Shown: piece after piece, positions 1 through 64,000 of the stretch
How positions within the stretch are numbered: the stretch's first letter is position 1
Layout of the letters: each line of letters begins with the position of its first letter
Assembly (NCBI GenBank): GCA_006218055.1
Contig: VBWD01000018.1
Coordinates: 1-64,000, forward strand
From: Gallionellaceae bacterium
GTDB lineage: Bacteria; Pseudomonadota; Gammaproteobacteria; Burkholderiales; Gallionellaceae
Direction of reading: 5' to 3'
DNA length: 64,000 nt
Notes under the pieces: generated by a model
The model's database searches: none
Told to the model about the DNA's origin: nothing
What the model saw: only the letters and a program-made list of their open reading frames with translations
Translations under genes and position numbers: made by a program

Positions 1-134
1 GATTACGGGGGAGGCAGTGAACGTTGTATCCCTCGCAGCTTCTCTGGAAGAAGACAGCCGCCCGTTTGCCTTTGGAGGTCCCGTTTCCTACAGTCCGCGG
101 CCACCCCGGGCAGCCCAGCAAGGACCGAACCAGA

Positions 135-1844
135 ATGCGGATGAGCCAGTACTTTCTGCCGACCATGAAGGAGAATCCGGCAGAAGCGCAGATCGTCTCG
201 CATCGCCTGATGCTGCGGGCCGGCCTGGTCCGCCAGACCTCCTCCGGCATCTATGCCTGGCTGCCGCTCGGCTTTCGCGTCCTGAAGAACATCGAGCGTA
301 TCGTGCGCCAGGAGCAGGACGCCTCCGGCGCTCAGGAAGTGCTGATGCCGACCATCCAATCGGCCGACCTGTGGCGAGAGAGCGGCCGCTACGACGCCTA
401 TGGTGCCGAGATGTTGCGCATCAAGGATCGCCATGACCGAGAGATGCTCTACGGCCCGACCAACGAGGAGATGATCACCGTCCTCTTTCGCGACGGCGTG
501 AAGAGCTACCGCGACCTGCCCCGGAACCTTTACCACATCCAATGGAAGTTCCGCGACGAAGTGCGCCCGCGTTTCGGCGTGATGCGCGCACGCGAGTTCA
601 TGATGAAGGATGCCTACTCCTTCCACAGTAGCTTCGAGAGCCTTGAACAGACTTATCGCGTGATGTACGAGACCTATAGCCGCATCTTCACGCGCTTGGG
701 CTTGCAGTTCCGCGCTGTGGCCGCCGACACGGGCGCCATCGGTGGTAGTGGTTCGCATGAGTTCCATGTGCTGGCCGACTCGGGCGAAGACGCATTGGCG
801 TATTGCCCGACCTCCGACTTCGCCGCCAACGTGGAATTGGCCGAGGCACTCGCACCGACCACTCCCCGTGCCGTGCCGACCGAAACGATGCGCAATGTCG
901 ATACACCCAAGCAGACCACCTGTGAGGATGTCGCCGCCCTACTTGGCCTGCCACTACAACACACCGTCAAACTCATCGCACTGATGGCGAACGACAAGTT
1001 GAACATCGTCTTGTTGCGCGGCGACCATTCATTGAACGAAGTGAAGGTCGGCAAGCTGGAAAGTTTGGCAGATTTCCGCTTCGCACGCGAAGATGAGATT
1101 CGCGCCTTCTTCAATTGCCCCCCCGGATTCCTAGGCGCAGTCGGGATCGACCGCGCTCAAGTTCGCGTCATCGCCGACCGCACCGTAGCTTCCATGAGCG
1201 ACTTCGTGATGGGCGCGAACATCGCCAAGTTCCATACCGCCGGGATCAACTGGGACCGCGACCTACCTGAGCCTGACGTCGTCGCCGATGTGCGTAACGT
1301 CGTCACTGGCGATGCATCACCGGATGGCAAGGGAACACTAGAGATATGTCGCGGCATCGAAGTTGGCCACATCTTCCAACTGCGCACCAAATATTCAGAA
1401 GCGCTAAAAGCCACCTACCTCGATGAGAACGGCAAGGCACAAGTGATGGAGATGGGCTGCTACGGTATCGGTGTATCGCGCATCGTGGCTGCCGCCATCG
1501 AACAGAACTTCGACGAGCGCGGTATCAGCATCCCAGCAGGCATGGCACCGTTCCAAGTCGCTATCGCGCCTATCGGCATCAAGAAGAGCGAAGCGGTACG
1601 CAATGCGGCGGAACAACTCTACGCGGAGCTCACTGCCGCCGGTATCGAAGTGCTGCTGGATGACCGCGACGAGCGTCCTGGTGTGATGTTCGCCGACCTT
1701 GAACTGATCGGCATACCGCATCGCATCGTCATCGGCGACCGCGGATTGAAAGAAGGCAATGTGGAATATCAAGGCCGCAAGGATGCGCAAGCCCAATCTG
1801 TCGCCTTGCAAGATGTGAGCAAGCTCGTACAATCGAAGCTATGA
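135..1844 (+). CDS. proS: Prolyl-tRNA synthetase (bacterial type with editing domain)
   Basis: [61 protein letters not shown] matches the ProS N-terminus; start chosen at ATG 135 rather than the ORF-track start at 24. Confidence 0.95.
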
Positions 1845-2515
1845 AACACACAGGATCGAGGATCGAGGATCGAGGATCGAGCGAAAACAGCCGCTCTGAC
1901 TGTCGCTCGCGTCTCAATCCTCAATCCGTGATCCTCGCGCTGTTCTTATGCTTCGCAACCTCAGCCCACGCGGGAGCACAAAGAGAAGTTGCCTTATCCG
2001 CCAGCGTACGCTCCATGCTGCAACGCGCCGTGTCTGACCAGGCCGCTCCCAAGCTGGCTTTTTCTTCGCAACAGGAAGCTCAGGCTTGGCTGGATGAGAT
2101 GTCTCAACGTTTAGCCAAAAAGATTCCCGATGCGGAATATCGTTTCGATCTGTTGAGTACCGTACATTACGAAGCTACACGCGCAGGTCTTGACCCACAC
2201 ATGGTGCTGGGCTTGATCGAAGTGGAAAGTGGATTCAGGAAATATGCCGTCTCCAAAGTCGGTGCGCGCGGATACATGCAGGTGATGCCATTCTGGAAAA
2301 GGGCGATCGGTGCGAATGACCACAACCTATTCCACCTGCGCACCAACCTACGCTATGGCTGCACCATCCTGAGACACTACTTGGATATCGAGAAAGGCGA
2401 CTTGTATCGCGCCTTGGGACGTTACAACGGCAGTCTGGGAAAACCTGAATATCCGAACTTGGTGAAGGCTGCCTGGCATAAACACTGGGTACCCGGCCGC
2501 CGCACCACCAGCTGA
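1841..2515 (+). CDS. Lytic transglycosylase, SLT domain
   Basis: ATGA overlap with the proS stop; [37 protein letters not shown] is an SLT catalytic motif (E-S-x-F, GxMQ). Confidence 0.88.
1852..1938. repeat. Family-B palindromic element, copy 1 (GGATCGAGGAT...CTCAATCCTCAATCC)
   Basis: Tandem ggatcgaggatcgaggatcgaggatcgag at left and ctcaatcctcaatccgtgatcctcg at right; similar arms recur at 24841-24933 and 30969-31043. Confidence 0.65.
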
Positions 2516-2989
2516 CTACTTCTTTGCTGCTTTACTTTTGATATAAGACTCCACGCTCTCGCGTGACAATAGACCTTCCTGATAGCTCACCAACTCGCCT
2601 TGCGGGTTGTAGAGATAGGAAGTCGGTAGCACCTCTATCTGCCCCACCTGCTCCGCCATATCGTAATCCCCCAACACGATGGGATAAGTGACATTGCGTT
2701 TAGCCACAAAAGCTTTGACGGATTTCTCCGTTGAATCGAGTGCGACGCCGATCACGACCAAATCGGTCTTCTTGTGCGCTTCATGTAACGCAACCAAATC
2801 GGGGACTTCTTCAAGACAAGGCGGACACCAAGTCGCCCAGAAATTCACCAGCACCCACTTGCCGCGATAGTCGTTCAGGCGCTGGGCATTGCCCTGCATA
2901 TCCTTGAATTCAAAGGGCTGAGCAGTTGCCAAGGCGGCGCAGCACATCAGCAGCGCCACACCCAGCAGACGAAACAACGCGGACATCAA
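2516..2989 (-). CDS. TlpA-type periplasmic thiol:disulfide oxidoreductase
   Basis: Signal peptide plus WVLVNFWATWCPPCLEEVPDL (CPPC active site). Confidence 0.88.
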   Translation of the reverse strand: MMSALFRLLGVALLMCCAALATAQPFEFKDMQGNAQRLNDYRGKWVLVNFWATWCPPCLEEVPDLVALHEAHKKTDLVVIGVALDSTEKSVKAFVAKRNVTYPIVLGDYDMAEQVGQIEVLPTSYLYNPQGELVSYQEGLLSRESVESYIKSKAAKK

Positions 2990-3570
2990 TGACCTGATTT
3001 GTCTTCGTGCTGCACGTCAGTCACGTGAGCATCATCTTCTGCCGAATGTCCATCGGCAGCATGCGTCAAATACAGCGCCAGTGCGATCAAAGCGATAGCA
3101 GCGCCGAAGTAAACCAGATCGAGCGGAGTTGTCATGTGCATGGTGATCGCCTCTTCGAACAAGGTAACGATCATGATCATCAAGATCACTTTTGCCAATT
3201 TCGATTTCAAGTCATCCAGATTGTTGATGACGAGAATCTTGCTGGCCGCCTTGCTGCCGTGCGCCTGATCGATATCGCTGATGAATAGCTCATACAAGCC
3301 CAAGGAAAAGATCAGCATAACCGTCGCCAACAGGTAGCCATCCACCACCTCAACGATGTGCGACACGATGCTGTCGTGCAAAGCCTTGCGTGCTTCTTCG
3401 GTCAGCGAAGAATCGGCGTAGTGCAAGGAATGCTGGAACAGATTGACCACATCGACCGTGGCCATATAAAAGATGGCAAAGCCCGCTAGCAAACTGCCGA
3501 TGACCGCCGCCAAGATGACGAAACGGCTGTTCCACAAAGCACCTTCAAACAAGCTCTCAAAATATTTCAT
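2986..3570 (-). CDS. YqhA/UPF0114 family membrane protein
   Basis: MKYFESLFEGALWNSRFVILAAVIGSLLAGFAIFYMATVDV resembles YqhA; several hydrophobic helices. Confidence 0.75.
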   Translation of the reverse strand: MKYFESLFEGALWNSRFVILAAVIGSLLAGFAIFYMATVDVVNLFQHSLHYADSSLTEEARKALHDSIVSHIVEVVDGYLLATVMLIFSLGLYELFISDIDQAHGSKAASKILVINNLDDLKSKLAKVILMIMIVTLFEEAITMHMTTPLDLVYFGAAIALIALALYLTHAADGHSAEDDAHVTDVQHEDKSGH

Positions 3571-3650
3571 ATTGATTCCCCTAACGTTGATGCAAAAAAT
3601 TTCGGCCGCGCATTAAAGCTGAAAAGCCCGCATACGGCAACCGCCAAAAA

Positions 3651-4862
3651 TCATATAGCCCATACTTCTTTCAAGGTCGGATTGTTCCCCTCGGCCATCT
3701 GTCTTTCTAGGCCGTTGAACCAGGCACGGATGTCGGCATCGCCTGACTGCTTGGGTAATAAGATCACATCCAACAGGAACATACGCGTCAGTTCGGACAA
3801 TTGGATACGCTCCGGTGCGCGCACCATGTTCCAGCCCTGCCCCGATAGTTTGGCGACGATTTTCGCATTCACCAGCTTGTTCAAGATGCGCTCCACATCC
3901 TCGTATCCGATGCGCAGTTGCTTAGAAAGCCCTGGCAAGTCTTGCACCTCACCGCTCTGCAAACCCTTGTGCATCAACTTGAGCATCGCCAAGGCGAAAT
4001 AGAGTTGCGCCGCTTGGTCGAGCTTCAACGCATGCGTGCTACGCCAATGCGAGATAGAAGCTGTGATGATGGCACCGAACAACAGCGTCAGCCACGACAG
4101 ATAGATCCACAGCAAAAAGATCGGCAAGCTAGCAAAAGCGCCGTACACCAACTTGTAAGTTGGGAAGTGCGAGATGTAATAGGCAAAGGCTTGGTTCATC
4201 GACTCGAAGGCGATAGCGGCGATGACACCGCCGATGACCGCATGGCGCATCGGCACATAACGGTTAGGCACCACACGGAACAACAAAGTGAAGGCTGCCG
4301 TCGTCAGCACCACAGGCAGAAGTTTGAGCATCTCGATACCGAAAGCAGGAATCTGCTTCGCGTAGCCCACCGACAAACCGATCAACCAAGAGGTCAACGA
4401 CAAACTGCCGCCGATGAGCAATGGCGCGAGGGTGATGACCGCCCAATACACCAAGATACGTTGCAACATGTTGCGCTGGCGCGATACACGGAAGATGCGA
4501 TGGAAAGCATTGTCGATGGTGACCAACATCCACATCGCGGTAATAGCTAGGAAGACGATACCCACTGCCGTGAGGCGGGATGCACTCTCGGCGAACTGCT
4601 CCATGTAGCGCGAGATCATCTTGCCGCCCGTCTCCGGCAACATGTTCGACAGGATGAAATCCTTCAAATGCGCAGACAGGTCGGTGAACACGGGGAACGC
4701 CGAGAACACTGTCAGCATGATGGTGAGCAAGGGCACCAACGACAGCAAAGTGGTGAAGGTCAGACTCGCCGCCATCTCGGTGCAGCGATCCTGTTGCAGG
4801 CGAACGGCAACAAAGCGCAAGAAGCGCAGCCCATCCATGATGCCAAGATTCGGAAGTTTCAT
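3651..4862 (-). CDS. YihY/virulence factor BrkB family membrane protein
   Basis: CTEMAASLTFTTLLSLVPLLTIMLTVFSAFPVF...GGVIAAIAFESMNQAFAYYISHFPTYKLVYGAFASLPIFLLWIYLSW; start taken at MKLPNLG. Confidence 0.85.
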   Translation of the reverse strand: MKLPNLGIMDGLRFLRFVAVRLQQDRCTEMAASLTFTTLLSLVPLLTIMLTVFSAFPVFTDLSAHLKDFILSNMLPETGGKMISRYMEQFAESASRLTAVGIVFLAITAMWMLVTIDNAFHRIFRVSRQRNMLQRILVYWAVITLAPLLIGGSLSLTSWLIGLSVGYAKQIPAFGIEMLKLLPVVLTTAAFTLLFRVVPNRYVPMRHAVIGGVIAAIAFESMNQAFAYYISHFPTYKLVYGAFASLPIFLLWIYLSWLTLLFGAIITASISHWRSTHALKLDQAAQLYFALAMLKLMHKGLQSGEVQDLPGLSKQLRIGYEDVERILNKLVNAKIVAKLSGQGWNMVRAPERIQLSELTRMFLLDVILLPKQSGDADIRAWFNGLERQMAEGNNPTLKEVWAI

Positions 4863-4892
4863 AACGTTCAATATACCCATACAATGCCGCGC

Positions 4893-5600
4893 ATGATAAC
4901 CGACAACCCCCAATCAAAAAGCAACGCCCGCACTGCACGCCAGATGTTGCGCGCACATCGTTACGGCGCGCTCTCCACACTCTCCAAGAAGTTCGATGGA
5001 CATCCCTTCGGCTCCATCACACCGTACATGGTGGATCACGACGGCAGTCTGCTCATCCTCATCAGCGGATTAGCAGAGCACACCAAGAACATCCTGAGCG
5101 ATTCGCGCGTCAGTCTCATCACACATGACCAGAACGACCCGCATATCCAAACACAAGGTCGCGTGACATTGGTTGGCAATGCCACGTTCGATCCCGAGCG
5201 TGAGCGTTGCGGCAAACGTTATCTGTGTTACTTCCCCGAAGCGCAGACCTACTTCGATATGGCCGACTTCAACTTCTTCCGCATCGTTCCCTTTGCCATC
5301 CGTTACATCGGCGGGTTCGGTGACATCCATTGGGTGAAAGCCGACAACTATCGCCTTCCGAATTACCCACTGATATCGGAAGAGGTTTCATTGATCGGTG
5401 AATTCGATACCGAACAGCGCAACGCGCTGGCACGATCACTAGGACTAGCCGAAGCTAAGGAAGTCGCATTGATCGGTGTGGATTGTGACGGCTTCGATCT
5501 GCGCATCGACGGCAAGATAGTTCGAAGTGACTTTGCTGAAGTGGTGCTGGACGCCGCCCAGGCTAGCGCGGCGATTCTGACTCAAACGATACGCAGCTAA
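4893..5600 (+). CDS. HugZ-like heme utilization / pyridoxamine 5'-phosphate oxidase-fold protein
   Basis: ARQMLRAHRYGALSTLSKKFDGHPFGSITPYMVDHDGSLLILISGLAEHTKNI is typical of the HugZ family; ATG 4884 is an alternative start. Confidence 0.8.
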   Translation: MITDNPQSKSNARTARQMLRAHRYGALSTLSKKFDGHPFGSITPYMVDHDGSLLILISGLAEHTKNILSDSRVSLITHDQNDPHIQTQGRVTLVGNATFDPERERCGKRYLCYFPEAQTYFDMADFNFFRIVPFAIRYIGGFGDIHWVKADNYRLPNYPLISEEVSLIGEFDTEQRNALARSLGLAEAKEVALIGVDCDGFDLRIDGKIVRSDFAEVVLDAAQASAAILTQTIRS

Positions 5601-5878
5601 CCGCGTACACCTTTCAATTCCAAACGCGGTGACAGCTTCTCAATAGGGATGCTTTCCTGCTTAAACTCAGGTTCTCCGACCACACTGGGCTCTATTGCTC
5701 GTGGCTCATCCACCATACTTTCAGTGACCAATGATGGCTGGGGTATTGCGCGCTTAGCTTGATGTACGCGCGCCTTGCCTGCCTTATTTGTGACTCGCAC
5801 TTCAGCAGCCAGTACGAAATTCGAAGCCAATGTCACAGCGCATAACGCTGCCACTTTCAACCCTGTATCGAATCTCAT
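5597..5878 (-). CDS. Small secreted hypothetical protein
   Basis: 93-aa ORF with N-terminal signal-like segment GLKVAALCAVTLASNFVLAAEV; no recognised domain. Confidence 0.45.
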   Translation of the reverse strand: MRFDTGLKVAALCAVTLASNFVLAAEVRVTNKAGKARVHQAKRAIPQPSLVTESMVDEPRAIEPSVVGEPEFKQESIPIEKLSPRLELKGVRG

Positions 5879-5909
5879 ACCGCCCTCCTTTCGGCATCGC
5901 TGCGTTAGA

Positions 5910-7445
5910 TCACACCTGCGGGTGCGCCCTGTCCATCCCTGTATCCAGCTTGTTCAAGGCATTCAGATAAGCCTTGGCAGACGCCACCACGATGTCGGTA
6001 TCCGCCCCCTGCCCGTTGACCACACGTCCGCCCTTGGCCAAACGCACCGTCACTTCACCCTGCGCATCGGTACCGCTGGTGATGTTGTTGACTGAATACA
6101 GCAACAACTCGGTCTCACTCTTCACGATCTGTTCGATAGCTTTGAACGTCGCATCCACTGGACCGCCGCCTTGCGCATCGGCTTGATGTTCCTTGCCGCC
6201 TACGCTCATCACCACGCGCGCTACCGGCAACGAACCCGTCTCGGAGTGCGCCCCCATGGCTACCAAACGGAAATGATCGCTCAGTTGCGTGACCTCTTCA
6301 TCACTCACCAAGGCTTGGATGTCTTCGTCGAATATCTCGCTCTTACGATCAGCCAGATCCTTGAAGCGGGCGAAAGCGGCATTCAACGCATCTTCGCTGC
6401 TCAACACGATCCCCAATTCCTGCAAGCGGGTACGGAAAGCATTACGGCCGGACAACTTGCCCAAAGACAACTTGTTCGCACCCCAACCCACATCCTCCGC
6501 ACGCATGATCTCATAGGTCTCGCGATGCTTCAGCACACCGTCTTGATGGATGCCGGACTCGTGCGCAAAAGCGTTCGCGCCGACGATGGCCTTGTTCGGC
6601 TGCACCGGATAACCCGTGATGCTGGACACCAACTTCGAGGTCGGCACGATCTGCGTCGTATCGATATTCGTATCGCAAGTGAACACATCGCGGCGCGTCT
6701 TCACCGCCATCACGATCTCTTCCAGTGAAGCGTTACCTGCACGCTCCCCCAAACCGTTGATGGTGCACTCCACTTGGCGTGCGCCGTTCATCACCGCAGC
6801 CAGCGAATTAGCCGAAGCCATGCCCAAATCGTTATGGCAGTGTGTTGACCAGATCACCTTGTCGCTGTTTGGCACGCGTGCGATCAACTGCTTGAAGCGC
6901 TCGCCCCACAACAGCGGGATGCTGTAACCCACGGTGTCCGGCACGTTCAAAGTCTTCGCGCCTGCCTTGATGACCTCGTCGAAGATGCGCACCAAGAAAT
7001 CGATATCAGAACGCACCGCATCCTCAGCAGAGAACTCCACGTCGTCGGTGTATTCACGCGCCCACTTCACCGCTTGCACCGCACGTGTCACTACTTCGTC
7101 TGGCGACATACGCAACTTGTGTTGCATGTGGATGGGAGAAGTCGCGATGAAGGTATGGATACGTCCGTGCTTCGCTGGTTTGATCGCCTCACCCGCCGCA
7201 CGCACATCCTTCTCGCTGGCACGCGCCAAGGAACAAACGGTAGAACGCTCGATCACCTTGGCGATGCTGTTGATGGCATCCGCGTCACCGGGGCTAGCCG
7301 CAGCGAAACCCGCCTCTATGACATCCACGCCCAGCTTCTCCAACTGGCGCGCGATGCGCAACTTCTCTTCTTTGGTCATGGATGCGCCCGGGCTTTGCTC
7401 GCCGTCGCGCAAGGTGGTGTCGAATATGATCAATTTGTCAGTCAT
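5910..7445 (-). CDS. leuA: 2-isopropylmalate synthase
   Basis: [54 protein letters not shown]...[14 protein letters not shown]. Confidence 0.96.
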
Positions 7446-7496
7446 TTTTTACTCCAATGCAATTGTTCTTCCACGTTTAATACTTATGGGGTGGGT

Positions 7497-7580
7497 TTAG
7501 TTTGCGCGCGAGCGCAGCTTCAGCGCGGCCAGCAGGCTGAAGGTGGAATGCGATTGCGAGATGTGTCTAGAGAAGTGCAT
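7497..7580 (-). CDS. Possible short leader ORF upstream of leuA (27 aa, Leu-rich C-terminal half)
   Basis: Manual translation of the minus strand: MHFSRHISQSHSTFSLLAALKLRSRAN*, ending ~51 bp before the leuA ATG; no clear RBS. Confidence 0.3.
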   Translation of the reverse strand: MHFSRHISQSHSTFSLLAALKLRSRAN

Positions 7581-7624
7581 GGGCAGGAATATAGCGGCTT
7601 TTATTTGGGGGCGCAACCGAAGCC

Positions 7625-8209
7625 TTAATTGAACTGGCTTCTAATGATTCCCCACTGCTGAGGCCATTGCGCCATGGGATCTTTGACATAGCCACTCTTG
7701 CCGAACTGGTTCCAACGTCCGACGACGAAACACAGCAACAGATTGGCATGCGCGCCGAAGTCGGCATCGGCTTCCAGTTTGCCTTGAGTGGAGGCGATAC
7801 GCAGGGATTGTTTGAGGGTCGCTTCGACGCGATCCAGCAGTTGGTTGATACGTTGTTGCAGGCGCTCGTCTTCATTCACCAGTGCGTCACCGATGAGGAC
7901 GCGCGTCATGCCACGGTTCTTTTTGGCAAAACCCAGCAACAGACCAACGATACCTTCGATCTGCTTCATGCCATCTTGCTCTTCTGTGCTGATCTTGTTG
8001 ATGAGCCCAAAGACAGTCTGCTCGATGAAATCGATCAAGCCTTGGTACATCATGAACTTGCTGGGAAAGTGGCGATACAGCGCAGCCTCCGACAGGTCGA
8101 GACGTGCCGCCAACGCAGCGGTAGTGATCTTCTCGCCCTTGGGTTGCTCCAGCATCTCAACGATGGTTTGCAGGATCTGTAGTTTTCGTTCGCCCGGTTT
8201 AGCTGCCAT
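7625..8209 (-). CDS. slmA: Nucleoid occlusion factor SlmA (TetR-fold)
   Basis: MAAKPGERKLQILQTIVEMLEQPKGEKITTAALAARLDLSEAALYRHFPSKFMMYQGLIDFIE. Confidence 0.92.
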   Translation of the reverse strand: MAAKPGERKLQILQTIVEMLEQPKGEKITTAALAARLDLSEAALYRHFPSKFMMYQGLIDFIEQTVFGLINKISTEEQDGMKQIEGIVGLLLGFAKKNRGMTRVLIGDALVNEDERLQQRINQLLDRVEATLKQSLRIASTQGKLEADADFGAHANLLLCFVVGRWNQFGKSGYVKDPMAQWPQQWGIIRSQFN

Positions 8210-8221
8210 GTCGTTTCCCTT

Positions 8222-9817
<1,596 letters not shown>

Positions 9818-9838
9818 CAGCATGAAAATCCCATTCGA

Positions 9839-10315
9839 TTATCTGTGATCCTTCACGGTCGGATCGTTGTAATGCTTATAGCTCAACTCCAGCGCTTTGA
9901 CTTCCGCCTCTAGATCGACCGTCTGCTTCTTGCCGCCCATCTCTATAACAAGACTGACTGGCACACGGTCGCCCACGTTCAACCTTTGCTTCAAGCCGTT
10001 CAACACCAGATAGATACCGCGATTTCCAAAGATGAGTGTGCTATTGGGGATGAGTTTCATGCTATCCACCGTGGAGGTCTCCATCTTGCCGTGGCGTTTC
10101 TCCACGTTCTGGATCTCTCCCGAGGTGGCGAGCGGACTACTCACCGACAGCAGACGCGCCGGTTTGGTCACGTAGAGATTCATCTGCACGGTGACGGACT
10201 TTTGCTCGGGCACACTCTCGCGCATCCACACCTTGTCCACCATCACATCGTTGGCGCCTGCCCATGCTTGGCTCGCCAACATCAACATCGCCAGACTCAG
10301 TAATTTACGCAACAT
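9839..10315 (-). CDS. Secreted PCuAC/DUF461-like protein lacking canonical copper ligands
   Basis: Signal peptide MLRKLLSLAMLMLASQAWAGA; VDKVWMRESVPEQ...GEIQNVEKRHGKMETSTVDSMKLIPNSTLIFGNRGIYLVLNGLKQRL aligns by eye with the downstream PCuAC, with the ligand positions substituted. Confidence 0.55.
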   Translation of the reverse strand: MLRKLLSLAMLMLASQAWAGANDVMVDKVWMRESVPEQKSVTVQMNLYVTKPARLLSVSSPLATSGEIQNVEKRHGKMETSTVDSMKLIPNSTLIFGNRGIYLVLNGLKQRLNVGDRVPVSLVIEMGGKKQTVDLEAEVKALELSYKHYNDPTVKDHR

Positions 10316-10334
10316 GATGAACCTCCCCTACGAA

Positions 10335-10799
10335 TCAATGATGATGCATATGTTCGTGGTGAGCGGATTCCGCCAACGGCTTGATCTTGGAGATCACTTG
10401 CACTTTGGTGTCCTTGCCATCGGCGCCGCGCACCACCATCTCACAGTTGGTCTTTTTGCCAGCCACGAGCGGCTTCTTCAATCCGATCAACATCAGGTGA
10501 TACCCCGCCTCACCCAGGTCCACCGCCTTGCCCGCAGGCAGTTCGATGGCATCCACTTGGCGCATCTTCATCAAGTCGCCTTCCATCACCATGCTGTGCA
10601 TCTCGGACATGTTCGCATCCTTGCAGGCGACGCCCACCAGTTTCGCCGCCTTCTTGCTGGTGATGACAAGTTGAATCATGGCGCCGTCTTGGCCGGGTGC
10701 GGTGGCACGAGTCCACGCATCGCTTACTTTCACATCCGCCGCATAGGCCGTAGTTGCAGCGCTCACCGCCAACATGCCAGCCATCAGAATTCTTTTCAT
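10335..10799 (-). CDS. Periplasmic copper chaperone PCu(A)C
   Basis: EMHSMVMEGDLMKMRQVDAIELPAGKAVDLGEAGYHLML matches H-X10-M-X21-H-X-M exactly; His-rich tail HHEHMHHH. Confidence 0.9.
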   Translation of the reverse strand: MKRILMAGMLAVSAATTAYAADVKVSDAWTRATAPGQDGAMIQLVITSKKAAKLVGVACKDANMSEMHSMVMEGDLMKMRQVDAIELPAGKAVDLGEAGYHLMLIGLKKPLVAGKKTNCEMVVRGADGKDTKVQVISKIKPLAESAHHEHMHHH

Positions 10800-10820
10800 G
10801 CTCTTCTCCATTAAGTTAAA

Positions 10821-10848
10821 ACGCGCCACACCTTGCGATGCGGCGCGT
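10821..10848 (-). terminator. Terminator downstream of the TonB copper receptor
   Basis: Stem acgcgcc / ggcgcgt; T-run on the minus strand after the stem. Confidence 0.6.
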
Positions 10849-10870
10849 CATTCTAGCCCGAATCTACCGA

Positions 10871-12913
10871 TCAGAAATCGACGTTCGCCTTCACCCACAG
10901 ATTGCGGCCAACTTCATTGACGCGCGTGGTCTGTGTGAACCCGCTCACCATCGCTCCGGCGCGGCTGATGTGTTCCGCATACATCTTGTTGAGCAGGTTA
11001 TCCACACCGGCAGTGAGTTGCGCTGCCTTGTTGATGCGCCATCCGCCGTTCAAAGACAACACAGCAAAACCTTTCGAGGCGGCGATATCTTGCCCCGCGA
11101 TGTTGCCTTGGTTCACCGCTACGCGGTCTTGTGCTGCGACACCTCGCACCAATCCGCCGAACGACCACATCTTGTTGTCGTAATTCAGCCCCATACGCGC
11201 CTCCAGCGGCGACATCTGCCCCAACGCTGTGCCATCCGTATCGTTGTTGCCATGCACGTAGGCCAAGCTACCATCGACCTTGATGTACTCGGTCAGCTGG
11301 TACACGACGCCAGCCTCGGCGCCATAGGTCGACGCATCCACATTGCGAGTCACCTTCACTAAATCCATACCTTTGGCCACATTCGATTGGATCAGATTAA
11401 AGTCGGTGATCTTGCTGTAGAACGCCGAGACCGAAGCAGACAATGCTCCGCCACGGTGATTCATTCCTACATCTAACTGAGTCGTCTTTTCTGGCTTAGT
11501 GTTGAAAGCACTTGCTGTGGTCATGCTCTCGCTACTGAATAACTCCCAGTAGTCCGGTGCGCGCGAGGTTTGGCCCAGACCAACGTAGGCGGTATATCCC
11601 TCGTTCACATCCAACTCATAGCGAGCAAAACCGCTAGTCAATGTCTCTTTGCGCGTCTTGTTTGCGGTCGGATTCATCACTGAAGTCATCATGCTGCGCA
11701 TCACCATCGAACGCGCATCTGTCGCTTGCCAACTGTCTGCACGCAAACCAACGATGACACGGCTGGCATCCGAGACATCTTGGTGCAACTCACCAAACAC
11801 GCCGACATTTTTGAATTCAGCATCCTTCACGCGCGGGAGCAAAGTGTAATCACCCGGATTCATCATGCCAGCTGGGTAACCCGGCGCTGCTCCACTGCGA
11901 CCAGTATGAACGTTGGATTGCGTATCCACTCCCAACTTGAGCTGACTCACCTCAGCCAGATTCAACGTTCCAGCAAAATGTCCTCCCGTCGTCTTCCGAT
12001 CAGGATTCATCGCCGCCATGGCAGATGCCGGATTGCCACCCGCACGCAGGCTGTAACTATCCATCACGTGGTCGATGTAGTTGTAATACACCTGCGCTTC
12101 GATGCTATCCAACACACCGCCCATGTGCTGCTTATCGAGCTTCAGACCGACGTTGTCACGTGCGAATTTCGAGCCATCCACGCTACGGTCCGCATAAGCA
12201 GCCTTGCCATCACTCTTGGCGACAGTCAGCTCAAGGCGCGTATCGTCGCTTGGCGTCCAGCCCATCGCCGCATTCGCGCTCCAACGGTTGTACGCAGAGT
12301 GTACTGCGACGCCATTGCCATCTTTGTAGTCGTCCGCTTGCGAACGCGTCATCCCTGCGTACAAATAAGCTGAGTCCGAACTTACTTTCGCATTCACTGC
12401 CTCGTCATTGCGACCGAAGCTCCCCGCCATCAGGGATACACTACCCGAAAGCCCCGCCTCATCACGCTTAGTACTTCGTTCAAACAACACCGTACCTGCC
12501 GAATTACCCGCACCGTGAATGACGGTCTGCGGGCCCTTCAACACAGTGATGCTGTCGTAAGAGGAGGGGAACACATACGCCGTCGGCGGATCCATACGGC
12601 CGCCGCAACCACCCAATATCTGCTCGCCATCCAACAAGATGTTCAAACGCGAACCCGCCATGCCGCGCAACACCGGATCACCATCCGTGCCGCCTTTGCG
12701 GATGACGGAGAAACCCGGGATGGTCTTCAGATAATCCGCGCCGTCGTGCGCAGGAACCGGTTGGCGCGGCTTCTTAGGGTCTGTCTTCACGGTCAGCGGC
12801 TGTGTACTTTGCGGCGCAGTCACCACCACTTCGTCCATCGTCGTCGTTTCGGCAGCATAGGTAGCGCCAGTCATCGCCATCAGTACAGCGGCTACGATCA
12901 TCTTTTGTTTCAT
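10871..12913 (-). CDS. TonB-dependent copper receptor, OprC/NosA type
   Basis: MDEVVVTAPQ TonB box region; GGTDGDPVLRGMAGSRLNILLDGEQILGGCGGRMDPPTAYVFPSSYDSITVLKGPQTV plug with CxxxM; beta-barrel C-terminus ending in F. Confidence 0.9.
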   Translation of the reverse strand: MKQKMIVAAVLMAMTGATYAAETTTMDEVVVTAPQSTQPLTVKTDPKKPRQPVPAHDGADYLKTIPGFSVIRKGGTDGDPVLRGMAGSRLNILLDGEQILGGCGGRMDPPTAYVFPSSYDSITVLKGPQTVIHGAGNSAGTVLFERSTKRDEAGLSGSVSLMAGSFGRNDEAVNAKVSSDSAYLYAGMTRSQADDYKDGNGVAVHSAYNRWSANAAMGWTPSDDTRLELTVAKSDGKAAYADRSVDGSKFARDNVGLKLDKQHMGGVLDSIEAQVYYNYIDHVMDSYSLRAGGNPASAMAAMNPDRKTTGGHFAGTLNLAEVSQLKLGVDTQSNVHTGRSGAAPGYPAGMMNPGDYTLLPRVKDAEFKNVGVFGELHQDVSDASRVIVGLRADSWQATDARSMVMRSMMTSVMNPTANKTRKETLTSGFARYELDVNEGYTAYVGLGQTSRAPDYWELFSSESMTTASAFNTKPEKTTQLDVGMNHRGGALSASVSAFYSKITDFNLIQSNVAKGMDLVKVTRNVDASTYGAEAGVVYQLTEYIKVDGSLAYVHGNNDTDGTALGQMSPLEARMGLNYDNKMWSFGGLVRGVAAQDRVAVNQGNIAGQDIAASKGFAVLSLNGGWRINKAAQLTAGVDNLLNKMYAEHISRAGAMVSGFTQTTRVNEVGRNLWVKANVDF

Positions 12914-12971
12914 GCTCTTCTCCTGTGAAAATTTCGACGCGGATTGTATGGATTTTTTTCACAACGACTCT

Positions 12972-12986
12972 GCGGCATTTTGTCGC
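12972..12986. promoter_or_regulatory. Candidate RegA/RegR box GCGGCATTTTGTCGC
   Basis: Matches consensus GNG(A/G)C(A/G)TTNNGNCGC (as recalled from alphaproteobacterial RegR work) at all defined positions; lies between the divergent copper receptor and regB-like gene. Confidence 0.55.
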
Positions 12987-13024
12987 ACCCCAATAACGGC
13001 GGGCTTCCGGTAGAATCCGTCGCC

Positions 13025-14467
13025 ATGAACTCCTCCCTACTTTCCACCCAGACGGGTCACTCTCATCTGCGCCGCTTGTTCATGCTGCGCAACTGGGCGA
13101 TCCTGGCGCAGTTCGCCACCCTGATCCTAGTGCATCGATTCCTGAGTACGGATTTCGCTTGGACGCCGATGGTCGGCACGGTGGTGTTCTTGGTGTTGGC
13201 GAACCTGCTCACGTGGTGGCGCTTGTCGCTTGACTATCCAGTGAGCAACCTAGAGTTGTTCTTGCAGTTGTGTCTGGATGTGAATGCGCTGACGGTGCTG
13301 CTGTATTTCGGCGGCGGCTCGACCAACCCTTTCGTCTCGCTCTATCTGTTGCCACTGGTACTCGCCGCCGCCACCTTGCCACGTCGATACACATGGGGCA
13401 TGGCCGCATTGACCGTCGCGTGTTACAGCTTGTTGATGGTGTGGTACGTGCCGCTTCCGACAGGGGATGCACATGCTGCTCATTCAGGTCATACAACAAC
13501 CGTCATCGCCGCGTCCGCTGTAACCGCCGCCCCCGTGCACGACCACACTGCGATGCAGATGGATCACAGCCAACATCAGATGCATCAGCCCGAAGTCACG
13601 CCGTCCGACTACTGCCGCACCGAACCAGAATCTGCACCCGCTAGCGCCAGCGCCGACACTTCCCCACTGGGTGATGCGTTCAATGCTCACGTGCTCGGCA
13701 TGTGGTTGGGCTTCGTCATCAGCGCGACAGTGATCGCCTATTTCGCGGTAGAGATGGCGGCTGCGGTTCGTTTGCGTGAGGCGCAACTCACCCAAGTACG
13801 CGAAGAAACTTTGCGTAACGAACGTATCGTTTCGTTGGGTACGTTGGCAGCGAGTGCAGCACACGAACTCGGTACGCCGCTCTCTACCATGTCGGTGGTG
13901 ATCGGTGAGATGCAGAACGAATGTGAATCGCCAGACCAAAAAGAAAGCCTCACCCTGCTCGACGACCAAGTGCGCAACTGCAAACGCATCCTCAACACCT
14001 TGGTGAACCATGCACAAGCGACACCGGAAGTGATGAGTATCGAAGGTTTTTTGTTGGCGGTATTGGACGAATGGCAATTGTTGCGCCCCACCGTGCATTA
14101 CCACTATCAAGTCGGCGGCCCCCAACCTGCGCCGCAACTACGCCCCTACCCCGCCTTGCGGGCAGCCCTGCTCAATCTATTGAACAACGCCGCCGATGCT
14201 TCCTCGGAGGGTATGCATATCCAGTTGCATTGGGATGACAAACACATCGTGCTGGAGATACAAGACCAGGGGCCGGGTCTCACCGTCGAGGCCGCCTCGC
14301 GTGCGGGTTCGGCTTTCTTCACCACCAAGGAGGAAGGGCGCGGATTGGGCTTGTTCCTCGCCAATGCCACGTTAGAGCGACTAGGCGGCAATGTGAGATT
14401 GTTCAACCGCGACGGCGGCGGTGCGACGACCGAAGTGACGCTACCCCTGCAAGGACTTCGTGCATGA
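13025..14467 (+). CDS. RegB/PrrB-type redox sensor histidine kinase with His/Met-rich loop
   Basis: FGGGSTNPFVSLYL (GGxxNPF quinone motif), SAAHELGTPLSTMSVV H-box, LDDQVRNCKRIL conserved Cys region, GLGLFLANATLERLGG ATPase; loop DAHAAHSGH...HDHTAMQMDHSQHQMHQ. Confidence 0.9.
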   Translation: MNSSLLSTQTGHSHLRRLFMLRNWAILAQFATLILVHRFLSTDFAWTPMVGTVVFLVLANLLTWWRLSLDYPVSNLELFLQLCLDVNALTVLLYFGGGSTNPFVSLYLLPLVLAAATLPRRYTWGMAALTVACYSLLMVWYVPLPTGDAHAAHSGHTTTVIAASAVTAAPVHDHTAMQMDHSQHQMHQPEVTPSDYCRTEPESAPASASADTSPLGDAFNAHVLGMWLGFVISATVIAYFAVEMAAAVRLREAQLTQVREETLRNERIVSLGTLAASAAHELGTPLSTMSVVIGEMQNECESPDQKESLTLLDDQVRNCKRILNTLVNHAQATPEVMSIEGFLLAVLDEWQLLRPTVHYHYQVGGPQPAPQLRPYPALRAALLNLLNNAADASSEGMHIQLHWDDKHIVLEIQDQGPGLTVEAASRAGSAFFTTKEEGRGLGLFLANATLERLGGNVRLFNRDGGGATTEVTLPLQGLRA

Positions 14468-15003
14468 GCCAGATCAACAACGACACCCCGACACTACTGT
14501 TAGTGGATGACGATGCCACCTTCCGCAGCGTATTAGCCCGCGCTTTGGAAAAACGCGGCTTCAGCGTGTCCACGGCCGACAGCGTCGAGACAGCATTGCC
14601 GCTGGCACAAGCCAACCCACCCGAGTTCGCCGTCATCGACCTGAAGATGCACGGTGCCTCCGGCTTGGTGCTGGTACAGGCCCTGCATGAACTCGACCCC
14701 GCCACCCGCATCGTCATGCTCACCGGCTACGCCAGCATCGCGACTGCGGTGGAAGCCATCAAACTGGGTGCGACGCAATATCTGTCCAAACCCGCCAACG
14801 CCGACGAGATCGTTACTGCCTTCGGCCATAACGCCAACCCCGATGTGCCAGTAGAAGCCCAGCCCGCCACCGTAGACAAACTGGAATGGGAACACATCAA
14901 CCGCGTATTGCACGAGCAGCAAGACAACATCTCCTCCACTGCGCGCGTCCTCAATATGCACCGCCGCACCTTGCAGCGAAAATTGGCAAAACGTCCCTTT
15001 TAA
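14464..15003 (+). CDS. RegA/PrrA/ActR-type response regulator
   Basis: LLLVDDDATFRSVLARALEKRGF... receiver and EHINRVLHEQQDNISSTARVLNMHRRTLQRKLAKRPF Fis-type HTH; ATGA overlap with the kinase gene. Confidence 0.92.
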   Translation: MSQINNDTPTLLLVDDDATFRSVLARALEKRGFSVSTADSVETALPLAQANPPEFAVIDLKMHGASGLVLVQALHELDPATRIVMLTGYASIATAVEAIKLGATQYLSKPANADEIVTAFGHNANPDVPVEAQPATVDKLEWEHINRVLHEQQDNISSTARVLNMHRRTLQRKLAKRPF

Positions 15004-15019
15004 GTAGAAAAATATCCGC

Positions 15020-15046
15020 TAAAGGATTCTGGCTTCCTGCCGAAAT
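15020..15046 (+). promoter_or_regulatory. Candidate sigma28 (FliA) promoter TAAAGGAT-N11-GCCGAAAT
   Basis: Compare consensus TAAAGTTT-N11-GCCGATAA; 38 bp upstream of the first HDOD gene. Confidence 0.5.
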
Positions 15047-15084
15047 ACCCCTTGTAAGCTAACAAAACCAACGAGGGGAAAGCC

Positions 15085-15948
15085 ATGAAGCCGTCTATCG
15101 ACCTGAAAAAGGCCATCCAAAATTTGGATAGCCTGCCTGCCATGCCCGTCATCGCGCAGAAGATATTGACCTTATCTCTGGACACCGATGAAGGTGAGTT
15201 GCAACTGCTGAAACTCATCGAGAAAGACCCGCAGATGTCTGCGCGCATCATCGGGCTTTCCAACACGCCACTGTTTGGCGCCTCGAAACAAGTCACCTCC
15301 GTCCAAGATGCCTCCATGTTGCTGGGCCTCACGCGGGTGAAGTCGGTCGCCGTCGGTATCGCAGTGATGTCCTCCATCTCCAAACAGTCCACTGGCCTAT
15401 TGGATATCCAACATCTCTGGCTGCACAGCTTGGGCGTCGCGCTGGGGATGCGAGTGATCTCGCGTGCCATGCCTAGCCGTACCCGTCCGCTTGAGGATGA
15501 GATATTTCTTGCCGGATTGCTGCATGACATCGGCTACATGGTACTGAACCATCTGGATATGCAACTCAGTGATCGCCTGCATCAGAAGTTAGCAGCCGAA
15601 CCGGATCGCCCCGTTTCCGAGGTGGAAGCCGAAGTGATCGAGGTCAGTCACGCCACACTGGGGGCAGAGTTGGCACGCCATTGGGACTTGCCAGATCGCA
15701 TCATCGCAGTGTTGCGTTATCACCACACACCCGATGTCGAGGAAGCCGCCGCAGGACAGCCCCTGATCGCGCTCATCAACTTGGCCGAGAAACTATTGCC
15801 CAGTTTCGGCATCGCTGAAGTGGTGGACACCAACATCAGCGATGAAGATTGGCTCGCGCTCGGCATCGAACCTGAACGTGCCGACGAACTATCCGCCGCC
15901 GTGCATGAACAGGCGGAACAGGCTAAACAACTTGCCAGCAACTTTTAG
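15085..15948 (+). CDS. HDOD domain protein (copy 1)
   Basis: LDSLPAMPVIAQKILTLSLDTDEGELQLLKLIEKDPQMSARIIGLSNTPLFG...AGLLHDIGYMVLNHL. Confidence 0.9.
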   Translation: MKPSIDLKKAIQNLDSLPAMPVIAQKILTLSLDTDEGELQLLKLIEKDPQMSARIIGLSNTPLFGASKQVTSVQDASMLLGLTRVKSVAVGIAVMSSISKQSTGLLDIQHLWLHSLGVALGMRVISRAMPSRTRPLEDEIFLAGLLHDIGYMVLNHLDMQLSDRLHQKLAAEPDRPVSEVEAEVIEVSHATLGAELARHWDLPDRIIAVLRYHHTPDVEEAAAGQPLIALINLAEKLLPSFGIAEVVDTNISDEDWLALGIEPERADELSAAVHEQAEQAKQLASNF

Positions 15949-15950
15949 CC

Positions 15951-16811
15951 ATGACCACGGCGGACGATCTCAGGCTTGCTGTACGCGATCTGAACAACTT
16001 GCCAGCGATGCCGGTCATCGCGCACAAGTTGCTTGCATTGAAACTGGAGACGGATGAAGGCGAACGGCAGATGATGTTGCTCATCGAGCAAGACCCTCTC
16101 ATCTCCGCCAAGATCATCGGCTTGGCCAACTCTCCCCTGATTGGTGCGTCACGCAAGATAACCACGGTGAAGGAAGCCTCTCTGCTCCTTGGGCTGAAAA
16201 AGGTGAAGTCTGTCGCCACCGGCATTGCGATGATGACGTTGGTGAGCAAACCCATCGGTCGCTTCGATCCGCAAGAGTTCTGGCTGCACAACATGGCCGT
16301 AGCTTTTGCCATGCTGCCCGTGGTGCGCGCAATGCCACCCGAGCTACGTCCTGCAGACGACCTGATCTTCCTCACCGGCATGTTGCACGACATCGGATTC
16401 CTCGCCTTGGCCCATTTGAACGACCAACTCAGCGATGACCTTCTCACCCGCATGCTCATCGAACCTGAACGCCTAGTGACGTCGATAGAAGATGAATTGA
16501 TGGGCATATCGCATGCCGAACTGGGTGCCGAATTCGCACAGCACTGGGGACTGCCTAGCGAGATCGTTGCCGTGCTGCACTACCACCACACACCCGATGC
16601 AGCAGGTGCTGATGAGGGTTTCCCGCTGGCACGCATCATCAATGTCACCGAGAAGCTGCTCAGTTCGACCGGACTGCATGAGTTCGTTGGTTATCAAGTG
16701 AGCGACGAGGAATGGGCGGCGCTGGGCATCGACCCAGATGATGCGGAAGAGATCACATCACAAGCTGCCGAACAGGCCGATCAAGCATTGCAGTTCGCCG
16801 CGACTTTCTAA
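15951..16811 (+). CDS. HDOD domain protein (copy 2, tandem paralogue)
   Basis: LNNLPAMPVIAHKLLALKLETDEGERQMMLLIEQDPLISAKIIGLANSPLIG, collinear with copy 1. Confidence 0.9.
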   Translation: MTTADDLRLAVRDLNNLPAMPVIAHKLLALKLETDEGERQMMLLIEQDPLISAKIIGLANSPLIGASRKITTVKEASLLLGLKKVKSVATGIAMMTLVSKPIGRFDPQEFWLHNMAVAFAMLPVVRAMPPELRPADDLIFLTGMLHDIGFLALAHLNDQLSDDLLTRMLIEPERLVTSIEDELMGISHAELGAEFAQHWGLPSEIVAVLHYHHTPDAAGADEGFPLARIINVTEKLLSSTGLHEFVGYQVSDEEWAALGIDPDDAEEITSQAAEQADQALQFAATF

Positions 16812-16895
16812 TCTTCTTCACCACGACCACTGTTTTGTGCCGCCGACGTTAGGCACGCCTGTATAATCGCGACAGTTGAAACCCTGCCTATCATC

Positions 16896-18026
16896 ATGAA
16901 ACTCGTCCTTCGCCTGCTACTTGTTCTGCCTTTCTTTTTCTCCTCTGCACACGCCTACCCAACCGATCCCGCACTCGCCGCCAAGCATTACGCGCTCTAC
17001 GATTCCACTAGCCAGCAGATGCTGATCGAACACGATGCGAACACGCGCATCGCACCCGGCTCACTCACCAAGTTGATGACTGCCTATGTCGTGTTCGATG
17101 CCTTGAAACAGAACAAGATATCGCTGCGCCAATCCCTGGACCCGACCGCCTATGCCCTGCGTCTGCAGAACGAAGAGCCGCGCATGTTCTTGGAAGTAGG
17201 CAAGGAAGTGCGCGTCGAAGAACTGTTGCGCGGACTCATCGTGCAGTCCGCCAACGATGCGGCACGCGTACTGACCGAAGCCGTTGCCAATCACGAAGTC
17301 GCCTTTGCCGATCTGATGAACAAGCAAGCGCAACACTTAGGCATGCGCAATACCCGCTTTGCCAACGCCACGGGTGTGCCGGAAGAGCAGCATTACAGCA
17401 ACGCACACGACATCGCTTTGCTTGCTGCTGCACTACTGCGTGATTTCCCCGAGTTCTATCCGCTGTACGCCCTGCGTGAATACAAATACAACAACATCAA
17501 CCAGTTCAACCGCAACCGTCTGTTGTGGGTAGACCCCTATGTGGATGGCATGCAGACTGCGCATGACGAAGCCGTCGGATTCTCCTTGGTCGCTTCCTCC
17601 ACGCGCGACAACCGCCGCCTCATCTCCGTCGTGTTGGGCACGGAGAAAGAGAACCTGCGCATTTCGGAGAGCCAGCACCTGCTCAACCTCGGCTTCAAAG
17701 AATTCGAAGCGGTGATGCTGTACCGCAAAGAACAACCTGTCAGTGAATTACGTTTGTGGAAAGGGACGGAGCATCAAGTCGAGGTCGGCTTCCGCGACGA
17801 TCGTTACATCACAGTCCCGCTCGGCCAACGTGACCTGTTACGCGCCAAGCTGGAAACCAAACAACCGCTCATTGCACCGGTGAATGCCGGCCAAGCTATC
17901 GGCACACTGCACTTGCTGTTGAACAACGAACCCTATCTCGACCTGCCGGTGGTCGTGCTGGAAAGCGTGCCCTTGGCAAATGTGTTCTCGCGCGGCGTGG
18001 ATGCGATACGATTGTTCTTCGAATAA
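16896..18026 (+). CDS. dacC: D-alanyl-D-alanine carboxypeptidase (PBP5/6 family)
   Basis: Signal peptide; RIAPGSLTKLMTAYVVFDAL (SxxK) and LRGLIVQSANDAARVLTE (SxN). Confidence 0.9.
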   Translation: MKLVLRLLLVLPFFFSSAHAYPTDPALAAKHYALYDSTSQQMLIEHDANTRIAPGSLTKLMTAYVVFDALKQNKISLRQSLDPTAYALRLQNEEPRMFLEVGKEVRVEELLRGLIVQSANDAARVLTEAVANHEVAFADLMNKQAQHLGMRNTRFANATGVPEEQHYSNAHDIALLAAALLRDFPEFYPLYALREYKYNNINQFNRNRLLWVDPYVDGMQTAHDEAVGFSLVASSTRDNRRLISVVLGTEKENLRISESQHLLNLGFKEFEAVMLYRKEQPVSELRLWKGTEHQVEVGFRDDRYITVPLGQRDLLRAKLETKQPLIAPVNAGQAIGTLHLLLNNEPYLDLPVVVLESVPLANVFSRGVDAIRLFFE

Positions 18027-18036
18027 GGAGAAGGCG

Positions 18037-18891
18037 ATGACGATCTACCTGAACGGCTCTTTCTTGCCCATCGAAGAAGCTAAAATACCGGTGCTGGATC
18101 GCGGCTTCATCTTCGGCGACGGTGTGTACGAAGTCATCCCCGTCTATTCACGTCGTGCCTTCCGTCTGTCGGAACATCTGCAACGTCTGCAACACAGTCT
18201 TAACGGCATCCAACTGAAGAATCCGCACAGCGAGAGCGAGTGGACGAACATCCTCAACGAACTCATCCAGCGCAACGTATGCGAAGACCAATATCTCTAC
18301 TTGCACATCACGCGCGGTGTCGCCAAGCGCGACCACGCCTTCCCCAATCCGCCTGTGCCACCAACCGTGTTCGTGATGAGCAATCCGCTCACCACACCGA
18401 GCGCCGAACTCCTGAAGAGCGGCATCGCCTGCATCACCGTCACGGACAACCGTTGGTTGCGTTGCGACATCAAAGCTATCGCACTATTGCCGAATGTGTT
18501 GCTCCGCCAAGCGGCAGTGGCGGCAGGGTGTGCCGAGGCCATCCTCATCCGCGATGACGAGTTCATGACCGAAGGCGCGGCCAGCAACATCTTCGTGGTG
18601 AAGAACGGCACACTCCTCGCTCCACCGAAAGACAACCTCATGTTGCCCGGCATCACCTATGACGTGATATTGGAGATCGCCGCCGCGAACGGCATCCCAC
18701 ACGAGGTGCGCAAAGTGATGAAAGAGGAAGTGTTCGGTGCGGACGAACTGCTACTCACCTCCTCCACCAAAGAAGTGATGGCGATCACCACACTGGATGG
18801 CAAGCCCGTGGGCAACGGCAAACCCGGCGCGATGTTCGCCAAGCTGCACCCGCTCTACCAAACTTTCAAACAGGAAGTGATGCGCAAATGA
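18037..18891 (+). CDS. dat: D-amino acid aminotransferase (class IV PLP)
   Basis: MTIYLNGSFLPIEEAKIPVLDRGFIFGDGVYEVIPVYSRRAFRLSEHLQRLQHSL. Confidence 0.88.
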   Translation: MTIYLNGSFLPIEEAKIPVLDRGFIFGDGVYEVIPVYSRRAFRLSEHLQRLQHSLNGIQLKNPHSESEWTNILNELIQRNVCEDQYLYLHITRGVAKRDHAFPNPPVPPTVFVMSNPLTTPSAELLKSGIACITVTDNRWLRCDIKAIALLPNVLLRQAAVAAGCAEAILIRDDEFMTEGAASNIFVVKNGTLLAPPKDNLMLPGITYDVILEIAAANGIPHEVRKVMKEEVFGADELLLTSSTKEVMAITTLDGKPVGNGKPGAMFAKLHPLYQTFKQEVMRK

Positions 18892-19157
18892 CCGTGACCG
18901 AAGACTCCCTCATCGAATACCCCTGCGACTTCCCTATCAAGGTGTTCGGCTTAGCGCATCCCGATTTTGCAAGTGCCATCGCCATCGTCGTTCAAAAACA
19001 TTCCTCCGGGTTCGACGCGAACAGCATCGAGATGCGCAACAGCACGGGCGCCAAATACATCAGCCTCACCTGTACGGTTCACGTCACCTCACGTGAACAG
19101 CTCGACGACCTCTATCGAGACCTAAGCTCTCACCCCATGGTGAAGATGGTGCTATGA
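18888..19157 (+). CDS. YbeD/UPF0250 family protein
   Basis: [30 protein letters not shown]; located between dat and lipB as is common in betaproteobacteria. Confidence 0.85.
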
Positions 19158-19816
19158 CCTTCCATCCGCCCATCCACATCCGCGCCCTAGGCCTCGTCGA
19201 ATACGAACCGACTTGGCGCGACATGCAGCGCTTCACCATCGAGCGCACAGCAGATACGACGGATGAGATATGGCTGCTACAACATCCGCCCGTCTTCACT
19301 CAAGGCCAAGCGGGCCTGCCAGAACATCTGCTACGCACCTCACACATCCCCGTGGTGAAGATCGATCGCGGCGGACAGATCACCTATCACGGCCCCGGCC
19401 AGATCGTGGCTTACCTGCTACTCGACCTGCGCCGTTGGAAGATCAACGTGCGCGAGTTGGTACGCCTGATGGAACAGGCTGTCGTCGACCTGCTTGCGGA
19501 ATACGGCGTGAAGTCTGCCGGACGCGAAGATGCACCCGGCGTGTATGTAGGTGATGCCAAGATCGCCGCGTTAGGACTGCGCATAAAGAAAGGTTGCTGC
19601 TATCACGGCCTATCGCTCAACGTGGACATGGACCTCAACCCCTTCGCCCACATCAACCCCTGTGGTTACCAAGGACTGCGCGTCACGCAATGTGTGGAAC
19701 AGGGCATCATCGTGCCGATGGAGGAATTACAAGCAGAGCTCACTCAGAATCTGGTGCATGGCTTGCAGCGACACCTTGCGATTCAGTCCGCCCCCCACTC
19801 CTCCCTTACGGAATAG
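19154..19816 (+). CDS. lipB: Lipoyl(octanoyl) transferase
   Basis: [24 protein letters not shown]...[28 protein letters not shown]. Confidence 0.95.
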
Positions 19817-19851
19817 ACAGATTCCAAACGGCCATAGGGCTGAAAATGACC

Positions 19852-19989
19852 CTATTGCAGATTTCGGTCAGAGCGCGACCTGTCGCCCAGCAACAATTTC
19901 GCTTCCTCCCACACCGCGTTCGTCAGGAACATGAAGAACAAAGTGAGTAACACCACACAGGCAAACAACATGATGAATGGATATTTCAT
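19852..19989 (-). CDS. 45-aa predicted single-pass membrane protein (not in the supplied ORF track)
   Basis: Manual translation: MKYPFIMLFACVVLLTLFFMFLTNAVWEEAKLLLGDRSRSDRNLQ*; Shine-Dalgarno-like GGGGAGG just upstream of the ATG. Confidence 0.5.
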   Translation of the reverse strand: MKYPFIMLFACVVLLTLFFMFLTNAVWEEAKLLLGDRSRSDRNLQ

Positions 19990-20155
19990 GATCGCCTCCC
20001 CACTACACCAGCACACACATCGCGCTGTCATTTAGTTTTTCGGCAACTATCAAGATTTCTTGAACGGAATACTACGCAACATCTCAAATACGTATCGCTG
20101 GAATAGCGGAAAAATCCCCCCGCATCTCACACTGTTCATCCGCAAGAGCCTCGCA

Positions 20156-21190
20156 CTAAAACAAGCTCCCCTGCCCACTCAGATTCGGCCTGATGAACTT
20201 CGACGTATCGAGTGACACACGCTCGCCTTGATTCAAACCCAAGCGATCACACGCCAGCTTGAAACGTTTCACCAACAATTCCGCGAACATGCCGTTGCCA
20301 CGGAAACGCGAGCCGAATTCCGAGTCGTTCTCCTTGCCGCCGCGCATCTCGCGCAATCGGCTCATCACATGCTCCGCCTTCAGCGGGTAGTGCACATTGA
20401 GCCAATCTTTGAACAAGTCTTTCAACTCATACGGCAGACGCAACAAGGTGTAGCCCGCCGTGCGCGCACCGTGTTCATATGCGGCTTGCAACACGTTCTC
20501 CAGTTCGGCATCGGTGAGGAAAGGGATGACCGGCGCGACCATCACCCCGCACGGCACACCCGCCTCGTTCAGCACACGGATGGTGCGCAACCTGCGCTGC
20601 GGTGATGCGGCGCGCGGTTCCAGCTTGCGTGCCACATCGGCATCCAGCGTCGTGACCGTGATGAACACCTGCACCAAGTCGTCGCGTGCCATCTGCGTGA
20701 GCAAGTCGAGGTCGCGCTCGATGAGCGCAGACTTGGTCACGATGGAGAACGGATGCTTGCACTCCGCCAGCACTTCCAATATCTGCCGCGTGATCTTCCA
20801 ATCGCGTTCGATAGGTTGGTAATGATCGGTGTTCGCCCCCAACGCGATGGGTAAGCAACGGTAGGAAGGTTTCGCCAACTCCGCACGCAACAACTGCGCC
20901 GCCTCCGGCTTGGCGAACAACTTGGATTCGAAATCCAATCCCGGCGAAAGATTCATATAGGCATGCGAGGGCCGCGCGTAACAATAGATGCAACCATGCT
21001 CGCAACCGCGATAGGCATTCAGCGAATAATCGAATGGCAGGTCCAGCGAATCGTGACGCACTATGATGCTCTTTGCACTCTCCACCGTCACCGTGGTCTT
21101 GAAGGGTGGTAGCGCTTCATCTGCCGCGCCCCAACCATCGTCCACCCGCTCACGCGCCACCGCACGGCCCTTATTAACTTCATGCTTCAC
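20156..21190 (-). CDS. PA0069-family radical SAM protein
   Basis: YSLNAYRGCEHGCIYCYARPSHAYMNLSPGLDFESKLF (CxxxCxxC). Confidence 0.88.
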   Translation of the reverse strand: MKHEVNKGRAVARERVDDGWGAADEALPPFKTTVTVESAKSIIVRHDSLDLPFDYSLNAYRGCEHGCIYCYARPSHAYMNLSPGLDFESKLFAKPEAAQLLRAELAKPSYRCLPIALGANTDHYQPIERDWKITRQILEVLAECKHPFSIVTKSALIERDLDLLTQMARDDLVQVFITVTTLDADVARKLEPRAASPQRRLRTIRVLNEAGVPCGVMVAPVIPFLTDAELENVLQAAYEHGARTAGYTLLRLPYELKDLFKDWLNVHYPLKAEHVMSRLREMRGGKENDSEFGSRFRGNGMFAELLVKRFKLACDRLGLNQGERVSLDTSKFIRPNLSGQGSLF

Positions 21191-21310
21191 GCTGGCTGTC
21201 CTGAATGTGTTGCGTGCATTTTAGGGAGTGTTTAGAGTGAACACCACGCTTAAAACGGAGCTGGAACCGACCTACTTGATTCTGTTAAGAAAGAAGCAGG
21301 AAAGGCACAG

Positions 21311-21811
21311 ATGAACGATATGAACGGGCTACTAAGACTGTTAAGCGACAGGGCTAGGGAGACCCTCTCTCTACGCTGGTTCGGTCTCACCCAGATCCCC
21401 GTGCTGTTCTACTTCCGCGTATCAGTGGCAGAGATATCGAAAGAGCGCATGGTCGTGCGCATCCCCTTGCGGCGCAGGACGAAGAATCACCTCGGCTCCA
21501 TGTACTTCGGCGCGCTCTGCGCAGGGGCAGACTGCGCAGCCGGCGCATTCGCCATGCACCTCATCAAACGACAACCAACGCACATCTCACTCGTGTTCAA
21601 AGATTTCAGTGCAGAGTTTCTCAAGCGTGCGGAAGGTGATGTGGATTTTTGTTGCAATCAAGGACAAGAGATCGCCAAACTTGTCGCACAAGCCGCCGCT
21701 TCGGATGAACGCGTCGAACGGCAGTTGGACGTGATCGCGACCGTACCGTCGTTGAGCGACGAACCGGTGGCCAGATTCAAGCTGACGCTGTCGTTAAAGA
21801 GGCGGGGATGA
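21311..21811 (+). CDS. DUF4442 / hotdog-fold thioesterase-like protein
   Basis: VRIPLRRRTKNHLGSMYFGALCAGADCAAGAFAM resembles hotdog PaaI/DUF4442 proteins. Confidence 0.65.
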   Translation: MNDMNGLLRLLSDRARETLSLRWFGLTQIPVLFYFRVSVAEISKERMVVRIPLRRRTKNHLGSMYFGALCAGADCAAGAFAMHLIKRQPTHISLVFKDFSAEFLKRAEGDVDFCCNQGQEIAKLVAQAAASDERVERQLDVIATVPSLSDEPVARFKLTLSLKRRG

Positions 21812-21936
21812 CCCAGCCTACTCGGGCTAAATTTACGCCCAAAATCATCCGGCAGACGCTTAATTGAGGCAGAATGCTCCCGCATCAAAAACTATAAAAA
21901 TCCAGAGAAACTTTTCTGGAAGCACTTGGAGGCGGC

Positions 21937-23493
21937 ATGAACAAAGAAGAGAAATTGCTAGCCATCAGAAAGCTGGTATATGAGCTCGCGATTGCAAGCA
22001 ACATCAATAACGACCTGGATACATTGCTTGCGCACTTGTTCTCTATGCTGGAGAATGTGCGTGATATCCCTCTTGAACAACGCGGGGCAATCATGTTGCT
22101 CAATCCGCGCGGCCGCTATTTCCAAGTAGCCCAATTCGGCATTTCACCCGCTTGGGAAAATCCCATGCAATGGAATTCCGCTTCATTCAAAAATCGGGAA
22201 ATATCAAGAAGCTGCCTTACTGAAGATATCGCATGCGGGGACGAAGCGATCGGGGATGGTCATCTGTCTCGCATGGTGCTCTTGCCAGTACATGCAGGAA
22301 GCAACGGCCTTGGCTACATCGCTCTCTTCACCGCGCCGAATTATGCGATGGATGCGGTGTGCACTGATTTCTTTAATGATCTTTCCAGGGCGTTATCAGG
22401 CCTGGTACAGCGTGCTCTGATCAATGAGACATTATCTGTTCGCGAACTCGAACTTGAAGAAGCGCGCGCGGAGGCTATCCGTAGCTTAGGTATCGCATCT
22501 GAATATCGTGACAACGAAACTGGCTGGCACATCATGCGCATGACGAATTTTGCGCTCGCCATCGGCAAGGCGATGCGCCTGCCGGAAGAGCAGCGTGATT
22601 TGCTCGCCGTAGCCGCGCCAATGCATGATGTTGGCAAGATCGGCATCGCCGATTCGGTTTTGCTCAAACCTGGCAAGCTAACTCCTGCAGAGTTCGAGGT
22701 CATGAAGGGACACGCGAGTATCGGTGCCAAAATTCTGGAAGGAAAAGATTCACTCATCGTGGCAGCTCGGGATATCGCCAACTCGCATCACGAACGCTGG
22801 GATGGAGATGGCTATCCAGAAGGGCTAGCAGGAGAGGCCATCCCTTTGCTCGCACGCATCTGCGCGGTCGCTGACGTGTTCGACGCGCTCACATCAACGC
22901 GCCCATACAAGGAACCATGGACGGTTGATGCCGCCTATCAATGGGTCATCTCCGAATCGGGCAAACATTTCGACCCTGTCATTGTCCGTGCATTCAGTGA
23001 GGCGATGCCGGAGATCTTACGCATCCGTGAGCTCTACCGCGATGACATCATCGATCCGAAACGGGTGCTGACCTTACCCCCTATTCGGCGTCGAGAGAAT
23101 GTCTGGATTCCTTGGGATGAAAGCCTAAGTATCGGCATCGACATCATTGATGAGCATCATCGATACCTATTCGACTTGGTCAATGACCTTTATGCGGTAG
23201 TCATCAACAAGCGAGGCACTCGGCAGGTGGCGCGCTTGATAAAGTCATTGGATGCTTATGCCAAGGTACATTTCCGCGCTGAAGAACAGATGATGGATCA
23301 CTATGCTTATGTCGGGATGGATCGTCAATTACACCAGCACCACGCATTCGAAGAGAAGATTGCCGAGTTCTATGAAGAACTACATGTGAACCCGTTGGTC
23401 GCGCAATTCGACGTTCTCTCCTACCTGAAAGATTGGCTGATCCACCATATCCGCGTTGAGGATGCGCAACTAGCCACTCTCGCGAAAAACTAG
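21937..23493 (+). CDS. GAF - HD-GYP - bacteriohemerythrin protein (putative c-di-GMP phosphodiesterase)
   Basis: HDVGKIGIADSVLLKPGKL ... HHERWDGDGYPEGLAGEAIPLLARI (HD-GYP); C-terminal IIDEHH, HFRAEEQ, HQHHAFEEK, HHIRVED hemerythrin ligands. Confidence 0.9.
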   Translation: MNKEEKLLAIRKLVYELAIASNINNDLDTLLAHLFSMLENVRDIPLEQRGAIMLLNPRGRYFQVAQFGISPAWENPMQWNSASFKNREISRSCLTEDIACGDEAIGDGHLSRMVLLPVHAGSNGLGYIALFTAPNYAMDAVCTDFFNDLSRALSGLVQRALINETLSVRELELEEARAEAIRSLGIASEYRDNETGWHIMRMTNFALAIGKAMRLPEEQRDLLAVAAPMHDVGKIGIADSVLLKPGKLTPAEFEVMKGHASIGAKILEGKDSLIVAARDIANSHHERWDGDGYPEGLAGEAIPLLARICAVADVFDALTSTRPYKEPWTVDAAYQWVISESGKHFDPVIVRAFSEAMPEILRIRELYRDDIIDPKRVLTLPPIRRRENVWIPWDESLSIGIDIIDEHHRYLFDLVNDLYAVVINKRGTRQVARLIKSLDAYAKVHFRAEEQMMDHYAYVGMDRQLHQHHAFEEKIAEFYEELHVNPLVAQFDVLSYLKDWLIHHIRVEDAQLATLAKN

Positions 23494-23543
23494 CCCCCAT
23501 CTCCGGCGTCTGTTTTTGACCCCGATAGCCACTAGAGATTCAC

Positions 23544-26500
23544 CTACTCGACCACTCTCATTCTCGCATCTAAAAAAACTAAAGCACACCTTACGGTCTT
23601 GCCTGCATACACCGATTGCATCGCAGTTTGATATTCCCGCATCTGCAACTGGTAACGCGCCGCATCTTCGCTATCGCCTAGCTTGTAATCCAGCACCCAC
23701 ACTTCGTCGTCGAATTCCACCAGACGGTCGATACGTTTCAACTCACCCTTCGCATTGATGTAGGGCATCTCGTTGTGGGCGTTGCGGTGTTGCTGTGCGT
23801 CGAAGAAGCGCGAGAGATGGGGCGCGGTGAGGATGTGTTGGGCTTGTGGGTAGAGGGCGTCTAACTCTTGCTGAGAAATGGAAAGTCTTTGCTGAAGCGT
23901 CGCCCGCCCCCCCTCTCCCATAGAGTGAGGGGGGATCTCGGTGAGGTATTGCAACATTGAATGTAGCCAGACACCTCGCTGCTGTTGTGCGGTATTGCGG
24001 GTAGTACGTTTTCCTGTGGGTAGGATGGGTGGTATCGCAACTTTCTGTTCAGCACTTCGCTCAGTGTCGTGTGATGTGGCAGCGAGCTTGTTCAATGGAT
24101 TCGTCTGCTCACCTAGCACCGATGCGATACGTCCATACCAAGTTAGTTGCTTGGTTTCCTTCGCGCCTTGGTTGCCGCTGACGATGAGCGCTTGCTGTGC
24201 GCGGGTCATGGCGACGTAGAGTAGGTTCATCTCTTCGCGGGCTTGTTGGGCAGCGTCTAGTTCGAACAACGGCGCACGTTTCTTGCCGCGTGAGGCTTGG
24301 TCTGTGTGGAGGGAGAAGTGCAAAGGTCGTTCTTCGTGCGGCGACCAAGACAACAGAACGTCATTGCCATCACGGTTCTTCTTCTCTGCATTCGCATCCA
24401 ACAGCCAGACGATGGGCGCTTCCAATCCTTTCGATTCGTGCACGGTGTAGATGCGCACCGCATCGCCCGCTGTGCCGAGCTTGCCTTCGTCCGGCGCATC
24501 GTCGCTGCTGTCGCGCAATTCGCGCAACTCTTGCAGGAAGCGCGGCAGACTGGGGTAGCGTCCCGCATCCACACTCAAGGCGATCTCCATGAAGGCGTGC
24601 AGGTTGGCGGTGACTTTGGCGCGCATCTCGACAGGCAATACGGCGCTGTAACGCGCCAACACATCGCCTTCGAAATAGATGCGGTCGAGCAGGTCATGCA
24701 CAGGGAGTTTGTCCGCGAGGAAAAGCCAGCGGTTTAATAATTCGTAGGCGCGTTGTAGCGACGAGTGTTCCCCCACCCCAGCCCTCCCCCGTTGGGAGAG
24801 GGAGCTAGAAGCAAGGTGTTGCAGGCGTTGCCACCAAGAAGATTTAGGAATGAGGATTGAGGATTGAGTAAAACCATCCGCACCTTCCCCACACTCCACA
24901 CTCCTCGATCCTAAATCCTCAATCCTAAATCCTGATAGATGTATCAAGTCGGCATCACTGCAAGCGAAGATGGGCGTGCGCAGCACTTGTGCCAGCGCGA
25001 GGTCGGCGAAGGGCGTGATGAGGAACATCAGCAGTGCCTGTACGTCTTCCGCTTCCAAAGTATCGAGCAATCCTCCACGACGCGAGCTGATGAAGGGGAT
25101 GTGTTGGGCGCGCAGCGCTTCTTCGTACACGGCAAGGTGGGTGCGGCTGCGCACCAGCACCATGATGTCGCCATAGGTGGCGCGGCGTACTTTGCCTTCG
25201 TCGTTCACCGACCAATCGCTGACGATGGTTTTTATCTGGTCGGCGAATTGCACAGCTTCGAGGTGGCGCGCGCCTTCTTCGGTTTCTGCGCGTGGGGTGG
25301 TGAGCGGGTTGCGCAGGGTGAGTTCTTGAAAGTGTTCCCCCACCCCAACCCCTCCCCCAGTGGGAGAGGGGCTATGAGCGGCTTCGATTTCAAGTTCGGC
25401 GACTACAGCCAACGGCAGCACCAGCACATGGCCGGGCAGTTCCGTTTGATGCGTTTGATGTTCGACGAACTCGAAGCCGTCCGGCTGCTCGCGGAACACG
25501 GCGTTCACCGCATCCACCACCGGCTGGGAGTTGCGGCGCGTGAGGCTGTTGCCCAAGGTCGCAGCATTGAAATGTTCTTGCAGATATTCGCGTGCCACAC
25601 CGAACAGGCGCGCATCGGCACGGCGGAAACGGTAGATAGACTGCTTGGGGTCGCCCACGACGAACACGGTGGGTTGCGATTCCACCGCCACTGCCGCATC
25701 GAACCACGCGCGCAGGATCTGCCATTGCAGCGGATTGGTATCCTGGAATTCATCCAGCAACACATGACGATAGCGGCTATCGAGTTTGTACTGCATGGTC
25801 TCGGCGTGTTCGCTCTGTTGCAGCAGGTGACACAACTGCCATTCCAGATCGGAAAAATCCATCTGTTGCTTTTGTGATTTCAATGCTTGGTATCGATCTA
25901 GGAAAGCCACACCGCAATGCAGCACGGCTTCATTCAAACGATAGGCTTGTTGCTCTGCTTGTGTGTCGTGCACTTCTTGCAGACTATCGAACAGCGCATC
26001 GCGTGTGATGAGGAAGGCTTCGGCATCCTGCTTCTTGGTCGGCTTGAAACTGCGCGGCTCGCCTGCCTGTATGAACAGCAAAGGTTGCACGGCATCAAAA
26101 CGGGATCCTGCTTCAGCATCCGTCCATGCCCGCTCCAACTCGCTCGCTTTGCTTTGCTGCACCTCTGTGCCATTACTCGCCAGTTGCCGCACGAAAGCAA
26201 AGAACGCTTCTTCGTTGTTGCCGCACATTCCCCAATCAGCGACCGCATCGAACTCCATGTCCACAGCCAGATCGTTACGCAGATTTTCCAGAGCGAAAGA
26301 AAGTACATCCTTCCGACCCTGGGTGTACGCCCACCACTCGGCGCGTTTGCCTAAGAAGTTGAACAGCAGCTTGCGCGTGTTGAACAATCCGTATTCCTCA
26401 AACAGCCACTGCATGTGCTGTGCGTTCACACCCTCCGGCTGCTTGCGCATCTGCTCCAACAATTCTTCCCACGCTTCTTCCTGTTCGCTGCCTGCGCGTT

Positions 26501-26912
26501 CCAGCAGGGTCATGCCATGCATCACATCGGCATTCAGCGGCGCGCGCTGCATCACCTGCATGAACCAGCCGTGGAAGGTACCGATGGTGATGGCGGGTTG
26601 CGCCAACAGCACCGTGCTGTACAAGCTGCGCGCAAGGGCGACCTGCTCGTCGTTCAACTCTGCGATGCCACGCTCTGCGAAGAACGTGCGCACCCACTGC
26701 TCATCCTTCATCGCCAGATCACGCAACCATTCTTGCAAACGCGCCTGCATTTCCTGGGCTGCTTTGCGGGTGAAGGTGATAGCCAATATCTGCGAAGGCT
26801 GCGCACCATCCAGCAGCAGACGGGCTATGCGCGACACCAGCAGCCAAGTCTTGCCGCTGCCGGCACAGGCTTCGACGACGATGCTGCGTCGAGGATCGAG
26901 GGCGACGCTCAT
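23544..26912 (-). CDS. addA: UvrD/RecB-like ATP-dependent helicase-nuclease (AddA-type)
   Basis: VEACAGSGKTWLLVSRIARLLLDG Walker A; LLDEFQDTNPLQWQIL; VVGDPKQSIYRFRRA; C-terminal VLDYKLGD nuclease motif; start set at MSVALDP overlapping the upstream stop. Confidence 0.88.
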   Translation of the reverse strand: MSVALDPRRSIVVEACAGSGKTWLLVSRIARLLLDGAQPSQILAITFTRKAAQEMQARLQEWLRDLAMKDEQWVRTFFAERGIAELNDEQVALARSLYSTVLLAQPAITIGTFHGWFMQVMQRAPLNADVMHGMTLLERAGSEQEEAWEELLEQMRKQPEGVNAQHMQWLFEEYGLFNTRKLLFNFLGKRAEWWAYTQGRKDVLSFALENLRNDLAVDMEFDAVADWGMCGNNEEAFFAFVRQLASNGTEVQQSKASELERAWTDAEAGSRFDAVQPLLFIQAGEPRSFKPTKKQDAEAFLITRDALFDSLQEVHDTQAEQQAYRLNEAVLHCGVAFLDRYQALKSQKQQMDFSDLEWQLCHLLQQSEHAETMQYKLDSRYRHVLLDEFQDTNPLQWQILRAWFDAAVAVESQPTVFVVGDPKQSIYRFRRADARLFGVAREYLQEHFNAATLGNSLTRRNSQPVVDAVNAVFREQPDGFEFVEHQTHQTELPGHVLVLPLAVVAELEIEAAHSPSPTGGGVGVGEHFQELTLRNPLTTPRAETEEGARHLEAVQFADQIKTIVSDWSVNDEGKVRRATYGDIMVLVRSRTHLAVYEEALRAQHIPFISSRRGGLLDTLEAEDVQALLMFLITPFADLALAQVLRTPIFACSDADLIHLSGFRIEDLGSRSVECGEGADGFTQSSILIPKSSWWQRLQHLASSSLSQRGRAGVGEHSSLQRAYELLNRWLFLADKLPVHDLLDRIYFEGDVLARYSAVLPVEMRAKVTANLHAFMEIALSVDAGRYPSLPRFLQELRELRDSSDDAPDEGKLGTAGDAVRIYTVHESKGLEAPIVWLLDANAEKKNRDGNDVLLSWSPHEERPLHFSLHTDQASRGKKRAPLFELDAAQQAREEMNLLYVAMTRAQQALIVSGNQGAKETKQLTWYGRIASVLGEQTNPLNKLAATSHDTERSAEQKVAIPPILPTGKRTTRNTAQQQRGVWLHSMLQYLTEIPPHSMGEGGRATLQQRLSISQQELDALYPQAQHILTAPHLSRFFDAQQHRNAHNEMPYINAKGELKRIDRLVEFDDEVWVLDYKLGDSEDAARYQLQMREYQTAMQSVYAGKTVRCALVFLDARMRVVE
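23903..23936. repeat. Family-A GC-rich palindrome, copy A1, inside the addA-like ORF
   Basis: cccgccccccctctcccatagagtgaggggggat; encodes PPHSMGEGGR in frame. Confidence 0.5.
24765..24806. repeat. Family-A palindrome, copy A2, inside the addA-like ORF
   Basis: gtgttcccccaccccagccctcccccgttgggagagggagct, nearly identical to A3; encodes SLSQRGRAGVGEH. Confidence 0.75.
24841..24933. repeat. Family-B palindromic element, copy 2, inside the addA-like ORF
   Basis: gatttaggaatgaggattgaggattgag ... ctcgatcctaaatcctcaatcctaaatcc; encodes FRIEDLGSRSVECGEGADGFTQSSILIPKS. Confidence 0.7.
25332..25373. repeat. Family-A palindrome, copy A3, inside the addA-like ORF
   Basis: gtgttcccccaccccaacccctcccccagtgggagaggggct; encodes SPSPTGGGVGVGEH. 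Confidence 0.75.
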
Positions 26913-29401
26913 GTCCACTCTCCTTTTCTGCACACACCGCGAATCTCACAATAGCCGCACACCGCATCGATGCCATTCGCGGGCAACCCTGCCCCGTCAC
27001 GCAGCGCACCCATCACACGCTCCAGGCGCTCGACATTGAGTTGCGCCAGCAGTGCCGCATCTTCTTTCGGCGCGACCGACCTCACCTTGCCGCTATCGAT
27101 ACTGACGAAGGCGACATCGGCCGCTTCGTGAGCATATGCATAGCAGGCAAGCTGCACGTCTTCGCCCGGCTCTTTGAGTTTGTTGCGCAGTACGCCGTCG
27201 CTCTGCGTCTTGTAGTCGAGTACGCGCTTGTCATCACCACGCACATCCAGGCGGTCGATACGTCCGCGCAGGTTCACCCCTTCCAGCGGCCAGTCGAATT
27301 TCGTCTCCGCCTCGGCATAGCGCCAGCCTTCTGCCTCACCCTCTTGCTGCCACGCCAGATAGGCAGGCAGCGATTGACACCAGCGCGCCAACCATGCGCG
27401 CGCGGCGAAGTCCTGCGCCAGCAGATCAGCGAACACCTGCTCACTGATGTCGCGCAAGGCGGCGTTCATCTTCGCCACATCCTGCCCGCTCACTTGCGGA
27501 TAGCGCTCATGGAAGCGTTGCAATATCTCGTGCACACGTTCGCCGTAATCGCTCTTCTCGATGGCTTCCTGCACCTCGTCGAGTTCGTTCAACTTCAGGA
27601 TATGGCGTGCATAGAATTGATACGGGCAGGCAACCAGTGAGTTGTAGCCGCTGATGCTGACGCTGGTGGGCACGGCTTCCGCCACCACGTTCGGAACTGG
27701 TTGCGCCGACTGCGGCAACGCTACGTGATGTGATTCTTCTGCCGCGAGGTAGTCATGCAACTCAAGCTTGGTGAGATCGTCGCCATGCGTTTGTTCATGT
27801 TCATCGCGCAGCATCTGCAAGAACGGACTCAGTAGGCGCGCTTCCCCGTTCTTATCCTTCTGCCAAGTGACCAGCACAGTGTCGTTCAGCGCCAGCAACG
27901 CCATCAGGTCGGCACGTTGCCGTGCAGCATGCGTAGCGCGTGTCGGTAGATTCAACACGGAGCGCACCGCGTCATTGAACCAGCGCCCGCCGTCACCGGC
28001 ACTGGGCAGATGGTCGGCATCGCAACCCAGCAGCAACACCGCATCGAAGGTACGCCAGCGCGTCGCTGCCAGATGGGTGAAACGCACCGTGCTGTCGATG
28101 CTGCTGTCGCGATAGGTCTGCACATCCATTTGCTGTGACAACCAGCGCCGCCATTCGTGGAAGGCATAACGTCCGCCATCGTTCGCCAGCTCTTGCTGCC
28201 AAGTCTGCAGCGCACTCAACAGTTGCTGCCCCGCGTCGTCTTGTTGCAATCCTTTGGCTATGCTCAACACATCCAGACTCTCACGCAATGCCGCGAGCCA
28301 TTCGGAGAGTGTTCGTTTCTTGCTCTGCTCCAGCAGCGCGGCGGCCTGCCGCAGGCGTGCCAGTGGCACATGCAGAGCCACCTCATACGGAACGAGATCG
28401 ATAAACTTTTTTAAGCCGGACACCACACCGTGTTTGCGCAGCAGTTGCTCCAACTCGTACACGGCTGACTTGCGTTCGCTCGCCGTCATGTCGGCGAAGA
28501 TGAACGGCGACTTGAGCAGGTCGAGCAGATCGTGATGGTAGAAGTCGCTCTGCAATGCGGTGAGCCAACGATCCAGCACCGTACTCACCGAGAGTGTGGC
28601 GAAGGTCCAGCCCGTCTCGTCCGCCACCAGCACTTCGGCTCGTTCCAGCTTGCCTTGTTGCAACCACAATCGCACTTGCATGGCAGCAGCACGGGCTTCT
28701 TGTTCGAGGGAGGAGGCTGCGAAGAAACGGGGGGCTGAAGGTCGCGCCTCCATCTCGCGCAGATCGAACACCTTCACCATCGCACGCTGCTCATATTCTT
28801 CGAGGAAGCGTTTCTCTACCGCCTCCCACTCGGATGCCATCAACACATACAACGGTGACTGAGCTTGTGCGGCCAGCTGCGCCAAGCGCTGCTGATAGGC
28901 ACGCGCCGCATCCAATTCCGGCCCTGCCTGCATGGCGTGCCATAGCTCGAACACCAAGCGCGCTTCCAGTTGCAGCGTGGTGTTCTGTCGCGCTTGGTAG
29001 GCGCGCTCCACTGCCGCGATGAATGCACTCTCATCATCGGGCAACGCATCCAGCGCATGGGTGAGTTCGTCGAACAGTTTGAGCAACTCCTGCGTCATGC
29101 TCCACAGGTCGGCGTTGTCGAACCATTTCCGTTTACGCATGTGCTGATACAGCAAGGCGCTGCGTTGATTGTCGGAAACGACATTTGCGGCTAGCGGAAT
29201 GCTTTGCGCCCATTCGTTCAACGTCACCATCTGCGGCAACAACAATGCAGGACGTTGCGCAATGCGAATCAGTGCTTGTGCCAGCGGTTGCGCCGCATGG
29301 AAGTTGGGCAGAAGGATAGTGATGCCGCGCAGGTCGGGCGCGGGATGCGCAGCGAGGATACGTTGCGCGATACGATCAAAGAGTTGCGTGGCAGGACTCA
29401 C
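26909..29401 (-). CDS. addB: AddB-like helicase/nuclease subunit with PD-(D/E)XK domain
   Basis: [28 protein letters not shown]-type C-terminal nuclease region, [20 protein letters not shown]; adjacent and overlapping with the addA-like gene. Confidence 0.78.
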
Positions 29402-29721
29402 CGCTCAAGCAGGTGTGATTTATTTTTCACGTCACGCCACTCATCCGCATCGGCAGGCGCATCGATCTTTTGGGTGATGGTCTTCCACTGCTTCGCCAGC
29501 TCGGCATTGAGGGCGGCGAATAGCTTTTGGTCTTCCGGCAGATCATCCAACGCAAAGATCGCATTAGCCGGACATTCCGGCACGCACAGCGAGCAGTCGA
29601 TGCATTCATCCGGATCGATGACGAGGAAGTTGGGGCCCGCGTGGAAACAATCCACCGGACACACTTCGACGCAGTCGGTGTATTTGCATTTGATACAGTT
29701 TTCGCCCACTACATAGGTCAT
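29398..29721 (-). CDS. fdxA: Ferredoxin FdxA (7Fe/8Fe type)
   Basis: [56 protein letters not shown]. Confidence 0.93.
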
Positions 29722-29790
29722 TTGACTCTCACCACATCCTTGGGATTCGGGGCGAATTGTACACGCCAGCCTTTCGCCGACTCCAATGAA

Positions 29791-29812
29791 AAACGCGCCT
29801 TGCGGCGCGTTT
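29791..29812 (-). terminator. Rho-independent terminator for psiF
   Basis: aaacgcgcc-ttgc-ggcgcgttt with minus-strand T-run. Confidence 0.7.
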
Positions 29813-29834
29813 CACTTGGTGGATGATGCTGTGC

Positions 29835-30140
29835 TTACGCGCTCAGGCAAGAACTCATAAAGGCCTTGCGCTCAGACCCCTTCAAAGCTTTTGCCTTGGC
29901 TTCGGCATTGCATGACTTCATCTTGTTCTGTTGCGGCGAAGGTGCGGCGGCATCTGTGCTAGCTGCACTGTCCTTCTTCAGGCAAGTCTTCATGAAGGCT
30001 TTGCGTTCAGCGCCCTTCAAAGCCTGCTGTTTCGCATCGGCATTGCAAGTCTTCATCTTGTTTTGTTGCGCGCCTGCGAATGCAGGTGCAGATACTGAAA
30101 GTGCGATTCCCAAACTGACCAGAGCAATCAATTTCTTCAT
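29835..30140 (-). CDS. psiF: PsiF repeat protein
   Basis: Two tandem units QQNKMKTCNADAKQQALKGAERKAFMKTCL / QQNKMKSCNAEAKAKALKGSERKAFMSSCL after a signal peptide. Confidence 0.88.
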   Translation of the reverse strand: MKKLIALVSLGIALSVSAPAFAGAQQNKMKTCNADAKQQALKGAERKAFMKTCLKKDSAASTDAAAPSPQQNKMKSCNAEAKAKALKGSERKAFMSSCLSA

Positions 30141-30257
30141 GTGACTCTCCTTAATAGATGGCAAGTTGCCTGCACGGCCCCTCTGCAGGTCGCAAGATTC
30201 TACGCCTGGCTTTATAAACCGCAATGCGAATTGCTACCCCTGGCAGAATTTAGGGCG

Positions 30258-30965
30258 TTAGTGTGCGAGGCCGCGCAGCCAGTGCCGATAGAGATGCTCG
30301 GCGACGTGATGGAGGGGCGGCAATTTGTCTTGCATCTGTTGTTGCATAAGCGTTGAGGATTGCACTGCGGGACTGTGTCGTGCGGATTCGATCTCGTCCG
30401 CACCGATCTCGCACCAGTCGCGGATCATTTGCTCGGTCATCTCGACATGGCATTGCAGGGCCAGATGTCTGCCGATGGCATAGGCTTGGTTGGTGCAATG
30501 TGTGCTGGATAAAAGATGAACTGCGCCTTGTGGTAAGGAGAAGGTCTCGCCATGCCAATGGAATGAATCGAACTGTTTGGTTTCACCAAACCACTGGCGC
30601 GCGATGTCGTTATTTGCCACCGAGACCTCGCCCCAGCCGATCTCTTTCACGGGATTCTTGCTCACCACGCCGCCTAGTGCCTTGGAGATGAGTTGTCCTC
30701 CAAGGCAGTGACCGAGTAGCGGAATGTCCTTCGCGTATGCATCACGGATTAGCGAAAGTACGGGAGATATCCAAGGCAGGTCGTCGTTGACACTCATCGG
30801 CCCGCCCATGAACACCAGACCGAGAAAATCGTCCGCGTTCGCAGGCACGGCTGCGCCTTCATCGATATGGAACAAGCGCCAGGGAATGGCGTGCTGATTC
30901 AGGAACAGTGCGAAATAACCGGGGCCTTCGGATGGCGCGTGACGGAAGATGGCGATGGGCTTCAT
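30258..30965 (-). CDS. Class I glutamine amidotransferase-like protein
   Basis: VFMGGPMSVNDDLPWISPVLSLIRDAYAKDIPLLGHCLGGQLISKALGG (GHCLG nucleophile). Confidence 0.88.
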   Translation of the reverse strand: MKPIAIFRHAPSEGPGYFALFLNQHAIPWRLFHIDEGAAVPANADDFLGLVFMGGPMSVNDDLPWISPVLSLIRDAYAKDIPLLGHCLGGQLISKALGGVVSKNPVKEIGWGEVSVANNDIARQWFGETKQFDSFHWHGETFSLPQGAVHLLSSTHCTNQAYAIGRHLALQCHVEMTEQMIRDWCEIGADEIESARHSPAVQSSTLMQQQMQDKLPPLHHVAEHLYRHWLRGLAH

Positions 30966-30968
30966 GTC

Positions 30969-31043
30969 AGGATTGTGGATTTAGGATTGATAAAACCCTC
31001 TGCTTCGCTTTTGTCTCAATCCCCAATCTCGCTCCTCAATCCT
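30969..31043. repeat. Family-B palindromic element, copy 3, filling the folE2/amidotransferase junction
   Basis: ggattgtggatttaggattgataaaacc ... gtctcaatccccaatctcgctcctcaatcc. Confidence 0.65.
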
Positions 31044-31833
31044 TGGTTTTATCTCTTTCGATCAATGCGTAGGCGGAGTGATTGTGTATCGACTCGAAGT
31101 TCTCCGACTCGACCACATAGGCCTCGATACGGTCATCCGCATTCAATGCGGCGGCAACGTCGCGCACCATGTCTTCGACGAACTTCGGATTGTCGTAAGC
31201 CCGTTCGGTGACGAATTTCTCGTCAGGGCGTTTCAATAAACCATAAAGCTCACTGGATGCCTGCTCTTCAGCAACTCGCACCACCTCTTCGATCCACACT
31301 GCACTCTTGGTGCGCACGGTAAGGGTGACATGTGAACGTTGGTTGTGCGCGCCGCGCTCGGAGATTTCTTTTGAGCACGGGCACAGGCTGGTTACCGGCA
31401 CCAACACTTTCATAGTGAAGCGATATTTGCCTTCGACTATCTCGCCGATGAAGGTCACGTCATAATCCAGCAGACTTTGTACACCCGATATCGGCGCAGT
31501 CTTGTTCACGAAATAGGGGAAAGACATCTCGATGTAACCGGACTTCGCTTCCAGTTTTTCCGTCATCTCGCGCAGGATGCTCTCGAACGATTCCACTGAT
31601 ATCTCGCGCCCGTGCTGGTTGAGTATCTGCACGAAACGCGACATGTGCGTGCCCTTGAAGTTGTGCGGCAGATGCACGTACATATTGAAGGTGGCGATGG
31701 TGTGTTGCACACCGATGCTCTTGTCCTTGACCTTGATCGGATGGCGAATGCTCTTGATGCCGACCTTGTTGATCGCCAAGTGGCGGGTATCGGCGCTACT
31801 CTGTACGTCTGCGATAGGTGCTATGGAGTTCAT
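31036..31833 (-). CDS. folE2: GTP cyclohydrolase FolE2 (type IB)
   Basis: [16 protein letters not shown]...HMSRFVQIL...[29 protein letters not shown]. Confidence 0.93.
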
Positions 31834-31890
31834 TTATTGCTTCCTGAATAGAGTGTCGGGCGGATTATAACCATTGTCCCACTATTTCAC

Positions 31891-33744
31891 TCAAGCTATT
31901 TTTCTTGCTGCAACGGCTTGGATAGAACACACCAAACCAGATGCATCGAGACCGCAATCGGCCAGCAACTGTTTATGCTCCCCTTGCTCGATGAAACGGT
32001 CGGGCAATCCGAGATGCAACAGCGGAACCGCCACGCCATGTTGCGCCAGACATTCCGCGACCGCACTGCCCGCCCCACCCAGGATGGTGTTCTCTTCCAC
32101 CGTCACCAACAGCGTGTGCTCACGTGCCAACTGCAACACCAGTCCTGCGTCCAGCGGTTTGACGAAGCGCATGTTGACGACGGTTGCGCCTAACTGCTTA
32201 CCCGCCGCCAATGCCGGCTCCAGCATGGAACCGAAAGCGAGGATGGCGATATCTTTACCGGTACGGCGTACTTCTCCTTTGCCGATTGGGACAGTTTTCA
32301 AATCCTTTGCTGTCGCCACACCAGGCCCGGTGCCGCGCGGATAACGCACTGCGGTCGGCGAGTTCATTTGGTAGGCCGTACTCAACATCTGACGGCATTC
32401 GTTCTCATCGCTCGGCGTCATGATCGTCATATTGGGGATACAGCGCAGGAAACTCAGATCGAAACTGCCCGCATGAGTCGCACCGTCCGCCCCGACCAGA
32501 CCACCACGGTCAATGGCCAGCATCACCGGCAGGTTCTGAATAGCGATGTCATGGATGAGTTGGTCATACGCGCGTTGCAAGAAGGTGGAGTAGATCGCCA
32601 CCACGGGTTTGTAGCCTTCGCATGCCATGCCCGCCGCGAAGGTGAGTGCATGCTGCTCGGCGATACCCACGTCGAAATAGCGCTGCGGAAACTTCTCGGC
32701 GAACTCGGGCATACCCGAGCCTTCGCACATCGCAGGCGTGATACCGACCAGCTTTTCATCGGCAGCCGCCATGTCGCACAACCAGTTGCCGAATACCTGC
32801 GTGTAGGTCTGTTGTTGGGTGGGCTTGGGAATGATGCCGCTGGTGCGGTCGAACTTGGATACCCCGTGGTAGAGCAGGCAATCCGCTTCCGCCTTGTCGT
32901 AGCCCTTGCCCTTCTGCGTGACGATGTGCAGGAACTGCGGGCCTTCCAGTTTGCGAATATTGCTGAGCGTATCCAGCAACACGTTGATGTCATGACCATC
33001 GATGGGGCCGATGTAATTGAAACCGAACTCTTCGAACATGGTGCCGGGAATGACCATACCTTTGAGGTGTTCCTCGGTACGTTTGGCGAACTCCAGCACG
33101 GGCGGCATGCCCTTCAGCATCTTCTCGCTACGACTACGCACGGCGGCGTAAAAACGACCCGACATCAGCTTCGCCAGATAGTTGTTGAGCGCACCGACTG
33201 GGCGCGAGATGGACATGTCGTTGTCGTTCAAGATGACAAGGACGTTGGCATCCATCGCTCCCGCATTGTTCAAGGCCTCGAACGCCATGCCTCCGGTCAT
33301 CGCACCATCGCCGATGATGGCGACCGCACGTTCATCCGAGCCGCGCAGCTTCGCCGCAGCCGCCATACCGAGTGCAGCCGAAATAGATGTACTGGAGTGC
33401 CCCGTGCCGAAAGTATCGTAGGGACTTTCTTCACGTTTGGGGAAACCAGCGATGCCGCCCTTCATGCGCAGCGTGCTCATCGCGGCACGGCGGCCCGTTA
33501 ATATCTTATGCACGTAAGTCTGGTGGCCCACATCCCACACCAATTTATCTCGCGGCGTGTTGAAGATGGTGTGCAGCGCGAGGGTCAGCTCGACTGTGCC
33601 AAGGTTGGACGACAAGTGGCCGCCCGTCTTGCTCACCGATTCGACCAAGAACTCGCGCAACTCGGCGGCGAGTTGCGGCAACTGTTCGCGCTCCAGCTTG
33701 CGCAGATCTTCGGGAGATTTGATGGTATCTAGAAGTGTGTACAT
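31891..33744 (-). CDS. dxs: 1-deoxy-D-xylulose-5-phosphate synthase
   Basis: [58 protein letters not shown]. Confidence 0.96.
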
Positions 33745-34640
33745 CAGAATTTCCGTAGCACGATGAAATCGGCCAACTCACGCAGACGGCGTGCTGAATC
33801 GCCGAATTCACTCAAAGAGCCCAACGCCTCGCTGTGCAAACGTTGCACCATCGCTTTTGCTTCTTGCAAACCCAACAAACTCACATAGGTCGGTTTGTCG
33901 TTGTCGGCATCCTTGCCTGCGGTCTTGCCCAGCGTCGCGGTATCCGCTTCACAGTCCAACACATCATCCACCACTTGGAATGCCAGCCCGATGAGCTTGC
34001 CGAAGCGATCCAACTTGTCGAGCTGCGCATCGTTCAATCCATTGCCGCAATGGGCACCCAGCAAGATAGCAGCACGAATCAGTGCGCCGGTCTTGTGGAT
34101 GTGCATCTGCTCCAACTCGGGCAGTGTCAGCTGCTTGCCCACACTGGCAAGATCGATGGCTTGCCCACCCGCCATGCCACGCGAACCGGATGCAACCGCC
34201 AACAACTTCACCATCTGCAATTGCTTGCCGGGTTCGTCGCTCAGATGTTGTTCGGAAAGGAATTGGAAGGCCAGACTTTGCAGCGCATCACCCACCAGTA
34301 GCGCAGTCGCTTCGTCATATTCCACATGGCAAGTCGGCTTGCCTCGACGCAGCACATCATCGTCCATGCACGGCATGTCGTCGTGCACGAGCGAATAAGC
34401 GTGGATGAGTTCGACGGCAGCGGCAGCGTAGTTCACACGCGCTACGTCTGCTCCAGCCAACTCACCTGCCGCAAAAGCCAATAAGGGACGCACGCGCTTG
34501 CCACCATCCAATACGCTGTAGCGCATCGCGGCATGCAGACGTTGCGGCGCGACGTCTGCTGATGGCAACAGGTTGCGCAACACATCTTCGAATCGGGATT
34601 GCTGGTCGGCGACCCAGCTAGAGAATTCTTTCACCATCAT
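33744..34640 (-). CDS. ispA: Farnesyl/geranyl diphosphate synthase
   Basis: [22 protein letters not shown] (first DDxxxxD) and [10 protein letters not shown]. Confidence 0.94.
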
Positions 34641-34870
34641 GCTTCGCTGCCTGCGGAAAAATCTTTCAGCACACCATCTTCCAACACTCGCACCTGTTGT
34701 TGGGCATCATCCAGCTTGCCTCGGCAGAAGGAAAGCAACTCGGCGCCACGTTTATAGGCCGACAGCGAGTCTTCCAAAGATAGCTTCCCGCCTTCCATGT
34801 CTGCGACGAGTTGATCCAACTCGGTCATCGCCGCTTCGAAACTGACTGTTTTTTGTGCTTTACCGGCCAT
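34637..34870 (-). CDS. xseB: Exodeoxyribonuclease VII small subunit
   Basis: VSFEAAMTELDQLVADMEGGKLSLEDSLSAYKRGAELLSFCRGKLDDAQQQVRVLE. Confidence 0.92.
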   Translation of the reverse strand: MAGKAQKTVSFEAAMTELDQLVADMEGGKLSLEDSLSAYKRGAELLSFCRGKLDDAQQQVRVLEDGVLKDFSAGSEA

Positions 34871-35004
34871 GAAAAATGCCCTGCGTGCGAAAGGTCGCCA
34901 TTTTACCCAACCCCCATTGCTTGAGCCAATTATTGTTGCCCCACCCTCTGAATTCGGGGACAATCGCCGCCCCGTTTAATCGTATTCACAGAGGAATCGT
35001 GGGT

Positions 35005-36102
35005 ATGTCCGAAATAGCTAAAACTCAGCAGTTCAATCCCGTCATCGCACAACCGCCGATGGGCTGGTACTTCGATCCAAAAGTGTTGGAGACCGAACGC
35101 CGCGTGCTTTTTGAGAATGGGCCGAATTACGTTGGTCATGAGCTGATGGTGCCGAATCTGGGCGACTATCATGTGCTGGACGGCAATGCGCAGATGTTGG
35201 TGCGCAACCCGAACGGCGTGGAGCTGCTTTCCAATATCTGCCGTCACCGCCAAGCGACGATGCTGGAAGGTCGCGGCAATGCCAAGACCATCGTGTGTCC
35301 GCTCCATCGTTGGACTTACAAGAACGATGGCGAACTGATGGGGGCACCGCACTTCCCGCAGAATCCTTGCCTACACCTGAACAAGTCCCCCCTACAGAAT
35401 TGGAACGGTCTGTTGTTCTCCGGCAAGCGTGACATCGCCAAAGACCTCGCCAACATGGGCGTGATGAAAGACTTGGATTTCTCTGGCTACATGCTGGACC
35501 GCATCCAAGTGGATGAATATGCATTCAACTGGAAGACCTTCATCGAGGTGTATCTGGAGGACTACCATGTGGTGCCATTCCACCCCGGACTCGGCAACTT
35601 CGTGGATTGTGACGACCTCAAGTGGCAGTTCGGCGAACAGTACAGCGTACAGACCGTGGGCATCAGCAATGCGCTGCGCAAGGTCGGCAGCCCGGTCTAT
35701 GGGAAATGGCAGGAACAGGTGCTGCGCTACTACGGCGACAAGCTGCCGCAATACGGCGCGATCTGGCTCACCTATTACCCCAACATCACCGTAGAGTGGT
35801 ATCCCGGCACACTGGTCATCAGCACGCTCATCCCGCGCGGTGCGGAAGCGTGCACCAACGTGGTCGAGTTCTACTACCTTGAAGAGATCGCTATGTTCGA
35901 ACGCGATTTCGTTGAAGCCGAGCAGAAGGCTTATAACGAGACAGCGGTGGAAGACGACATCATCTGCCACCGCATGCACCAAGGCCGCAAGTCACTCTAT
36001 CAGCGCGGCATCGAAGAAGCTGGGCCTTATCAGTCACCGACCGAAGACGGCATGTTGCACTTCCATGAGTATCTGAAACGCAATCTCGCACCGCACCTAT
36101 AA
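35005..36102 (+). CDS. Rieske [2Fe-2S] aromatic ring-hydroxylating oxygenase alpha-subunit-like protein
   Basis: ICRHRQATMLEGRGNAKTIVCPLHRWTY (CxH...CxxH) and EVYLEDYHVVPFHPGL mononuclear-iron motif. Confidence 0.88.
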   Translation: MSEIAKTQQFNPVIAQPPMGWYFDPKVLETERRVLFENGPNYVGHELMVPNLGDYHVLDGNAQMLVRNPNGVELLSNICRHRQATMLEGRGNAKTIVCPLHRWTYKNDGELMGAPHFPQNPCLHLNKSPLQNWNGLLFSGKRDIAKDLANMGVMKDLDFSGYMLDRIQVDEYAFNWKTFIEVYLEDYHVVPFHPGLGNFVDCDDLKWQFGEQYSVQTVGISNALRKVGSPVYGKWQEQVLRYYGDKLPQYGAIWLTYYPNITVEWYPGTLVISTLIPRGAEACTNVVEFYYLEEIAMFERDFVEAEQKAYNETAVEDDIICHRMHQGRKSLYQRGIEEAGPYQSPTEDGMLHFHEYLKRNLAPHL

Positions 36103-36221
36103 CCGTCATTCCCGCGCAGGCGGGAATCCAGTGGTTTTATTCAAAATGCCTTTATGGTTTTTCCATCGCTCTGCGATGAATCATCTCAATAACCGGATTC
36201 CCGCCTGCGCGGGAATGACGG
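36103..36221. repeat. 119-bp MITE-like element with 27-bp perfect terminal inverted repeats
   Basis: CCGTCATTCCCGCGCAGGCGGGAATCC (36103-36129) and its exact reverse complement (36195-36221); each arm is itself a hairpin, with an internal catcgc-tct-gcgatg hairpin. Confidence 0.85.
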
Positions 36222-36227
36222 ACTAGC

Positions 36228-37082
36228 ATGGGCTCACTCTGGATGCTGGTGGCCGGACTGCTCTTCGCCTGCATGGGCTCGCTAGTCAAACTCGGCGGCG
36301 CCGACTTCACCAGTAGTGAGTTGGTGTTCTACCGCTCCTTCTTCGGACTCATCATCGTGTACGCGATGCTGCATCGCTCCAAACTCGCATTCGCCACCCC
36401 GCATTGGCGCGGGCACATCTGGCGCGGCTTGTCCGGCACTATCGCCATGTTGCTGTTCTTCTACTGCATCAGCGTATTGCCACTGGCGACCGCCATCACC
36501 CTCAACTACACCTCGTCCCTATTCCTATCCGTCTTCACCGTACTGGTGTTGAAAGACAGATTCCATGCTCCTCTCACGAGCGCACTGGTGGTTGGCTTCG
36601 CCGGCATCCTCCTGCTGTTGCACCCGACGCTGGAACAAGATCAACTCTTTCCCGGCTTGCTCGGTCTCATCTCGGGCGTGCTGGCGGGTGTCGCTTTACT
36701 CAACGTACGGCAACTCGGCATGGCGGGAGAGTCAGGCACACGCGTAGTGTTCTATTTCAATCTCAGCGCGACCCTCATCAGCGGCGTATGGATGCTCACC
36801 GACACCCTCCACACGCTCACATTCAGCGACCTTCCTTTGCTCATCGCCATCGGTGCGTCTGCCACCTTCGCCCAACTCTTCATGACGCGCGCCTACCGCA
36901 CAGGACAGACCTTGGTCGTCGGTAGCTTGGCGTACAGCACCGTTGTTTTCTCCGCTCTTTTTGGATTGATATTCTGGAACGAGCTACTGAGCGTCAGCGC
37001 ATGGCTAGGCATCGCACTCATCATCGCCAGCGGCATGTTAAGCTTGCGCCTAGCTCCCACCAACACAGAGGCAAGCAAATGA
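36228..37082 (+). CDS. EamA/DMT-superfamily transporter
   Basis: [47 protein letters not shown]; two EamA-like halves, ~10 hydrophobic helices. Confidence 0.87.
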
Positions 37083-37426
37083 TCACCATCGAAGACAAAA
37101 CCAACCTCGTCAACATCGCCGTCATGGGTGACTTCACCCTCGCCGATTTCAAGCAGTTCGAAGAACACGCGCTATACAAACTCAAGAGCGGCGACAAGAC
37201 CAATCTGATATTCGACCTGCGCGGCATGATCGACTACACGACGGACGTCGCCTGGGAAGAGATCAAGTTCTTCAGCCGCCAGCACAACCACGACTTCAAC
37301 AAGATCGCCGTCGTCACCGACGACCAGTGGCTCACATGGCAGGCTTGGCTGTCACGCTTGTTTGTGGATGCGGATATTCGGGTGTTCAACGAATACACTG
37401 AAGCGCAGGACTGGGCCAAAGCCTAG
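37079..37426 (+). CDS. SpoIIAA-like/STAS-type protein
   Basis: [65 protein letters not shown]. Confidence 0.7.
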   Translation: MITIEDKTNLVNIAVMGDFTLADFKQFEEHALYKLKSGDKTNLIFDLRGMIDYTTDVAWEEIKFFSRQHNHDFNKIAVVTDDQWLTWQAWLSRLFVDADIRVFNEYTEAQDWAKA

Positions 37427-37448
37427 ATTTTTCTCACCCCCAAAACAA

Positions 37449-37475
37449 AAAACCCGCTTTCGCGGGTTTTCTTTT
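37449..37475. terminator. Bidirectional rho-independent terminator
   Basis: aaaacccgc-tttc-gcgggtttt with A/T flanks between convergent genes. Confidence 0.85.
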
Positions 37476-37496
37476 ACCTACCGGAACTTCACTGAA

Positions 37497-37664
37497 TCAC
37501 TTCAGCTTGGTTTCCTTGTAAGCGACGTGCTTGCGTACCACTGGATCGAACTTCATGAATTCGAGCTTTTCTGGTGTGGTGCGTTTGTTCTTGTTCGTGG
37601 TGTAGAAATGTCCTGTACCAGCAGAGGATTCCAACTTGATCTTTTCGCGAGCGCCTTTTGCCAT
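37497..37664 (-). CDS. rpmG: 50S ribosomal protein L33
   Basis: Manual translation [55 protein letters not shown] (55 aa; below the ORF-track cutoff). Confidence 0.96.
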
Positions 37665-37675
37665 GACTGTTCCCC

Positions 37676-37912
37676 TTAAATCTTCTCGCCGCGAGCACGC
37701 ATCTCGAACAGGACAGCATCAATGCCGTTCTTATCGATGGTGCGCAGAGCAGCATTCGTTATACGCATAGAAACCCAACGATTTTCAGATTCCACCCACA
37801 AACGACGTTGTTGCAGATTCGGCAAAAAACGACGCTTGGTTTTATTGTTCGCGTGGGAGATATTGTTCCCAACCATTGGGGCTTTCCCCGTTACTTGACA
37901 GACGCGTGCCAT
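37676..37912 (-). CDS. rpmB: 50S ribosomal protein L28
   Basis: [51 protein letters not shown]. Confidence 0.97.
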
Positions 37913-38027
37913 GACTAACTCCAGACCAGTTGCAAACAGTTGCAAAAATGAGGCGCGGATTCTACCCCAAACCCTGAAAAGTACACAACTTAAAGTTTCC
38001 TTGGATGCTACAAAGCCTTTCGGCCTT

Positions 38028-38053
38028 ACTCCCTCGCCCTGTGGGAGAGGGGA
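38028..38053. repeat. Family-A palindrome, copy A5, intergenic between hisD and rpmB
   Basis: actccctcgccctgtgggagagggga. Confidence 0.5.
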
Positions 38054-38070
38054 TTGAATCAACACCTTCC

Positions 38071-39369
38071 CTAGCTGTTCTTTCGATACAGCGCAGACTG
38101 CGCGTGGGCCTGCAAACCCTCGCCAAATGCCAAGGTAGAGGCGATAGCTCCTAGCGTTTGCGCCCCTTTGGCGGAGACTTGGATGAGGCTGCTGCGCTTT
38201 TGAAAGTCATATACCCCCAGCGGCGAAGAGAAACGCGCCGTACCAGAGGTAGGTAGGACGTGGTTAGGGCCCGCACAGTAGTCACCCAGCGACTCCGAGG
38301 TGTAACGCCCCATGAAGATGGCGCCAGCGTGCTTCAGCTTGGGCAGCCATGCTTGTGGATCAGCCACGGACAGCTCCAAGTGTTCTGGCGCGATACGGTT
38401 GCTGATGCGGCAAGCTTCGTCCATGTCTTTCACATGGATCAAAGCACCGCGATTCTCCAGGGCGGTCTTGATGATGTCTTTGCGTGGCATCAGCTCCAAC
38501 AGCTTGTTGGCACTGGCCGCCACCGCCTCGATGAATTTAGCATCCTGTGACAACAGGATGGCTTGCGCCAACTCGTCGTGTTCGGCTTGCGAGAACAGAT
38601 CCATCGCCACCCAATCCGGGTCAGTACCTCCATCACAGATGACCAATATCTCGGAAGGCCCGGCGATCATGTCGATACCGCATACGCCGAACACACGGCG
38701 CTTGGCCGAAGCCACATAGGCGTTACCGGGGCCAACGATCTTGTCCACCTTGGGGATGGTCGCCGTGCCATAGGCCAACGCACCCACCGCCTGTGCGCCG
38801 CCGATGGTGAACACGCGATCCACACCGGACAGATAAGCCGCAGCCAACACCAGCTGGTTCTTCACGCCATCGGGTGTAGGCACGACCATGATGAGTTCTG
38901 CCACGCCCGCCACTTTGGCTGGCAGTGCATTCATCAACACGGAAGACGGGTACGCAGCCTTGCCACCGGGCACATAAAGGCCGACGCGATCCAGCGGAGT
39001 GACTTGCTGACCCAGCATGGTGCCGTCTTCGTCCAGATAGCTCCATGAAGCCTGCACTTGTTTCTGGTGATACGAAGTCACGCGCTGTGCAGCTTGCTCC
39101 AAGGCGAGCTTCTGATCGGCAGGTAGGCCTTCAAAGGCCGCCTTCAACTCGGACTGCGGCAATTCCATCGAAGCCTCAGTGATCGAAGGCAAACGGTCGA
39201 ATTTTCGGGTGTATTCCAACACAGCATCGTTGCCGCGTTTCTTCACGTCAGCAAGGATGGTCGCGACGGTCGCTTCCAGTTTGTCATCCGCCGTTTCTTC
39301 AAATGCCAGCAGCTTGGTCAGCGTGGCATCGAAGTCAGCTTGTTGGGTCGAGAGTCTTGTGATGTTCAT
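38071..39369 (-). CDS. hisD: Histidinol dehydrogenase
   Basis: [43 protein letters not shown]. Confidence 0.96.
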
Positions 39370-40001
39370 TGAACGGCTCCAGCAAATGCATCCAGCATGG
39401 GTTGCAGGGTGCTGCGTTTAAGTTTGAGCGAGGCTTGGTTCACCACCAAGCGAGACGATATCTGCGCGATCTCTTCCACTGCGACAAGGTTGTTCGCTTT
39501 CAAAGTGGCGCCACTGCTCACCAAGTCGACGATGGCATCGGACAGCCCAACCAACGGCGCCAACTCCATAGAGCCGTACAGCTTGATCAGGTCGACGTGT
39601 ACTCCCTTGGCTGCGAAGTGTTCGCGTGCCGTCTTCACATATTTGGTCGCCACACGGATGCGTGCGCCCTGCTTCACGGCGGACTCATAATCGAAGTCGC
39701 TACGCACCGCCACCATCATGCGGCACTTGGCGATATTCAGATCGAGCGGTTGGTACAGACCATCGCCGCCATGTTCGTTCAGCACGTCCTTGCCCGCCAC
39801 ACCGATGTCGGCAGCGCCATATTGAACGTAGGTGGGCACATCAGAAGCGCGCACGATGATGAGGCGCACGTCGTCGCGATTGGTTGGCAAGATGAGCTTG
39901 CGCGAAGTCTCCGGGTCTTCCAGCGGTGTGATGCCCGCGGCTTTAAGCAGCGGCAAGGTCTCTTCAAAGATACGTCCTTTGGATAAGGCGATGGTGATCA
40001 T
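39366..40001 (-). CDS. hisG: ATP phosphoribosyltransferase (short form)
   Basis: [24 protein letters not shown]...[25 protein letters not shown]. Confidence 0.96.
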
Positions 40002-40013
40002 GATGTCTCTCTA

Positions 40014-41285
<1,272 letters not shown>

Positions 41286-41576
41286 TTAGGAATAATTCAA
41301 GGGTAAGACTTCGGTTAGACCATAAAGATCGACCAAGCTACGCAGATTCATTGGCGCGTGAACAAACGAAAGATTGAGACTCAACGCTTGGGCTTGACGC
41401 ACCCAAGACAGCATCAGGCTCACTGCGGCAGAATCGACGATGTCGACTTGCGATAGATCGACGACCAATGGCTCACTTTTTGTATTGTGATGGAATGGAA
41501 AACGCTGATGCGAACCCACCGAGTCAATGGTCAACGGTCCAGACACGGCGAATCGATTGTCCACGAACACGATCAC
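41286..41576 (-). CDS. mlaB: STAS-domain protein, MlaB-like
   Basis: LVVDLSQVDIVDSAAVSLMLSWVRQAQ; position at the end of the mla cluster. Confidence 0.75.
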   Translation of the reverse strand: MIVFVDNRFAVSGPLTIDSVGSHQRFPFHHNTKSEPLVVDLSQVDIVDSAAVSLMLSWVRQAQALSLNLSFVHAPMNLRSLVDLYGLTEVLPLNYS

Positions 41577-42214
41577 TTGGCTTGCGCCTTTCTTGCTTTA
41601 CTTGAAGCGGTTGCGGAACGGTTGGTATCAGCCAATTTCTGTATCAGGCCATCAACACCTGCCTGCTGGATCTGATCGCCAAATGAGCCACGATAACTTG
41701 TAACCAGGCTCACGCCCTCCAAAGTCACATCGAATGCCTTCCAGCCCGCCGCTGTCTTTTCCATCTCGTATTCGACTTTTGCCGAGCGACCATCACTGAA
41801 GCTGATGATGGTCTTCACGGGTATCTCTTCCACACCCGCTGCCACTTGAACGTGTTTGGTCTCCACCGTGGGATTTTTATAGGTAGTGAATACCTTGGTA
41901 TAGGTGCGGACCAACATGGTACGGAATTCGTTGGTCAGAGATTGTTTCTGCTCCGGCGTCGCGGTACGCCAAGCTTTGCCGACGGCCAGTTTCGTCATGC
42001 GGCCAAAATCGAAGTGCGGCAATATCTTGGCATCGACCAACTCTAGCAAGCGTGCTTCATCGGCCAGCAAGGCGCTGTCCTTCTTGATGATTTCCAGCAC
42101 TTCGTGCATGGTCTGCTCGATCAACACATCAGGCGGCGTCATCTCTTCGGCCATCGCCGACGATGGCAATACGCTTACAGCCCACAACGCCGCCACTGCA
42201 ATCAACTTACGCAT
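41573..42214 (-). CDS. mlaC: Phospholipid-binding ABC transporter protein MlaC
   Basis: ILPHFDFGRMTKLAVGKAWRTATPEQKQSLTNEFRTMLVRTYTKVF. Confidence 0.92.
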   Translation of the reverse strand: MRKLIAVAALWAVSVLPSSAMAEEMTPPDVLIEQTMHEVLEIIKKDSALLADEARLLELVDAKILPHFDFGRMTKLAVGKAWRTATPEQKQSLTNEFRTMLVRTYTKVFTTYKNPTVETKHVQVAAGVEEIPVKTIISFSDGRSAKVEYEMEKTAAGWKAFDVTLEGVSLVTSYRGSFGDQIQQAGVDGLIQKLADTNRSATASSKARKAQAK

Positions 42215-42237
42215 GTATCCCTATCTCCGTTTCGAAA

Positions 42238-42705
42238 TCAGTTCGAACTATCTGTCTTATTGAACATGAACTTGCCGATCAACTCTTCCACCACGATGGC
42301 GGATTGTGTCTTCTTGAATTCGCCACCCTCTGCCAGCATCTCGTCTTCGCCTCCGGGCAACAGGCCGATGTACTGCTCACCCAACAAACCCGACGTCAGG
42401 ATATTCGCGAACGTATCCTTGGGGAACTGGTAGCGCTTGTCGATGCTCATCGTCACCTTTGCCTCATACCGCTCGGTATCCAAAGTGATGCTGGTGACGC
42501 GACCGACCAACACACCCGCACTCCTTACCGACGCTGTCGCCTTCAATCCTCCGACGTTGTTGAAGTAAGCCTGCAACTGGTAGGTCTCGGATACGTTATA
42601 AGTGCTTAGGTTCCCCACCTTCAGCGCCAACACCACCAGCGCAGCGATACCCGCCACCACGAATGCGCCTACCCATAAATCCAATTTAGTCCGTTCCATC
42701 ATCAA
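42238..42705 (-). CDS. mlaD: MlaD (MCE domain)
   Basis: [28 protein letters not shown]...[21 protein letters not shown]. Confidence 0.93.
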
Positions 42706-43400
42706 GCCCCTCTAAACATGAACGCGGTCAATATGACATCCAACATCAAAATCGCCAACGAAGATTGCACCACCGTGCGCGTCGTCGCGCCTGAAACGCC
42801 TTCTGCCGTCGGCGGCGCATCGAATCCTTCAAACAAGGCGATCACCGTGACCGCAAAACCGAATACAAAACTCTTGATCACGCCATTCATGATGTCCGCC
42901 TGAAAGTCCACGGTCGCCTGCATCTGCGACCAGAACGACCCTTCATCCACACCGATGAGCACCACCCCCACCACGTAGCCGCCGAACACGCCCATCGCCG
43001 AGAAGATGGCCGCCAGCAAGGGCATGGAGATAACCCCAGCCCAGAAGCGCGGGGCGACCACACGAGCGATGGGGCTCACCGCCATCATCTCCATCGCGGC
43101 GATCTGCTCGGTCGCTTTCATCAGGCCGATCTCCGCCGTCATCGCGGAGCCCGCACGGCTAGCAAACAAGAGTGCAGCCAATACAGGCCCCAACTCACGC
43201 ACCAAACTCAAGGCCACCAGCGAACCCAAAGCCGATTCCGATCCATAACGCTTCAGCGTCTCAAAACCCTGCAGTCCCAACACCATGCCGACGAACATGC
43301 CCGCCACGCCGATGATGATCAAGGACATCACGCCGCTGGCAAACAATTCTTTCACCACCAGATTACTGCACGCAAACTCTTGGCAATAGGCATCAGACAC
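42702..43400 (-). CDS. mlaE: MlaE permease, N-terminally short
   Basis: [69 protein letters not shown] start overlaps the mlaF stop. Confidence 0.92.
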
Positions 43401-44193
43401 TCACTTTCAGATCTTGTGCATAACTGGTCGTGCCGGGATAGTGGAACGGGATAGGCCCATCCATCTCACCATGCACGAATTGATGCACGAAGGGTTTGTC
43501 CGAGGCACGAATCGCATCGGGCGTCCCCTCTGCGACTATGACGCCATCCGCGATGAAGTACACGTAATCCACGATCTTCAAGGATTCCTGCACATCGTGC
43601 GTCACCACCACCGAGGTCGCCCCCAAGGCATCGTTCAATCGGCGAATCAATTGACCGACCACGCTCAACGAGATCGGATCAAGCCCTGCAAACGGCTCGT
43701 CGTACAGGATGAGCATAGGGTCGAGCGCAACGGTACGCGCTAGTGCGACGCGACGCGCCATGCCACCCGACAATTCCGCAGGCATCAGATCATGCGTGCC
43801 ACGCAAGCCAACCGCATGTAGCTTCAGCATCACCAAATCGTGGATGATGTCTTCTGGCAGATTCGTATGCTCACGCATCTGGAACGCCACATTGTCGAAC
43901 ACCGACATATCGGTGAACAACGCGCCGAATTGGAACAACACCCCCATCTTGCGGCGCATCTCATATAAGCCACGGTCATCTAATTCGTGGATGGTCTGCC
44001 CGTCTATTTTGATTGCGCCACGCGTTGGCTTGAGCGCACCTCCGATCAATCTGAGCAGCGTGGTCTTGCCGCAGCCGCTGCCGCCCATCACCGCGATCAC
44101 CTTGCCCTTACCAAAGGACATGTTGATGCCCTTCAGGATGGCTCGCTGATCGTACGAGAAGTTGACGTCGTTGATTTCTACCAGTGCCGACAC
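43393..44193 (-). CDS. mlaF: MlaF ABC-transporter ATPase
   Basis: [23 protein letters not shown] Walker [36 protein letters not shown]. Confidence 0.93.
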
Positions 44194-44333
44194 AATGACC
44201 TTTTGCTTTTGCCAGATTTCAAGGCGCGCATTCTATCATCACCTCCACACTAGCCCCCTGCCCCATCGCCCTTGAGCTTGTCTCCATTAGTAGCTATTCT
44301 CCGCCCGTACTTATTTATAGCCACGCCAATATT

Positions 44334-45752
44334 TTGAATAAAGACGCACTTCCAACCCTTCTGCTTGTGGATGACGACCCCCTCATCCGCGATTCTTTGA
44401 ATCTCGTGCTGTCGGACGATTTCGACATCGTGCTGGCCGAAGACCGCGAACAAGCCATCCGTATCGTGCGCGATCTACCCGCCGCCCCGCAGCTAGCCTT
44501 GGTCGACCTAGGACTCCCCCCGACGCCGCATCGCCCGCAAGAAGGCTTCCGACTGATCACTGAACTGTTGGCGCACTCACCTCAGATCAAGATCATCACC
44601 CTGTCCGGCCAAAGCGAAGAAGGCAATGCGCGCCATGCGCGTACCTTGGGAGCCTTCGAGTTCGTCGCAAAACCCTGCAAGCCAGACGTCATTCGCGCAC
44701 AATTGCACGCCGCATTGGCTGCACAACAGAGCGAGAAACGTTCAGCCGCCCTGAGTCAATCACAACTGGGTATCGTCGGCGAAAGTCCCGTCATCCAGAC
44801 CTTGCGTGAACAGATCAAGCTCTACGCGAGCACACCCTACCCCGTCCTCATCCAAGGCGAGTCGGGTAGCGGAAAGGAATTGGTCGCACTGGCTTTGCAA
44901 AGCCTTAGCAGGAATCCAAATTCCCCCTTCATCGCCATCAACTGTGCCGCCATTGCCCCCAATCTATTGGAATCGACCCTCTTCGGCCATGCCAAGGGGG
45001 CTTTCACTGGCGCGACTGCCGCTCAGATTGGCTTCTTCGAGAAAGCCGAGAGCGGCATCTTGTTCTTGGACGAGATCGGCGAGTTACCTCAAGAGCTGCA
45101 AGCCAAGTTACTGCGCGTGCTTGAGAATGGTGAATACCAGCGTGTAGGCGAGACAGCCACCCGCAAGAGCAATGCGCGCATCATCGCCGCGACCAACTTG
45201 GTGTTGGCACAAGCCATGCGTAGCGGCAACTTCCGTGCCGACCTGTTCCATCGCATGAGCGTATTCACCATCAATGTGCCCCCATTGAATACGATGGGTA
45301 GCGACAAGGCTCTACTGCTGGAACACTTCCGCGATTTCTACTCGAAGCAGATGCAGCGCAAGCCATTTGCGCTCAATGAAGCAGCGCAAACCGCCTGGCA
45401 AAGCTACCCCTTCCCTGGCAACACGCGTGAGCTGCGCAACATCGTCATTCGCCTAGTCACCAAATATGCTGGCGAAAAGATCAGTCCAACACAGCTCGAA
45501 GCGGAGTTCGAACAACAATTCGCCGAGGTGGGCGCGCCCTCCAGCGAATCACCCAACGATCTGAAACGCATCTTGCAGCAGGGGAGCTTCAATCTGGACG
45601 ATATGCTGATGGGCTATACTCAAAGGTATATCGATACCGCGATGGAATTGGCACAAGGAAACGTCAGCGAAGCCGCTAAACTGCTGGGGATAGCACGCAC
45701 CACCCTGTATAGCCGCATGGAAGCATTGCAGAAACACAGGGCGAACCAATAA
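44334..45752 (+). CDS. Sigma54-interacting response regulator (PrsR-like receiver, AAA+, Fis HTH)
   Basis: TLLLVDDDPLIRDSLNLVL receiver; GESGSGKELVALAL, GAFTGATAAQIGFFEKAESGILFLDEIGEL; C-terminal AKLLGIARTTLYSRMEAL; TTG start. Confidence 0.88.
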   Translation: MNKDALPTLLLVDDDPLIRDSLNLVLSDDFDIVLAEDREQAIRIVRDLPAAPQLALVDLGLPPTPHRPQEGFRLITELLAHSPQIKIITLSGQSEEGNARHARTLGAFEFVAKPCKPDVIRAQLHAALAAQQSEKRSAALSQSQLGIVGESPVIQTLREQIKLYASTPYPVLIQGESGSGKELVALALQSLSRNPNSPFIAINCAAIAPNLLESTLFGHAKGAFTGATAAQIGFFEKAESGILFLDEIGELPQELQAKLLRVLENGEYQRVGETATRKSNARIIAATNLVLAQAMRSGNFRADLFHRMSVFTINVPPLNTMGSDKALLLEHFRDFYSKQMQRKPFALNEAAQTAWQSYPFPGNTRELRNIVIRLVTKYAGEKISPTQLEAEFEQQFAEVGAPSSESPNDLKRILQQGSFNLDDMLMGYTQRYIDTAMELAQGNVSEAAKLLGIARTTLYSRMEALQKHRANQ

Positions 45753-45762
45753 GGGGAACTGG

Positions 45763-47283
45763 ATGTACCTAGAGCATTTCGGGCTTAACGAGCCGCCATT
45801 CAAGATCACACCCGTCACCGATTTCTTTTTTTCAGGAGCAAATCGCGGCGAGATCTTGGATGCATTGGTATATGCGATCACGGATGGAGAAGGCATCGTC
45901 AAGATCAGTGGTGAGGTGGGTAGCGGCAAGACCATGCTGTGTCGCATGTTGCTGGAAAAACTCCCCACCAATATCAAAGCCATCTATCTAGCCAACCCCA
46001 GCCTGTCTCGTGACGAACTTCTCTACGCCATCGCCGACCGTCTCAGCCTCGACTTAGAAGGTCAGCGCGTCAGCGTCATCCTGCAAAACCTGCAAAATGA
46101 CCTTGAAGCAAAATATGCGAAGGGTGAACGTTGCGTCGTGCTGGTGGATGAAGCGCACGCCATGCCACTGGATACGCTGGAAGAACTGCGCTTGCTCTAC
46201 AACCTGCAAGTAGGTAAGCACAAATTGCTGCAGATCGTGCTGTTCGGACAACCCGAGCTAGATGAGAAATTGTCGCAAAGCAACATGCGCCAACTGAAAG
46301 ACCGCATCGTCCACCACTTCACTATCCTGCCCATTTCACAAAAAGTCATACATACCTACCTGATGTTCCGCATGCGTGCGGCAGGCTACAAAGGCCCGGA
46401 TAATTTCTCCGCCTCCGCGGAGAAACTCATCGGCAAAGCCTCGCACGGCCTCATGCGCCGCGTGAACATCTTGGCAGACAAAGCTTTGCTGGCTGCATTC
46501 GTCGAGAACACGCACACCATAACCGAGCATCACGTCCAAGCTGCCATCCGTGACAGCGAGATGACCCCCATGCATAAATGGGGCAACCGCCGCAATCTAG
46601 CGATGGTCGGCGGGCTCACACTTTTCGCCGCCATCCTTGCGGGTGCGGGGTGGTTCATGGGGCGCGAGCATCAAGACACACCGCCCCCCCCGGTCGCCAG
46701 TCTTGCAACACCCTCTGTGGTGATGGTCTCGCCAACAGTGCATGTGGAGTCCGCGCCACTATCGACAGCTGCCGCTTCTGCTCTTGTACTCACCGAATCG
46801 CTTTCGACAACGCCCTCTCAAACCGTAGGAACTCCCACCACATCGGCATCTGGCAAAGTGGCGAATACATCGACGCCTTCTAACACTGCACATAACAATA
46901 GTGCTCCGCCAGAAAAATCCGTCGCATCGGCCGCCTTGCCCGCTATTCCATCGAATAGCCTGTTGAAACAAAGGCTGGATGCGACCAATGCCATGCTGAG
47001 CTCTACCTCCAAGGGGAGCGTGAGCATCCAATTGTTCTACACCGAGAACGCACAGGCAGATCGCATGGAGGGCTTCTTCAAGCGGGCAGATAAATTAGGT
47101 GTGCTGAATGAGATATATGTCTTACCCATCAAGTTAAGTGGGCGTGATGCCTACCGCGTCATCTATGGCGTCTATCCAAACAGTGATGCGGCTCGTAACA
47201 GCATCGCGACTTTACCGCAGCGATACCAAGAAGCCTTTGCGCCGACTTTACACTTGTTAGACAACTCGCAGAAAAGGCCTTAA
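45763..47283 (+). CDS. MshM/ExeA-type AAA ATPase with TM and C-terminal SPOR-like domain
   Basis: MYLEHFGLNEPPFKITPVTDFFFSGANRGEILDALVYAITDGEGIVKISGEVGSGKTMLCRMLLEKL; TM LAMVGGLTLFAAILAGAGWFMG; SVSIQLFYTENAQADRMEGFFKRADKLG...YRVIYGVYPNSDAARNSIATLP. Confidence 0.85.
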   Translation: MYLEHFGLNEPPFKITPVTDFFFSGANRGEILDALVYAITDGEGIVKISGEVGSGKTMLCRMLLEKLPTNIKAIYLANPSLSRDELLYAIADRLSLDLEGQRVSVILQNLQNDLEAKYAKGERCVVLVDEAHAMPLDTLEELRLLYNLQVGKHKLLQIVLFGQPELDEKLSQSNMRQLKDRIVHHFTILPISQKVIHTYLMFRMRAAGYKGPDNFSASAEKLIGKASHGLMRRVNILADKALLAAFVENTHTITEHHVQAAIRDSEMTPMHKWGNRRNLAMVGGLTLFAAILAGAGWFMGREHQDTPPPPVASLATPSVVMVSPTVHVESAPLSTAAASALVLTESLSTTPSQTVGTPTTSASGKVANTSTPSNTAHNNSAPPEKSVASAALPAIPSNSLLKQRLDATNAMLSSTSKGSVSIQLFYTENAQADRMEGFFKRADKLGVLNEIYVLPIKLSGRDAYRVIYGVYPNSDAARNSIATLPQRYQEAFAPTLHLLDNSQKRP

Positions 47284-47396
47284 CTTGATGAAACTATAAA
47301 AATATATAGGCCAAAAGGCGTGTTGCTTGAGTCGACTATTTAGTGTTACCTTGCGCCAAAGCTGTTAAGACCAAAGGCTATAAAGGGGAAAACGGA

Positions 47397-49139
47397 ATGA
47401 AGTTAACCAATGCAGTAACATTAGGTTGCGCTTGCGCCATGCTTGTTGCATGCGGCACAAAGGCGATGAAGCCTTCTGACAAGCACATCCAGCAAACGCC
47501 AGACACCGTCAAACAAGGTAGTGGCGTCATCCCTCAGACTAGCAAAAATGCTGTCATTCTGCCTCCTCCAGCCCCCGCAAAAAAGGTCGAGACCTATAGC
47601 GTCGTCGTCAGCAATCTGCCTGCACGCGACATCCTTTTTGCATTGGCGCGTGATGCCAAACTCAATATAGACATACACCCCGGCTTGATCGGCGAAGTCA
47701 CCATCAACGCCATCAATCAGACCCTGCCACAGATACTGGATCGCATTTCAAAACAGGTCGAGATGCGCTACGAGTTAAACGACAACAATCTGATTGTGAT
47801 GCCAGATAGCCCCTATCTGAAGAGCTACAAGATCGATTACGTGAACATGTCTCGTGACGCTGAAGGAGGAATATCAAACACCAGTCAAGTTGGAGGTGCC
47901 GCTGGAAGTGCGGGTGGCAATAACTCTAAACTATCCATCACCAACACATCCAAGAACCACTTCTGGGACACCTTGGTAAAGAACATCACCGACATCCTGC
48001 GCGAAACCGACAAGATATTGCCAGAGGGATCGAGTGAGACCGTGATAGAGCAAAGCTCGACTAACACGACGACTCCACAAACCAAAAAAACAACCGCAAA
48101 AAATGCCGCCGATGGTAGCGTAGCTGCTGCAACGATAGAAGGAGAAGGGACGACCGTCACCCGACGCAACACCTTCCGAGAAGCCGCCTCTGTCATTCCC
48201 AATCCAGAATCAGGCATTATCACTGTGCGCGCAACTGGTCGTCAGCACGAGAAGATCCAAGAGTTCGTCACACAAGTGATGCGCAATGCACGTCGTCAAG
48301 TATTGATCGAAGCAACGATTGCGGAAGTGCGCCTAAACAGCAACTATCAGCAAGGGATTAATTGGGCCAAGTTGGCCGGCAATGGCCTCTCAATCGGGCA
48401 AGCCGGAACAGCTGTATTACCTACGACTGCAGCTGCCACTTTTGCTGGCGGGCTGGTCGTTAACTATACGAATCCTGCATCAAAATTTGGAAATATAGCC
48501 GGCAGCGTTTCTTTGCTGGAAACTTTCGGCGATGTGAAAGTCCTATCCAGTCCTAAGCTAAGCGTTTTAAATAACCAAACGGCAATGCTTCGGGTCGTAG
48601 ATAACAATGTCTATTTCATCGTAACTTCTACAACGACCACTCCAACAACTGGGCCTGCCGTCACCACTTACACCACAACCGTAAATACGGTTCCAGTTGG
48701 TTTTTCAATGAGCATTACACCTCAGATCAACGAGAATGACACCGTGCTACTCAACGTCAGGCCAACAATCACTCGATTACTGACCCCAGCGACTGATCCT
48801 ACGCCAGGCTTGACCATTAGCAACAAGATCCCTCAAGTCTCAACTCGTGAAATGGAATCCGTGTTGAAAATCGAGAACAACCAAATCGCGGTATTGGGCG
48901 GACTAATGCAAGACGAGATTAACAATCTGTCCAGTGGGATGCCTGGATTATCCGACATACCGTTTGCGGGCAATTTGTTCAAGAATCGCGATGACACCAC
49001 CACAAAAACAGAGCTTGTGATTTTCTTGCGCCCTGTCGTCATTAAAGATTCCAGCTTGGATGGGGATTACAGCGCATACAACAGCAATCTTCCCGATAAG
49101 AACTATCTGAAACCGGAAGATGAAAAGGCAAACAGATGA
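47397..49139 (+). CDS. MshL-like secretin (lipoprotein)
   Basis: Lipobox LVAC; NLPARDILFALARDAKLNIDIHPGLIGEVTINAINQTLPQILDRIS; C-terminal secretin LGGLMQDEINNLSSGMPGLSDIPFAGNLFKNRDDTTTKTELVIFLRPVV. Confidence 0.9.
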   Translation: MKLTNAVTLGCACAMLVACGTKAMKPSDKHIQQTPDTVKQGSGVIPQTSKNAVILPPPAPAKKVETYSVVVSNLPARDILFALARDAKLNIDIHPGLIGEVTINAINQTLPQILDRISKQVEMRYELNDNNLIVMPDSPYLKSYKIDYVNMSRDAEGGISNTSQVGGAAGSAGGNNSKLSITNTSKNHFWDTLVKNITDILRETDKILPEGSSETVIEQSSTNTTTPQTKKTTAKNAADGSVAAATIEGEGTTVTRRNTFREAASVIPNPESGIITVRATGRQHEKIQEFVTQVMRNARRQVLIEATIAEVRLNSNYQQGINWAKLAGNGLSIGQAGTAVLPTTAAATFAGGLVVNYTNPASKFGNIAGSVSLLETFGDVKVLSSPKLSVLNNQTAMLRVVDNNVYFIVTSTTTTPTTGPAVTTYTTTVNTVPVGFSMSITPQINENDTVLLNVRPTITRLLTPATDPTPGLTISNKIPQVSTREMESVLKIENNQIAVLGGLMQDEINNLSSGMPGLSDIPFAGNLFKNRDDTTTKTELVIFLRPVVIKDSSLDGDYSAYNSNLPDKNYLKPEDEKANR

Positions 49140-50269
49140 GCCTACTTCTCGACGCGATGAAAAAATCAGGCGATAAATCCCAAAGCACCGGATTGTCGGG
49201 GATGTCGCTGGAAGAGGTTGCGCCCACTGCGTCTCGCGGCGAACCAACGCCTGATTCAAGCGCTACCTCGGCTTCACGTACCGCAGGCCAGACTTTGTTC
49301 GCAGCCAAGAAGAAAAAAGAAGCGCCTAAGTTCCGCTGGACGTTGGGCCTGGTACCTACGACGTTACTCATCTGCTCCGTCATCGGTAGCATCTATGGCT
49401 ATTACGTTTGGCGAGAGCTGAATCCGCCGCAGCGTGTGGCAGAGCGCCCAGTTGTGCCGCCCGCACCGACTCCGATCTCAGCGCCAGCACCACCGCCATT
49501 GGTCGCAAATATTACGCCTGTAGTTGTCACACCACAGCCACCCGTTGCAGGAACGGCGCCTGCCGTAACAGCACCCACGATAGAAAAACCTGCCCCGCTG
49601 AATTACACGATTGCAAAACCACGCACCAAGGTTGCCGCAAAACCAGCCATACCCAAAACACCTTCCGGCATGTCCATCGAGCGCCAACAAGCGACCGACA
49701 CGATCACGCCTGCCCTCATGGATGCTTATCAGGCGTATCAGCGTGGTGATTACACGACAGCTTCACAGGGCTACAAAGAAGTGCTGAGACGTGACGAGCG
49801 CAACCGCGATGCATTGCTCGGTTTGGGTGCGATTGCTCAACAGCAAGGGCAAGATCAGGCTGCTCAACATTATTATCGTCAAGTGTTACTGCTCGATCCG
49901 CGCGACTCGGTGGCGCTCGGAGCGATGGCGGCATACAGCGCGAACAACGGGGTCGATACCGAAAGCCAGCTTAAGCAGATGCTGACTGAACAACCGCGTT
50001 CCGCCTCTTTGAATTACGCCTTGGGCAATGTGTATGCAGACCAATCACGTTGGGCCGACGCTCAGCAAGCCTACTTCAACGCACGCATGCTGGAGCCGTC
50101 TAACGCGCAGTTCACTTACAACTTGGCAGTGAGCCTCGATCATCTTGGGCAAAGTAACTTAGCGGCTCAGTATTACCAACAAGCGTTACAACTCGACCCC
50201 GCCAACCATGCCGGATTCGACCACGCCCAAGCGCAACGACGCCTGAATGAACTGACACCTTCTCACTAA
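49136..50269 (+). CDS. MshN-like TPR protein
   Basis: TM TTLLICSVIGSIYGYYVW, Pro/Ala-rich linker, TPRs; operon position. Confidence 0.72.
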   Translation: MSLLLDAMKKSGDKSQSTGLSGMSLEEVAPTASRGEPTPDSSATSASRTAGQTLFAAKKKKEAPKFRWTLGLVPTTLLICSVIGSIYGYYVWRELNPPQRVAERPVVPPAPTPISAPAPPPLVANITPVVVTPQPPVAGTAPAVTAPTIEKPAPLNYTIAKPRTKVAAKPAIPKTPSGMSIERQQATDTITPALMDAYQAYQRGDYTTASQGYKEVLRRDERNRDALLGLGAIAQQQGQDQAAQHYYRQVLLLDPRDSVALGAMAAYSANNGVDTESQLKQMLTEQPRSASLNYALGNVYADQSRWADAQQAYFNARMLEPSNAQFTYNLAVSLDHLGQSNLAAQYYQQALQLDPANHAGFDHAQAQRRLNELTPSH

Positions 50270-50277
50270 GGACGACG

Positions 50278-51984
50278 ATGGCAGTTCCGCAACAACAGAT
50301 TCAACAGCCTATCGGACAATTGCTCATCGCTAAAGGTGTCATCAGCGAAGACCAGTTGCGCATTGCCACGCAGGAACAAGCCAAATCGCCTCAGCCTCTG
50401 GGGCGTTTGTTGGTGCGCCTAGGTTTCTTGTCTGAAGCCACTATCCGTGACGTACTCTCAGAGAACCTAGGTCAAGAAAGTGTCGACCTTGCCAACGTCA
50501 TCGTCGATTCCTCCGCAGTTTCGATGATTCCTAAAGAGGTGGCACGCCGCTATCTCTTGGTACCTTTGTCAGTCGATCTTGCGAACAAGCACCTCACTCT
50601 GGCCATCGCCGATCCAGACAACATCATCGCGCTCGACCAAGTGCGCGCCTTGTTGCGTGATGAATATCGACTCATCACTTTGCTCGCGAGCGAATCGGAC
50701 ATCCTGCGTGCCATCGACCAGTACTACGGCTTCGAGCTGTCCATCGACGGCATCTTGCACGAGATCGAACCCGGTGAACTTGAACATCAGGGCTTGCAAC
50801 AGGGCGTCAACGAATTCAGCCAGCCCGTCGTACGCTTGATCGACGCGCTGCTCACCGAAGCGGTACAACAGAACGCCTCCGACATCCACTTCGAGCCCGA
50901 GAACAGTTTCCTGCGCATCCGCTATCGTGTGGATGGCGTGCTGCGCCAAGTGCGCAGCTTGCACAAGAGTTTCTGGCCGGCGATGGTCGTGCGCATGAAG
51001 GTGATGAGCGGCATGAACATCGCAGAGACGCGCGCACCACAGGACGGCCGCATCTCGTTACGCCTGTCTGGTCGCCCTATCGATTTTCGTGTCGCCTCGC
51101 ACCCCACCACTTATGGCGAGAATCTGGTACTGCGTATCCTAGATCGCCAAAAAGGTATCGTACCGGTCAATCAGATCGGACTGGATGACGCAGCGCTATC
51201 TACCTTGCTCTCCATCATCTCCAAACCTGAAGGTATCGTGCTGGTGACAGGCCCGACAGGTAGCGGTAAGACGACCACGCTGTATTCCGTGTTGAATCAT
51301 GTGAACACCGAATCGGTCAATATCATGACGCTGGAAGATCCGGTGGAATACCCCATCCCGCTGATTCGCCAAAGTTCTGTGAATGAAGCCGCCAAGCTCG
51401 ATTTTGCGAGTGGCATCCGCTCTTTGATGCGGCAAGACCCTGACATCATCCTTGTCGGCGAGATTCGCGACCATCCGACTGCGGAGATGGCCTTCCGCGC
51501 CGCCATGACAGGTCACCAAGTGTATTCGACACTGCACACCAACTCCGCTGTCGGCGCCATTCCGCGCCTGTTAGACATCGGCATTCTGCCCGACATCTTG
51601 GCAGGCAATATCATCGGTATCGTGGCACAACGTCTGATCCGTATGCTGTGTAAACACTGCAAGTACTCCTATCAGCCTGACGGTGCCGAGCGCAAATTAC
51701 TCGGCCTAGTCCACAACGAGGAAGTGACGCTGTATCGTGCCGCGGGTTGCGAACATTGCCGCCACCAAGGATACACAGGCCGCCAAGCCATCATGGAGAT
51801 CCTCAAGATGGACTCTGAAATTGATGACTTGGTCGCACGCCGTGCGAGCATCCGCGACATCAAACATGCTGCACTAGAGGCAGGTTTCCGGCCATTGGCA
51901 CAAGACGGCATTCGCCGTATTTTGCAAGGCGCAACCTCCGTGGCCGAAGTCTCACGTGTGGTCGATCTGTCCGATCGCCGCTAA
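50278..51984 (+). CDS. GspE/PilB/MshE-family assembly ATPase
   Basis: GIVLVTGPTGSGKTTTLYSVLNHVNTESVNIMTLEDPVEYPIPLIRQSSVNEAAKLDFASGIRSLMRQDPDIILVGEIRD. Confidence 0.93.
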   Translation: MAVPQQQIQQPIGQLLIAKGVISEDQLRIATQEQAKSPQPLGRLLVRLGFLSEATIRDVLSENLGQESVDLANVIVDSSAVSMIPKEVARRYLLVPLSVDLANKHLTLAIADPDNIIALDQVRALLRDEYRLITLLASESDILRAIDQYYGFELSIDGILHEIEPGELEHQGLQQGVNEFSQPVVRLIDALLTEAVQQNASDIHFEPENSFLRIRYRVDGVLRQVRSLHKSFWPAMVVRMKVMSGMNIAETRAPQDGRISLRLSGRPIDFRVASHPTTYGENLVLRILDRQKGIVPVNQIGLDDAALSTLLSIISKPEGIVLVTGPTGSGKTTTLYSVLNHVNTESVNIMTLEDPVEYPIPLIRQSSVNEAAKLDFASGIRSLMRQDPDIILVGEIRDHPTAEMAFRAAMTGHQVYSTLHTNSAVGAIPRLLDIGILPDILAGNIIGIVAQRLIRMLCKHCKYSYQPDGAERKLLGLVHNEEVTLYRAAGCEHCRHQGYTGRQAIMEILKMDSEIDDLVARRASIRDIKHAALEAGFRPLAQDGIRRILQGATSVAEVSRVVDLSDRR

Positions 51985-51993
51985 ACGATCCAT

Positions 51994-53196
51994 ATGGCGC
52001 TCTATTCCTACAAGGCAATCGACAGTCACGGCAAGTCCGTCAAAGGAATGCAGGATGCGGCCAACCTAATTGACTTGGAGATGCGCCTGAAACGCGGAGG
52101 CCTCGACCTCATCAGCGGCAAAGAAGAAGAGAGCAATGCTTCTTTCGGTGCCAGCAAAGTCAAGCGTATCGACCTCATCACCTTCTTCTTTAATCTGGGA
52201 CAGCTCAGTCGCGCAGGTGTGCCGCTATTGGAGTGTTTGGGCGACTTGCGTGACACCATGGAAGACGCCAAATTCCGCGAGATCATCGCCAGCATGGTGG
52301 AGTCTATCGAGAACGGTAAAAAATTATCGCAAGCGATGGCAGAGAACCCCAACGCCTTCGACAAAATCACTGTCAATCTGACCAAAGCGGGGGAAGACAG
52401 TGGACGTTTGGTGGAGGTGTTCGAACATCTGACCGAGTCGCTGAAGTGGCAAGACGAGATGGCTTCGCAAACCAAGAACATGATGATCTACCCCTTGTTC
52501 GTCGGCACCATCGTGTTGGCCATCACATTCTTCCTTATGATCTATCTGGTGCCCCAACTGGTCGGTTTCATCAAAGGCATGGGCGGGGAACTTCCGATTC
52601 AGACACGCATGTTGCTTGCCACCTCCAATTTCTTCGTGAACTTCTGGTACGTCATCCTGCTCGCCCCCCCCGTTTTGATTGGTATGTATAAAGGCGCACT
52701 GACGATCAACCCGAAATTGCAATACAACGTCGACAATCTAAAACTAAACATCTGGCCAACCGGGCCGATTCTGCGCAAGATCATTCTGGCGCGCTTCGCC
52801 AACACCTTCGCAATGATGTACAGTTCAGGCATCACCATTCTGGACTGCATCGCCAATTCGCGTGATTTGGTCGATAACCAAGTCATCGCACAAAGCCTGC
52901 AGAACGTAATGAAAGAGATCGAATCGGGCAAGAACCTGACACAGAGCTTCCAGCAGACGGGCATCTTCCCGCCGCTGGTGGTGCGCATGCTCAAAGTGGG
53001 TGAAGCGACGGGGCAACTAGATCAGGCGTTGCTCAACGTCAGTTACTTCTACGATCGTGATGTCAAAGATTCCATCAAGAAGGTGCAAGTAATGATCGAA
53101 CCCATGATGACTATCATCCTCGGCGCACTGCTTGGCTGGGTGATGCTGTCTGTGCTATCGCCAATCTACGACATCATCGGCAAGGTACAACTGTAA
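51994..53196 (+). CDS. GspF/PilC/MshG-family inner-membrane platform protein
   Basis: LGQLSRAGVPLLECLGDLRDTMEDAKFREIIASMVESIENGKKLSQAM; GMGGELPIQTRMLLATSNF. Confidence 0.92.
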   Translation: MALYSYKAIDSHGKSVKGMQDAANLIDLEMRLKRGGLDLISGKEEESNASFGASKVKRIDLITFFFNLGQLSRAGVPLLECLGDLRDTMEDAKFREIIASMVESIENGKKLSQAMAENPNAFDKITVNLTKAGEDSGRLVEVFEHLTESLKWQDEMASQTKNMMIYPLFVGTIVLAITFFLMIYLVPQLVGFIKGMGGELPIQTRMLLATSNFFVNFWYVILLAPPVLIGMYKGALTINPKLQYNVDNLKLNIWPTGPILRKIILARFANTFAMMYSSGITILDCIANSRDLVDNQVIAQSLQNVMKEIESGKNLTQSFQQTGIFPPLVVRMLKVGEATGQLDQALLNVSYFYDRDVKDSIKKVQVMIEPMMTIILGALLGWVMLSVLSPIYDIIGKVQL

Positions 53197-54677
53197 TGTC
53201 ACGCACACTTCTATTTCTCAGTGCAGACTCTTTTCAAGGTTTTGTTTGGAAGGGCTCCCACCTTGCAGTAGCTCGCAACTTTTCCAATGATTCCGATGGC
53301 AGAGAACAATTCTCTGAATTTCTGGAACGCTATCGCTACCCCGCGTATCTACTGATTGACATCATTGAGGAAGACTTTCACCTTGAGACCATACCGCACC
53401 TAGTCGGCCCTAGCCGTACTGCCCTGCTAGCGCGCAAATTCGAACAGTACTATCGCAGCACTCCTTTTCATCAAGCCACGTTATTGAAACGCCAGACAGA
53501 TGGAAGGCGCGACGATGAATTCTTACTCTCCGCCCTGACCAATCCCCAGCGTATCTCGCCATGGTTAGATACCTTACATGCGAAAAAAATACCGTTAGCG
53601 GGCATCTTCTCCGTCCCCAACATCAGCACACCATTGCTAAAGGACATCTCGTCTGAGCACGTGTTGTTGCTGACATGGGAAAAAAGCGCAGGACTGCGCC
53701 AGACCTACTTCAACAACAAGCGACTACATTTTTCACGGCTGATCCCCATCAATCAAGGGAGCTCATTCAGTGAGTCTGTGGCGGCAGAAACACCTCGCAC
53801 CCAACAATATCTAAAGAGCCTGTCCTTACCTCCGCCGGGCGAGACGTTGGAAGTCCACCTGATCTGCCACTCAAAGGATATGGCGGAGTTGCGGACCAAA
53901 CTCTCCGGCGACAACGACCTGGCGTTCAACTACATTGACATCGAAGAGTTCGCAAAGCGTCACAAATGCAAACATGACTTCACCGATTCGGATGCGACGC
54001 CACTGTTGCTTGCCCTTCTGGCAACCAAGCCGCCAGCGGCCCACTACGCCAACTCAGATCACACGCACTATCACTTGTTGTGGCAGCTACGGCGCATCTT
54101 CACAGGCCTTGCCATTGTGACGCTACTTGCCGGCTCGTTATGGAGCGGACTCTCGTTCATGCAAGGTAAAGAGTTCTCAGAAGAAACAGAGCCTATCAAG
54201 ACCCAAACTGAAAGCATCCAACGACAGACACAACAGATATTACGCAGTTTCGGCAACACCACGGTACCCGCAGCAGACATGAAGACAGCTGTGTTGCTAG
54301 CTCGAAACCTTAACCAATATTCACACCTGCCTAAAGAACTGCTCTTTGAATTAAGTGCAGTGATGGATAGTTTCCCGCGCATCACCTTGCGCAGCCTGTC
54401 ATGGCAAGCCAGTCCTGCCGATGCCGCGCCATCACCTTATCCCGCACAGATCATTTCTTTTGAAGGCGAGCTCACCGACTTTGGCAGTGACCACAGAAAA
54501 GCATTGGACTACCTTGCCCGCTTTCAGCAAGCGTTGACCCAACATGGCTATACCGTCAGCGCGGAAGCCATGCCATTGGACATCAGCTCCAAAGGAAGCA
54601 TCAGCGGCGATGCAAGCGTCAACGATGGCAAACATACCCAATTCAAATTGAAGATCATATGGAGGCATCCATCATGA
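53196..54677 (+). CDS. Putative MshI (PilM/PilN-like) assembly component
   Basis: Long cytoplasmic N-domain, one TM (IFTGLAIVTLLAGSLWSGLSFM), periplasmic C-domain; operon position. Homology not confirmed. Confidence 0.5.
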   Translation: MSRTLLFLSADSFQGFVWKGSHLAVARNFSNDSDGREQFSEFLERYRYPAYLLIDIIEEDFHLETIPHLVGPSRTALLARKFEQYYRSTPFHQATLLKRQTDGRRDDEFLLSALTNPQRISPWLDTLHAKKIPLAGIFSVPNISTPLLKDISSEHVLLLTWEKSAGLRQTYFNNKRLHFSRLIPINQGSSFSESVAAETPRTQQYLKSLSLPPPGETLEVHLICHSKDMAELRTKLSGDNDLAFNYIDIEEFAKRHKCKHDFTDSDATPLLLALLATKPPAAHYANSDHTHYHLLWQLRRIFTGLAIVTLLAGSLWSGLSFMQGKEFSEETEPIKTQTESIQRQTQQILRSFGNTTVPAADMKTAVLLARNLNQYSHLPKELLFELSAVMDSFPRITLRSLSWQASPADAAPSPYPAQIISFEGELTDFGSDHRKALDYLARFQQALTQHGYTVSAEAMPLDISSKGSISGDASVNDGKHTQFKLKIIWRHPS

Positions 54678-55273
54678 GTTTCTCAGTTTCAGACATAGCA
54701 GAATTCAAATGGAGTTTGGGAGCATTCGTCCTCAGCATGGTAGTAGCCGCTGGACTTTCCACCTTCAGCGAAGACTACCGACATGGTGCACTCCAAGCCA
54801 AGCAATCTGCGCAAGAGCAATTAAACAAAGCTCGAGAAAATTTCGCCACCGCACAGAACGATTTCGAGAACATGGCGACCTACAAATTAGAGTACGAGGC
54901 GCTAGAGACACAAAAAGTCATCGGTAACGAACAGCGCCTAGATTGGATCGAAGGGTTGGAAAAGATACGCAAGCAAGGAGCCGTCCTCGATTTCAAATAT
55001 TCCGTCGGACCACAACAAAGTTATGCCCCCAACCCACCACTCGATACCGGCAACTTCGCACTCAACCTCAGTCCGATGACCTTGCAGATCGACCTGTTGC
55101 ATGAAGAACAATTGGACCGCCTTTTCTCAACTATGGCGACTCAAATGGAGGGATGGTTCATCTTAGATAGATGCAGCCTATCAGCGGGTGCCAGCGCCAC
55201 AGGAGAAGCAACATCACTCAAAGCAGATTGCGCTGGCGGATGGCTCACTATGAAGAACAGGAGTGCGCCATGA
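54674..55273 (+). CDS. Putative MshJ/PilO-like component
   Basis: Single N-terminal TM followed by coiled coil; ATGA overlap with previous gene. Confidence 0.5.
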   Translation: MSFSVSDIAEFKWSLGAFVLSMVVAAGLSTFSEDYRHGALQAKQSAQEQLNKARENFATAQNDFENMATYKLEYEALETQKVIGNEQRLDWIEGLEKIRKQGAVLDFKYSVGPQQSYAPNPPLDTGNFALNLSPMTLQIDLLHEEQLDRLFSTMATQMEGWFILDRCSLSAGASATGEATSLKADCAGGWLTMKNRSAP

Positions 55274-55719
55274 GAACGCGTCTTATTTCATGCGCAGCTA
55301 ACAATCCAACCCAAAAGATAATTTGGGCCGCGTTCGCTTTAATCGCTGCGATTGCATGGTTCGGCAGTGCGAACGCTTCAGAACTTGGCCGCCTCTTCTA
55401 TACCCCGCAACAACGCGCACAACTTGAAGCACAACAATTAAGCGGCGCGACCATAGAAGGCGTAAAACGCAACTTCATCGTGGTCAACGGCGTCATCCAG
55501 AAGCACGGCGGCAATCGCATCGTGTGGCTGAATGGAGAAGCCCAAACTCCCGTGCGTGCGAATAACAACCCAGCGAGTATCGATGTGGCGGTGCCGGGAA
55601 AATCAAAACATGTCCAGGTGAAGGTCGGGCAACGATTGATGCTGGACACGCCTGTACCTGATGATTCTTCCGGCACCCCGACACAAAGCCAGCCCAAGCC
55701 AGCCTCTGATGATGATTGA
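55270..55719 (+). CDS. Putative MshK/PilP-like periplasmic component
   Basis: Signal/TM then ELGRLFYTPQQRAQLEAQ ... GVIQKHGGNRIVWLNGEAQ; ATGA overlap. Confidence 0.5.
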   Translation: MRTRLISCAANNPTQKIIWAAFALIAAIAWFGSANASELGRLFYTPQQRAQLEAQQLSGATIEGVKRNFIVVNGVIQKHGGNRIVWLNGEAQTPVRANNNPASIDVAVPGKSKHVQVKVGQRLMLDTPVPDDSSGTPTQSQPKPASDDD

Positions 55720-57134
55720 CTATGGCTCGCTCGCCTTATATCCAATCCAGCACCACTGCCACCCAGCACTCGCAACAAGGCGCGGCCTTCATTGTGATGC
55801 TAATCATTCTGGTATTAGGCATCACCACTTTCTTCGTTAGCGGCTTAAGCACCGCCTCTCTACAAAATGCTCAAGATAAGGTAACAGCGGAAGCAATGGC
55901 TCAAGCCAAAGAGGCTCTCATTGGTTACGCAATCAAAGTCCAAATCAGCAATTCGAATGGTTGCATCCCCAATTGTCCACGCCCAGGCGACCTCCCTTGC
56001 CCCGACACGAACAACGATGGCCTACAGGAGTCCTCTTGTGGAAACGCTTCGGGCAGCACCGGCCAATCAAGCCGCATAGGCCGACTCCCATGGAAAACAT
56101 TGGGACTCCCCGATTTGCGCGACGGCAATGGTGAACGTCTATGGTATGCCGTCTCTAACAACTTCAAGTACAACACAAGAAGCACCACCCTATTGAACGG
56201 CGACACCCCCGGAACCATTAGTTTGTATGCCTCCAATGGCGAGTTACTTAACGATGGTGGTGCAGCTGGCACCGGTGTGGCCGCTGTCATCATCGCCCCT
56301 GGATCACCACTCTCCCGACAGGACTCGGGCAACTTGCAAGATCGGTCGACCGCGAACGAGAACAATCCCGTCAACTATCTGGATTACGCTAGTCTTGGTG
56401 GCAACAATCACGATAACGCATCATTCCTTGACGGCTCGTCATCTGATGGATTCATCGCTGGGCGTATCCGCCTGTACGACCCCGCCACGAAGTCAGATTT
56501 CGTCGCAGTGAACGATCAAATCCTACCTATCACAACCGATAGCTTGTTAGTCGGTATACAAAGACGTGTCGCTATGGAGGTAAAGAACTGCCTGATCGAT
56601 TACGCAGACAACAACCTTGACCGCTACCCTTGGGCGACTCCATTGAGCGACACAGGCTCCACCTACAATGATAATTCAGATGAGATGTTTGGGCGCATCC
56701 CTGATGATTTCAGTGACACCTACAATGACAGTAGTGGGAATATGGATAGTCAATGGGGCAATTGCAACACCCACAACAACAACACTCCCGCAGGATGGTG
56801 GCTCAATTGGAGAGAGCAGGTGTTTTATGGACTCGCTAGACGATATCGTCCAAATGACACTACCGCATCCAGCTTTCCTGCAGCTTGCGATTCAATAGGT
56901 CGCTGTCTTTATATAAACGACACCAGCACCCCTGCACGCTTCGTAGTGATCGTGGCAGGTAAAAAGCTAATCTCGCCCGATCAAACAGATCGAAATTCAA
57001 ACAAGGGGAATGCCTTTTACTATCTTGAAGGTGGCAATCAGAACGCCGATCCAGCCCCTCCTAGCGATGTGAGCAACCTTTTCACCATGATGCCGAGTAA
57101 TGCATCTTTCAATGACGTATTGGTATACCAATGA
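55716..57134 (+). CDS. Type IV prepilin-like/PilX-like large minor pseudopilin
   Basis: QQGAAFIVMLIILVLGITTFFVSGLSTASLQNAQDKVTAEAMAQAKEALIGYA; LPCPDTNNDG...GRLPWKTLGLPDLRDGNGERLWYAVSNNF. Confidence 0.7.
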   Translation: MTMARSPYIQSSTTATQHSQQGAAFIVMLIILVLGITTFFVSGLSTASLQNAQDKVTAEAMAQAKEALIGYAIKVQISNSNGCIPNCPRPGDLPCPDTNNDGLQESSCGNASGSTGQSSRIGRLPWKTLGLPDLRDGNGERLWYAVSNNFKYNTRSTTLLNGDTPGTISLYASNGELLNDGGAAGTGVAAVIIAPGSPLSRQDSGNLQDRSTANENNPVNYLDYASLGGNNHDNASFLDGSSSDGFIAGRIRLYDPATKSDFVAVNDQILPITTDSLLVGIQRRVAMEVKNCLIDYADNNLDRYPWATPLSDTGSTYNDNSDEMFGRIPDDFSDTYNDSSGNMDSQWGNCNTHNNNTPAGWWLNWREQVFYGLARRYRPNDTTASSFPAACDSIGRCLYINDTSTPARFVVIVAGKKLISPDQTDRNSNKGNAFYYLEGGNQNADPAPPSDVSNLFTMMPSNASFNDVLVYQ

Positions 57135-57856
57135 AACATCATCCCTCTTTGAATTCCCACAAATTAGGCTTCTCACTGGTGGAGATGGCCATCGTACTTA
57201 CGATCGTCGGTTTGCTTATGGCTACCATGTTGCCAAGCCTGACCGCCCAGCTTGAACAACAGCGTCGTAGCGAGGCAAAGAAACAACTGGCAGATATTCA
57301 ACAGGCCTTGTTGGGATTCGCGATCATGAACAAGAAGTTCCCATGCGCTATCATCCCTGGAACAAATGAAGCGAACCCTTCGCATGCAAACTATGGGCAA
57401 GCCCCCACCAGCTGTTCAAGTAGCCCTGCATCTGAGGGATATCTACCCTGGAAAACATTGGGCGTTCCCGAAATCGATCCGTGGGGCAGCAAACGGAACA
57501 ACAGCAGTGACCCATGGACAGGGCATGGCTATTGGGCATATCGAGTAGATCGAAATTTCGCCAGTACCATCACAATGTCAACAGGTTTCGGAACATGTGG
57601 AGGTTCTCCCACATCAGACTGCCTCGTTATTCAGGATAGTTCAGGTGCTGCTCTTAACAATTCGACTGAGCGCCCAATTGCCGTAATTTTCTCGACGGGA
57701 CCGGATTTGGCTGCAAACGGACAGAATGCAACATTCGCTGCAACGGGCGATACTTATCAGAGCGATGTTTCAGGGAGTAACTTTGATGACATCCTGCTAT
57801 GGATCGCACGACCCCAGCTCTTCAATCGTTTAGTCTCCGCAGGCCAGTTACCCTAA
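57131..57856 (+). CDS. Type IV prepilin-like pseudopilin
   Basis: [26 protein letters not shown] (G-FSLVE class III signal); [17 protein letters not shown]. Confidence 0.82.
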
Positions 57857-59289
57857 GCCCTGCGCCAAGTCGTTCCCTGCGGGGTGTCTTCCAAAACGAT
57901 TCCAACTTCCAGCAACTCTTTGCGGATGCGGTCGGCCTCGGCGAAGTTCTTGGCTTTCTTGGCGTCAATGCGGGCTGCTATCCGTTCACTGATAGCGCCA
58001 TCATCCAACCCACCTTCGTTTACATCGCCCTGTAAGAAGTCTTGTGCATCACGTTGTAGCAAACCAAGTACGCTCGCCAATGCCTTCAATTGTGCCGCGG
58101 CTTGTATTGATTGACTGCGGTTCACTTCGTTGGCGAGATCGAACAACACCGCCACCGCTTCCGGTGTATTGAAATCATCATCCATCGCGGCTTTGAAGCG
58201 GGCGGCCAAGTCAACAGATTTACCCCCTCCCTCAATCCCTCCCCCGATGGGAGAGGAAAGCAAGCCACCTTCTCCCTCCGGGGGAAGGGCTGGGGAAGGG
58301 GGAACACTTTTCAGCGCCGTATATAACCTAGTCAGCGCGCCCTTGGCATCATCCAGATGCTGGTCGGAGTAGTTCAACGGGCTGCGGTAGTGCGCACGCA
58401 GGATGAAGAAGCGTACGACTTCGGCATCATATTTCTTCAGCACTTCACGGATGGTAAAGAAGTTGCCCAAGCTCTTGGACATCTTCTCGTTGTCCACGCG
58501 CACAAAGCCGTTGTGCATCCAATAGTTCACGTATTGGCACTGGTGCGCACCTTCACTCTGCGCGATCTCGTTCTCGTGATGCGGGAACTGCAAGTCCGCA
58601 CCGCCGCCGTGGATGTCAAAATGGTCGCCGAGCAATTCAGAACCCATCGCAGAACATTCGATGTGCCAACCGGGACGTCCTTTACCCCACTTGGAATCCC
58701 ACTTCACTTCGTCCGCTTCACTCTCTTTGGCAGACTTCCACAACACGAAATCGAGCGGGTCCTTCTTGTCCGTCGCTATATCCACGCGTTCACCCGCACG
58801 CAGGTCTTCCAACGATTTGCCAGAGAGCTTGCCGTAGCCATCGAACTTGCGCACGGCGTAGTTCACATCACCATCCGCTGCTTGATAGGCCAGCCCGTTC
58901 TTTTCCAAAGATTCGATCATCTCCAACATCTGCGGCACGTATTGGGTCGCACGCGGCTCATGGTCTGGGCGCTGCACGCCCAGCGCATCGGCATCCTGAT
59001 GCATCGCGTCGATGAAGCGTTGCGTCAGCGCATGGATGGATTCCTTGTTCTCCGCCGCGCGCTTGATGATCTTGTCGTCGATGTCGGTGATGTTGCGCAC
59101 GTAGTTGACGTCGTAACCGCTCGCTTTGAACCAGCGCTGCACCATGTCGAACACCACCATCACACGTGCATGGCCGAGGTGACAGTAGTCGTACACCGTC
59201 ATGCCGCACACATACATGCGAACGGTGTTCGGGGTGATGGGTTTGAAGTCTTGCTTATCGCGGGTGAGGGTGTTGTATATCTTCAGCAT
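57853..59289 (-). CDS. cysS: Cysteinyl-tRNA synthetase
   Basis: [53 protein letters not shown] motif. Confidence 0.97.
58223..58305. repeat. Two family-A palindromes head-to-head inside cysS
   Basis: ccccctccctcaatccctcccccgatgggagagg and ccttctccctccgggggaagggctggggaagggggaacac; encode [28 protein letters not shown]. Confidence 0.75.
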
Positions 59290-59294
59290 TGGAT

Positions 59295-59645
59295 TTACAC
59301 AGGCATTGGTTTGTTATCGTTCAGATTGAGCCAACCTTTGATGATGCGATAGAGCATCCAGCAGAAACTCGCGAATAACACCACGAAACCGATCAGGATG
59401 ATGAGGGTCGCCCAGCCGATCGCCGCCCACAGCAGACCATACCAGAAGGTACGTATCTGCCAAATGAAGTGGCTTTCCAGCCATGTGCCTGCCGCATCTT
59501 CACGCTTGATGTAGTTGATGATGATGCCGGCGATCGCGGTGACGCCCGTGAAGTAAGACAAGGCATACAACACATACACGATCTGCGTGATGGTCTTGAG
59601 CGACTTGATCTGGTCTTCCTGCGGGATGATGATCTCTTCGTTCAC
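59295..59645 (-). CDS. DUF4870-like membrane protein
   Basis: [52 protein letters not shown]. Confidence 0.7.
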
Positions 59646-59648
59646 GCC

Positions 59649-61325
59649 TTACTCCTTCGTCCAAGAGTCTTTCAAGGTCACAGTGCGATTGAACACCAAC
59701 TTGCCGCCGACTTGGTGCTCGCGTCTGTCAGTCACAAAATATCCGAGACGTTCGAACTGGTAGCGCGTCTCCGGTGCCGCATCCTTCACACAGCTTTCAA
59801 CCCAGCCTTGCACCACAGTAAGGGAGGCCGGATTGAGATAGGTGCAAAAATCCACGTCTTTGTCCGCGTCCGGTTCCGACACGGTGAACAAGCGGTCATA
59901 CACGCGGATCTCGGCGGGCAGCGCATGTTCATGCGATAAGAAATGAATCACGCCTTTCACTTTGCGTCCTTCCGGGTTCTTGCCCAGCGTGGCGTGGTCG
60001 ATACTGCACTTGAGTTCGATGACGTTGCCCGCCGCGTCCTTCACCGCTTCGTCGCAGCGCATCACATAGCTGTGGCGCAGACGAATCTCGCCGCCAAGGG
60101 TGAGGCGCTTCCAACCTGCGGGCGGGATTTCGGCGAAGTCATCGGCTTCGATGAGTAGCGAGCTGCTGAACGGCACGACGCGCTTGCCAAGTTCCGGCAT
60201 GTTGGGATGGAAGTCCGCTTCGCGTGTGAGTGCACCGTCGGCATTGGTGATGGTCACTTTGAGTGGATTGATAATGGCCATCACACGCGGTGCGCGTAGC
60301 TCCAAATCTTCGCGGATCGCGCCTTCCATGATCGCCATGTCCACGCTGTTCTCGCTGCTCTTGGAAACGCCGATGCGCTTGGCGAATTCGCGGATGCCTT
60401 CCGGTGTGTAGCCGCGCCTTCTCATGCCTGAAATCGTGGGCATACGCGGGTCGTCCCAACCGCTCACATGCTTTTCGCTCACCAGTTGCAGCAGCTTGCG
60501 CTTGCTGGTGATGGTGTAGTGCAATTCCAAGCGAGAGAACTCGTACTGGCGCGGATGGCAAGAAATGGTGATGTTGTCCAATACCCAGTCATACAGCGGA
60601 CGGTGGTCTTCGAATTCCAGCGTGCAGATGGAATGCGTGATGCCTTCCAGCGCATCTGAGATGCAGTGCGTGTAGTCATACATCGGGTAGATGCACCACT
60701 TGTCACCGGTCCGGATGTGGTGAGCGCGGCGGATGCGGTAGATGGCTGGGTCACGCATGTTCATGTTGGGCGAGGCCATGTCGATCTTGGCACGCAGCAC
60801 CATCGCGCCGTCGGCGAACTCACCTTTCCTCATGCGCGTGAACAGATCAAGGTTCTCGGCGACAGAACGGTCGCGATTGGGACTATTCCTGCCGGGCTGA
60901 GTCAACGTGCCGCGATATTCGCGCATCTGCTCGGGCGTCAGATCATCCACATAGGCCAAGCCTTTGTTGATGAGCTCCACCGCAAAATCGTACAGCGCAT
61001 CGAAATAGTCCGACGCCCAGCGAACTTCTCCGTTCCACTGAAAACCCAACCAGCGCACGTCGTCCTGAATGGACTGCGCATATTCGTTGCTCTCTTTTTC
61101 CGGATTGGTATCGTCGAAGCGCAGATTACACAGGCCGTTGTAATCCTTCGCCAAACCAAAGTTGAGGCAGATGGATTTCGCATGCCCCACATGCAGATAA
61201 CCGTTCGGCTCTGGCGGGAATCGGGTTGTGATACTCAGGTGCTTGCCCGAGGCTAAGTCCCCATCAATGATGGTGCGGATAAAATTGGAAACGGGGGCGG
61301 CTAGAACGGGGGTATTACTGCTCAT
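59649..61325 (-). CDS. glnS: Glutaminyl-tRNA synthetase
   Basis: [46 protein letters not shown]. Confidence 0.97.
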
Positions 61326-61498
61326 TTTGTATCCAAAGATGTTCGGTGAATAAGGTGCAGGATTTTACCCGAAACCAGCCCCTATCCAATGGCCAGTTAG
61401 AGGATTCGGCAACCCGTGTAAGTCCTCGTCTTATTTGATAGAATCGCGCCCTGCCGATGGGCTGTCCCCGTCAACAACCGATATCGAAAAAATATACG

Positions 61499-62545
61499 AT
61501 GGCTATGTTAAATAAATTCACTCTGACCGCTTCACTGTTTGCGCTGATCTCATTCAGCTCTCCGAGCTTCGCGGATGACATCCAAGACGCTAACAAGCTG
61601 TTCAAGCAAGGGCAGAACGCGCAAGCACTTGAGAAGGTGAATGCGTTCCTTGCCACCAAGCCCAAAGATGCTCAAGCGCGTTTCCTCAAAGGCTTGATCG
61701 TGAATGAACAGGGCAACGCCAATGAAGCCATCAGCATCTTCACCGCACTGACCGACGACTACCCTGAATTGCCAGAACCTTACAACAACCTCGCCGTGCT
61801 GTATGCCGGACAAGGCCAATATGAGAAAGCGAAGATCGCATTGGAGATGGCGATCCGCACCCACCCTAGCTATGCCACTGCACACGAGAATCTGGGCGAC
61901 ATCTACGCCAAGATGGCCAGCCAAGCCTACGACCGCGCCCTGCAATTGGATAAGAGCAACACCAGCACACAAACCAAGCTGGCCTTGATCCGCGACTTGT
62001 TCATCAAGACACCGCGCGCGACCAAACCAGCCCCTGTTGTCGTGGCTACTGCAGCCGTTGAAACAGCAACACCTGCCGCCCCAGTTGCGCCGGTTGCCCC
62101 CGCAGCATCCGCGACCGTGGCGACCAAGCCAGTAGTGGCTGCTAGTGCCCCCACACCTGTCGTTGCCGTAAAAGCGCCCGCTAAGGCAGAACCCGTTGTT
62201 GATGTCAGCGCCGAAATCTTGAAGGCGACTCGTGACTGGGCTGCGGCATGGTCTGCCCAAAAGAGCGACAAGTATCTGGCGTTCTACGCCAAAGATTTCG
62301 CCACTCCCGATGGTTTGAACCGTAGCGCTTGGGAGGCACAACGCAAAGAACGCATCGCCAAACCCAAGTCCATCAAAGTCGAAGTTTTAGATGCCAAAGT
62401 CAAAGAGCAAGACGGCAAGCATGCCAGCGTCAGCTTTAAACAAAGCTACCGCGCTAGCCACCTCAAGACCTCTTCCAGCAAGGTCTTGGTGTGGGTAAAA
62501 AGCGATGGGCACTGGCAGATCACGGAAGAACGCTCAGGTAAGTGA
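61499..62545 (+). CDS. TPR protein with Cds6/SnoaL-like C-terminal domain
   Basis: Signal peptide, TPRs, Ala/Val/Pro-rich linker, then LKATRDWAAAWSAQKSDKYLAFYAKDF. Confidence 0.78.
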   Translation: MAMLNKFTLTASLFALISFSSPSFADDIQDANKLFKQGQNAQALEKVNAFLATKPKDAQARFLKGLIVNEQGNANEAISIFTALTDDYPELPEPYNNLAVLYAGQGQYEKAKIALEMAIRTHPSYATAHENLGDIYAKMASQAYDRALQLDKSNTSTQTKLALIRDLFIKTPRATKPAPVVVATAAVETATPAAPVAPVAPAASATVATKPVVAASAPTPVVAVKAPAKAEPVVDVSAEILKATRDWAAAWSAQKSDKYLAFYAKDFATPDGLNRSAWEAQRKERIAKPKSIKVEVLDAKVKEQDGKHASVSFKQSYRASHLKTSSSKVLVWVKSDGHWQITEERSGK

Positions 62546-62550
62546 ATCTC

Positions 62551-63717
62551 ATGAAGCTTCAGTCGCTCAGCGCATTATTGCTTTCCGCCTGCTTCACGAC
62601 GCTAGCATCGGCTGAGCCAGCTTCACGTGATATGGAGCAAGCACTGGCAAAAAGTCTGCAGGCGGTTGGCAACAACCGCCTCGACATCGCACTGAACGAG
62701 GTCGACTCACTCCTCAAGGCGCATCCCAATTTCAAACTAGCGCAGTTGGTTCGCGGCGATCTGCTAATGGCACGCTCCAAGCCGATCAACAGCTTTGGTG
62801 ATGCACCGAATGCGCCGGCGGATCGTGTGCAAGATCTGCGTGAAGAAGCCAATGCCCGTTTGCATCGCGTGCAGCAACAGCAACCCATCGCCGTTCCTAA
62901 ATATCTGTGGCAACTCGATGCGCAGCAACGCTTTGCTGTGGTGGTGGACACCAGCAAGTCCACGCTCTACCTCTATGAGAACGTGAAGGGTGAACCGCGC
63001 TATGTGGCGGATTACTATATCAGTGTGGGCAAGAAGGGCTCGGCCAAGGTCAGTGAAGGCGACAAAAAGACGCCTCTCGGTGTGTATTTCGTTGACGACC
63101 ATATCCCTAGTGCAAAACTCACCGACTTCTACGGTCCAGGTGCTTACCCCATCAGCTACCCCAATGAATGGGACAAACGTCAAGGTCGCGATGGTCATGG
63201 CATCTGGCTGCACGGCACACCGAGCGATACCTATAGCCGCCCACCGCGCGCCAGCAACGGCTGCGTCGTACTTTCCAACAACGACTTCACCCATCTGGGT
63301 AAGAACCTGCAAGTCGGCGTCACGCCCGTCATCATCACCAACCACATGGAGTGGAGCGATGAGAACGACGTGATCGAACGCGCAGCCCTCTTGAGCTCCA
63401 TCGAAAAATGGCGCGATGACTGGGAGAGCCGCAAGACTGAAGCCTACCTGACGCATTACGCACGTGATTTTTCTACCGGCAGCACTGCCCTCAAAGACTT
63501 CGCCGAACAGAAGCGCAAAGTCAATTCCGGCAAGACTTGGATCAAGGTGAAACTTTCCAAACTCAGCGTCTTCCCCTACCCCAGTCAACAAGGCCTGGTG
63601 GTGGTCAATTTCGAGCAGGATTATTCGAGCAACAATCTTTCCAACCGCATGCTCAAGCGCCAGTACTGGATGAAACAGGATGGACGCTGGAAGATCATTT
63701 ACGAAGGTTCCGCATAA
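62551..63717 (+). CDS. L,D-transpeptidase (YkuD) with Cds6/SnoaL-like C-terminal domain
   Basis: GIWLHGTPSDTYSRPPRASNGCVVLSNNDF catalytic motif; C-terminal IEKWRDDWESRKTEAYLTHYARDF. Confidence 0.88.
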   Translation: MKLQSLSALLLSACFTTLASAEPASRDMEQALAKSLQAVGNNRLDIALNEVDSLLKAHPNFKLAQLVRGDLLMARSKPINSFGDAPNAPADRVQDLREEANARLHRVQQQQPIAVPKYLWQLDAQQRFAVVVDTSKSTLYLYENVKGEPRYVADYYISVGKKGSAKVSEGDKKTPLGVYFVDDHIPSAKLTDFYGPGAYPISYPNEWDKRQGRDGHGIWLHGTPSDTYSRPPRASNGCVVLSNNDFTHLGKNLQVGVTPVIITNHMEWSDENDVIERAALLSSIEKWRDDWESRKTEAYLTHYARDFSTGSTALKDFAEQKRKVNSGKTWIKVKLSKLSVFPYPSQQGLVVVNFEQDYSSNNLSNRMLKRQYWMKQDGRWKIIYEGSA

Positions 63718-64000
63718 ATGAAAATCGTTCGCCTATTCACCTCGATATTTTTGGCAGCACTATTCGCATTGCCAGTTCACGCCGCTTCAACTTCAACTCA
63801 AGGAAAAACCAAGATGGTCAAGCTCCACACCAACCACGGCATCATCACGATTCAACTCGACGCTGAAAAAGCACCAATCTCTACCCAAAACTTTCTCGAC
63901 TACGTGAACGCCGGCTTCTACAGCAACGTCGTGTTCCACCGCGTCATCCCTAACTTCATGATCCAAGGCGGCGGGTTCGAGCCTGGCATGAAACAAAAGG
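63718..64000 (+). CDS. Peptidyl-prolyl cis-trans isomerase, cyclophilin type (truncated by window end)
   Basis: [58 protein letters not shown]. Confidence 0.9.

Follow-up and report, generated by a model that had tools for sequence, protein, structure and literature searches.

The locus described here raises the question of whether a redox sensor kinase of the RegB type, encoded beside genes for copper uptake, has itself become a copper sensor, or whether it places copper supply under redox control and nothing else. A sequence-only reading of the window, by which we mean the whole 64-kb stretch of DNA analysed, had proposed that a His/Met-rich loop of the kinase senses periplasmic copper. The host genome is of Sideroxydans type (Gallionellaceae), and Sideroxydans metagenome-assembled genomes provide relatives at 91–94% identity.

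A β-type RegB/RegA pair

The kinase gene (13025..14467, +) encodes a RegB/PrrB/ActS-family sensor histidine kinase of 480 aa, in which six predicted TM helices are followed by the DHp and catalytic domains (PF00512, PF02518). Its best NCBIfam match, NF033792 (ActS/PrrB/RegB), scores 244 bits and thus lies below the curated cut-off of 350 bits, as do the β and γ RegB members as a group; the α members lie above it. Missing this cut-off excludes an α-type equivalog and leaves the wider RegB family open to the kinase. The RegB hallmarks on which the earlier reading relied are all found in the open reading frame. The quinone-site motif GGGSTNPF (residues 96–103; 13310..13333, +) lies between helices 3 and 4, and its G97, G98, N101 and P102 show no variation among 64 homologues. 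The phospho-acceptor His280 of the H-box HELGTP (13862..13864, +) is invariant among homologues, and Cys319 in RNCKRIL (13979..13981, +), the counterpart of the redox-active RegB Cys265 of R. capsulatus, is nearly so. In an AlphaFold model made with the 64 homologues there are six N-terminal helices, the long sixth continuing into the DHp domain. Foldseek matches in the PDB were to cytoplasmic kinase cores only, with none for the sensor region.

Membership of the czcS/silS/copS family was considered and rejected: the architecture has six TM helices, and the 25 best NCBIfam matches of the kinase do not include TIGR01386. A TIGR01386 copper sensor kinase above the cut-off is present in one of six genomes searched (G069), and no kinase of the window's own assembly, which is 71% complete, exceeds that cut-off.

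The regA gene (14464..15003, +) overlaps the end of regB by 4 bp and encodes a RegA/PrrA/ActR-family response regulator with a REC domain (PF00072) and a Fis-type HTH (PF02954); its best match is NF033791, with 205 bits against a cut-off of 250. On these sequence features, we take the kinase and its partner to be a β-type RegB/RegA redox two-component system inside a copper-delivery locus. Two tandem HDOD-domain genes lie 3′ of regA (15085–15948, + and 15951–16811, +), and in several related loci, too, regA is followed by genes for HDOD-like proteins, often a pair.

In the open-access literature we found no paper that links RegB to PCuAC or OprC, or that describes a loop such as the one discussed below. 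The broader statement of the earlier reading, that no involvement of RegB with copper is known, has to be qualified, as RegA of R. capsulatus is copper-responsive: it binds copper, and its Cys156 forms a disulfide (PMC9147068). A column check places Gln in the window RegA at the position of Cys156, directly upstream of the HTH. This column holds Cys in the α sequences and a few others, and mostly His, Asn or Gln in β and γ sequences. The published copper route is therefore closed to this RegA; copper action through Cys156 is ruled out, and any copper input would have to lie elsewhere.

Copper-delivery genes divergent from regBA

In the window, oprC and two PCuAC genes are transcribed away from regBA, which corroborates the copper-gene neighbourhood noted earlier. 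The OprC/NosA-type TonB-dependent copper receptor (10871..12913, −) scores 720.8 bits with TIGR01778 (cut-off 472). It keeps the OprC copper ligands CxxxM (C103xxxM107) and HxM (H282xM284), and both are present in 31 of 31 relatives scored. Next to it are a PCuAC periplasmic copper chaperone with an HxM ligand motif (HLM) and a His-rich C-terminal tail (10335..10829, −; PF04314, 96.6 bits), and a second protein of PCuAC fold without HxM ligands (9839..10315, −; PF04314, 61.8 bits). In this paralogue HxM is replaced by Y-x-V in the window and by Y-x-T/M/S/V/A in relatives, and throughout the Sideroxydans group the ligand-less copy still adjoins the intact one.

The linkage of PCuAC to regBA is conserved through the Gallionellaceae, a divergent PCuAC being present near regBA in nearly all loci with enough flank, short-loop ones included. 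In seven Gallionellaceae genomes the regBA-linked PCuAC genes (one or two copies) are the only PCuAC genes found; their distance from regB is within about 3 kb in six of these genomes and about 7 kb in G046. It is mainly in the Sideroxydans group that oprC lies between PCuAC and regB. In group 1 systems senC is co-transcribed with regBA (PMC9147068); a crude scan for the CxxxC motif detected SCO/SenC near regBA in only three of the order-level loci (L170, L185 and L196).

The control of bacterial copper acquisition, unlike that of export, is poorly known (PMC6769254). CrtA operons, which may include PCuAC, have been tied to haem-copper oxidases (PMC12914433), and OprC of P. aeruginosa is reported to be under CueR (PMC7558416); no link to RegBA is reported for OprC/NosA or CrtA in these two works.

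A RegA-type palindrome between oprC and regB

The 111-bp oprC–regB intergenic region contains a RegR/RegA-type palindrome, GCGGCATTTTGTCGC (12972..12986), which is the sole perfect match within the 64 kb to the RegR box GNGRCRTTNNGNCGC as quoted in PMC5506826. Searches of the same region for sigma-70 promoters and terminators found none. We counted GCGRC-N5-GYCGC at up to 200 bp upstream of regB, with expectations from dinucleotide shuffles. It is present in 35 of 44 Gallionellaceae loci against 4.4 expected, mostly at −50 to −55. Among the other β loci it occurs in 7 of 12 linked (0.7 expected) and 24 of 41 unlinked ones (3.3 expected), and among α and γ loci in 2 of 42. A tighter form, GCGRCANNNTGYCGC, is 2–7 times as frequent as its reversed control in six genomes. 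Intergenic palindromes with AT-rich spacers are found in related genomes upstream of cydA and of genes for cytochrome c, cytochrome b561/c′ and TonB receptors, a gene set that looks as expected of a respiratory regulator; none was seen near ccoN among the perfect matches.

The conservation upstream of regB, the genomic excess and the copies at respiratory genes together suggest that the palindrome is the site of RegA and that RegA autoregulates. As RegA of At. ferrooxidans binds promoters without a recognizable motif (PMC5506826), the palindrome is only predictive of RegA binding. From its position we infer that oprC may be controlled from it as well. In G046 and G089 regB retains the palindrome though its divergent neighbour is not oprC/PCuAC; where another gene is divergent from regB (L036, L078) the site stays beside regB, and in L036, the one case checked, there is no perfect palindrome by PCuAC. 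Thus, the site may serve regB alone. Control by RegA of both regBA and the divergent copper-delivery operon according to respiratory redox state is the most likely arrangement.

The TM5–TM6 loop in the window

Between its last two TM helices the kinase has a His/Met-rich loop of 73 aa (residues 146–218; 13460..13678, +) with 8 His and 3 Met, and a ninth His (NAH) opens TM6, in agreement with the earlier count of nine His and three Met. Residues ~140–213, between helices 5 and 6 of the AlphaFold model, have a pLDDT of 37–49 and are predicted to be disordered. An N-in topology, with the kinase domain inside, would put loops 1–2, 3–4 and 5–6 on the periplasmic side, which is why both this loop and GGGSTNPF are predicted to lie there; the six-helix model is in keeping with the location first suggested for the loop. 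By bulk composition its enrichment in His and Met is moderate (11/76, P = 0.003, one test). With this composition the loop probably binds copper, although a His/Met-rich loop could bind Cu, Zn, Ni or Ag. The residues are concentrated in a core, HDHTAMQMDHSQHQMH (13538..13585, +), of an MDHxxH type that is kept in most Sideroxydans-group loops. The loop also has a single cysteine, in DYCRTEPE (13613..13615, +), which is conserved in the long-loop subset only; in this D(Y/F)CRTEP motif it could be a metal ligand or form an intersubunit disulfide.

Conservation and tolerance of the loop among relatives

The TM5–TM6 loop is short and His-poor in α-proteobacterial and Pseudomonas-type homologues, while all Gallionellaceae loops examined bear His or His/Met, so that the comparison bears out a lineage-specific feature. 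Within the family the loop varies from 8 to 108 aa and takes short (HNHQHDGDSA), intermediate (GGHAQHAPAAMQQMDHTHHHMESAP...), long (window-like) and Met-rich forms (L044, L111, L115). Outside it, L184 is extreme in Met and His, and L140, L152 and L186 are His-rich. Short His-only loops (HNHQHDGD, HDHSKH) are common in β RegBs, with or without copper linkage.

In the 36 Sideroxydans-group loops, M[DN]H occurs in 24 (1.0 expected from shuffles) and [DN]Hx(x)H in 25 (2.5 expected), counts that are inflated through shared ancestry and for which a comparison of residues within loops is the fairer control. Between alignable loop pairs of this group, retention is 0.72 for His, 0.67 for Cys, 0.61 for Met and 0.47 for all residues other than these three. 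The concentration of His and Met in the core, and the extent to which relatives keep it, far exceed chance.

The flanks of the core behave differently. One relative carries a REP-type repeat in frame in its RegB loop (L037 339–1904; L076, G105:C92, about 920–970). The loop there holds NPHPSPLPQVEG, which is coded by a dispersed repeat with many copies in the same and related genomes; its pattern has 12 matches in G105 and a reversed control pattern has 0. The loop of L039 has another long insert of different sequence that looks similar in kind. As shown by the REP insertion and the range of lengths, the core flanks tolerate insertions, and part of the loop appears to behave as a tolerant linker. 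The earlier reading had held a freely varying, linkage-independent linker to be incompatible with sensing: the variation in length and the insertion agree with such a linker, and the conserved MDHxxH core does not.

The main rival to a copper-sensing loop is a linker that buffers metal or is simply tolerated. In its full form this alternative is plain RegBA redox control of oprC–PCuAC, in which RegB senses quinone/redox only and the loop is a hydrophilic stretch whose His and Met are incidental or buffer metal. It would account for the intact quinone and Cys motifs, for loops of any length from 8 to 108 aa, one with a REP insertion, and for the several families in which linkage occurs without rich loops. 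It does not predict that His should be the best-retained loop residue, that the core should so far exceed shuffles, or that His/Met-rich loops should recur in β families when those of α and Pseudomonas-type RegBs are short and His-poor. We regard it as rather unlikely, although a serious competitor.

Loop richness and copper linkage

The sequence-only reading supposed that the insertion is coupled specifically to oprC/pcuAC, which would make RegB a copper sensor with copper uptake as its main output. Strict co-occurrence of a rich loop with copper linkage was rejected, since plain loops are found in linked loci and rich loops in unlinked ones. PCuAC-linked regBA with plain loops occurs in other β families (L148, L150, L160, L164, L168, L170, L176, L185), and L140, L152, L184 and L186 have His/Met-rich loops without PCuAC linkage. 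Among the 102 rows of known neighbourhood, loops with at least 6 His plus Met are commoner in PCuAC-linked than in unlinked rows (17 of 48 versus 4 of 54), and oprC adjacency is largely limited to the long-loop Sideroxydans group, both of which would fit a sensor dedicated to copper uptake. However, the association disappears at a threshold of at least 3 His plus Met, and phylogenetically independent pairs on a 141-row tree are 2–3 concordant and 0–1 discordant, informative pairs being few. Several close Sideroxydans relatives, moreover, keep the rich loop beside a different TonB-dependent receptor or without oprC. Some tie between this loop and copper-gene linkage may exist, but a sensor bound in this way to oprC/pcuAC is improbable.

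A His/Met pair at the outer end of TM6

The loop leads into TM6, whose outer end reads F219-N-A-H222-V-L-G-M226-W (13679..13705, +). H222 is present in 112 of 118 β rows and 0 of 30 α rows, and M226 in 116 of 118 β rows; both are absent or rare in α-type RegB. A copper motif of CcoA has the same HxxxM spacing (PMC8406296). That H222 and M226 serve copper is conjecture; they may just as well have a quinone or structural role. The near-invariance of H222 in β RegBs, and the wide distribution of short His-only loops regardless of copper linkage, would also suit a different signal, such as pH, Zn, Ni, haem or quinone access, with the copper linkage reflecting the respiratory regulon of RegA only. 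The Met-rich loops (L044, L111, L115, L184) would instead point to Cu(I) or another soft metal, and we consider a different signal very improbable.

Relation to known systems

The pair shares domain order, six TM helices, GGxxNPF, the H-box and the redox Cys with RegB/RegA, PrrB/PrrA, ActS/ActR and RegS/RegR, and on the regulator side the Fis-type protein, the RegR-type palindrome and global respiratory control. It differs from them in the long His/Met-rich TM5–TM6 loop, in having divergent PCuAC/oprC in place of senC, in scoring below the NCBIfam equivalog cut-offs and in the Gln of RegA. As in the copper-responsive RegA system of R. capsulatus (PMC9147068), RegBA is tied to copper and to oxidase genes; there, cytoplasmic copper acts on Cys156. 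As far as the open-access literature goes, this is a real, previously undescribed variant of a known system. To the earlier reading the analysis adds the palindrome of the oprC–regB region, the linkage to regBA of the sole PCuAC genes found in seven Gallionellaceae genomes, and the Gln at the RegA Cys position.

E. coli CusS senses copper through a disordered His/Met loop together with His/Phe close to the membrane (PMC10100754). The logic proposed for the window kinase would resemble that of CusS/CopS/CorS, with a membrane-proximal His/Phe on the periplasmic side and a disordered His/Met loop. The sensor regions are, however, not homologous, those of CusS/CopS/CorS having two TM helices and a large periplasmic domain, and these kinases work with OmpR-type regulators that drive efflux rather than uptake.

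A model for copper delivery under respiratory control

In the model we propose, RegA would bind the palindrome, autoregulate regBA and control the divergent oprC–PCuAC operon, so that respiratory redox state would set the copper supply for terminal oxidases. One switch may in this way tie copper supply to respiration in an iron-oxidizing family: if a redox regulator governs the outer-membrane copper receptor as well as the sole PCuAC genes, respiratory state would bear directly on the copper supply of the oxidases. With less certainty, the loop might capture periplasmic copper, perhaps handing it over to the membrane-proximal H222–M226 pair, and the captured copper might bias RegB between kinase and phosphatase, reporting copper sufficiency back. 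Such an input would add to the retained quinone and Cys inputs of RegB.

For a RegBA variant that has copper delivery to respiration under its control and the loop as a plausible copper-modulated input, we see the case from sequence as evenly balanced. That copper binding alters RegB output is plausible, with the balance somewhat against it. More tentative is the fuller proposal that Gallionellaceae RegB is a dual sensor of membrane quinone redox and periplasmic copper, in which a repeatedly re-evolved loop feeds the β-specific F-x-x-H-x-x-x-M atop TM6 and RegB sets the expression of the cell's sole PCuAC genes as well as, in Sideroxydans, that of the OprC-type receptor. If the loop does sense copper, a redox kinase that is among the best studied would have gained an extracytoplasmic metal input, a possibility that the naturally graded loop lengths open to experiment.

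Further palindromes in related loci

Two other loci encode an exported protein of roughly 345 aa without a Pfam match (L218 904–1935 and L221 858–1898, starting ..ACACGCGIFDVG and ACAACGCTL.., respectively). A RegA-type palindrome lies 90–100 bp upstream of this gene, the product of which may be an outer-membrane protein under RegA control. The genome from which the window comes has a RegA-type palindrome at about 1589 of L229 (G000:C30), located between the gene of an Rrf2-family regulator, NsrR-like by eye, and that of a divergent small membrane protein.
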